From NCBI GenBank assembly GCA_903837075.1, contig CAILTI010000024.1:1-35450 (forward strand): a stretch of 35,450 nucleotides of DNA, written 5' to 3'. Origin of the DNA: an uncultured bacterium (GTDB lineage: Bacteria; Patescibacteriota; Minisyncoccia; Phycocordibacterales; PALSA-1337). Positions 1 through 35,450 of the stretch are shown piece by piece. The notes under the pieces are model-generated. The model had not been told where the DNA came from. It made no database searches and saw nothing but the letters and a program-made list of their open reading frames with translations. The stretch's first letter is position 1; each line of letters opens with the position of its first letter. The position numbers were made by a program, and so were the translations under genes.

Positions 1-2286
1 CAGCTTTTTTACTTTTTCAATCTCGTCGGCGATTTCAGATTCAGATAGAGAATTTATTCCGGACTTTTCCCCTTTCTTGATCCACTCTCCAATTTTTTTA
101 TAACTAAATCCCGCCCGCTCAATTGTTTCAACGATCGTATCTCTATCAGGTAACCATTCTACCCCTTCGTGCTCTTGATATTTTTTTAGCCACTCATCGC
201 TCAAAACTTCTTTTGCCCAACCTTCCATACTCTTTGAATACCGAAAACCATTAACACAAACATCCTTCGCACCAGCGTTTTGAAGCTCCGTCATAAGTAC
301 ATCTATTCGCTTGTCGGTAATTCCGTAAATAAATGGCTGAATAACTACGAGCGGGTCAAAACCGGCTCCGATCAAATTTCTTATGGTCACTATTCTGAAT
401 TTATCAGTCCGTTCAAGTTCTGACAATTTTGCATAGGATACTTCCACTTTCAAAACATCACCGTATTTTTCGAACAACTGTCTGGATTTTTCTTCGGTGA
501 TAATCGCCTTGGTGCAAATGGCAACCTTGAAACCGAATTCTCTGGCTTTTTCACAGATAAAATCAAGTTCTTTGGGAAACAAAAGTGGCTCGGATGCCCC
601 TTGAAAACCGACAGTATCGCCCCGCAGTAGTTCAAAATCAAAATTTCGTAATTGCTCTATGTGTTTTTCTCTATTCTTCAATGGGATATTGAAAGCGACA
701 AAAGAATTCATGAAGTATTCCAGATGTTCTCCGTAATCTTCTTTTCTTTCTTGATTCAAGTCGACAATACAATAAGCGCATCCTTGCGGGCAAGCTGATT
801 CGTTCGGATTACGATGAAAATGTTCCTGTTTTGGTTTTTCTTCCGGCACAGGTACTTCCTTTTTTACATTAAGCGCAAAAATACGCGGTGTGTCTATAAC
901 TCCATCAGCCGAAGTGGGTATACCGGAAAGCCAACGAGCCAAACTTAACTCCCCAAGAGTTCTCTTGCCTTTAAGTTTTAAACTCATCCCTCCTTTAAGG
1001 GAGCAATGGGTACAAGCGCTAGTGCAAACATCTTTCAATTTACAAACTCCTTTCTTCTCCGAGTATTCTATTTCTCCTTCTCCACCCACAACATCGAGTG
1101 CCAGCTGAGCTTTTTCCGGTTTCCAATCTGAAGCCGCTTTTGAACATTTTGCCGCCATTTCGCAATCATCACAGCTGTATTTTTCGGGCATTGCCCAGTG
1201 ACAATTATAGTCACTGTCTAGCCCCAATGCATAGCTAACCGCGCAACTTGTTTTTCTAAAAACTTTCAAGCCGAGCTGTTTACCATATTCCTCTATGTAT
1301 TTTTGCAATTCGTCATCTATGAGTTTGTGATCCTTTTGCCAATTTGAATAGCCTTCTGGCGGTTTGATTTTTTCACCGGTAGTTTTTTCAAGGAGTTTAA
1401 GCACATCGGATGTTCCCCTCAATCCGCTATAACAGAGAATTTTACAGCCGCTTTGAGCTACACTATCTAGTGTGGATCTGATAATGTCTTTGAAAGCATT
1501 GTATCCAGGAATGAGAGGTCGTAAATAAGCGATAGCTGGCACTCCAGCTTCCACTAAATTTCTCAAACTCTCAATTCTTTTCTCATGGCTGACCGGTTCA
1601 ATCTTTGTTGGCAGATTAGAAACGCTTTGCAACATTACGACCTTACACTTGATATCTTTCAACTGTTGAGCCCTCTCTTTCGAAAATGACGATTTTGAAA
1701 TTATACCCACCGGTCCACTATGTCCTGACTCCTCAAGTTTTTTCAACTTTGAAAGAGTGTCCTCCCATTGAATTCCGGGGTCCCCGAAATAGTTATTGAT
1801 TGATACAGGAATGTCTCTCATCGCCACAGCAATTTCTGCTGGCACATCGCCAATTTCTTTGTTGATAAACGATTCTATTCCCCCGACACCTTCCTTGCTT
1901 AGATCACTTCTTGATGAAAGAATGCAATACCCGCATTTGTAGCATTTTTCCGTGTTATGAGCATAGACAAACCATGATTTGACCGCTTCATAAACTTTTG
2001 CTCCCAAATTGTGGTCGGCTTTGCCTCCACAGTCTTCTACTTGCAAAACTCTTTCTACTCCGCCAGCGACATCATCAGAACTTTCGACAACCTCTCTTTT
2101 TGCTTTTTCTATCACCGCGTCACCGCGTATAACAGAATCAGCCAATTTCTTTTGTGCAAAAGATAAAATTTGTTCTAACTCATTTACAGTTTCTATCTTT
2201 GTTTCTATTCCCTCATTTGTCTTAGCCTTAGTCGCAAGAGGCACAGAATATGAGTTTTCAATTGTTTCTAGGTTTTGTTTTTCCAT
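1..2286 (-). CDS. Tandem radical SAM protein (3' end beyond window)
   Basis: The minus strand stays open for 762 codons from ATG at 2286 to the window edge, so the C-terminus is missing. Two radical SAM-like halves are visible. The first, about residues 100-360, has a short Cys motif C115-x2-C118-x2-C121, a DIPVSINNYFGDPG segment and a typical RPLIPG strand. The second, about 490-720, has the canonical motif C499-x3-C503-x2-C506 followed by GFQGASEP and QPFIYG, which parallel the first half. Between them is a Cys-rich stretch: C362, C372, C375, C381, then C415, C421, C425, C428, the last three again spaced CxxxCxxC. This suggests up to two SAM clusters plus auxiliary Fe-S or zinc sites. Substrate and pathway are unknown. 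The start is supported by a TGc-TAAAAT box six bases upstream. Assignment to the superfamily is firm for the second half and inferred for the first. Confidence 0.8.
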   Translation of the reverse strand, partial: MEKQNLETIENSYSVPLATKAKTNEGIETKIETVNELEQILSFAQKKLADSVIRGDAVIEKAKREVVESSDDVAGGVERVLQVEDCGGKADHNLGAKVYEAVKSWFVYAHNTEKCYKCGYCILSSRSDLSKEGVGGIESFINKEIGDVPAEIAVAMRDIPVSINNYFGDPGIQWEDTLSKLKKLEESGHSGPVGIISKSSFSKERAQQLKDIKCKVVMLQSVSNLPTKIEPVSHEKRIESLRNLVEAGVPAIAYLRPLIPGYNAFKDIIRSTLDSVAQSGCKILCYSGLRGTSDVLKLLEKTTGEKIKPPEGYSNWQKDHKLIDDELQKYIEEYGKQLGLKVFRKTSCAVSYALGLDSDYNCHWAMPEKYSCDDCEMAAKCSKAASDWKPEKAQLALDVVGGEGEIEYSEKKGVCKLKDVCTSACTHCSLKGGMSLKLKGKRTLGELSLARWLSGIPTSADGVIDTPRIFALNVKKEVPVPEEKPKQEHFHRNPNESACPQGCAYCIVDLNQERKEDYGEHLEYFMNSFVAFNIPLKNREKHIEQLRNFDFELLRGDTVGFQGASEPLLFPKELDFICEKAREFGFKVAICTKAIITEEKSRQLFEKYGDVLKVEVSYAKLSELERTDKFRIVTIRNLIGAGFDPLVVIQPFIYGITDKRIDVLMTELQNAGAKDVCVNGFRYSKSMEGWAKEVLSDEWLKKYQEHEGVEWLPDRDTIVETIERAGFSYKKIGEWIKKGEKSGINSLSESEIADEIEKVKKL

Positions 2287-2292
2287 GCTCGA

Positions 2293-2301
2293 ATTTTAGC
2301 A
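2293..2301 (-). promoter_or_regulatory. Extended -10 promoter, leaderless start of radical SAM gene
   Basis: Reading the minus strand, TGC-TAAAAT is followed by exactly six bases and then ATG. Transcription starting about seven bases after the -10 would begin at the start codon, giving a leaderless mRNA. No Shine-Dalgarno sequence is present. Confidence 0.55.
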
Positions 2302-2374
2302 TATGTAACTAGTCAATTCTACCAAAAACTTCCACAATAGATCATCTCGATAAATGATCCATAGAAAGAGTTTT

Positions 2375-2402
2375 AAAAAATGACCCCGATAGCACATCGG
2401 GG
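2375..2402 (-). terminator. Rho-independent terminator
   Basis: On the minus strand a perfect 7-bp stem (CCCCGAT with ATCGGGG, 5-base loop) is followed within a few bases by TTTTTT. It lies 16 bases past the stop of the Trp/Cys-rich gene and before the radical SAM gene, so these two genes are probably separate transcripts. Confidence 0.8.
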
Positions 2403-2417
2403 CCGTGACAACACAGA

Positions 2418-2936
2418 TCAATCTGTACAAGAAACACAATGTTCAGGAATGAAGCACCCCAACGGAGACACCGCGGCCGGTTGGTTGTTACGCCAGTAGT
2501 CTTCGAACCAGCCGTAGTTCCAACTCCACTTCTGGCCGCGCGCATCCCACCAGAGATGACGAACATAGAAACCGCCACAGCCACTACGATAGATCACGCC
2601 CCAGAAATAGATACGTTGATTTTTCCATTCCTCGGGAATGAACTGCGAATTGGCGAGGTAGAAGTTGAGTAGCTGATCGCCATAGACCCATTGCCTCTCG
2701 AGCTTCTTTCGAAGATCCTTACCTTTGATGCAACCATCATTCTGACAATCGTCCCAATGAAACCTGACCGTGTTGGTAGTAACCGTGACCATCCCGCGCA
2801 CCCTATTGGGTAGTTGTTCGGAATCCGGCAATATTGTCCAACCCTCCGGTACCTCAGGAGACTTGTCGAAGTCGACTACGTGCTGACCTGTACCACAACC
2901 AAATTCACATGCTTTTATACGTGCCTTTCCTTTCAT
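2418..2936 (-). CDS. Hypothetical Trp/Cys-rich protein, 172 aa
   Basis: I do not recognise the family. The protein is rich in Trp and Tyr in its C-terminal half (runs such as RHLWWDARGQKWSWNYGW) and has scattered cysteines, including CEFGCG near the N-terminus and a terminal HCVSC. There is no clear signal peptide or membrane segment. I chose the ATG at 2936, preceded at about 11 bases by the purine-rich AAGGGG, over a GTG nine bases upstream that would be too close to it. It has its own consensus promoter, a leader of about 65 nt, and its own terminator, so it is a monocistronic unit. Its use of a Shine-Dalgarno sequence differs from the leaderless core genes nearby, which could indicate transfer. 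It lies between an ATP-grasp enzyme and a radical SAM enzyme; any functional link is speculative. Confidence 0.6.
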   Translation of the reverse strand: MKGKARIKACEFGCGTGQHVVDFDKSPEVPEGWTILPDSEQLPNRVRGMVTVTTNTVRFHWDDCQNDGCIKGKDLRKKLERQWVYGDQLLNFYLANSQFIPEEWKNQRIYFWGVIYRSGCGGFYVRHLWWDARGQKWSWNYGWFEDYWRNNQPAAVSPLGCFIPEHCVSCTD

Positions 2937-3004
2937 TTTTAACACATCCCCTTTCCGAAGATATGTCAGTTATTGTTGTGTCTATCGTCCATAGATCTGC
3001 CAGT

Positions 3005-3033
3005 AGTATAGCACGAGGTATGGTGATAGTAAA
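3005..3033 (-). promoter_or_regulatory. Sigma-70 type promoter for the Trp/Cys-rich gene
   Basis: On the minus strand TTTACT, a 17-base spacer and TATACT are seen, with TGC before the -10 (extended -10). It lies about 70 bases before ATG 2936, so this transcript has a real 5' leader with a ribosome-binding site. Confidence 0.6.
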
Positions 3034-3044
3034 TAGCGAGCTCA

Positions 3045-4256
3045 TTACCCATCCCTATTCTGGAGGAGATCTAGTATCGCTCCAGATACATTTCTCGATA
3101 CGCCAGTAGATGGCACATGGTGCATATCTATGTACGGGAGACTGTTTGCTTCGATGACCCCGCAGACCTGATGTTTCCATGATTGACTGATATCAGGACA
3201 AATGAAATCAATACCGATGAGGTCTGCGCCACATAGATGAGCGATCCGCTCGAACATCTCTACATTATCAACATGAGTGATATGAGTTACATCATGTATG
3301 TCAGCACCTGTCGCCAGAGTGATTTTCTTGTTCAAATATATTTTCCTATTTGATAGGGGGACAGTATTGAGCGATATCCCCTGTTCATCCAGAAACGCTA
3401 GAGTACTCTTCGTAAGAGCGATTTTATGTAAAGTAAAGCTATTCTGATCAATATCGCCACGTTTCGCGTCGGCATTCTTCAACTCTATCAATTCGGCTAT
3501 ATCGTGTTTACCGTCTCCGATGATATTCGGTGCTTCTCTCATACAACTAGCGACAAATTTACCACCAACAACAGTGATACGATATATATCTCCCGAGATA
3601 AATCTCTCAACTACAAAATCCTTTTTGAGGATCTGTGATATTGCGACAGCTCGTCTCAATTCTTCTCTCGATGCGACCCCTACCGTCGTATGCTTGCTGA
3701 GGGATCCTGACAAAGGTTTTACTACCACGGGAAAATTGATCTTTTCGATCACATAATCCACCGCTTGATCATAGTTCACAAATGACTGGCCCGATGGGTT
3801 GGGTATGCCGTTCTTTGACAACACCTTCTTGAACTCATATTTATCGTCAAAGTTAAATAGTCTTTTGTTACATGGCAGGATCTTGAAATATATTTTTCTA
3901 TTAGAGAACGTTATAGAAAAAATGGAGCTCGTTAATCCAAAAAAGGTTAATACGGATACATCTAAACCTCTATTTTTCGATTCATGGAGCAGAACCATCG
4001 TTCTGTTCGATATTTTGTCAGTTTCGACTATTTTCCGTTGCCCCATGATACGTATCATCAATAACATATGGAGTAAACTGTGCTCTATATGATTCGATAG
4101 CTTATCGATAATGCTGATATACCTAGACTCGATAAAATGAACCGGTCTCGATACCAGTCTCACGATGCCGACATTTCCCATTTTCTCTAGAAAATGTCGC
4201 GGACTCTCTTCGTACGGATCACAGTGCGAACAATACTTTCCTTCGTTTTTATACAT
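3045..4256 (-). CDS. Cyanophycin synthetase-like ATP-grasp ligase
   Basis: The 403-residue protein carries an ATP-grasp domain from about residue 140 to the end. Visible landmarks are VVVKPLSGS (K180), VVERFISGDIYRITVV (E217, R226), REAPNIIGDGKHDIAELI, GIDFICPD (D350) and EANSLPYIDMH (E369, N371). The IIGDG...RGD...TLHKIA...TGADIHDVTH series resembles the ATP-grasp half of cyanophycin synthetase, but the Mur-ligase half of CphA is absent. The N-terminal 130 residues are unassigned and include C9-x2-C12. The enzyme probably forms an amide bond to a carboxylate using ATP; the substrate is unknown, with GshB/RimK-like peptide ligation as an alternative. ATG 4256 is supported by TGc-TATGAT six bases upstream, so it is probably leaderless. 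It is downstream of rpsT but separated by a terminator. Confidence 0.8.
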   Translation of the reverse strand: MYKNEGKYCSHCDPYEESPRHFLEKMGNVGIVRLVSRPVHFIESRYISIIDKLSNHIEHSLLHMLLMIRIMGQRKIVETDKISNRTMVLLHESKNRGLDVSVLTFFGLTSSIFSITFSNRKIYFKILPCNKRLFNFDDKYEFKKVLSKNGIPNPSGQSFVNYDQAVDYVIEKINFPVVVKPLSGSLSKHTTVGVASREELRRAVAISQILKKDFVVERFISGDIYRITVVGGKFVASCMREAPNIIGDGKHDIAELIELKNADAKRGDIDQNSFTLHKIALTKSTLAFLDEQGISLNTVPLSNRKIYLNKKITLATGADIHDVTHITHVDNVEMFERIAHLCGADLIGIDFICPDISQSWKHQVCGVIEANSLPYIDMHHVPSTGVSRNVSGAILDLLQNRDG

Positions 4257-4262
4257 ATCATG

Positions 4263-4271
4263 ATCATAGCA
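4263..4271 (-). promoter_or_regulatory. Extended -10 promoter of ATP-grasp gene
   Basis: The minus strand reads TGC-TATGAT, then six bases, then the ATG at 4256. This spacing predicts a leaderless mRNA. Confidence 0.5.
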
Positions 4272-4293
4272 TTTATGTTCCGATATTTAATAC

Positions 4294-4316
4294 AAAAAAG
4301 CGTCCCTAGGGGGCGC
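4294..4316 (-). terminator. Rho-independent terminator of rpsT
   Basis: On the minus strand a 7-bp stem (including one G-T pair) with a 3-base loop is followed by TTTTTT. It sits about 35 bases after the rpsT stop codon. Confidence 0.75.
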
Positions 4317-4349
4317 GCAGAACAAAGCGAAAAAAATTATAGGGATTGA

Positions 4350-4613
4350 TTAGCCTAGCTTCTTCAGAGAAGACATGGCGCGAGATTTGAGACGAGAAGA
4401 GGTGTTGGCCTTGATATAACCAGTCTTTACTGCCTTATCCAATGCCTGATATAGAGGAGAGACGAGTTTGTTGGCTTCTACCTTGTCCTTACCGATCACA
4501 GCCTTACGAAACGACTTTAGCTGATCATCTATCGTGGCTTTGCGGCGCAGATTGAAAACTCGCTTCTTTTTTGAGGCTCGTAGGGCTTTCTTTGCTGATG
4601 AAGTAATAGCCAT
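4350..4613 (-). CDS. rpsT: 30S ribosomal protein S20
   Basis: The 87-residue basic protein begins MAITSSAKKALRASKKKRVFNLRRK and has the S20 pattern of a Lys/Arg-rich N-terminal helix, a central VIGKDKVEANKL segment and a Lys-rich SRLKSRAMSSLKKL tail. It binds 16S rRNA in the 30S body. The start at 4613 gives the normal S20 length; upstream codons in the same frame are not S20-like and run into a palindromic element. It is divergent from ruvA, with the element in between, and has its own terminator. Confidence 0.95.
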   Translation of the reverse strand: MAITSSAKKALRASKKKRVFNLRRKATIDDQLKSFRKAVIGKDKVEANKLVSPLYQALDKAVKTGYIKANTSSRLKSRAMSSLKKLG

Positions 4614-4691
4614 ATGTGTATGTGTCGATAACTTAACATGCCGCAACAGAAAAGTAAAGTGTCTCCGCGGTAATGTAATACCCGATCTAGA

Positions 4692-4852
4692 GGGCAACCT
4701 CCCACAGCTCTTTTCGTCTCTGCGGCTTTGTTTCCAATATACCAGCATTTTCACAAAGGACTCGCTCCAAGGATTCACTCATCCTTTGGAAAATGCGCTG
4801 GTATATCAGTCACAAAATATCCTCGAGACTCAAGAGCTGTGGGAGGTTGCCC
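4692..4852. repeat. Long palindromic element, copy 1 (rpsT/ruvA gap)
   Basis: A perfect 21-bp inverted repeat (4692-4712 with 4832-4852; arms contain AACCTCCCACAGCTCTT) encloses a second hairpin and a 26-bp block at 4809-4834 that recurs exactly at 34631-34656. Copy 2 lies upstream of rpmH. The arms of the two copies differ by compensatory changes (C4695-G4849 versus T34610-A34671; G4707-C4837 versus C34622-G34659), which argues that pairing is maintained. It ends 57 bases before ruvA and 78 bases before rpsT. It may be a MITE/REP-like repeat or a structured regulatory region. Confidence 0.85.
4737..4806. repeat. Nested hairpin inside palindromic copy 1
   Basis: The arms ATATACCAGCATTTTC... 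(4737-4760) and ...GAAAATGCGCTGGTATAT (4782-4806) pair almost completely, with a 2-base and a 1-base irregularity. This hairpin is absent from copy 2 at 34609-34672, so it looks like a later insertion into the loop of the larger element, possibly with GTC repeated at both edges (4716-4718 and 4809-4811). Confidence 0.7.
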
Positions 4853-4909
4853 CATAAGTATTATCTATACCAAATAGAAATTAGACCAGTTCTAATGTAT
4901 CATGTACCC

Positions 4910-5488
4910 ATGATCGCCAGCATAAAAGGCCTAGTAACCCATATAGACGTGAAATACGCCATCATAGAGACTGGTGGCATCGGTTACAAGGTATTCCTGA
5001 CCGCCGACACGATCCATAGTCTAAAAAGAGACAGCCCCACTTCCCTATGGATATATATGGTAGTTCGAGATGATGCTATGGACCTATACGGTTTCCCATC
5101 AAAGAAGGAAAAGGATTTCTTTGAACTACTCATCTCCGTTTCCAGTATCGGACCGAAGTCTGCACTCAATATCCTATCGATCGTGACCAGTGACACTCTC
5201 GCCAACGCCATCAGGAGCGGCTCAACAACACACCTAGTCAAGGTCTCCGGAATCGGCAAGAAAACAGCAGAAAAGATCGTGATCGAACTCAGGGACAAGA
5301 TCGGTTCATTTGGTATGAGTATGGACTCAGAGTTTACTGCCGGCCTATCTAGTGATATGGACGCCCTCGAAGCCCTGAAGGCTCTCGGCTATGATGCTGA
5401 CGAGTCCAGAGAGGCATTGAAGAAGATAGACAAGAAGATAGAAGATACTGGCGCCAAGGTAAAAGCAGCACTAAAAATGTTAAGCTAA
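4910..5488 (+). CDS. ruvA: Holliday junction branch migration protein RuvA
   Basis: The 192-residue protein starts MIASIKGLVTHIDVKYAIIETGGIGYKV, the usual OB-fold N-terminus of RuvA. It continues with the helix-hairpin-helix DNA-binding region (SSIGPKSALNILS and VSGIGKKTAEKIVIELRDK) and ends in a small three-helix domain (MDALEALKALGYDADESREAL) that contacts RuvB. RuvA tetramers bind four-way junctions and load RuvB. In-frame codons upstream read through the palindromic repeat and are not RuvA-like. ATG 4910 has TATCAT exactly six bases before it, which supports both the start and a leaderless mRNA. The Mur ligase gene follows after 9 bases, so the two are probably cotranscribed. Confidence 0.95.
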   Translation: MIASIKGLVTHIDVKYAIIETGGIGYKVFLTADTIHSLKRDSPTSLWIYMVVRDDAMDLYGFPSKKEKDFFELLISVSSIGPKSALNILSIVTSDTLANAIRSGSTTHLVKVSGIGKKTAEKIVIELRDKIGSFGMSMDSEFTAGLSSDMDALEALKALGYDADESREALKKIDKKIEDTGAKVKAALKMLS

Positions 5489-5497
5489 CAGAACAAT

Positions 5498-6787
5498 ATG
5501 CTAGATACATTCCTAGGCAAGATCAAGCGGAACATCATACCGGAGAAAATATTCAATTTCTTCCAGCCTATTTATCATTGGACACTATCCTTACTCGCTG
5601 CTATATGGTACCGCTTCCCTTCGAGACAGATCAGGGTGATCGCCGTTACAGGAACGAAGGGCAAGAGCTCCACAGTGGAAATCATAAATGCCATCTTTGA
5701 AGGGGCTGGTTATAAAACTGCGCTTTCGAATACGATCCGATTCAAGATCGACGAACGATCTCAACCCAACCTCTACAAAATGAGTATGCCGGGCAGGTTT
5801 TCCGTGCAGAAGCTGATCCGCCAAGCAGTCAATGCTGGATGTCATTACATCGTGATCGAAATGACATCCCAAGGCGCACTCCTATACAGACACCGATTCA
5901 TCGAACTGGATGTTCTGGTATTTACCAATATTTCTCCTGAACACATAGAAGCGCACGGTTCATACGAAAACTATCTGGCATCAAAGCTCCGTGTAGCACA
6001 AAATATGGCACACTCGAAAAAGATAGAGAGATCGATCATCGTGAATGCTGACGATCCCGAGTCGGACAAGTTCATGGCTTGCCCTGCCGAGAAGAAGATC
6101 TCGTACAGTATCCATGATGCTGATCCTTACATCATCAAAAAAGAAGGCCTGGATTTCACCATGGGTGGCCGTACCATCCACTCTCACCTATCTGGTCTAT
6201 TCAATCTCTATAATATCTTGGCTGCGGCTGCGGCCGCACACAGTCAAGGTATTTCCGACAACGAGATCTCTCGCGCCATAGAGAACTTCACAGACATTCC
6301 TGGACGGGTACAGAAGATCATCGTTGACAGTGCTGATAGAAAGCAAGATTTCTCTGTCGTCGTGGATTATGCACACACACCCGACTCTCTAGAGAAGTTC
6401 TACCAAGTCTTCCAAACTTCTAGAAATATCTGTATCCTCGGAGGTACTGGAGGCGGCAGAGATACTTGGAAACGAGGCGAGATGGGTCGTATCGCAGAGA
6501 AATATTGTGATGAGATCATACTAACTAACGAAGATCCTTATGATGAAGATCCGAAAAAGATCATCGATGACGTGAGGAAAGGTATCACCGTAACTATTCC
6601 ATCTATCATCATGGATCGTCGCGAAGCGATACGCGAGGCCATAAAGCGTGCCCAGACTGGTGATGCCATCCTCATCACTGGCAAAGGTACTGATCCTTAC
6701 ATCATGGGAGCGAACAATACGAAAATTCCTTGGTCAGATGCCAAGGTAGCAGAAGAAGAGCTCACGACAAGGTCTATCCTTGTCTAA
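5498..6787 (+). CDS. MurE-like Mur ligase lacking the usual N-terminal domain
   Basis: The 429-residue protein has the Mur ligase ATP loop TGTKGKSS at 51-58, the central-domain NISPEHIEAHGSYENYLASK segment, the NADDP motif, DYAHTPDSLEKFY and GGTGGGRDTWKRGEMG, which is MurE-like. MurE adds the third residue to UDP-MurNAc-dipeptide during cytoplasmic peptidoglycan synthesis. Only about 45 residues precede the ATP loop, so the normal UDP-binding domain is reduced or replaced by a hydrophobic segment (HWTLSLLAAIWYRF). The position of the DNPR motif of diaminopimelate-adding enzymes reads TNEDPYDEDP, so the amino acid added cannot be predicted. A related ligase with another substrate is possible. 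No Shine-Dalgarno sequence is visible. The stop overlaps the convergent amidase stop by 4 bases. Confidence 0.8.
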   Translation: MLDTFLGKIKRNIIPEKIFNFFQPIYHWTLSLLAAIWYRFPSRQIRVIAVTGTKGKSSTVEIINAIFEGAGYKTALSNTIRFKIDERSQPNLYKMSMPGRFSVQKLIRQAVNAGCHYIVIEMTSQGALLYRHRFIELDVLVFTNISPEHIEAHGSYENYLASKLRVAQNMAHSKKIERSIIVNADDPESDKFMACPAEKKISYSIHDADPYIIKKEGLDFTMGGRTIHSHLSGLFNLYNILAAAAAAHSQGISDNEISRAIENFTDIPGRVQKIIVDSADRKQDFSVVVDYAHTPDSLEKFYQVFQTSRNICILGGTGGGRDTWKRGEMGRIAEKYCDEIILTNEDPYDEDPKKIIDDVRKGITVTIPSIIMDRREAIREAIKRAQTGDAILITGKGTDPYIMGANNTKIPWSDAKVAEEELTTRSILV

Positions 6788-8055
6788 ATTATCGCATCCA
6801 ATCCAAACTTGCCATTCAGGACCGACCTCGTTTTTGAACCTATAATACCCTTCTCATCAGTTATCCCATACCTCTTCTGAAATGCTGCTAGAGCAGATAC
6901 CGTACATGGACCGATGGCGCCGCTGCGTGGACAATCATTCAACGACTTATCCCCCGGTGGATATGTCCCGTCCATAACTAACGCCGTCTGGAGTGCATAT
7001 ATATCTGGAGAGGATGCCCCGTCGTTTTTCGTCACGATATTATTCCACTGATGCGGTATGAGGAGAGTGCCATATGAGAATGTACCTGCAACACTATTCA
7101 CATCAAAGAAATCCTGCAATCCGAGATACGTCTGAAAAGCGAGATCTTTGAGAGCGCTACTACGAAGGGCCGGATTCACCAATTGCGCTTCATATATGTA
7201 GCCATACTCGATCAGCATACTTGCCGCATTCGAAGTATTAGCGGCACCTATAGCGATGAGATCCGGCTCCTCGACTATACCAGTAGACTCACCAGGAAGA
7301 TCACTAACAGGGTTGTACTTTTCAAGCCTCTTGAAGATCGTATTGGCGACAGCCAGCGTAGTCGTGCTATTGCCATATTGTTTCTCTGGAATATATATAG
7401 CGAAACCGGAATGATCGCCAGGAGTATTTTTCGAATGACCAGAATGATCATTGAAATGGATATGTATCATGATATCGATATCATTCTCATTCGCCCACTT
7501 GGTGATGCCAAAGAGACGGTGCGCAACGTCAGTAGGTGCTTTGTTATGAATGACCGTCGCTACAGGTTTTTTCACTGTCCCAACAGTGATGAGGTGCGAC
7601 ATCTCAGCACGATTGGCCTTCACCCAGGCGATGATATCGGTCCAATTGTTCTTGAAATACGCGGCGAGATTGGCACTCCACGCATCCTTACTTCTCGAAA
7701 TATAGACCTCATAATGACTGTTACTGGCGAGGAATTGTTCCAGATATTGACCGAGCTCAACATTCAATTCTCTTTCTTTGATCAATCCAAATTCCGCACC
7801 ACCATAATTCGGTTCATGTCCTGGTACGATCATTATCCGCACTTTCTTGTCAGAATCCTTCTTGCTAGCCTCAGAATATCTGGACTGAATATCAGCTACA
7901 GTTTTCGGATTGTGGGAAGTGATGACCGCGGCCAGTTGTTCTCCGAAACTAGATATAGCGGATATGGCTACACTCATTTCCTGTGGATACGTGAAAGAGA
8001 ACCACGGTATCACGAGCAATGTCACTGCAAGAAATATTCCGAGATAATGTCGCAT
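6784..8055 (-). CDS. N-acetylmuramoyl-L-alanine amidase with peptidoglycan-binding domain
   Basis: The 423-residue protein starts with a signal peptide or membrane anchor (MRHYLGIFLAVTLLVIPWF). An Amidase_3 zinc hydrolase domain follows, with IVPGHEPNYGG (H80), ERELNVELG (probable Glu ligand), HIHFND (His ligand) and IEYGYI (catalytic Glu). The C-terminal 90 residues (SPDIYALQTALVMDG...GPCTVSALAAFQKRYGI) match the peptidoglycan-binding 1 fold. It should cleave the MurNAc-L-Ala bond outside the membrane, in wall remodelling or cell separation. The start at 8055 is favoured because it begins the signal peptide and has TGt-TATAAT six bases upstream; a longer frame to 8112 lacks support. It is convergent with the Mur ligase and divergent from mutM. 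Confidence 0.88.
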   Translation of the reverse strand: MRHYLGIFLAVTLLVIPWFSFTYPQEMSVAISAISSFGEQLAAVITSHNPKTVADIQSRYSEASKKDSDKKVRIMIVPGHEPNYGGAEFGLIKERELNVELGQYLEQFLASNSHYEVYISRSKDAWSANLAAYFKNNWTDIIAWVKANRAEMSHLITVGTVKKPVATVIHNKAPTDVAHRLFGITKWANENDIDIMIHIHFNDHSGHSKNTPGDHSGFAIYIPEKQYGNSTTTLAVANTIFKRLEKYNPVSDLPGESTGIVEEPDLIAIGAANTSNAASMLIEYGYIYEAQLVNPALRSSALKDLAFQTYLGLQDFFDVNSVAGTFSYGTLLIPHQWNNIVTKNDGASSPDIYALQTALVMDGTYPPGDKSLNDCPRSGAIGPCTVSALAAFQKRYGITDEKGIIGSKTRSVLNGKFGLDAII

Positions 8056-8061
8056 GAATAT

Positions 8062-8070
8062 ATTATAACA
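8062..8070 (-). promoter_or_regulatory. Extended -10 promoter of amidase, leaderless
   Basis: The minus strand reads TGT-TATAAT, six bases, ATG. The consensus hexamer and its spacing predict transcription starting at the start codon. Confidence 0.6.
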
Positions 8071-8142
8071 GATATTTGATCCCTCCCTCAGAGTGGACAG
8101 TGGGGAGAACAATATCTCCAGATGACATATATTTTGGGTGTG

Positions 8143-8151
8143 TGCTACATT
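8143..8151 (+). promoter_or_regulatory. Extended -10 promoter of mutM, leaderless
   Basis: TGC-TACATT is followed by six bases and the ATG at 8158, the same geometry as at the divergent amidase gene. Confidence 0.5.
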
Positions 8152-8157
8152 ACTTTC

Positions 8158-9084
8158 ATGCCCGAATTACCAGAAGTCCAAACGACCGTAGATGGCCTCC
8201 GGAAACACATAGTAGGCCTCGAGATATCTACCGCATGGTCCAATTATGACAGCCTGTATTACAAAGGATCAGAAACGATCAAAGATCCGCTGTTTTTCAA
8301 ATACTTCGCCAAAACCGTCACGGGGAAAAAGGTGCTCTCTATCGAAAGGCGCGCGAAAAATATCCTGATCAATATCTCTGGTAACAAAACCATCCTAGTG
8401 CACATGAAGATGACTGGTCATCTACTGTATGGCAAGTATAAGTTCGATAATGGCAGATCCCCTGCCACGATAGCCGACCCCTGGAAACCGATATCACCAG
8501 AAAGTTTGAAAGACCCTTACAATCGTCGTGTGCGCTTCGTTCTAACATTCAGCAATAGTCACCACTTGGCACTGTCAGATACGCGTAGATTTGCCAAGGT
8601 AACTCTAGTAGATACGGGGACCATTCACGAGTCCGAGCATCTAGTTGGTATAGGGCCCGAGCCACTAGACGATCTGTTCACACTGGCAAAATTCTGTACC
8701 CGTATCCAACTACGACCGACTGGCAAGATCAAGCTAGTCCTCCTCGATCAGAATATCATCGCTGGAATAGGCAATATATATGCCGATGAGTCTCTATGGC
8801 GCGCGGGCATCCACCCTCTCCGAACTGTGAAGTCACTGAATGAGAGAGAACTATCAAAACTATTTTCCGCTATAAGACTAACCCTCTCGCATGGTATAGA
8901 TTTTGGTGGAGATTCTATGTCTGACTACAGGAATGTGTCTGGAGAAAAAGGTAGATTTCAAGAGCAGCACATGGCTTATCAGAGAACTGGCGAAAGGTGC
9001 AGGAAAACTGGCTGCAAAGGAACTATCATCCGTATAGTCGTTGGTGGCAGAGGGACGCACCTATGTGATGTACATCAAAAATAG
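8158..9084 (+). CDS. mutM: Formamidopyrimidine-DNA glycosylase
   Basis: The protein begins MPELPEVQTTVDGL. After removal of Met, Pro is the catalytic nucleophile and Glu the general acid of Fpg, which fixes the start at 8158 and gives 308 residues. RRAKNILI carries the conserved Lys, and LLDQNIIAGIGNIYADESLWRAGIHP is the helix-two-turns-helix region. The C-terminus is a zinc finger with the catalytic Arg (VGGRGTHLC). The finger reads C-x4-C...C-x2-H rather than the normal C-x2-C...C-x2-C. The enzyme excises 8-oxoguanine and formamidopyrimidines in base excision repair. An insert around PATIADPWKPISPESLKDPYN lengthens the N-terminal domain. Confidence 0.95.
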   Translation: MPELPEVQTTVDGLRKHIVGLEISTAWSNYDSLYYKGSETIKDPLFFKYFAKTVTGKKVLSIERRAKNILINISGNKTILVHMKMTGHLLYGKYKFDNGRSPATIADPWKPISPESLKDPYNRRVRFVLTFSNSHHLALSDTRRFAKVTLVDTGTIHESEHLVGIGPEPLDDLFTLAKFCTRIQLRPTGKIKLVLLDQNIIAGIGNIYADESLWRAGIHPLRTVKSLNERELSKLFSAIRLTLSHGIDFGGDSMSDYRNVSGEKGRFQEQHMAYQRTGERCRKTGCKGTIIRIVVGGRGTHLCDVHQK

Positions 9085-9118
9085 TCTACGAAATAATAAA
9101 CCGATAGACGATCGATCC

Positions 9119-9607
9119 TTACCTGAAAAGTATGATTCCTGCAGTGACAGAAACATTGAGCGACTCCTTGGTTCCGTTCATCGGTATTTCGACTATCATA
9201 TCTGCCAGTTTCATGATCTCTGGAGAAACGCCCCCGACTTCATTACCGAAAATATAGAGGATGTTCTTTTTGGCAATTTTCTCCGTCTGGAGCTCAGCCA
9301 GTCCGACAGCATTCTCGTCCTGTTCCACGGCGATCACGACGAATCCTTCTTTCTTCAATTTCCTGATAGTTTTCACTACCTCCCCTTCCCCCAGATGTTC
9401 CCAACCAACCGTCTGCTCGGCACCTAGCGAAACCTTGGCGAAATCTCGCCTCTTTCTACCAAACCTATCCACTGGCACGGGCGTCGTCTCGACACAATAT
9501 ATCTTGGACACTCCTGCACCGTCTGCTGTGCGGAAAATAGAGCCGACATTGTGAACACTGCGGATATTGTCTAGAAGTAGATAGATTTTATGAATTGTTT
9601 TGTTCAT
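9119..9607 (-). CDS. SpoU/TrmH family RNA 2'-O-methyltransferase
   Basis: The 162-residue protein has the three SPOUT motifs: NIRSVHNVGSIFRTADGAGV near the N-terminus, IFGNEVGGVS, and IPMNGTKESLNVSVTAGI at the end, which together form the trefoil-knot SAM site. It should methylate a ribose in tRNA or rRNA; the target cannot be read from the sequence. There is no N-terminal RNA-binding extension, so this is the minimal form. The start is uncertain: MNKT at 9607 gives the tight family length, while ATG codons at 9634 and 9637 would add nine or ten residues. No Shine-Dalgarno sequence precedes any of them. It is divergent from the DoxX gene. Confidence 0.88.
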   Translation of the reverse strand: MNKTIHKIYLLLDNIRSVHNVGSIFRTADGAGVSKIYCVETTPVPVDRFGRKRRDFAKVSLGAEQTVGWEHLGEGEVVKTIRKLKKEGFVVIAVEQDENAVGLAELQTEKIAKKNILYIFGNEVGGVSPEIMKLADMIVEIPMNGTKESLNVSVTAGIILFR

Positions 9608-9644
9608 CGGGTATTTATCTGGTCTATTGGCCATCAACGATCAT

Positions 9645-9673
9645 TTGACCTATAATTGGTACATTATCATAAT
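9645..9673 (+). promoter_or_regulatory. Promoter of DoxX-like gene
   Basis: TTGACC and CATAAT are separated by 17 bases. Transcription would begin around 9680, only about five bases before ATG 9685, so this mRNA would be nearly leaderless. Confidence 0.5.
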
Positions 9674-9684
9674 TACACAATCAT

Positions 9685-10047
9685 ATGCTATCAGCATTTC
9701 CTACCCTCCTTTCATACAGCCGATTCTCATCCCTCCTCATCCGCTTCATTCTCAGTATCATATTCATCGCCTATGCATACAGGACATTCCGAGATCCGGA
9801 AGCCAGAATACCCCAGAAGTTTGTCGGACTCATAGAAGGTGTCGCGGGTGTCTTGCTCCTCATCGGACTATGGACTCAGGTTGCCGCACTGGTCATCATC
9901 GTCGATATGGTTATGTGTCTGATCGTAAAATTCAGGAGTAGAGCTTTCCTCTCAGATGGTGTAAACTACTATATACTGCTCTTGGTCATGGCCATCTCTC
10001 TACTCATCACAGGAGCTGGCTGGTTAGCGTTCGATCTACCATTATAA
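9685..10047 (+). CDS. DoxX family membrane protein
   Basis: The 120-residue protein has four hydrophobic segments and the DoxX layout: LLIRFILSIIFIAYAYRTF with an early Arg, KFVGLIEGVAGVLLLIGLWTQVAAL, IIVDMVMCLIVKF and a final YYILLLVMAISLLITGAGWLAFD. DoxX-type proteins sit in the cytoplasmic membrane and are linked loosely to redox or thiol stress; the exact role here is unknown. The next gene begins 18 bases downstream on the same strand. Confidence 0.8.
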   Translation: MLSAFPTLLSYSRFSSLLIRFILSIIFIAYAYRTFRDPEARIPQKFVGLIEGVAGVLLLIGLWTQVAALVIIVDMVMCLIVKFRSRAFLSDGVNYYILLLVMAISLLITGAGWLAFDLPL

Positions 10048-10065
10048 AATAATCAAATAAATACC

Positions 10066-10344
10066 ATGGATACTCACAACACCGCATCAGATCAAGCTTT
10101 CAAGAGTCTGAAAAATGAACTAGACAAGGAACATCTCGCCATCGAACAGAAAATGAAGGATCTAGAAAGAAAAAACATGGAGATAGAGTCCAAAAAGAAA
10201 GATATTACCAAACTCGAAAATGAAGCCAAACTCATCCAGATGGAAGTAGATAGACTGAAACATCTCCGTGTACAGAATGAAGAGAAACTAAAAATGCTCG
10301 GGATAGAACTAAAGCGCCTGATCAATCAGAATCAGGAAAAATAA
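10066..10344 (+). CDS. Small coiled-coil protein
   Basis: The 92-residue protein is almost entirely charged and helical, with heptad-like spacing of Leu, Ile and Met from about residue 12 to 85 (LERKNMEIESKKKDITKLENEAKLI and onwards), so a coiled coil is expected. There are no membrane segments, cysteines or recognised domains. The last residues (RLINQNQEK) and the DNA around the stop recur at the end of the downstream acyltransferase gene, marking a duplication. Function unknown. Confidence 0.65.
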   Translation: MDTHNTASDQAFKSLKNELDKEHLAIEQKMKDLERKNMEIESKKKDITKLENEAKLIQMEVDRLKHLRVQNEEKLKMLGIELKRLINQNQEK

Positions 10345-10352
10345 AAGACCGA
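10315..10352 (+). repeat. Direct repeat A around a gene 3' end
   Basis: These 38 bases cover the last codons and stop of the coiled-coil gene and recur at 11306-11343 with one mismatch. Similarity extends a little upstream (ACTAAAG) with a 2-base gap. The copies are 991 bp apart and bracket the acyltransferase gene. Confidence 0.9.
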
Positions 10353-10417
10353 GATGGAGTTGGAGAAGTTAATAGATAAGGAGAAGAAGTAAGTTTTATC
10401 AGCTATAAAATCATAAA

Positions 10418-11335
10418 ATGGGTATAGAAAATAATTATATTGTTTCTAATGAGAAATCCGCAGAAAATGTGGAGCCTACTGCTCTAGCCGAAAGAGTCAA
10501 AAAGCTTATTCCGGCCTTATTTCGTCTAGAAACATCAGGGCTAGAGCACCTAGATGAAATACCGCCAGGAAAGCGTGTGATTTTCCTTACGACCCATATG
10601 TCTGACTATGATGTGCCTATAGCCATCGCCGCTCTGGCCGACAAGTTCCCCAGATTGAAAGTTGCCGAGTCGTCAACGCATGAGACATTTTCACAAAATC
10701 CTGGCGGCTTCATCGGTAGGCACATCGGCGGCGTCGAAAATTCATTTTCTGTTGACTTCACTGGTGGTGGTAGTGGTGACGGTAAAGCGGTTTTCAATCC
10801 TCAAAATTTTGAAAGTATGAAGGGTGCCCTCGAGGAAGGCAATGCTATAGTTATCGCTGCATATTTTGACACTACATATAATAACAAAACCTGGAAATTA
10901 CCGAACAAAGGTGGTAGTGGTGGTGTTTATCTAGGACAAATCACACCTGACGCTGTGCTCGTGCCGGTTGCCATAGATATAAAATCAAAAAAGGCATTTG
11001 GAATGGGTGACCCGGGAATTGGTCAGATCATTCGGGAACTACGTCCGAAAGTCGAAGTTCGAATCGGAAAACCTATAGTACCTGACACTATCGAAGGCAT
11101 AGAGAGATTTTCTACGATACTAAATATGAGAAAAAATGGAGATAAACTATCACCTGAAGATCGTGAAGATTTTTCTAGAATTCACAATGCCATGAAGACA
11201 GGCTCAGAAGCCGTGATGTCTTCCCTTTCGGAGATGTTGCCACCGGAGAAGCAATCTGATTCTCAGATCAAACAAATTGATTCAGGAATTACCGATACTA
11301 AAGAACGCCTGATCGATCAGAATCAGGAAAAATAA
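10418..11335 (+). CDS. PlsC-like acyltransferase
   Basis: The 305-residue protein has the HX4D catalytic motif of glycerolipid acyltransferases (TTHMSDYD), followed by a VENSFSVD region, GNAIVIAAYFD in the place of the FPEGT block, GGVYLGQITPDAVLVPVAI and VEVRIGKPI. It probably transfers an acyl chain to a lysophospholipid or similar acceptor at the inner membrane, although no membrane helix is obvious. The FPEGT-type motif is weak, so substrate and activity are uncertain. A TAAAAT box lies exactly six bases before the ATG. The last eight residues and 3' flank duplicate those of the upstream coiled-coil gene, so its present C-terminus may be borrowed. Confidence 0.7.
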   Translation: MGIENNYIVSNEKSAENVEPTALAERVKKLIPALFRLETSGLEHLDEIPPGKRVIFLTTHMSDYDVPIAIAALADKFPRLKVAESSTHETFSQNPGGFIGRHIGGVENSFSVDFTGGGSGDGKAVFNPQNFESMKGALEEGNAIVIAAYFDTTYNNKTWKLPNKGGSGGVYLGQITPDAVLVPVAIDIKSKKAFGMGDPGIGQIIRELRPKVEVRIGKPIVPDTIEGIERFSTILNMRKNGDKLSPEDREDFSRIHNAMKTGSEAVMSSLSEMLPPEKQSDSQIKQIDSGITDTKERLIDQNQEK

Positions 11336-11343
11336 AAGACCGA
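11306..11343 (+). repeat. Direct repeat B around a gene 3' end
   Basis: This is the second copy of the 10315-10352 repeat (37 of 38 bases identical). It includes the acyltransferase stop codon and half of a terminator hairpin that serves the opposite strand. Confidence 0.9.
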
Positions 11344-11372
11344 AGGCTCGCCAACTGGCTTACCCTCGGTCT
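11326..11372 (-). terminator. Terminator of the accessory operon (minus strand)
   Basis: On the minus strand a 10-bp stem with one mismatch (AGACCGAGGG with CCTTCGGTCT) and a 16-base loop is followed by TTTATTTTT. It follows the stop at 11380 by 8 bases and overlaps the end of the convergent acyltransferase gene. Confidence 0.7.
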
Positions 11373-11379
11373 GTGACAA

Positions 11380-12357
11380 CTATTCTATTTCGTGCTCCTT
11401 GAGGTTGTTCCTATCTGCATCGAACATCCGCTGCTGCAAGCCTGGAGGATTGATGGCTACATACATACACAGATCATCGATAGCCTGATCGTGAGTAAGC
11501 CTCTTTGTGGACCATCCCTCTACCATCTCCCAGAACATCCGCTGTCTTCCATGCAAGCTTCTTCCTTCAGTAAGGATAGATGAACGGAACGACTCTGGAA
11601 CAGTGAGTAGGAAACGTTCATAGCGTTTCATCGCCTCCACCAACCAGTGCTTCTTGCCGTGAGCCAGATCGATCACTCGCTTTACTCGCCGGTAGTCCAT
11701 CGCCATAGAAACTCTACCAGAGAGAAAAATATTGATAAGGATGCGGCTCACGACGGTCTCCGAATCCATATACAACGTCCGATCTTCGATAACATTCTGT
11801 TCGGCTTTGGCCTGTCGGACTAACCAGAGAGCATATTCGAACTGCTCCTTCAGAATATACATGTGGTTCAGGTGGGCATAGCCAGTCCAGAACCCCTCCT
11901 TATCACGGCTCGTGGAATGTTTTTCGAGATATTCCACTTTCATGAAGAATGCACCCTTCAATGACCTTGATCGGATATTCGCGACCCAATCACCAAATGA
12001 AACTGAATTGTCCTCGAAAGGAATATACTCATTCAGTACCGTGTACCCCTTTCGGAATAACAGCGCTAGATCAGCTCCCTTCACAATATCAGCCCATTCG
12101 GATATCAGGTCACCCTGCTTCCCAACCGTGATCTGTGCAAGATGCATACTGATCATTCCCGTAAACATTTCCAGAGACCGATTCCGCACCGCTCCTTCTG
12201 TGCCTATACCACCAATTTTAATGGCGACCTGAGTAACGAGAGGTATCATTTCCTTTCGTAGTTTGCGCTTCAGCACATCTACATCCTTCTCATTCCTAAA
12301 GAGGAACGAGAGTGCTTGGGTGAATGGATTTCTCTTATCTCGAATTTGTAATTCCAT
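11380..12357 (-). CDS. Hypothetical protein, 325 aa
   Basis: I do not recognise this family. The protein is rich in charged and aromatic residues with predicted helical character throughout, no signal peptide, no membrane span and no nucleotide-binding motif. A central region (FWTGYAHLNHMYILKEQFEYALWLVRQAKAEQN) resembles a helical repeat such as TPR, but no repeat register can be proven by eye. ATG 12357 is preceded by AAGGAAGG at proper spacing, a good Shine-Dalgarno sequence, unlike the leaderless core genes. It is the last gene of the minus-strand accessory operon and is separated from the preceding gene by a hairpin. Confidence 0.65.
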   Translation of the reverse strand: MELQIRDKRNPFTQALSFLFRNEKDVDVLKRKLRKEMIPLVTQVAIKIGGIGTEGAVRNRSLEMFTGMISMHLAQITVGKQGDLISEWADIVKGADLALLFRKGYTVLNEYIPFEDNSVSFGDWVANIRSRSLKGAFFMKVEYLEKHSTSRDKEGFWTGYAHLNHMYILKEQFEYALWLVRQAKAEQNVIEDRTLYMDSETVVSRILINIFLSGRVSMAMDYRRVKRVIDLAHGKKHWLVEAMKRYERFLLTVPESFRSSILTEGRSLHGRQRMFWEMVEGWSTKRLTHDQAIDDLCMYVAINPPGLQQRMFDADRNNLKEHEIE

Positions 12358-12375
12358 AACCTTCCTTTCAGAAAT

Positions 12376-12408
12376 ACAGCCTCCCAGAGATTTACCCAGG
12401 GAGGCTGT
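12376..12408 (-). terminator. Intergenic hairpin, possible weak terminator
   Basis: A perfect 10-bp stem (ACAGCCTCCC with GGGAGGCTGT, 13-base loop) lies between two operon genes. On the minus strand it is followed only by ATTTCTG, so termination would be partial; it might instead be an mRNA-stabilising or processing hairpin. Confidence 0.5.
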
Positions 12409-12420
12409 GTGTTTGGAAGT

Positions 12421-13131
12421 TTACTCCAGTGGAGTGAATAGATCATCCACCTTTTCAACTTCTTGTCGTTTGGCCACCCCTTCAGACACGGCCGTCGCAT
12501 ATATTCCCGCGGCGACATCATGGATGAAGTTATTATAATGGCGCCCGTTGTAATCCTGTGGCACCAGCATTTTGAACTTCCTCCATTCGTCTGCGAAGCT
12601 GTAGTGCAAGACATTGAGCACTTCACGCCAGTCACCATGATCACTCATGGCCCCGTCAGTGGCGATGAATTCAGGCAAGTCCTTTTCGTGGACAAAACTG
12701 AAAACCAGCGCCTCGATCCCGTTCTGCTCATCCAGGACAACCCTCATCAATTCATTCCTGCGCACTTCACCTTCATTGAGAAGAATAAAGGCGCAGAAGA
12801 ACTGCTTCAGCTCCTCTTGGAACTCCCGAAGAGTTTCGAGAGGGCAATCCTCCTGTTCCGCAGCACTCCACCTGACGCCTACGCGCCGGAAGACTCCGCT
12901 GAACTGCTCAGGAGTGATGGCCGTATGGAGAAGCGACGGTTTCACCACATCTGCCTCCGAGGTTACTTGCGCAACTTCGGTAGCAGACATGTGTTGTGCG
13001 ACTCGCATGACGGCTTCGTCCCCTTCCGTATGGGCAATCTCAGTAAGATGCCCTTCAGCAGCCACTGCACCCTGGTACTTCAACACGGTGGTTAGCTGAT
13101 CTCTTCTGTTTTCGTCGTTTCGATCATTCAT
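12421..13131 (-). CDS. Hypothetical protein, 236 aa
   Basis: The family is not recognised. The protein is acidic and mostly helical, with one or two cysteines and no signal peptide or membrane segment. A stretch QFFCAFILLNEGEVRRNELMRVVLDEQNG may form a hydrophobic core helix pair. ATG 13131 overlaps the end of the upstream 139-residue gene by 8 bases and has AGGAG seven bases upstream, which argues for translational coupling and for a true gene pair. Nothing in the sequence indicates catalysis. Confidence 0.65.
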   Translation of the reverse strand: MNDRNDENRRDQLTTVLKYQGAVAAEGHLTEIAHTEGDEAVMRVAQHMSATEVAQVTSEADVVKPSLLHTAITPEQFSGVFRRVGVRWSAAEQEDCPLETLREFQEELKQFFCAFILLNEGEVRRNELMRVVLDEQNGIEALVFSFVHEKDLPEFIATDGAMSDHGDWREVLNVLHYSFADEWRKFKMLVPQDYNGRHYNNFIHDVAAGIYATAVSEGVAKRQEVEKVDDLFTPLE

Positions 13132-13543
13132 TTACCATCTCCTCTTCTAGCGCCACACGTTGTGCGCCTACATATTTATCGAACTTGAAGTTGGCAACCA
13201 CAGCGGTCACCAATACCACTTCGAGCCCCTTTTGTTCGAGAATCCTGACGACCTCATGCGCAGCGGGGCGCATCTGGATTGCCCGCTTCAAGAGCGGCCA
13301 ATGTCCCTTGTCGGCAACATCACCGTCTACGATCCTGTTCATGACCACGTGATCATCGAACCTGATCTGATTGTGAAGTGCCAGGGCGGCCATCGTTGGA
13401 TCATTGAGGAGCAACGGCACGATCGAATCGATACCGTATCGCAACCAAGCGGTGTATTGTGGAAGCCTGGTCGGGTCCTTGGGATCCGTGACCTCCTCGA
13501 CTTGTTCACGAAGTTCACGCGCTACCATACTTAATCTCTTCAT
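13124..13543 (-). CDS. Hypothetical protein, 139 aa
   Basis: This small, probably soluble helical protein has no family I can name. It has a Leu-rich central part (YGIDSIVPLLLNDPTMAALALHNQI) and a hydrophobic strand (GLEVVLVTAVVANFKF) near the C-terminus. Its start is uncertain: ATG 13543 has only an A-rich upstream region, and a second in-frame ATG lies five codons on. It overlaps the next gene by 8 bases and follows the J-domain gene by about 33 bases, so it belongs to the accessory operon. Confidence 0.6.
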   Translation of the reverse strand: MKRLSMVARELREQVEEVTDPKDPTRLPQYTAWLRYGIDSIVPLLLNDPTMAALALHNQIRFDDHVVMNRIVDGDVADKGHWPLLKRAIQMRPAAHEVVRILEQKGLEVVLVTAVVANFKFDKYVGAQRVALEEEMVNE

Positions 13544-13576
13544 TTTTTGCTTTCGTTTTTTTGTTTGTTGACTACT

Positions 13577-13855
13577 TTACTGAACCAACGAATCGAGATA
13601 TGAATCTACGACTCGCTCCACGACCTCATTGATATCATCAACTTGGCCCTTGGAAATCTTTTCGTCCAATTCTTGTCGCTTTCGCGGGTCAGAGAGGACA
13701 CTGTAAGCTTCCGAAATCGAGGCAAATGTATGCCCAGCTTCCGGACTCTCGTTTCTGTCTGGATGCCATATTACCGAAAGTTTCCGGTACGCATCCTTGA
13801 TGTCCGCTATGCTAGCGTTTGGGAATACCCCTAGAATTTGATATGAATTTTTCAT
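13577..13855 (-). CDS. J-domain protein (DnaJ-like, J domain only)
   Basis: The 92-residue protein begins MKNSYQILGVFPNASIADIKDAYRKLSVIWHPDRN, a complete J domain with the HPD motif that stimulates the Hsp70 ATPase. It continues through FASISEAYSVLSDPRKRQELDE. The Gly/Phe, zinc-finger and substrate-binding parts of full DnaJ are absent; only a 25-residue acidic tail follows. It is therefore a specialised co-chaperone, perhaps recruiting DnaK to a product of the neighbouring unknown genes. I chose ATG 13855 because the J domain begins right there; codons upstream add unrelated residues. It heads the stretch of three unknown genes downstream. Confidence 0.85.
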   Translation of the reverse strand: MKNSYQILGVFPNASIADIKDAYRKLSVIWHPDRNESPEAGHTFASISEAYSVLSDPRKRQELDEKISKGQVDDINEVVERVVDSYLDSLVQ

Positions 13856-13872
13856 GGTGCAAACCTGCCAGT

Positions 13873-13901
13873 AGACTGTCATATCTTTCGATTCCTGTCA
13901 A
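13873..13901 (-). promoter_or_regulatory. Possible promoter before J-domain gene
   Basis: A perfect TTGACA -35 box (13896-13901, minus strand) lies upstream of the J-domain gene. The hexamer 17 bases on, CAGTCT, is a poor -10, so this call is weak. Confidence 0.3.
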
Positions 13902-13940
13902 GGCCTCATAGGCGAATTCAACCTTGAAATCTAACACTAC

Positions 13941-13975
13941 AAATAAAAACTCCCCCAGAAGAACTTCTGGAGGAG
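13941..13975 (-). terminator. Rho-independent terminator after the tyrA-like gene
   Basis: On the minus strand CTCCTCCAGAAG pairs with CTTCTGGGGGAG (one mismatch, 2-base spacer at the apex) and is followed by TTTTTATTT. It separates the aromatic-acid fusion gene from the J-domain gene, so the island has at least two transcripts. Confidence 0.8.
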
Positions 13976-14008
13976 GCTGTGGTTATCTATTTATAAGTCC
14001 AGAATATG

Positions 14009-15685
14009 TCAATTCAGGACTTTGACTATAGGTTCCTGCCAGTTTTCGATTTCCTCAAGTGCCCTACGGATCTCATCGGAGGCGCGTGACTGTTCGAAGC
14101 TGAGCGTGAACTGCAAGCGATGCCCATCAAGCGCTACAGAGTTGATACCTGTTAGATTGATTTGTCGCTGACTGAACACTCTGGAAATCCTTTCCAAAAG
14201 CCCCGGCCGACTTTGTGTCTTGGTAAATTCCAGAGTCACAGAGTTTTTCCCATAGAGCGTGCCCAAGACAGACAATATCCTCATGAATAGCTCGTTCGCC
14301 TCTTTCGTGACCTCTGTACCAAAATGATCACGAGCCTTTGTAAACAACTCTTCGAAGGCTGCTTGATCCCTATCGAGAATCATTCGCAGCAGGCGTTGTT
14401 CGATCGCAATCCTTCTCGCAAGCATATCCACTGTCTCGGGATTTTCCATCACGATAGACGTATATAGATCGGGGCTTTGACTAACAAGCCTACCCATTGC
14501 CGAAAGTGCCACTCTATAAAAAGGACTTGTAAAATCCATACTCTTACTCACTGATATTCCCGCCTCTGTGATAAGAAGGGCGCTTACCAAATTCCCCAGA
14601 TGAGGAACTACTTGCACCGTGGTCATGTAACTATCATGTTCTGATGCTGTACTCCACTTGATCTTTGCTCCGGTAGCCGCAAGCATGTTAACAACCCAAG
14701 TCTTCCATGCAAGTGTAGTCAAACGTGCTGGGCACGCCACCACAGTTTGCCCGTCGAATGACACTTCGGGACGAAACATGGGATGAAGCCCCACAACCTG
14801 AGCTTTGCTTTCGAGCATCGCCTGAATAGCGGGCTGCTTAACGGACGTGACATCCATCAAAAGCTGATCTTCTCGAACCCAAGGCAGTACCGAACGAATC
14901 ACCCCTGGTGTATCCTTTATAGGGACAGAGAAGACAACAACTTCGGACCGCTCAACAACTTGATCATTAGATAGGCCAGTAGACTTCTTCTCATCGGACC
15001 CAATGACCGAACAGCCGATCTGCTCAAAGAACTCCTTGAGCATCTGACCGAATAGACCATTGATCCCGATGATGCCGACAGTAACTCGTCTAACTATAGA
15101 CTCGTTCTGAAGGAGCACGAACGTTGTCTTGTTATCCGGAACATCTTGAATACCTTCGGCCAATATCCTCAGTCCGTATTCCTCAGCTGCCGCCTTGGGA
15201 GCGATGGCTCCAATCTTCACGTTAGGTCCAAGTTTGGCAACGGCTTTCGCTGCATTACCAGTCGAATCACTCTTGCTGCGCCTGTCTGGGGTGATCCCGA
15301 TCGAATCGAGATATTTGCCGCACTGCTGGATTGCTTTCTCGTGCGACATTACGCGCTCAAGCTCTTCGGCCCTACTAATGTGTCGAGGTGCCAAAAGGTA
15401 ATGATTGATCTGAAGGTCGAACCGATCACGTTCCTGCCAGTCATATCCGATCTCTCGAAACCCGTCCAGATGCCTAGTCACTTCCATGACTTCGCCAGCG
15501 ATCGAGTTTCGAATCGGAACGACCGCGTATGCTGGTCCGTCAGCAAGCCGGCTAAACACATTAGCGTGAGTTCCACAAAAGACGATCTCACAATCCGTCT
15601 CTGCCCAAACTTGCCTGTGAATAAAGGCCCGTGCCGCCTCGTGCCCATTCGTAAATGCATCGAGAACCATAATCTTCTTTTTCAT
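14009..15685 (-). CDS. tyrA: Prephenate dehydratase-like / prephenate dehydrogenase / ACT fusion
   Basis: The 558-residue protein appears to join three modules. Residues 35-200 resemble prephenate dehydratase: VPIRNSIAGEV (56-66), SHEKAIQQCGKYL (114-126) and DNKTTF (184-189). Residues 200-480 form a TyrA-type dehydrogenase: NAD-binding GIIGINGLFG (204-213), LLMDVTSVK, GLHPMFRP with His301, and SEHDSYMTTVQVVPHLGNL. The last 70 residues (SRPGLLERISRVFSQRQINLTGIN) look like an ACT regulatory domain. TyrA converts prephenate to 4-hydroxyphenylpyruvate with NAD. In the dehydratase half PIENS reads PIRNS, TRF reads TTF, and the N-terminal GxxGTF block is missing, so activity there is doubtful. ATG 15685 has AAGGA at good spacing. 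It is the only aromatic-pathway gene visible in the window. Confidence 0.82.
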   Translation of the reverse strand: MKKKIMVLDAFTNGHEAARAFIHRQVWAETDCEIVFCGTHANVFSRLADGPAYAVVPIRNSIAGEVMEVTRHLDGFREIGYDWQERDRFDLQINHYLLAPRHISRAEELERVMSHEKAIQQCGKYLDSIGITPDRRSKSDSTGNAAKAVAKLGPNVKIGAIAPKAAAEEYGLRILAEGIQDVPDNKTTFVLLQNESIVRRVTVGIIGINGLFGQMLKEFFEQIGCSVIGSDEKKSTGLSNDQVVERSEVVVFSVPIKDTPGVIRSVLPWVREDQLLMDVTSVKQPAIQAMLESKAQVVGLHPMFRPEVSFDGQTVVACPARLTTLAWKTWVVNMLAATGAKIKWSTASEHDSYMTTVQVVPHLGNLVSALLITEAGISVSKSMDFTSPFYRVALSAMGRLVSQSPDLYTSIVMENPETVDMLARRIAIEQRLLRMILDRDQAAFEELFTKARDHFGTEVTKEANELFMRILSVLGTLYGKNSVTLEFTKTQSRPGLLERISRVFSQRQINLTGINSVALDGHRLQFTLSFEQSRASDEIRRALEEIENWQEPIVKVLN

Positions 15686-15755
15686 TTCTATACTTCCTTT
15701 TGTTTGTAGACACCGATCTTTACTTGTCAGTGTCCTGTTTTGAGTATCCACGCTG

Positions 15756-15783
15756 ACACTATCATTACGATATGTAATGTCAA
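15756..15783 (-). promoter_or_regulatory. Possible promoter and leader hairpin of tyrA-like gene
   Basis: The minus strand has TTGACA (15778-15783) and, 16 bases on, a weak TAGTGT. The inverted TGTCAG/CTGACA pair at 15725-15730 and 15753-15758 would fold in the leader, leaving about 70 bases before the ATG. Regulation through this hairpin is only a possibility. Confidence 0.35.
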
Positions 15784-15912
15784 ATGTTCTCAGCATTTCT
15801 GGCTACCCGCCATTTGAAATCGTGAGGTCGTGGTAAGCGGTGCTTGGCTAGTGTTTTTAATATTATCAGCTGATTCAGCAGAATCACCTACTGGGTAATA
15901 TACTTACACGCA

Positions 15913-16296
15913 ATGAAAAAAGATTTTCAAACTTGGCACGATAAGAAGGCAAACACCGACGAAAAGGAGGATCGTCTGTTTTTCCACGAACGTGACATCT
16001 GGTTCACACATCTCGGGACCAACATAGGGTTTGAGCAGGATGGCAAAGGTGAGTTATTCGGCAGACCAGTAATCGTGTTCCGAAAATTCAATAATATCGT
16101 TTTCTGGGCAGTTCCACTTACTACACGTACGAAGACCGGTAAATACTATATGCCAATTGACCTGGGAGATGGAGTTAATCGCATGGCAATACTCTCCCAA
16201 TTGAGATTAGTAGACGCCAAACGCATAAAACCAGAACACATTAATTCAAACTACAACAGATGTCATTTTAGCTTGGGTCTGACATTCCCCGTGTAG
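15913..16296 (+). CDS. MazF/PemK-like endoribonuclease toxin, without visible antitoxin
   Basis: The 127-residue protein contains the CcdB/MazF-fold signature: RDIWFTHLGTNIGFEQDGKGELFGRPVIVF, then FWAVPLTTRTKTGKYY and AILSQLRLVDAKRI. Family members cleave mRNA in toxin-antitoxin pairs. Here no antitoxin-sized gene lies directly upstream or downstream on the same strand; the neighbours are the tyrA-like gene (divergent) and an exported protein (convergent). The first 25 residues are charged and extend beyond the usual fold. TATACT lies eight bases before the ATG, so the transcript would be almost leaderless. It may be an orphan, or be controlled from elsewhere. Confidence 0.75.
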   Translation: MKKDFQTWHDKKANTDEKEDRLFFHERDIWFTHLGTNIGFEQDGKGELFGRPVIVFRKFNNIVFWAVPLTTRTKTGKYYMPIDLGDGVNRMAILSQLRLVDAKRIKPEHINSNYNRCHFSLGLTFPV

Positions 16297-16367
16297 ACAA
16301 CAAAAGATTCCTATTTAAGCACATAGGGCGTTAAAAATATCCGACTATCTTCTTGTTGAGTAGAAGA

Positions 16368-17369
16368 CTAATATCTTGTAGATAGGAAACTCCACCAAGG
16401 TTTCTGTGTTTTTTCAATGTTGCCATTGTCTGCATTAACTTCCACTTTTACAGACATTTTTGTTCTAAATAGTCCAAATAGTTTAACATCTTTTGTCGTA
16501 TCAAATTCATACTTTGGATCAACAGATGCTCCATTTGTGGTTATTAATTTTATATTTTCAACCTTTGTGCCCGTTTCTCCTTTTAAGACGGTGTCCGTAG
16601 CCTTATCTGGCATAATTTTTATTTCCTTATCACCGGAGAAAATCTTCTCATTGGCTATCTTTACCGAGTTATCAGTTTCTACTTTTACTGAATCCTTGAT
16701 CAGAGTCTCTATCTTATCAGCCGAAATCTTATCGCCATAAATTAATATAGGATTCTTAACTCCAGGTTGGATTGTTGTTGAAGTGCTAAAGATATACGGT
16801 TTTTCTGAACTTGTAACGATAACTACTCCGGTTGATTCTTTTACTCCCTCAATTGGAGCCTTCGTACCCAATGTTGGATTTATGGATTCTTTTGATTCAG
16901 GTTTATTGATGTCAGTCCCAATAACATATTTTATGGAACTTTTTACTCCGTCCAATGGTGCAATAGGCTCTTTAGTATCTCCTGTTTGATTTACTTCTAT
17001 TGGATCTTTATCACTTTTGTCTCCAGTAGGAACTATGACAGGATTATCGATACGGTAAAAACATGCTTGTTTTGCTGAATCTGAATTCAAAAGATTACAT
17101 GTAGCTTTATCTTTATTCGTTATCGCGACCATGAAATAACATCCTTGTTCCCAAGGAATGTTTCCATTTTTTGTATAAAACTCGCATTGCGATACTACCT
17201 TGCAGTCATTATAGTTAACGCCAACTACACCACCGACCACCCTTACACATCCAGTTGCCTCGGTTCCATTTTGCGCATGTAATGAAATTGTAGGGATGAA
17301 AATACTAACAGCAAGAATAATAATGTAAAAAGAGTATGCGACAAAATCCCCATTGTTTATGTGTTTCAT
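16368..17369 (-). CDS. Exported hypothetical protein, 333 aa
   Basis: The protein starts with a signal peptide (FYIIILAVSIFIPTISLHAQ, probable cleavage after HAQ, near residue 33). A Cys-containing domain follows (CVRVVGGVVGVNYNDCKVV, CEFY, GCYFMVAI, CNLL, CFYRID), probably disulfide-linked outside the cell. A long low-complexity, Thr/Pro/Lys-rich middle region contains repeated PIxPxxGVKxS-type units (IAPLDGVKSS, KAPIEGVKES, QPGVKNP). The C-terminus is beta-rich. No known family is recognised; the layout suggests a cell-surface or adhesion protein. It starts 7 bases after a 44-residue membrane protein gene and is probably translated from the same mRNA. Confidence 0.75.
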   Translation of the reverse strand: MKHINNGDFVAYSFYIIILAVSIFIPTISLHAQNGTEATGCVRVVGGVVGVNYNDCKVVSQCEFYTKNGNIPWEQGCYFMVAITNKDKATCNLLNSDSAKQACFYRIDNPVIVPTGDKSDKDPIEVNQTGDTKEPIAPLDGVKSSIKYVIGTDINKPESKESINPTLGTKAPIEGVKESTGVVIVTSSEKPYIFSTSTTIQPGVKNPILIYGDKISADKIETLIKDSVKVETDNSVKIANEKIFSGDKEIKIMPDKATDTVLKGETGTKVENIKLITTNGASVDPKYEFDTTKDVKLFGLFRTKMSVKVEVNADNGNIEKTQKPWWSFLSTRY

Positions 17370-17376
17370 TGTTATG

Positions 17377-17511
17377 TTAGTTATTAATAACAGGACTAAT
17401 AATAATTATTTCAGACCAAAGTGCTGTGAACACTACTCCGAATACTATAAGCAATACGGACATCGTTGTAAAAATCTTAAAACATGTAAGCCAATAATCT
17501 TTTGTTTTCAT
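17377..17511 (-). CDS. Small membrane protein, 44 aa
   Basis: The protein starts MKTKDYWLTCFKIF and has one long hydrophobic segment (about residues 14-31, TTMSVLLIVFGVVFTALW), then SEIIIISPVINN and a TAA stop. The positively charged N-terminus predicts an inward-facing start of a single membrane helix. The stop is 7 bases before the start of the exported 333-residue protein on the same strand, which suggests an operon. It lies just downstream of tRNA-Lys and may be read from that transcript. Function unknown; it could also be a short coupling reading frame for the next gene. Confidence 0.5.
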   Translation of the reverse strand: MKTKDYWLTCFKIFTTMSVLLIVFGVVFTALWSEIIIISPVINN

Positions 17512-17556
17512 ATTATTTAAATTGGAAACTATCTATATTTGATTGAAAATCATCTG

Positions 17557-17629
17557 TGCGCCCAGTTGGAGTCGAACCAACGACCCACTCCTTAAAAGGG
17601 AGTTGCTCTACCAGCTGAGCTATGGGCGC
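17557..17629 (-). tRNA. tRNA-Lys (anticodon UUU)
   Basis: On the minus strand the 73 bases fold as a full cloverleaf: acceptor GCGCCCA with TGGGCGC and discriminator A, D arm around AGCTCAGCTGGTAGAGC, anticodon stem ACTCC/GGAGT with loop CTTTTAA (anticodon TTT), variable region, and T arm with GGTTCGACTCC. CCA is not encoded. UUU reads Lys codons. Confidence 0.95.
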
Positions 17630-17643
17630 AAGTGAGGATTTTA

Positions 17644-17820
17644 AACGAGCGTTCCTACGCTCGTTATAAATCCGAGCGCAGCGCCTATATCGAGCGAAGC
17701 GAAGATATGGGCGCATTCAGTCAATTGAATGACTTTGAAACTTACAAAGGGTATAAATACCCTTTGTTCTGACATCGACTCAGATACTGTGAATGTACGA
17801 ACATTCACGCATCTTCGCTC
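17644..17820. repeat. Cluster of short palindromes between tRNA-Lys and holA
   Basis: This gene-free stretch of about 200 bases (17630-17837) holds several separate hairpins: 17644-17665 (AACGAGCG/CGCTCGTT), 17681-17714 (GCGCCTATATC with one mismatch), 17744-17767 (perfect ACAAAGGGTAT palindrome) and 17790-17807 (TGAATGT/ACATTCA). TATGGGCGCA at 17706-17715 repeats the end of tRNA-Lys (17621-17630). No coding potential is seen. Confidence 0.75.
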
Positions 17821-17837
17821 GTCAGAATAACACGGAA

Positions 17838-18578
17838 TTATAACTCTAGCAAAAGCTTCTCTGTGCCGAGTTCTAGATCTACCACTCCCCTGTGACCATT
17901 ATGATACAAAGTGACGATCCTAGTCAGTAGTTTTCCGAGCGCAGCACCTTCGTAGTTGGTCGCATATTTTTTGGATTTACTAAAGACAAATGGACTGAGA
18001 CCAGTGTCTGTAGAACTTTTACCTCCTGCCGCTACGACCATAGACTTCACTTGCCAGAACAAGGTGCCGAGAATACTTTCCGACTCGATCCCCTGGTCAA
18101 CAGCTTGCCTATAGATCATCCAGGACTTTGCCCTATCACGACTCCCGACGGCATCAGCTAGAGAAAATATGTTGAATTCCCCTTTTGCACCAGCTCCACC
18201 GCCGAATGACCTTGCAACAACGGGCAGATCTGTCACCACAACCTTTTCCGCGGACTTTTCTATCGCCTTTCTTGATTCGACATTGGACTTGCCCTCCAAC
18301 ATAACGAAAATATTGCTTGATTCGGCCATGGCTGGGAGGAATTCATCTATTCCTTCCTTGGCTTCGGCATTTTCGGTCACACGATCTAGAAAGACGATGT
18401 ACTTATTGGAAAATAGCCCTTGCCCACCGAGGTGCTCTTCTATAACTGGAGTTCGCCAACTATCACCATTGATCGGCACATATGACGCATCAGGTTTTTT
18501 GGCACGCAGAGAGTCGATAAGCTTGTGGGCTTTCTCATGTGATCTCGCTACATCTGTTCCGTAGAATACATAAAGCAT
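17838..18578 (-). CDS. holA: DNA polymerase III delta subunit (clamp loader)
   Basis: The 246-residue protein opens MLYVFYGTDVARSHEKAHKLIDSL and has the delta-subunit arrangement: LGGQGLFSNKYIVFLDRV, FVMLEGKSNVESRKAIEK, then a C-terminal helical domain with SWMIYRQAVDQGIESESILGTLFWQVKSMVVAA and LTRIVTLYHNGHRGVVDLELGTEKLLLEL. Delta opens the beta clamp (DnaN) for loading. It is shorter than the E. coli protein (about 340 residues). The polA gene lies just upstream on the same strand. Assignment rests on overall pattern, since delta proteins diverge strongly. Confidence 0.75.
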   Translation of the reverse strand: MLYVFYGTDVARSHEKAHKLIDSLRAKKPDASYVPINGDSWRTPVIEEHLGGQGLFSNKYIVFLDRVTENAEAKEGIDEFLPAMAESSNIFVMLEGKSNVESRKAIEKSAEKVVVTDLPVVARSFGGGAGAKGEFNIFSLADAVGSRDRAKSWMIYRQAVDQGIESESILGTLFWQVKSMVVAAGGKSSTDTGLSPFVFSKSKKYATNYEGAALGKLLTRIVTLYHNGHRGVVDLELGTEKLLLEL

Positions 18579-18632
18579 ATTGTATATTGATTATCGAAAA
18601 TTGAACATTCATTGGTTATTGAACATTGGTCA

Positions 18633-21125
18633 TTACTTTAACTCTCCCCAATTCTTTCCCACAGACGTCTCGGCACTGAGAACAACTCCGTAAGTTTCCT
18701 TTGGATCGATCACTGACTCCATGATCTTCTCTATTTCCGGTGCAACCACGGCCGCCACACTTCCCCTCATCTCGTAAACGAGCTCATCGTGCACCTGTAA
18801 TAGCAAGAAGACGTCATTTTGTAAATGATTTTTCCTTATATAGGCATCTATCTTGATCATCGCGAGCTTGATCACGTCAGCCTCGGTACCCTGGATAGGT
18901 GCATTGATCGCCATACGTTCCGCCCCTGCCCGAATATATGGTATATGGGACTTGATGCCTTCGAAATATCTACGTCGCCCGAAAAATGTTTCCGTGTAGC
19001 CCTTTCTAGCCGTCTCCGACTTTACCTTGTCTAAATATGCCGCCAACCCAGAGAAAGTCGCGAAGTATTGATTCAGATAATTTTGAGCTTCTTCACGAGT
19101 CGAACCTAGGTTCTGTTTCAGTGCCAGTACACCCATACCGTACATGATACCGAAATTTATCACCTTGGCCTGACGACGCATGTCGCTAGTGACTTGGTCT
19201 TGCGGAACCTTGAAGACGAATGCTGCGACTGAAGAGTGGACATCCTCGCCTCTCTGGAAAATACCGATCAATTTCTCATCATTCGAAAGGAAGGCGGCGA
19301 TGCGGAGTTCCATCTGAGAATAGTCGAAGGCACCCAGAACGAATCCCTGGTCTGCGATGAATGCGTCACGAACCTTCTTTCCGTGTTCTGTTTTTATGGG
19401 AATGTTCTGCAAGTTGGGGTCCTGTGAAGCCATCCTACCCGTCGTCGTTCCTGCAGAGATAAAATTGGCATGCAGTCTGTCGTCTCCGTCCAGAAGAGGC
19501 GGGATGGCATCTATGTATGTTGAGAGCAATTTCTGGAGTTCCCTATATTCAAATATATTTGGAACGATCGGATGCAGATCTCGCAATTTCTCCAATTCTG
19601 ATTCTCGTGTCGATCTGGCACCTCCGGCTGTTTTCTTCATATTCTTGGCCGCCAAACCGAGCTTGTCGAATAGTATTTCGCCCAACTGTTTCGGAGAATT
19701 CACGTTAAATTCCGTCCCTGCGGCCTTCCATATTTTTTCCTCGAGAGCAGAGAGTGTGGTGTGATATTCCTTCGAAAGTCTCTGCAGAATCATTCTGTCT
19801 ATCTTCACTCCCCTTTCCTTCATCTTGTGACAGATCGGAATGAGTGGCATCTCGATCTCCTCATATAGTTTCCTCAAGCCTTTTTCATCTAGTTCGGCAA
19901 ATATCTTCGCTTTTGCCGCTGCAAAATCATTCTCGCCCGTATAGTTCTTCATGTCTTCCAGTTTCGGATTGGTTATGTCGGAATTCACGATCCATAGGGC
20001 GACAGCGGTCTTTTCCAGTTCGTCTGTTGGAATGTCGCTAAAAAGTAATGATTGATTCGTGTCTTCAGCGTGGTCTACAGACTTCTTACCACCCGCTTGG
20101 GGGGAGAGTTTCTCTCCGATTCCCCCTTGCGGGGTTTGAGGAGAGGAACTACTCCCCCCAAAAGGGTGGGTCACAGAACCTGAAACAACCTTCTCCAGTC
20201 GCTGAGTGAGCGTCCTGAACTCTAGTTCTGTCCATAGCGCATTGGCTTTCTTCACATCCAGACCTTCCTTGAAGGTTTTGTCAGGAAGAACGAACTTGAT
20301 CGGTGCATCATGACGTATCGTGGCTAACATCTTGCTGAATTCCGCTTCTTCTCTGTTATCTTTCAATAACTGGATGATCCTCGGCGTTATACCCGCCTTC
20401 TCGAATACTTCCTCGTGGCCTGCCTCGAGTTCCTTGAACATATTCTCGATCGTCCCGAATGTCGTTATGAGTATGGTAGCCGTCTTCTCGCCAACACCTT
20501 TTACACCAACGATATTGTCTGATGGATCACCACGCAAACCTTTGTAATCTGGAATAAGTTCTGGTCCAAAGCCGAATCTGTCTCTAACTGCCTTTTCATC
20601 GTAGATAATGGTGTCCTTTATTCCCTTTTTCAATGTATATACTCTAACCTCTTCACCTTTCACTAATTGTAATGTGTCCATGTCACCAGAGGCGATGATG
20701 ATCTCCAAGGGTATAGGGTTTAGGGTATTGGGTTTATTGATAACTTGCTCCACTATCGTCCCCAACATATCATCCGCCTCGAAGCCCTCCTTCTCATATA
20801 TCGGTATACCCAATGCCTGATATACGTCATACGACCTCTTGATCTGGGCAATGAGGTCATCTTCGGCTTTCTGTCTGCCAGCTTTGTAGTCCTTGTATGC
20901 TTCGTGACGGTATGTCGGCGCGGCCATGTCGTAACAAGCGACCACGTAGTCAGGTTTCAATTCTTCGATGATCTTGATCAGCATCGTGGAAAGGCCATAC
21001 AGAGCCCCCGTCGGCTCCCCCTTGGCGGTGGCAAAATCAGGCAATGCGTGGTACGCACGGTGCAAAATAGCATGAGAATCTAGGAGTACTAGGCGCTTCT
21101 TTGGTTGATTTACGGATTTGGACAT
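18633..21125 (-). CDS. polA: DNA polymerase I
   Basis: The 830-residue protein has an N-terminal 5'-3' exonuclease domain (residues 10-290; DSHAILHRAYHALP, EADDMLGT, SGDMDTLQL, GLRGDPSDNIVGVKGVGEKTA). A shortened middle region without the DEDD proofreading residues follows, then a family A polymerase domain with motif A (FDYSQMELRIAAF), motif B (RRQAKVINFGIMYGMG) and motif C (QVHDELVYE). It acts in primer removal and repair synthesis, probably without proofreading. Residues 319-346 are encoded by an 81-bp palindromic element, and KPNTLNPIPLE (131-141) is another low-complexity loop. ATG 21125 has TGg-TACAAT six bases upstream, so the mRNA is probably leaderless. Confidence 0.95.
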   Translation of the reverse strand: MSKSVNQPKKRLVLLDSHAILHRAYHALPDFATAKGEPTGALYGLSTMLIKIIEELKPDYVVACYDMAAPTYRHEAYKDYKAGRQKAEDDLIAQIKRSYDVYQALGIPIYEKEGFEADDMLGTIVEQVINKPNTLNPIPLEIIIASGDMDTLQLVKGEEVRVYTLKKGIKDTIIYDEKAVRDRFGFGPELIPDYKGLRGDPSDNIVGVKGVGEKTATILITTFGTIENMFKELEAGHEEVFEKAGITPRIIQLLKDNREEAEFSKMLATIRHDAPIKFVLPDKTFKEGLDVKKANALWTELEFRTLTQRLEKVVSGSVTHPFGGSSSSPQTPQGGIGEKLSPQAGGKKSVDHAEDTNQSLLFSDIPTDELEKTAVALWIVNSDITNPKLEDMKNYTGENDFAAAKAKIFAELDEKGLRKLYEEIEMPLIPICHKMKERGVKIDRMILQRLSKEYHTTLSALEEKIWKAAGTEFNVNSPKQLGEILFDKLGLAAKNMKKTAGGARSTRESELEKLRDLHPIVPNIFEYRELQKLLSTYIDAIPPLLDGDDRLHANFISAGTTTGRMASQDPNLQNIPIKTEHGKKVRDAFIADQGFVLGAFDYSQMELRIAAFLSNDEKLIGIFQRGEDVHSSVAAFVFKVPQDQVTSDMRRQAKVINFGIMYGMGVLALKQNLGSTREEAQNYLNQYFATFSGLAAYLDKVKSETARKGYTETFFGRRRYFEGIKSHIPYIRAGAERMAINAPIQGTEADVIKLAMIKIDAYIRKNHLQNDVFLLLQVHDELVYEMRGSVAAVVAPEIEKIMESVIDPKETYGVVLSAETSVGKNWGELK
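20089..20169 (-). repeat. In-frame palindromic element inside polA
   Basis: The outer arms (CCACCCTTTTGGGGGGAG and its partner at 20089-20106) pair at 16 of 18 positions, and an inner hairpin (CTCTCC...GGAGAG around CCCC/GGGG) fills the middle. The length is 81 bp, exactly 27 codons, with no stop. It encodes the Gly/Ser/Pro-rich linker starting HPFGGSSSSPQTPQGG. A 19-base part recurs in tsaE with one change. Confidence 0.75.
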
Positions 21126-21131
21126 ATAGCT

Positions 21132-21140
21132 ATTGTACCA
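21132..21140 (-). promoter_or_regulatory. Extended -10 promoter of polA, leaderless
   Basis: The minus strand reads TGG-TACAAT, six bases, ATG 21125. A perfect DnaA-box sequence (TTATCCACA, 21175-21183) lies 38 bases further upstream. Confidence 0.5.
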
Positions 21141-21190
21141 CTAAGATGTATGTGTCGTAAGAAAATACCAATTCTTATCCACATTTAATA

Positions 21191-21221
21191 TTGCATCTGC
21201 AATTCAGATTGATGCTATAAT
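21191..21221 (+). promoter_or_regulatory. Promoter of small membrane protein gene
   Basis: TTGCAT and a perfect TATAAT are separated by 19 bases. Transcription would start about three bases before ATG 21231. Confidence 0.5.
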
Positions 21222-21230
21222 ATTGTTGAA

Positions 21231-21593
21231 ATGGCGAAAAATCTTCTCAACACACCAGTTCTCCTCGGCACACCACTCGGTCATGAAGAGCACAAGCAGA
21301 TGAAAGTGCTTCTCTTTATCCTGGCGATCGTGCTTATGATGGCTGCGACTGTGTTATATTCACAATCAATAACACCGACGAATTATGTATCCCCTATCAT
21401 GACACAACGACCAGTTGTGGACCAGAAGACTATGATGCGTAATCAGGCAATTGCAGCGCTCAGGGGATTAGAACCAGCAACCCCAGAACAGATAAAGAGT
21501 GCTGTCGGCCAATTATCAAACGTGAAACCCATGACAGAAGCGGTGAGAGCAAGCGCCCTCAAAGAAGCAATCAGTCAATTAAAAGCAAAATAA
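21231..21593 (+). CDS. Hypothetical single-span membrane protein, 120 aa
   Basis: The protein has one clear transmembrane helix (VLLFILAIVLMMAATVLY, about residues 26-43) after a polar N-terminus. A predicted extracytoplasmic helical tail with regularly spaced Ala and Leu follows (MMRNQAIAALRGLEPATPEQIKSAVGQLS). The family is not recognised. A TATAAT box ends nine bases before ATG 21231, giving a leader of only about three bases. The exported 200-residue protein follows after 24 bases on the same strand, so the two may be cotranscribed. Confidence 0.65.
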   Translation: MAKNLLNTPVLLGTPLGHEEHKQMKVLLFILAIVLMMAATVLYSQSITPTNYVSPIMTQRPVVDQKTMMRNQAIAALRGLEPATPEQIKSAVGQLSNVKPMTEAVRASALKEAISQLKAK

Positions 21594-21617
21594 CATTTAT
21601 CAACTATCTTACAAATC

Positions 21618-22220
21618 ATGAAAAAATATCCTTTTGTATCAAAAATAGCAACGATAACTGGTCTAGCTCTCGGCGCATTCGCTCTGTCGGCTCTAGCAAC
21701 GGGTACTTGGACAGCACCATCAGCAGCGGCACCAAATGGAAACGTTGATGCTCCGATCAATGTTGGTGGTGGTACTGCATTAAACATATACTCTCAAACG
21801 AAAACTGGTTTCCTGACTCTAGCAAACTTCATATTCAATCCAACCTTAGCTCCTGGAAGTGTCACAGCTGGCTCTGTTCTTACTGCCAAAGACACCTCTG
21901 GAACAGTGGGGTGGGCCGCCCCTTCAAGTGGTGGAAGTTTTACGGGTGTAACTTGCACAGGAAGCAAGGTTTTGAAAGGAATCAATGCTAATGGCACACC
22001 GATATGTGTTGATCTAAATTTTAAGCTTTACCAATATAGTGGTGTCGGTGACAACAGAAATAAACTAATCGGTGTCCATACATACTGTGCCTTAAAATCT
22101 TCTGACAGGGGTTCTAATACTTGGCTTTATGGTGATAACAACGGAACAGATTGGACACTAGCAACAGAGCGCTCTACCGATAATCAATGGGCTATATGTA
22201 TGGATGTAACTTGGCAATAA
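21618..22220 (+). CDS. Exported hypothetical protein, 200 aa
   Basis: A signal peptide (ITGLALGAFALSALATGTW) precedes the segment APNGNVDAPINVGGG, a pattern I associate with secreted proteins of Patescibacteria. The middle contains VLTAKDTSGTVGWAAPSSGG, similar to repeat-tipped fibre or collar proteins, and the C-terminal 90 residues hold cysteines (VTCTGSKVL, TPICVD, TYCALK, WAICMD) likely to form disulfides. It is probably a surface-exposed protein, perhaps pilin- or fibre-like; the precise role is unknown. TATCTT lies seven bases before the ATG, consistent with an additional near-leaderless start. A strong terminator follows the stop. Confidence 0.7.
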   Translation: MKKYPFVSKIATITGLALGAFALSALATGTWTAPSAAAPNGNVDAPINVGGGTALNIYSQTKTGFLTLANFIFNPTLAPGSVTAGSVLTAKDTSGTVGWAAPSSGGSFTGVTCTGSKVLKGINANGTPICVDLNFKLYQYSGVGDNRNKLIGVHTYCALKSSDRGSNTWLYGDNNGTDWTLATERSTDNQWAICMDVTWQ

Positions 22221-22240
22221 TAAATTGTTCAGCTTATAAC

Positions 22241-22265
22241 AAAAAAGGGCCTCATGGCCCTTTTT
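22241..22265. terminator. Bidirectional rho-independent terminator
   Basis: AAAAAGGGCC, a TCAT loop and GGCCCTTTTT form a symmetric hairpin with A and T runs on both sides. It ends the exported-protein transcript on the plus strand and could also stop minus-strand reading from the ATPase gene. Confidence 0.9.
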
Positions 22266-22316
22266 ATGTTCTCAAAATATTATTTGCTTATCTTTTCTCT
22301 TCATGCCTCTTCTATT

Positions 22317-22358
22317 CACTAATCACTAATCACTAATCACTAATCACTAATCACTAAT
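22317..22358. repeat. Tandem heptamer repeat, six copies
   Basis: CACTAAT is repeated six times without change (42 bp), then decays into similar words (CCCTCGT, CCCTAGT). It lies in the gene-poor gap next to the tsaE fragment. Slippage would make its copy number variable. Confidence 0.95.
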
Positions 22359-22367
22359 CCCTCGTCC

Positions 22368-22448
22368 CTAGTCCCTTATTCTGTACTCCCCCTCCACCAC
22401 TTCGAACTTCAGTTTCTCGTGATCTGGCAGTACTTTGTCCAAATCCAT
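22368..22448 (-). pseudogene. Duplicated 3' fragment of tsaE
   Basis: The minus strand encodes about 26 residues (DLDKVLPDHEKLKFEVVEGEYR and a few more, then a stop) nearly identical to the TsaE C-terminus. At DNA level 22378-22442 matches 23761-23825 at 61 of 65 bases. The rest of tsaE is absent, so this is a remnant of a duplication that brackets the ATPase gene. Confidence 0.85.
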
Positions 22449-22458
22449 TTTGGAGTTA

Positions 22459-23652
22459 CTACACAATACTTCCTCCCCATAGATAATCAGAAAAATTTGG
22501 TGTCTGGTACCTTCCGACTAGTTTAGATGATTCGACTGAGGCTTTCTTTGATAGATCTCTAAGTGTCTTTGCGTCTGATTCGATGGGTGTCTCCTTTGTC
22601 TCCAGAGCAAGTTTCTCATTGACGATAAAATCTATCTCTCTACCGTTCTTTAGAGAGAAGTACTGTATCTTTCCCTTGTGTCGAAGCTGATTGAATACAG
22701 CATTCTCAAATTTTGCACCACTATCAATAGTGTTCAGTATTCCTGCTAGTCCACTATCGGAAAAATACACCTTCTGAGCCTTCACTATCTCCCTATCTTG
22801 GTTCTCAGTAAAGACTGGGACTAGAGAAATGAGATACGTTCGCTCAAACAAGTAAATGTAATTCTGAACAGTTGGACGAGATAGTCCCGTCAGTCGAGAT
22901 ATCTTTGAATAGTCAAGTTTGCTTCCTATTCTACCAGTTAGCATCTTGGCTATACTTATGATGGCCGAACTATCCCTAAAATCCGCAATACTTTTTATAT
23001 CGATATTTATATAGGAACTGATTATGTCGTCGAGTATACTTCTCTTCTCTTCAGCAGACTGTGCAAGGACTACTTTCGGAAAACCTCCAAATTCGATATA
23101 TTCCTCATAATACGCCTTCAGTCTATCGTACTCAGATACGTTGAACGATCCAGGTTTATCTAGATTTTCTAAAGGTATATAAGTGACGTTCTTGAATGTC
23201 AGAAACTCTCCAAAATCTAGAGGATAGAGCTCAAAAAGTCTCTTCCTTCCAGAAAGGGACTCCGTAAACAGATTCTTCAAATAGTAAGAGCTGGAGCCGG
23301 TAAGAATAAACTTAATATTGTAATGATCATGGAGATATTTGATCACACTAGCAATATTTGGTGTTGTCTGAATTTCATCTATCGCTACATACATTCTCTC
23401 TTTTTGTGTCATACCACGTTGTTCCAGATTTATGATGATATTGTCATAGTTCTTATCTGCGAATATCTCTTGGTTACTGATCTTCTCGAGATCTAAAAAG
23501 ATCTTGTTGCTAGACTCGATTTCCGAAAGTAGGTGCTCCACGAGAGTAGTCTTACCAGTTCGTCGCATACCAGTTAATACCGTGACATCATCACTCTTCA
23601 AATGTTCCTTGATGTCCGAATATATTTTCCTTTGGAAATATGTCTTATTCAT
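22459..23652 (-). CDS. AAA (AAA_14/DUF4143 type) ATPase
   Basis: The 397-residue protein has an N-terminal P-loop domain (VLTGMRRTGKTTLVEHLL, residues 25-42; Walker B-like MYVAIDEIQ; sensor FILTGSSSYYL), LSGRKRLFELYPLDFGEFL and the YIEFGGFPKVVL segment. It continues with a winged-helix-like part (DYSKISRLTGLSRPTVQNYIYLFERTYLI) and a C-terminal PD-(D/E)XK-like region (ENAVFNQL, GREIDFIV). This is the architecture of the widespread DUF4143 ATPases, whose role is poorly known. They are scattered among genomes and often appear gained or lost. It is flanked on both sides by tsaE 3' sequence, so it was inserted next to tsaE. TAAACT lies six bases before its ATG. Confidence 0.88.
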   Translation of the reverse strand: MNKTYFQRKIYSDIKEHLKSDDVTVLTGMRRTGKTTLVEHLLSEIESSNKIFLDLEKISNQEIFADKNYDNIIINLEQRGMTQKERMYVAIDEIQTTPNIASVIKYLHDHYNIKFILTGSSSYYLKNLFTESLSGRKRLFELYPLDFGEFLTFKNVTYIPLENLDKPGSFNVSEYDRLKAYYEEYIEFGGFPKVVLAQSAEEKRSILDDIISSYINIDIKSIADFRDSSAIISIAKMLTGRIGSKLDYSKISRLTGLSRPTVQNYIYLFERTYLISLVPVFTENQDREIVKAQKVYFSDSGLAGILNTIDSGAKFENAVFNQLRHKGKIQYFSLKNGREIDFIVNEKLALETKETPIESDAKTLRDLSKKASVESSKLVGRYQTPNFSDYLWGGSIV

Positions 23653-23744
23653 ACTAGTAGTTTACACAAATCATGACTATTTGTAAAGTGCCATATTACA
23701 TGTAGTAATCCATTCTGCATATATGTGGCCAAAATAAGCCATTC

Positions 23745-24227
23745 CTACTCAATTGTCGTCATTCTATACTCCCCCTCCACCACTTCGAACTTCATCTTCA
23801 CGTGATCTGGCAGTACTTTGTCCAATTCTACATTCTCTGGCCACTCGATCATGATGAGGTTACTGGCATCAGCGACCAATTGGTCGAAATTTAGCACCTC
23901 CAACTCCTCTCTGCGTTCCAATCTATACGCATCGATGTGGACGAGACGTTTCCAGGGGCAAGCAGAATTGGAAATGGAGAATTGAGAATCTTGATCTAAC
24001 TCATATATCTTCATAATGACGAAAGTTGGGCTAGTCACTTCCTCCTTCACACCGAGTAGCTTGGCGACGATCTTCACAAAAGCGGTCTTCCCCGCCCCGA
24101 GATGGCCAGACATACCGACGACTATGGCGCCACTACTCTCCCCAAAAGGGCGAGCCGCTAACGATTGTAACCACCCAGTGGCGAGCTCTCGCGTTTCTTC
24201 CAACGAATGAGATCTGAAAATTTTCAT
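23745..24227 (-). CDS. tsaE: tRNA t6A biosynthesis ATPase TsaE
   Basis: The 160-residue protein has the P-loop GHLGAGKTAF (41-50), SPTFVIMKIY, the HIDAYRL motif and the IIEWPEN-type ending (LIMIEWPENVELDKVLP) of TsaE. TsaE hydrolyses ATP in the complex with TsaB and TsaD that makes threonylcarbamoyladenosine in ANN-decoding tRNAs. Two loops look repeat-derived: ARPFGESSGA (25-34), whose DNA shares 18 of 19 bases with the polA palindrome, and SQFSISNSACPW (about 80-91), encoded by an ATTCTC-rich low-complexity stretch. It is divergent from the pilus ATPase gene across only 34 bases. TGa-TATAGT lies six bases before the ATG. Confidence 0.93.
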   Translation of the reverse strand: MKIFRSHSLEETRELATGWLQSLAARPFGESSGAIVVGMSGHLGAGKTAFVKIVAKLLGVKEEVTSPTFVIMKIYELDQDSQFSISNSACPWKRLVHIDAYRLERREELEVLNFDQLVADASNLIMIEWPENVELDKVLPDHVKMKFEVVEGEYRMTTIE

Positions 24228-24233
24228 GTGGTA

Positions 24234-24255
24234 ACTATATCAGACGTGATATAAT
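24234..24255. promoter_or_regulatory. Back-to-back divergent -10 boxes (tsaE / pilB)
   Basis: TGATATAAT on the plus strand and TGATATAGT on the minus strand form an inverted repeat (TATATCA, GACG, TGATATA; 24236-24253). Each hexamer ends six bases before the ATG of its gene, so both transcripts should be leaderless and start 34 bases apart. The two promoters overlap and probably compete. Confidence 0.6.
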
Positions 24256-24261
24256 GTTTCC

Positions 24262-25935
24262 ATGACACTCATATTCGACGAAGACAAACAAAATAGAAAG
24301 ATGACAGACCTCCTCCACAAGGAAGAGGAAGATCTCGTTCAGATCCTTAGTGGAAAGTACGCCGTCGAATACGTGAACCTGATGGTAACCCCTGTGAGTC
24401 CAGATGCCCTAAGACTAGTCGATGAGAACACTGCACGCGCAGCACTGGTGGCCGCATATACATTGGTGGACAAGAAGATCAAAGTTGCCGCTAGGAATCC
24501 GCAGGACGAGAAGGTAGTCGCTGTATTGGAAACACTAACAACCAAAGGTTACGTACCAGAACTATATATTTGTTCGACACAGAGCCTAGAGAAAGCGTGG
24601 AAAACATACAAGGACATGTCATTCGCCTATGAGAGCAAGGCTGGATCATTGGAGATATCTAGTGACGAGATCACCGCTATCATCGACCAAGCAAAAAGTT
24701 TACCAACGATCATTTCCATACTGGAAAGTACCATGTCGGCCAAAAAAAGCTACCGAGTTTCTAGGATACTAGAAACGGCAGTTGCTGGCGCATTGGCTAT
24801 AGACGCATCAGATATACACTTCGAACCAGAAGAATTGTACGTTCAGCTCAGATATCGCCTAGATGGAGTGCTCCAGGAACTCATCCACTTCGACAACGAA
24901 ACTTACGCTCTGCTCCTCTCTCGCATCAAACTCATTTCTGGGATGAAACTGAATATCAAGAAAGATTCCCAAGACGGCAGATTCAGTATACGACTCCCTA
25001 TCGGTGAAGTAGAAGTCCGTGTCTCCATATTGCCCGGCGCATACAACGAGTCCGTCGTCATGCGTATACTCAACCCAAAGTCCATCGACGTTCCACTGGA
25101 GTCTCTAGGCATACATGAGAAGCTACTCGGTATCCTACTCAAGGAGATGGATCGTCCAGATGGCATGATCCTAACAACCGGCCCGACAGGCTCAGGAAAA
25201 ACGACGACTCTGTATGCTTTCCTAAAGAAAATACACAACCCACAGGTAAAGATCATCACGATCGAAGACCCTATCGAATACCACCTACCAGGAATAGTTC
25301 AGACCCAGGTCAATACCAAAGGCTATAACTTCCTCGAAGGGCTCCGTGCCGCAGTACGACAGGATCCAGACATCATCATGGTCGGTGAAATACGAGACAA
25401 CGAGACGGCCGATATCGCCATCAACTCTGCGTTGACGGGACACCTAGTCTTCTCTACCCTACACACCAATGACGCCGCAGGAACATTCCCACGCCTGATC
25501 GACCTCGGAGTAAACTCGAAAGTTATCACTTCGGCATTGCGCGTAGCGATGGCACAGAGACTAACGCGTAAATTATGTGAGTTCTGCAAGAAAGAAACCC
25601 CCGTCGAAGGAGATGTGCAGAAAGAGATAGAAACAGTGATCAATACTATCGAAGACAAAACTCTCGTTCCGACAGAACGCTCCAAGATGTGGGTCGCTGT
25701 AGGTTGTGAGAAATGTAACAAAACTGGCTATAAAGGCCGAATAGGTATCTATGAAGCTGTATTGACTGACGAAAAAGTAGAGAATGCCGTGGAGAGCAAC
25801 CCGAGTGAACGTGAGATATGGGCCGCCGCCAAAGGTCAGGGAATCTTGACGATGAAACAAGATGGTGTGCTGAAAATATTGAAAGGTATCACTTCCCTCT
25901 CAGAACTTGAGAGAGTTATCGCCATAGAAGACTAG
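24262..25935 (+). CDS. Type IV pilus assembly / type II secretion ATPase (PilB/GspE family)
   Basis: The 557-residue protein has a degenerate N-terminal domain (1-130), then the N2 domain (DASDIHFEPEELYVQLRYRLDG, 181-202) and the RecA-like motor: Walker A GPTGSGKT at 307-314, Asp box IITIEDPIEY, Walker B DPDIIMVGEIRD (368-379) and the His box LTGHLVFSTLHTND. A C-terminal zinc site has C439-x2-C442 and C482-x2-C485, followed by GYKGRIGIYE. PilB hexamers drive pilus extension from the cytoplasmic face of the membrane. No other pilus gene is in the window, although the exported proteins upstream may be related. The ATG is at the predicted transcription start. Confidence 0.92.
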   Translation: MTLIFDEDKQNRKMTDLLHKEEEDLVQILSGKYAVEYVNLMVTPVSPDALRLVDENTARAALVAAYTLVDKKIKVAARNPQDEKVVAVLETLTTKGYVPELYICSTQSLEKAWKTYKDMSFAYESKAGSLEISSDEITAIIDQAKSLPTIISILESTMSAKKSYRVSRILETAVAGALAIDASDIHFEPEELYVQLRYRLDGVLQELIHFDNETYALLLSRIKLISGMKLNIKKDSQDGRFSIRLPIGEVEVRVSILPGAYNESVVMRILNPKSIDVPLESLGIHEKLLGILLKEMDRPDGMILTTGPTGSGKTTTLYAFLKKIHNPQVKIITIEDPIEYHLPGIVQTQVNTKGYNFLEGLRAAVRQDPDIIMVGEIRDNETADIAINSALTGHLVFSTLHTNDAAGTFPRLIDLGVNSKVITSALRVAMAQRLTRKLCEFCKKETPVEGDVQKEIETVINTIEDKTLVPTERSKMWVAVGCEKCNKTGYKGRIGIYEAVLTDEKVENAVESNPSEREIWAAAKGQGILTMKQDGVLKILKGITSLSELERVIAIED

Positions 25936-26022
25936 AGATACGGGGTATCGTTTGAGAAAACTGCGATATTTTGTCAGAAGTTTTTTTGTAAATCGAAAAT
26001 CATATCCCCGATCTCGTCAAAC

Positions 26023-26031
26023 TGTGGATAA
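26023..26031 (-). promoter_or_regulatory. Isolated perfect DnaA box
   Basis: The minus strand reads TTATCCACA, the consensus DnaA box, just upstream of the structured RNA. Identical nonamers lie at 21175-21183 (near polA) and 28608-28616. Single boxes may titrate DnaA or regulate neighbours, or be chance. Confidence 0.4.
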
Positions 26032-26096
26032 CTAGTTTGCTTTTATAACACTCGAAAGAGTAGTATGACTTTAGTAGCAGAACAAAAGGGATTTCA

Positions 26097-26255
26097 AACG
26101 CATGAATCTCTAAGCAAAATCTCGTCGCGTGATGCGATAAGCGAGGTATAGTCCCGAGGATGATTACAGTATACTAGCGACAAGCGCTAGCGACCAGAAC
26201 GTCCTTAGAACCATACCCAAACCTGGGAAGGCCATTGCTTAGAGATTCCTGTGTT
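26097..26255 (+). ncRNA. Structured RNA, possibly 6S RNA
   Basis: A closing stem of about 19 bp (AACGCA + GAATCTCTAAGCA with TGCTTAGAGATTC + TGTGTT, one mismatch) encloses about 119 bases. Inside are hairpins CTCGTCGC...GCGA...CGAG, GGTAT...ATACC enclosing CTAGCG/CGCTAG, and CCCAAACCTGGG. The length and a segment reading AAGCGAGGTATAGTCCCGAGG resemble 6S RNA (E. coli has AAGCGGGCCAGTCCCCTGAG). It lacks the signatures of SRP RNA, tmRNA and RNase P RNA. A possible promoter (TTGCTT, 18 bases, TAGTAT) lies at 26037-26066. 6S RNA binds RNA polymerase. The existence of the RNA is well supported by structure; its class is tentative. Confidence 0.55.
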
Positions 26256-26277
26256 CGAATACGATCAGATTTGAGAA

Positions 26278-26342
26278 ATAAGATTTAAGATTTAAGAAGA
26301 AACACAAATAGTCTATGTCCATTCTTAAATCCAAAATCTAAT
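26278..26342. repeat. AT-rich imperfect inverted repeat
   Basis: TAAGATTTAAGATTTAAGAA and TTCTTAAATCCAAAATCTAA form an imperfect hairpin around a 23-base loop. With the structured RNA it fills most of the gene-free stretch 25936-26439. No coding potential is seen there. Confidence 0.6.
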
Positions 26343-26393
26343 TCACAAATCCGACCCAGAATCTCCAATAAACCCATGATTATTTCAATTCTC

Positions 26394-26422
26394 TCGACAC
26401 ATTATTAGCGCCCTACTATACT
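26394..26422 (+). promoter_or_regulatory. Promoter of ruvB
   Basis: TCGACA and TATACT are separated by 17 bases. The start of transcription would be about 11 bases before ATG 26440, with no Shine-Dalgarno sequence in the short leader. Confidence 0.55.
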
Positions 26423-26439
26423 AGCATGTACACAATCAA

Positions 26440-27459
26440 ATGTCAATAGACAATAAGAAGCCATCCAAAGATGATAAGGATTCAAAGGATTTGGGATTTC
26501 TAGACCAAACCCTGCGCCCTTTACGTTGGGATGAATACATAGGTCAACAAAATATCAAGAACAATCTCCACATCTTGTTAACTGCCGCCAAGGAACGTGA
26601 ACATCCTCCGGAACACATCCTTTTCTATGGCCCACCTGGACTAGGAAAGACGACTCTGGCACACCTCATAGCCAAGGAAACTGGTGCGCAGATGAGAGTG
26701 ACCTCGGGACCAGCTATTCTGAAAGTTGGTGACCTAGCATCCATACTCACCAACCTCTCTTCCGGTGACATCCTATTCATAGACGAAATACATAGGTTGA
26801 ATAAGGCCATAGAAGAGATCCTCTACCCTGCTATGGAAACAGGCAAGCTCGACATCATCATTGGCAAAGGGCCATCCGCGCGCACCATACAACTAGATCT
26901 GCCTCCATTCACACTGATCGCCGCCACGACACGCATCGCTATGATCTCGGCCCCACTACGATCCAGATTCTCCGGCGGAGTATTCAAACTAGAATTCTAT
27001 TCTGATAAGGAGATCGCCGACATCGTCACCAGATCAGCGAAAATATTGGGTACTGAGATAGAAAACTCGGCCGTTATGGAGATCGCCGTTAGATCTAGAT
27101 TCACTCCCCGCACTGCCAACTACCACCTGAAGCGTTGTCGTGATTATGCACAGATCAACAAAAGCCATCTCTCCAAGGATATCGTAACGAAAGCTTTGGA
27201 AATGTTAGGTGTCGACACGATAGGTCTAACTGCCGCAGACCGTGACATACTGAAAGTTATCGTGAACAAATTTGGCGGCGGCCCTGTAGGGCTGAACACT
27301 ATCGCAGCCGCCCTCTCTGAGGAACAGGCTACTATCGAAGAGGTCTACGAGCCGTACTTGATACAACTCGGCCTTCTAGAACGTACTTCACGAGGTAGGA
27401 TTGCCACCAATAAAGCTTACGATCATCTCGGGGTAAAGGGTGCCAATAAGTTGCTGTGA
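26440..27459 (+). CDS. ruvB: Holliday junction branch migration ATPase RuvB
   Basis: The 339-residue protein has TLRPLRWDEYIGQQNIKNNL, Walker A GPPGLGKT (64-71), DEIHRL (115-120), the RuvB signature LPPFTLIAATTRIAMISAPLRSRF and a C-terminal winged helix (GGGPVGLNTIAAALSEEQATIEEVYEPYLIQLGLLERTSRGR). RuvB hexamers pump DNA through the RuvA-bound junction. The first 18 residues are a charged extension. It stops with TGA, which shows UGA is a stop in this genome. yebC and ruvC follow on the same strand. Confidence 0.97.
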   Translation: MSIDNKKPSKDDKDSKDLGFLDQTLRPLRWDEYIGQQNIKNNLHILLTAAKEREHPPEHILFYGPPGLGKTTLAHLIAKETGAQMRVTSGPAILKVGDLASILTNLSSGDILFIDEIHRLNKAIEEILYPAMETGKLDIIIGKGPSARTIQLDLPPFTLIAATTRIAMISAPLRSRFSGGVFKLEFYSDKEIADIVTRSAKILGTEIENSAVMEIAVRSRFTPRTANYHLKRCRDYAQINKSHLSKDIVTKALEMLGVDTIGLTAADRDILKVIVNKFGGGPVGLNTIAAALSEEQATIEEVYEPYLIQLGLLERTSRGRIATNKAYDHLGVKGANKLL

Positions 27460-27513
27460 TCCGTTTGTATTTTCGTCACCTATCCGTTATTATTAAAATT
27501 AATCAAAATCACC

Positions 27514-28044
27514 ATGTCCGGACACAATAAATTTTCCAAGATCAAGCACCTCAAGGCCAAGAATGATGCTCAAAAGAGCAAGAATTTCGGTAAAATAGTA
27601 CGCCTACTGACAGTGGAGTCGAAAAAGGCCAACGGCAACTTGAAGTCCCCTGGACTCATAGCCGCTATAGACAAAGCCCGCAAAGACAACATGCCGAATG
27701 ACACGGTCGACCGCGCAGTCAAGAAAGGTGCCACGGACAATAGTGCCGCCATGGAATCTATCATCTATGAAACTTACGGTCCTGGTGGTATCGCCATACT
27801 CGTAGAAGCTTTGACTGACAACAGGAACAAAGCCGCACAAGAGATCAAACACATACTGAGCCTGAATGGATACGAACTAGCCTCCCCTGGCAGTGCCTCA
27901 TGGGCATTCGCCAAGGCAAATGGCACATGGACAGCAACAACGACGATGCCGCTAGAAGATGCGGACATAGAGGCATTGACGAAACTCGTCGAAGAACTCG
28001 AAGAAAATGAAGAGGTTCAGGATGTATTCACGAATGCGGAGTAA
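27514..28044 (+). CDS. yebC: YebC/PmpR family protein, short form
   Basis: The 176-residue protein begins MSGHNKFSKIKHLKAKNDAQKSKNFGKI and keeps DNMPNDTVDRAVKKG, the YETYGPGGIAILVEALTDNRNKAAQEIKHI block and the GSASWAF motif. Normal YebC proteins have about 240-250 residues; here about 60 residues of the later domains are missing, with EALTKLVEELEENEEVQDVFTN joined directly after a short spacer. Members act as transcription factors or, as reported more recently, help ribosomes with proline stretches. It sits between ruvB and ruvC, a common arrangement. The leader has no Shine-Dalgarno sequence. Confidence 0.92.
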   Translation: MSGHNKFSKIKHLKAKNDAQKSKNFGKIVRLLTVESKKANGNLKSPGLIAAIDKARKDNMPNDTVDRAVKKGATDNSAAMESIIYETYGPGGIAILVEALTDNRNKAAQEIKHILSLNGYELASPGSASWAFAKANGTWTATTTMPLEDADIEALTKLVEELEENEEVQDVFTNAE

Positions 28045-28071
28045 TAACGAAGCACGGAAACAGGAATCACC

Positions 28072-28572
28072 ATGCGCTCTGCATCAACAATCATTCTCGG
28101 CATCGACCCCGGTTACGACCGTGTCGGCATCGCCATTATCGAAAAGCCTGACAAAGGCAAGGAGGTCGTTGTACATTCCACATGCTTCCAGACATCTTCC
28201 AAAGATACTATCTATGACAGACTGCATTCGATCGGTCTAGAGATAAAGGCGACGATAGCTAAATATTCCCCAACCACCCTATCTATCGAAACACTATTCA
28301 TCACCAAGAATCAGAAGACTGCCATGCGCGTCTCGGAGGCTCGTGGCATCATCATATACGAGGCATTGAATAGTGGTCTCAGTATTTCTGAATACAGTCC
28401 GATGCAAGTCAAGATGTCTATAACTGGTGACGGCACTAGCGACAAATCTAGAATACAGAAAATGGTCCGCCTACTCGTTTCACTACCGAAGAAAGATGCT
28501 ATCGATGATGAATACGACGCTATCGCCGTCGGCCTCACACATTCCGCGATGATGAGATCGCTGAGAAATTAG
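28072..28572 (+). CDS. ruvC: Holliday junction resolvase RuvC
   Basis: The 166-residue protein has the RNase H-fold catalytic acids: D12 in ILGIDPGYDRVG, E73 in LSIETLF, and D146/D149 in IDDEYDAIAVGLTH. The ARGIIIYEALNSGLSISEYSPMQVKMSITGDG segment is typical of RuvC. It cuts Holliday junctions after RuvAB branch migration. The gene follows yebC by 27 bases and probably shares its transcript. The length is normal for the family. Confidence 0.95.
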   Translation: MRSASTIILGIDPGYDRVGIAIIEKPDKGKEVVVHSTCFQTSSKDTIYDRLHSIGLEIKATIAKYSPTTLSIETLFITKNQKTAMRVSEARGIIIYEALNSGLSISEYSPMQVKMSITGDGTSDKSRIQKMVRLLVSLPKKDAIDDEYDAIAVGLTHSAMMRSLRN

Positions 28573-28649
28573 CAGCCTTCACACCGCGGACTTTCCAGAC
28601 TTCATTGTTATCCACACCCAACCTTTCTTGCAAATTTAATACGGTTTTG

Positions 28650-28678
28650 TTACAAATTACATACAAAGCCATTATAAT
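28650..28678 (+). promoter_or_regulatory. Consensus promoter of acidic protein gene
   Basis: TTACAA and TATAAT are separated by 17 bases. The predicted start lies about seven bases before ATG 28692, so the leader is very short. Confidence 0.65.
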
Positions 28679-28691
28679 TAAAAATCTGAGT

Positions 28692-28988
28692 ATGCCTCAC
28701 ACAAAATCAACCCGTTCGGCCGTTCGTCCAGTAGTTCGTCCGAACAAGAAAGTTAAGCAGCCAGCCAAACCAGTATCTGAAGATGCTGATGAACTAGCCG
28801 CTCTCCCTGTCGCCAATATTAGGAAAGCACCGGAGATAGATATTCACGATGATGTGATCGGTATCATCGAGGAGAAACCGGAGGTTGATCCATTGCTCGC
28901 TGAAGAAGACTCCGAAGACGGCGCTGGCGAGGAAGCAACTCTCGACGAAGAAGAGATCAATCCTTTCGGAGACAAATGGGAGGTGTAA
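28692..28988 (+). CDS. Small acidic hypothetical protein, 98 aa
   Basis: The protein has a basic first third (KSTRSAVRPVVRPNKKVKQPAKP) and a strongly acidic remainder (LLAEEDSEDGAGEEATLDEEEINPFGDKWEV), with no hydrophobic core, so it is probably largely disordered. The family is not recognised. The start at 28692 is set by a consensus promoter whose TATAAT ends 13 bases upstream; an in-frame upstream extension would cross that promoter. The penicillin-binding protein gene follows after 24 bases and has its own -10 box. Confidence 0.65.
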   Translation: MPHTKSTRSAVRPVVRPNKKVKQPAKPVSEDADELAALPVANIRKAPEIDIHDDVIGIIEEKPEVDPLLAEEDSEDGAGEEATLDEEEINPFGDKWEV

Positions 28989-28993
28989 ATCTC

Positions 28994-29002
28994 TGCTATA
29001 AT
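28994..29002 (+). promoter_or_regulatory. Extended -10 promoter of penicillin-binding protein gene
   Basis: TGC-TATAAT ends ten bases before ATG 29013, giving a leader of about four bases. Confidence 0.55.
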
Positions 29003-29012
29003 GGACATCTAA

Positions 29013-31547
29013 ATGTCAAAGAGAAAGAAATCTCGTCATATATTTAGACTATTCGCGATAGTGGCATCGCTCGTATTCATCGCGATTGGTGCCGGTGGTC
29101 TCTGGGTTGCAACTCTAAAGATGCCCGACCTGAATTCCTTCCAGGCTAGAAAGATCGCCGAATCAACCAAGATATACGACCGGACTGGCACTGTCCTCCT
29201 CTATGACACCGGCAAGAATGCCAAGCTTTCATACATTCCCCTCTCCGCTATCACTCCTCTAGCACAGAAGGCGGCGATCGCTATAGAGGATTCGAATTTC
29301 TATAACAATATCGGCATCGAGCCGTTGTCCATCATGCGCGCTATCCTCGCTGACATCGCATCTGGCGGATATGACCAGGGGGCTTCGACGATCACACAAC
29401 AAGTCGTCAAGAATTCACTATTAACAACAGACAAGACGATAACCCGCAAGATCAAAGAGTGGGTATTGGCAATAAAGCTAACCAAGATCATGAGCAAGGA
29501 TCAGATCCTCGAAACGTACCTCAATGAGACACCCTATGGCGGAACGCTATACGGTATAGAAGAGGCCAGTAGAGCATATTTCGGTAGACCCGCCAGCGAC
29601 CTTTCTCTAGCACAATCAGCATATCTGGCCGCAATACCCCAAGCACCGACATATTTTTCTCCTTATGGAACGCATCGAGAATCCCTGGACACTAGACACG
29701 TCGTCGTATTACAGAGAATGCGCGACTTGGGATTCATTTCCAATGATGAATACACCGTCGCAAAAGCTGAGAAGGTTCAATTCCTCTCAAAGAATGACTC
29801 CAGTATCCGCGCCCCACATTTCGTCATGTTCGTGAAGGAATACCTGACGCAAAAATACGGTGAGGACGAGGTTGATAGCGGCGGTCTCAAGGTTATAACT
29901 ACACTGGACTACACTATGCAACAGACCGCTGAGGATGTTGTAAAGAAATTCGGCCCATCACTCACGTCCAATTTCAATGCCAGCAACACGGCGATGGTCG
30001 CCATAGACCCGAAGAATGGAGATATCCTGACCATGGTAGGCTCGAGAGACTATTTTGATGCCTCGATCGACGGGAACTACAATATCGCCTTAGCAAAGAG
30101 GCAGCCAGGATCAACTTTCAAACCTTTCGTATATTCTACCCTTTTCAAGAAAGGCTACACTCCAGAGACGATATTATTCGACGTGCAAACCGAATTTTCG
30201 AACTATTGTACCGTCGAAGGAAAACCGAAGACTGAGGGCATCACCGATACGAGCAAGACGTGTTATTCACCAAATGAATACGACAACATATTCGAAGGTC
30301 CATTAACCGTCCGGAAATCCCTAGCCCAATCTAGGAACATTCCCGCCGTCAAAGCCCTCTATCTAGCCGGAATACCAGAATCTATCCAAACTGCCGAGGA
30401 GATGGGTATCACGAGCCTCAAAGATCCGAACAGGTATGGACTGACACTAGTTCTCGGTGGTGGTGAAGTCTCTCTACTAGACCTAACGAGCGCGTACGGT
30501 GTTTTCGCCAATGACGGAATGAGAACTCCCTATAGATCTATATTGAAAGTCACTGATAAAAAGGATGTTGTACTCGAGGAAAATGGCACAACGACACCGA
30601 CACTGGCTCTGCAACCTGAGATCGCCCGACAAATATCAGACATACTATCAGATAATGAAGTTCGCATGGCCAGCCTAAAGCCTGTTGCAGACAGTGTCGG
30701 CAGACAGGTAGCGATAAAAACTGGTACTACCAATGACTATAGGGATGTATGGGCTGTAGGATATACACCCAATCTCGTCGTTGGTGCCTGGGCTGGGAAG
30801 AATAACAACACTCCGATGCAACACAATGTCGCCGGTCTCATCATCGCACCAGTCTGGGGCGCATTCATGTCTCAGGCGGTCAAGAATCTTCCTGTAGAAG
30901 GCTTCGTCCCTCCCCCATCACCACTCACTGATGGTAAGCCTGTTTTGCGCGGTATATGGCAAGGTGGTATGTCATACACGATCGACAAGATCTCTGGTAA
31001 AGTAGCGACGGCATATACTCCACAAGAAACGAAGCAGGAAGTTCTCTATGATAGTGTTCACACTATACTCCAGTGGGTTAACAAAGATGATCCGCGCGGC
31101 CTACCTCTCGCAGATCCTACACAAGATTCCCAATATCCATACTGGGAGTACGGTGTCAGGAAATGGTTAGTTGAATATCAGAAACTCCATCCAGATTTCA
31201 AAGAGTCCAAAGGTGACTTCGTCATCCCTACCCAAACTGACGACGTCCATACTGCCGACAAAGTTCCGAAGATCATCTTCGTCTACCCTAGTGCCACTTC
31301 TACACCTATCAATCCTCAAAGTTTATTACCCATCAAACTAGGTATCGCGGGTTCTTTTACCCCGACAAAGACTGATGTTTATCTGAATGGTAAATATGTT
31401 CTGACTGCTGACCGCGACCCTCTCAATTTTTCATTTATTCCTTCCGATGTTGGTAATGTGAATGACACGGACAATGTCATAACCGTCAATGTGTTTGATA
31501 GCGCCTACAACAAAGGCGAGGCGACTCTAAACTTTACAGTTAATTAA
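29013..31547 (+). CDS. Class A penicillin-binding protein (transglycosylase/transpeptidase)
   Basis: The 844-residue protein has a short basic N-terminus, one membrane anchor (FAIVASLVFIAIGAGGLWV) and a GT51 glycosyltransferase domain (AIAIEDSNFY with Glu92, GGYDQGASTITQQVVKN, ETYLNETPYGG). A transpeptidase domain follows with the SxxK motif in GSTFKPF (Ser367, Lys370), SRN in LAQSRNIPAV and KTGT in AIKTGTTNDY. The C-terminal 150 residues include a probable Ig-like beta domain (PINPQSLLPIKLGIAGSFTPTKTDVYLNGKY). It polymerises and cross-links peptidoglycan outside the membrane. It ends 13 bases before a convergent gene, with no clear terminator. Confidence 0.95.
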   Translation: MSKRKKSRHIFRLFAIVASLVFIAIGAGGLWVATLKMPDLNSFQARKIAESTKIYDRTGTVLLYDTGKNAKLSYIPLSAITPLAQKAAIAIEDSNFYNNIGIEPLSIMRAILADIASGGYDQGASTITQQVVKNSLLTTDKTITRKIKEWVLAIKLTKIMSKDQILETYLNETPYGGTLYGIEEASRAYFGRPASDLSLAQSAYLAAIPQAPTYFSPYGTHRESLDTRHVVVLQRMRDLGFISNDEYTVAKAEKVQFLSKNDSSIRAPHFVMFVKEYLTQKYGEDEVDSGGLKVITTLDYTMQQTAEDVVKKFGPSLTSNFNASNTAMVAIDPKNGDILTMVGSRDYFDASIDGNYNIALAKRQPGSTFKPFVYSTLFKKGYTPETILFDVQTEFSNYCTVEGKPKTEGITDTSKTCYSPNEYDNIFEGPLTVRKSLAQSRNIPAVKALYLAGIPESIQTAEEMGITSLKDPNRYGLTLVLGGGEVSLLDLTSAYGVFANDGMRTPYRSILKVTDKKDVVLEENGTTTPTLALQPEIARQISDILSDNEVRMASLKPVADSVGRQVAIKTGTTNDYRDVWAVGYTPNLVVGAWAGKNNNTPMQHNVAGLIIAPVWGAFMSQAVKNLPVEGFVPPPSPLTDGKPVLRGIWQGGMSYTIDKISGKVATAYTPQETKQEVLYDSVHTILQWVNKDDPRGLPLADPTQDSQYPYWEYGVRKWLVEYQKLHPDFKESKGDFVIPTQTDDVHTADKVPKIIFVYPSATSTPINPQSLLPIKLGIAGSFTPTKTDVYLNGKYVLTADRDPLNFSFIPSDVGNVNDTDNVITVNVFDSAYNKGEATLNFTVN

Positions 31548-31560
31548 TCCGCCAAATTCC

Positions 31561-31821
31561 CTATTTTATTTCAGTAATCTTTACTGCATCCTGTCTATCA
31601 TTTATCAACTTCAATATTTGCTGCTTCTTTATGAAAAGTTCTGATCTGGCCGCCTGGCTGATATTCGAGAAGTGAACAGTAGTTTCTTTAACTGCTATAT
31701 TTCCCACTGGAATATCGATTCTCACAACATCCTTGATCACCCCTCTAACGATCTCGCATATGAAAAATTCCCGCGTTTGGCGGTTTTGCATCTTCTTCAA
31801 TAAGTGTCCAATACCAAACAT
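31561..31821 (-). CDS. Small DUF721/DciA-like protein, 86 aa
   Basis: The protein contains a pattern reminiscent of DUF721/DciA: VRIDIPVGNIAVKETTVHFSNISQAARSELFIKKQQILKLIND, with paired beta strands and a final helix ending in a conserved-type Asn. DciA loads the replicative helicase in bacteria without DnaC or DnaI. Its position five bases after dnaN, in the dnaA-dnaN operon, fits a replication role. The similarity is weak and judged by eye, and the domain is shorter than typical DciA. A plain hypothetical protein is the fallback call. Confidence 0.5.
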   Translation of the reverse strand: MFGIGHLLKKMQNRQTREFFICEIVRGVIKDVVRIDIPVGNIAVKETTVHFSNISQAARSELFIKKQQILKLINDRQDAVKITEIK

Positions 31822-31826
31822 ATAGA

Positions 31827-32933
31827 CTAACGATTCATCGGCATAACTAGATACATGAAGGTCTGATCCCCGGAAATAGGCCTTATCACCATAGGTTTAT
31901 TGATCCCGCTCAGTTGTAGGGAGATACTGTCTGCGTCTATAGACTGGAAACAGTCGGCTATGTATTTGTAATTGAAATTGATCTCCATCTTCTCCCCTGT
32001 TAATGCCGCGTCTATATTGGTCTTGTTCTCGCCAATGTCAGAATTTTTCGTTTGGACTTCGAAAATCTTTCCTTTCGGATCTACTATCATGTGCACTTGA
32101 TTGAATTTGTCAGAAAAAATGTTTGATATCTTCAACGCGTTCAAGAAATCTTGTTTCAAAGTTATAACCTCCGTTACATAACCTTTGGGAATGATCTGTT
32201 TGTAATCTGGGAATGTTCCGTCGATGATGCGGGAAACAACGTAGATACCATTGGCCTCAAAAGAGATCAGATTCTTGCCCATTTTTGCTTTGAGATTTTC
32301 TCCCATACTCTCTATGATCCTCGTCACGTCGGCAATATTCTTGAACGGAAGCAGTATCTCGTTGATCTTTACAGCCAAAGGAACCTTTATCCTCTTTTCT
32401 GCTAGACGGAATGAGTCCGTGGCCGCAAAGACGATATAATCCCCGTCCTTGTATATATAGACACTAGACAGCTCCGGCTTCACACTCGACACAGAAGCGC
32501 TGTACCAGACTGATTTTAGGCCTTTTATGAATATCTCACTGGCGAATGACATCTCCGTAGCATCAGCCACTGTCGGAATCGTAGGAAAGTCCTCTATAGG
32601 TAATGTTTTGATGACCCCTTTGGACTTGTTTGCTTGGATGTGTAGATTTCCTGATATGACTTCGACCTTCACTATCTGGTTGTCTTCTTGGATCTGGGAA
32701 ATGAATGATGACAATATATGCCCCGGCACTGCCACAACACCTTTCGTGGTTGTTTTGATAGGTACAGATATCTCCACTCCGATATCTAGGTTAGTTGCCT
32801 TGAAAATAGCAACGTTATCATCAGCCTCTATCAGTACACAAGAGAGAACTGGTAGCGTCATATGTTTGCCAGTTATCCTCTCGACTAGGCCAACTGCTTC
32901 TTTTAGTTTTTTAAAGTTAATTTCAAATTTCAT
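31827..32933 (-). CDS. dnaN: DNA polymerase III beta subunit (sliding clamp)
   Basis: The 368-residue protein starts MKFEINFKKLKEAVGLVERITGKHMTLPVLSCVLIEA and contains IEDFPTIP, ATDSFRLAEKRI, IDGTFPDYKQIIP and a C-terminus FMYLVMPMNR, as expected for the three-domain clamp. The dimer encircles DNA and tethers polymerases; the hydrophobic VMPMN end is the usual clamp tail. It follows dnaA on the same strand across a 170-base AT-rich gap with DnaA boxes. No Shine-Dalgarno sequence or N6-spaced -10 is seen before the ATG. Confidence 0.97.
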   Translation of the reverse strand: MKFEINFKKLKEAVGLVERITGKHMTLPVLSCVLIEADDNVAIFKATNLDIGVEISVPIKTTTKGVVAVPGHILSSFISQIQEDNQIVKVEVISGNLHIQANKSKGVIKTLPIEDFPTIPTVADATEMSFASEIFIKGLKSVWYSASVSSVKPELSSVYIYKDGDYIVFAATDSFRLAEKRIKVPLAVKINEILLPFKNIADVTRIIESMGENLKAKMGKNLISFEANGIYVVSRIIDGTFPDYKQIIPKGYVTEVITLKQDFLNALKISNIFSDKFNQVHMIVDPKGKIFEVQTKNSDIGENKTNIDAALTGEKMEINFNYKYIADCFQSIDADSISLQLSGINKPMVIRPISGDQTFMYLVMPMNR

Positions 32934-33103
32934 GTTATTAGGGGGGTGAATATGTTGATAATTATTTCCAAGGCTAATATTGAATGTATATTATCTATCA
33001 CAAATTATTTATCCTGTTGAAAAATTATAGTTAGTAATTTGATGAAATATTTGTATACTCGCAATCAACAACTTATCCACAGACTTATTACCATGCAAAA
33101 TTT
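32934..33103. other. AT-rich dnaA-dnaN gap, candidate origin region
   Basis: The gap has a perfect DnaA box TTATCCACA (33073-33081) and a one-mismatch box TTATCAACA on the minus strand (32953-32961), with long AT-rich runs between them, a typical origin composition. It sits in the dnaN-dnaA-rpmH block where oriC is usually found. The dnaA-rpmH gap is the competing candidate. Confidence 0.5.
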
Positions 33104-34453
33104 TTATAACATCGAACGTAGTTGATTGATCTCTTGTAACAGAACCGGACTAGTCTTCAGATCCTCTTTCACTTTTTCATACGAGTGGATGACTGTGGTG
33201 TGATCGCGACCGCCCAGCTTGTCCCCTATCGAAGGGAAAGAGATGTTAAAGTCCTCACGGAGCATATACATGACGACTTGGCGTGGCTTAACTACCTCTT
33301 TTCTGCGGGTTTTGTTGTATATACTATCTTCGTCGACATTGTAGAAATCAGAGACGACCTTCACGATATCTTTGATAGAAACAGTCTTTTTGGGTTTGGC
33401 ACTATTCTTCAATATATCCTTGATCTCGTTTATATTGAGTTCCCTGTTGCGGAGTTGTGTCTGGCAAGCGATCACATTGACGATACCTTCTATCTCGCGG
33501 ATATTGTCATCGATCGATCCAGAAAGATATTCGACGACATCTGTTGATAGGGTGATGTTGTGAACACCGCACTTCGTTCGAACTATGGCCATCCTAGACT
33601 CGCGATCTGGTTCAGGTATATCTACGATCATACCGACACTGAATCTGCCTCTCAAGCGAGATTCGAGACCAGGGATGATGTTCGGGTGACGATCAGAAGA
33701 AAATACGAGTTGTCTTCCTGTATCATGGAAGGTATTGAAGAAGTGGAACAACTCTTCCTGGAATTTTTCTTTGTGTGAGAAGAATTGGACATCATCCATG
33801 ATCATCACGTCATATTTTCTATACTTATCCTTGAATGGTTGAACTTTGTTCTCCTGTATAGCTACGAAGAACTCAGAACCAAACCTCTCTGAGGTGAGGT
33901 AGAAGACCCTTTTGTTCGGGTGAACTTTCTTGATCTGGTTCCCTACTGCCTGGATGAGATGAGTTTTGCCTCTACCGGTCGATCCGTAGACGAATAGTGG
34001 GTTGTAAACCATGCCTGGGTTCTTGATGATGGCCTGTGAAGCAGCATGGGCGAGCTCGTTGAATGGTCCTATGACAAAATTATCGAACGTATAACGTGGA
34101 TTCAGGTTATCTTCTTTGTTTATATAGAAATCTTGTAGTGGCATAGGCATTGTCGGGGTTGCGACAACCTTCTTTTTGGCGTCATTGACCTTGGACTTCT
34201 CATTTTCCTTGGTTATAACGTATTCGAGAGCCCTGATACCTTCATTCATCTGCCTCAATATGCGTAGAATGTTGTTGTGGAACTTCTTTACCATCCATTC
34301 TTGAGTAAATGAGTTCGGAACCCCTAGATATACTACGCCTTCAGTCTCCTTAAGGATCTTGGTTTCTTTGAACCATGTAGAAAAATTGGCCTGAGACACT
34401 ATCGTCTCTATCTCTACTAGCGCTGTTTGCCACATTTTTGAATAGTCTTGCAT
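33104..34453 (-). CDS. dnaA: Chromosomal replication initiator DnaA
   Basis: The 449-residue protein has domain I (MWQTALVEIETIVSQANFSTWF), a linker, the AAA+ domain with GSTGRGKT (157-164) and VMIMDDVQFF, and domain IV ending in the DnaA signature GGRDHTTVIHSYEKV that reads DnaA boxes. It opens oriC and loads the helicase. ATG 34453 is used; a second in-frame ATG six codons on (MWQTAL) is also possible. A TATACT box lies about 20 bases upstream of the ATG. It is divergent from rpmH. Confidence 0.97.
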   Translation of the reverse strand: MQDYSKMWQTALVEIETIVSQANFSTWFKETKILKETEGVVYLGVPNSFTQEWMVKKFHNNILRILRQMNEGIRALEYVITKENEKSKVNDAKKKVVATPTMPMPLQDFYINKEDNLNPRYTFDNFVIGPFNELAHAASQAIIKNPGMVYNPLFVYGSTGRGKTHLIQAVGNQIKKVHPNKRVFYLTSERFGSEFFVAIQENKVQPFKDKYRKYDVMIMDDVQFFSHKEKFQEELFHFFNTFHDTGRQLVFSSDRHPNIIPGLESRLRGRFSVGMIVDIPEPDRESRMAIVRTKCGVHNITLSTDVVEYLSGSIDDNIREIEGIVNVIACQTQLRNRELNINEIKDILKNSAKPKKTVSIKDIVKVVSDFYNVDEDSIYNKTRRKEVVKPRQVVMYMLREDFNISFPSIGDKLGGRDHTTVIHSYEKVKEDLKTSPVLLQEINQLRSML

Positions 34454-34608
34454 AGGTAAATTTTTTCTTTAAGTATATACCTGTTTATAATTCTGCATAC
34501 TTGTGGAGGAAGATAAAATATGTTGATAAGTTGTGGACAACTATTTTAGTGGGTTTTTTCCTACATAAAGGTTGTAATTTTTTATAGGTTTTAATGAATG
34601 AGGGATAA
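34454..34608. other. dnaA upstream region with DnaA-box-like sequences
   Basis: TTATCAACA (minus strand, 34521-34529) and TTGTCCACA (minus strand, 34532-34540) lie side by side, each one base from the DnaA-box consensus, within AT-rich DNA. This fits an origin element or DnaA autoregulation. Confidence 0.45.
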
Positions 34609-34672
34609 GTAACCTCCCACACCTCTTTTTGTCACAAAATATCCTCGAGACTCAAGGGGTGTGGGAGGTTAC
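34609..34672. repeat. Palindromic element, copy 2 (dnaA/rpmH gap)
   Basis: Arms of 19 bp (34609-34627 with 34654-34672, one G-T pair) enclose a 26-base segment, most of which (34631-34656 including the first arm bases) is identical to 4809-4834 in copy 1. The arms share AACCTCCCACA with copy 1 but differ by compensatory changes. It ends 47 bases before rpmH, just upstream of its promoter. Confidence 0.85.
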
Positions 34673-34683
34673 CTTCATACCAC

Positions 34684-34712
34684 TTGAATTTATCAGTAAG
34701 ATAAGGTACAGT
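34684..34712 (+). promoter_or_regulatory. Promoter of rpmH
   Basis: TTGAAT and TACAGT are separated by 17 bases; the -10 ends seven bases before ATG 34720, so the rpmH transcript would be leaderless. Confidence 0.5.
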
Positions 34713-34719
34713 AGTCTGC

Positions 34720-34854
34720 ATGTCATTCACATACAATCCAAAAAAGAGGAAGCGTGCCAAATCCCACGGTTTTCGAGTACGCATGAAGACTACTTCTGGC
34801 CGCAAAGTATTGGCTCGCCGACGCAGCAAAGGTCGCACTCGTGTTGCCGTCTAA
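34720..34854 (+). CDS. rpmH: 50S ribosomal protein L34
   Basis: The 44-residue protein reads [19 protein letters not shown] and continues with the L34 signature [19 protein letters not shown]. It is a small Arg/Lys-rich protein of the large subunit. Its place next to rnpA and yidC and divergent from dnaA is the classic origin arrangement. The slightly unusual [10 protein letters not shown] opening, in place of KRTxQPSxRKR, is acceptable within the family. rnpA starts 14 bases after its stop. Confidence 0.95.
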
Positions 34855-34868
34855 GCACATAGTCCTAT

Positions 34869-35264
34869 ATGCTACCTCGTTCAGTTAGGCTTACTAAGGA
34901 ACAATTCAACTCTGTTATGGAAAAAGGGAGAGCTTATCACTCTACCCTTTTCATGTTGAGGGTCGTGCCTGCGACTAGTCCCGCGGTCAGTCCCGATTCT
35001 GTCAGCGGTAATGTCGGGAAAAGGACGCCTTTGGTCACTCCTACACACATCGCGGCCAGTATACCGAGCAAAGTTTCCAAGAAAGCCGTGGATAGGAATA
35101 GAATGAGGAGGAAAATATATGAGGCTATAAAACCGTTCTATAAGATAGTGGCTCCGAATCATTACGTGGTTGTTTTTGGTAAAAGCACCGCTCTCACGGT
35201 GACTCAGAGCCAATTGGAGAAAGATGTTCGCGATATCTTTGTAAAAGCGGGATTATTGAGGTAG
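34869..35264 (+). CDS. rnpA: Ribonuclease P protein component
   Basis: The 131-residue protein begins MLPRSVRLTKEQFNSVMEKGR and has the RnpA core IPSKVSKKAVDRNRMRRKIYEAI, where the RNR motif contacts RNase P RNA. It helps the RNA subunit process tRNA 5' ends. A Pro/Ser/Val-rich insert (PATSPAVSPDSVSGNVGKRTP) lengthens the N-terminal half compared with typical proteins of about 115-120 residues. It lies in the rpmH-rnpA-yidC operon. Confidence 0.93.
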   Translation: MLPRSVRLTKEQFNSVMEKGRAYHSTLFMLRVVPATSPAVSPDSVSGNVGKRTPLVTPTHIAASIPSKVSKKAVDRNRMRRKIYEAIKPFYKIVAPNHYVVVFGKSTALTVTQSQLEKDVRDIFVKAGLLR

Positions 35265-35276
35265 TATTGATGCATC

Positions 35277-35450
35277 ATGTTCCATAACTACATCTTCTTG
35301 CCCCTTTACAATGGCCTCATCGGTATCATGGATATACTTCCAGGTATAGATGTAGGATTGGCGGTTATCATCTTTACAGTTATTATCCGTCTCATTCTAT
35401 TCCCCCTATCAAAGAGCTCAGTCCTGACTCAGGTGCGCATGAAGGCCGTC
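35277..35450 (+). CDS. yidC: Membrane protein insertase YidC (start only)
   Basis: Fifty-eight codons are visible before the window ends. The sequence MFHNYIFLPLYNGLIGIMDILPG followed by a hydrophobic segment and FTVIIRLILFPLSKSSVLTQVRMKAV is the first part of the conserved YidC core, where the Arg in the first core helix helps insert clients. YidC places proteins in the membrane with or without SecYEG. The periplasmic domain of Gram-negative YidC is absent, as in the Gram-positive/CPR type. Confidence 0.9.
   Translation, partial: MFHNYIFLPLYNGLIGIMDILPGIDVGLAVIIFTVIIRLILFPLSKSSVLTQVRMKAV

Follow-up and report, generated by a model that had tools for sequence, protein, structure and literature searches.

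A gene at the edge of a contig from a patescibacterial draft genome very probably fuses, in one chain, two proteins of the radical SAM (rSAM) superfamily that are regular partners and are encoded elsewhere by separate, neighbouring genes. The two, here called A and B, appear from their sequences to be a previously unmodelled pair within the superfamily, in which A combines a nonstandard cysteine motif with an apparent natural circular permutation. The gene lies in the window (the whole 35,450-nucleotide stretch analysed here, contig C24 of a 60-contig draft genome of 730 kb and 77% completeness), where it runs on the minus strand (2286..1) from an ATG start through 762 codons, stop-free to the contig edge, so that the predicted open frame is real. 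Its product begins with an extension (residues 1-95; 2002..2286, minus strand) of mostly predicted helical character, which matched no family in Pfam or NCBIfam and is missing from a phage homologue (L058, below). There follow domain A (residues ~96-474; 865..2001, minus strand), a noncanonical rSAM barrel with a cysteine-rich C-terminal part, delimited by Pfam, hhalign, the phage A protein and a structural model, and domain B (residues ~493-762; 1..810, minus strand), a canonical rSAM domain delimited by Pfam, the phage B gene and alignment. Compared with the B proteins of L058 and L056, ~25-50 residues of B are missing past the contig edge. A search of the other contigs with the phage B tail did not recover this 3' end, although such a search had no power to show its absence. 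This is the sole rSAM protein that the Pfam model detected in the 730-kb draft genome.

The original prediction, that the chain holds two homologous rSAM barrels, is supported when each half is searched separately. Radical_SAM (PF04055) matches the whole chain at 5e-10 and the separate halves at 8e-5 and 4e-4, each under the curated cut-off; the halves are homologous to each other in profile-profile comparison (E=9e-14, 98%), and the stretches RPLIPG (residues 256-261) and QPFIYG (650-655), predicted to correspond, do occupy equivalent places in their respective barrels. The rSAM hallmark, CX3CX2C in the strand-1 loop, is present in B as C499-x3-C503-x2-C506 (residues 499-506; 769..792, minus strand; checked letter by letter), where it had been predicted, and is kept in all B relatives. 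A lacks this hallmark but has the homologous partial TIM barrel, as indicated by PF04055, by hhalign against a canonical single-barrel family (E=4e-27) and by an AlphaFold model (pTM 0.70).

Membership of the whole chain in one described family was considered and rejected, as Pfam, NCBIfam, PADLOC and the PDB sequences held no match to it. No NCBIfam model reached its cut-off, the best being the PA0069 family (44.7 vs 360 bits), with the Rv2578c family at 35.5 bits (cut-off 430) and prokaryotic viperin at 20.7 (cut-off 180); a PADLOC pVip match (1.4e-6) is confined to part of B. Similarly, the fused protein matched no sequence of a solved structure in the PDB, no biotin or lipoyl synthase family in NCBIfam or Pfam, and no SPASM model in Pfam at E<=1, and no photolyase or spore photoproduct lyase model reached cut-off. 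Proteins like viperin, PA0069/Rv2578c and spore photoproduct lyase thus share a weak profile similarity with the barrels, far under curated cut-offs, and differ from the fused chain in being single barrels with the canonical motif. The F0 synthase FbiC, whose separate counterparts are CofG-CofH, likewise joins in a single chain two rSAM barrels that are encoded by separate genes elsewhere, but with canonical motifs in both halves, unlike the fused A-B chain, and no NCBIfam model of that family matched our protein.

Separate A and B genes were found in both phages and cellular genomes. A profile scan of viral contigs recovered them as adjacent genes on a 136-kb contig, L058, which we take to be a tailed phage from our reading of its translations (terminase, portal, capsid and sheath genes). 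Its A protein (363 aa) is 46% identical to window A over the aligned region and its B protein (312 aa) 54% identical to window B over 250 aa; the A gene ends where the B gene starts, in different frames. The phage contigs L074, L076 and L079 likewise carry A and B as separate neighbouring genes, in L074 with a portal-protein gene next door, and an intact A lies next to B at four cellular loci: L054 (Uhrbacteria, the same as G678), L055 (Moraniibacteriota), L056 (the same as G541) and G896. The genomes of the host phylum that contain relatives bear the names Uhrbacteria, Moraniibacteriota and Patescibacteria. As a separate observation, one chain just downstream of the A-kinase-B cassette of L074 (L074:7101-10088) combines a phage portal protein with an inorganic-pyrophosphatase-type domain.

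The pair is rare. None of 52 other genomes of the same family contained close relatives, and among ~380-400 genomes drawn at each of the levels of class, order and phylum there were four loci, including the degraded one in G518 (below). Patterns from B, run against 84,980 species, gave three loci; this is a lower bound, as G896 escaped them. Genome contigs gave no match in a single-sequence scan and three loci in a profile scan. L074 A and L079 B had no tblastn match in annotated phages and plasmids, where the window protein found single-barrel cousins only, on plasmids.

Three groups of cysteines distinguish A. The first is a module, KSW...C115-x2-C118-x2-C121 (residues 103-121; 1924..1980, minus strand), forming a noncanonical cluster loop located by a module HMM, hhalign and a letter check. 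The others, read from alignments and likewise checked by letter, are four-Cys site I (C348, C372, C375, C381; residues 347-381; 1144..1248, minus strand), which is common to A and the single-barrel cousin family and has a SPASM-like C-x2-C-x5-C core with the remainder of the SPASM pattern missing, and four-Cys site II (C415, C421, C425, C428; residues 414-428; 1003..1047, minus strand), which is specific to A. All 11 of these cysteines are kept in the phage homologue L058 at 46% identity, a degree of conservation beyond chance. Sites I and II are probable auxiliary clusters of A. A CxxxCxxC had been placed at 421-428 in a cysteine-rich bridge between the barrels; these positions are exact, but the bridge is no linker and, because its cysteines are conserved in the phage A protein, belongs to A as the two four-Cys sites. 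In G518, B stands beside a 116-aa A remnant in which site II and the CX2CX2C module are all that is left (L085:7269-8630) and which on its sequence may be either degraded or a working minimal form.

The shortened motif predicted for the first half is genuine, reading [KHN]C[FLY]xCxYC in the window and in nine A relatives with the site read. It also aligns with known rSAM motifs: in the hhalign comparison, CYKCGYC falls on GCPLxCGYC of the canonical cousin family without a gap; only the first cysteine is displaced, by a single residue, and the K-S pair ahead of the motif keeps its spacing. A sequencing error as the source of CX2CX2C was ruled out by its conservation in L058 and further A relatives. 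A retains further SAM-contact positions, namely D-P after strand 2, S-x-S and RPxIxG, and, as both halves keep such positions, we lean towards two putatively active domains. We know of no proven SAM-cleaving CX2CX2C example, and in the open-access literature we found no published CX2CX2C or circularly permuted rSAM protein; the pair raises the question of whether CX2CX2C supports SAM cleavage.

The closest comparison for A is an uncharacterised single-barrel rSAM family (e.g. WP_088200847.1, Sinorhizobium psymA), homologous to A over ~300 residues and found on plasmids, in prophages and in some Patescibacteria. These cousins share the site I cysteines with A but have the canonical CX3CX2C, no site II and no B partner, and no member read is permuted. 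In the tree A groups with them, while B forms its own clade. Their partner genes encode MazG, NUDIX, P-loop kinase, exonuclease and HD proteins.

Each of the four intact split loci in cellular genomes has a class-V cysteine-desulfurase-like gene next to the A/B pair and on its strand (upstream in three, downstream in G896); the product of this gene (Pfam 2e-79) retains R-x-G-x-x-C with the desulfurase-type cysteine. As the G896 enzyme is only ~30% identical to those of the other loci, this association may have had more than one origin. In G896, L074 and L079 A and B flank an adenylate-kinase-family (ADK) gene, to which L076 has a partial match. A further gene of the phage contigs, cupin-like by a weak Pfam match, gives L079 the order cupin-A-kinase-B. 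In L058 neither desulfurase nor kinase adjoins the pair.

From these features we tentatively propose, with somewhat less than even confidence, that A and B form a two-part rSAM enzyme, fused here, that would carry out coupled steps on a nucleotide-like small molecule. Each domain would bind a [4Fe-4S] cluster and SAM, A would contribute two auxiliary clusters, and together they would perform two coupled steps, most likely including insertion of sulphur; the donor would be one or both auxiliary clusters of A, recharged by the cysteine desulfurase, and where an adenylate-kinase-like enzyme is present it would phosphorylate the substrate or product. That both domains are catalytic is, judging from the conserved residues, slightly favoured. 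The nucleotide-like substrate is suggested by the kinase neighbour and, among the cousins, by partners of the MazG, NUDIX and kinase types. Sulphur transfer onto such a substrate, suggested by the desulfurase neighbour and the auxiliary clusters, is possible though doubtful; lipoyl synthase, a sulphur-inserting rSAM enzyme, tops the PDB matches of both A models, though it is only weakly alike. Against the proposal, the desulfurase may serve cluster supply alone, ADK-family proteins can act on other substrates, and neither gene adjoins the window gene or the L058 pair. The fullest version, a pathway of phages and Patescibacteria in which two rSAM proteins, one permuted and with a working CX2CX2C, would assemble a sulphur-containing nucleotide for phosphorylation by a dedicated kinase, we consider unlikely; if true, it would be a new route to thionucleotides and would include the first permuted rSAM barrel. 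A further question raised by the pair is what modified molecule is made with it in phages and in a minimal-genome bacterium.

Known systems offer likenesses of working principle. LipS1 and LipS2 are two rSAM proteins that jointly insert sulphur (PMC9585515); like A and B they act together, are often neighbours and, as in our proposal for A, use auxiliary clusters as the sulphur source, but both have canonical CX3CX2C, their auxiliary cysteine patterns are different, the substrate is a lipoyl-domain peptide, and there is no sequence match to A/B. The rSAM-kinase-NTPase cluster thmA-C produces 4'-thiothymidine, and in AbmM of the albomycin system a cluster is the sulphur donor (PMC12691670). Compared by description, these systems resemble the A/B cassettes in pairing rSAM chemistry with a nucleoside kinase and, as proposed for A and B, in making a sulphur-containing product, here a nucleoside, and differ in having one rSAM protein (thm) or two unrelated ones (albomycin AbmM/AbmJ).

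The leading rival to this proposal makes A the cluster-bearing partner of a single catalytic domain, B. Under it A, having lost SAM cleavage, would serve B as a scaffold or electron relay, its CX2CX2C holding an ordinary [4Fe-4S] cluster and its two four-Cys sites forming an electron path. The nonstandard cysteine spacing of A against the canonical spacing of B in every pair found agrees with such a division of labour, as do the ferredoxin-type spacing of CX2CX2C (PMC9431491) and the ability of auxiliary clusters to carry out intermolecular electron transfer in PapB (PMC10470005). A pure scaffold would, however, be expected to lose the SAM pocket, whereas the barrel of A retains its contact positions; moreover, its loop falls gapless on the canonical loop, and in the A-like protein G455 that place is occupied by CX3CX2C. 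We regard a non-catalytic A as a serious possibility to which we nonetheless give limited credence.

Alternatively, the pair might act on nucleic acid, in DNA repair or in hypermodification of DNA or RNA, in the manner of spore photoproduct lyase or phage base-modification enzymes. The barrels' weak similarity to PA0069/Rv2578c proteins, the appearance of spore photoproduct lyase among PDB matches of permuted A, the presence of the pair in phages and the DEDDh exonucleases adjoining the cousins are all compatible with this. We think it improbable, given that no photolyase or spore photoproduct lyase model reached cut-off, that no nucleic-acid-binding domain was seen and that the kinase partners fit small nucleotides better.

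The A chains are arranged in two ways. Two of them, those of the window and L058, have the module K-S-W...CX2CX2C ahead of strand 2; in all remaining A relatives the chain begins at strand 2 and carries a module N-S-W...CX2CX2C at the C-terminus. An HMM built from seven C-terminal modules alone recovers window residues 101-130 at E=1.5e-8 and L058 residues 14-49 at 9e-10, against a best of 0.37 among 3000 shuffles, and the remainder is collinear (G541 A 18-324 vs window 152-465, 33.5% identity). A is thus apparently a naturally circularly permuted barrel in every relative but these two. The strongest sign that the C-terminal module is the rSAM cluster loop comes from G455 (L053:9496-10494), a lone A-like permuted protein with a canonical CX3CX2C at that terminus; it is the first to branch within A, on a long branch, and may hold the clue to how the events followed one another. 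Its gene is followed by a gene of unknown type. Because the whole-chain alignment for structure prediction placed B rows on A, A was modelled alone, and AlphaFold produced the barrel core for both domain A (pTM 0.70) and permuted A (0.69), bearing out the first-half barrel, with the cluster module unresolved in each. rSAM enzymes lead the PDB matches of both models, lipoyl synthase first, with modest TM-scores, and spore photoproduct lyase is among those of permuted A. With the C-terminal module of permuted A left unresolved, the case for permutation is made from sequence.

The same gap in both models, and the general mobility of short cysteine-rich modules, would fit a C-terminal CX2CX2C segment that is an independent add-on to an unpermuted barrel. 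Yet the segment takes in the pre-cysteine stretch K/N-S-W with equal spacing to the last cysteine (window, L058, G541, G678, L055) and finds its counterpart in the linear proteins with the E-values given above, the permuted proteins start at strand 2 with no other cysteine triple for the rSAM cluster, and the G455 segment carries CX3CX2C, all of which make an add-on quite unlikely. The usual mark by which an rSAM enzyme is recognised is a CX3CX2C close to the N-terminus; with a conserved CX2CX2C, mostly C-terminal in a permuted barrel, and matches under curated cut-offs, ordinary annotation will miss enzymes such as A.

The fusion itself is special to the window chain among the loci found, the halves being separate adjacent genes elsewhere. 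The junction, which is the true linker and was set by comparison with the A/B gene boundary of L058, spans residues 470-497 (FALNVKKEVPVPEEKPKQEHFHRNPNES; 796..879, minus strand). That the fusion is an assembly or sequencing artefact in an organism with two genes is very improbable: the gene does sit where a contig ends, in a draft of 60 contigs, and the two L058 genes do meet in different frames, but the 28-residue spacer is in-frame, hydrophilic and P/E/K-rich, exceeds the 24 residues of the L058 A tail plus B head, and is crossed without a stop in 762 codons.

At the window locus neither desulfurase nor kinase adjoins the fused gene, the downstream side of which is cut off by the contig edge. 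Upstream on the same strand are an unnamed ORF of 175 aa (2418-2945, minus strand) that matches nothing in Pfam and, identified by Pfam, a gene of the ATP-grasp (RimK-type) kind (3045-4256, minus strand). No close match to the cassette desulfurase was present in the 730-kb draft genome, in which the only class-V aminotransferase/cysteine desulfurase match (G000:C7:17468-18621; L083, L084) is split over two frames, by either a frameshift or an assembly error. At the far end of the window (31827-35264) lie clustered genes that we take from their translations to be dnaN-, dnaA- and rnpA-like, which suggests a replication origin region.

The cousin family has cassettes of its own, combining a canonical rSAM gene with genes for a DEDDh 3'-5' exonuclease and an AAA_28 P-loop kinase, and further with either an HD-domain or an aldo/keto reductase gene (L012:4022-7809, L014:3866-7657, L062:5890-8155, L066:5731-8961, L013:1824-7075), and in Streptomyces with thymidylate-synthase- and NDK-like genes too. 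They are mobile (plasmids, prophages) and twice adjoin defence genes (CBASS in L012, HerA in L062), and the arrangement has the look of a cassette, so far undescribed, for a nucleotide pathway or for defence. Two patescibacterial cousins (L002:1003-2472 and L017:1492-2955) carry an N-terminal fusion to a MazG nucleotide pyrophosphohydrolase. By our reading of translations, three Patescibacteria (L020, L043, L045) presumably have aldo/keto reductase, canonical cousin and alanyl-tRNA-synthetase-like genes in a row, and L018:161-2561 presumably joins a NUDIX-like gene, an rSAM cousin and a guanylate-kinase-like gene.
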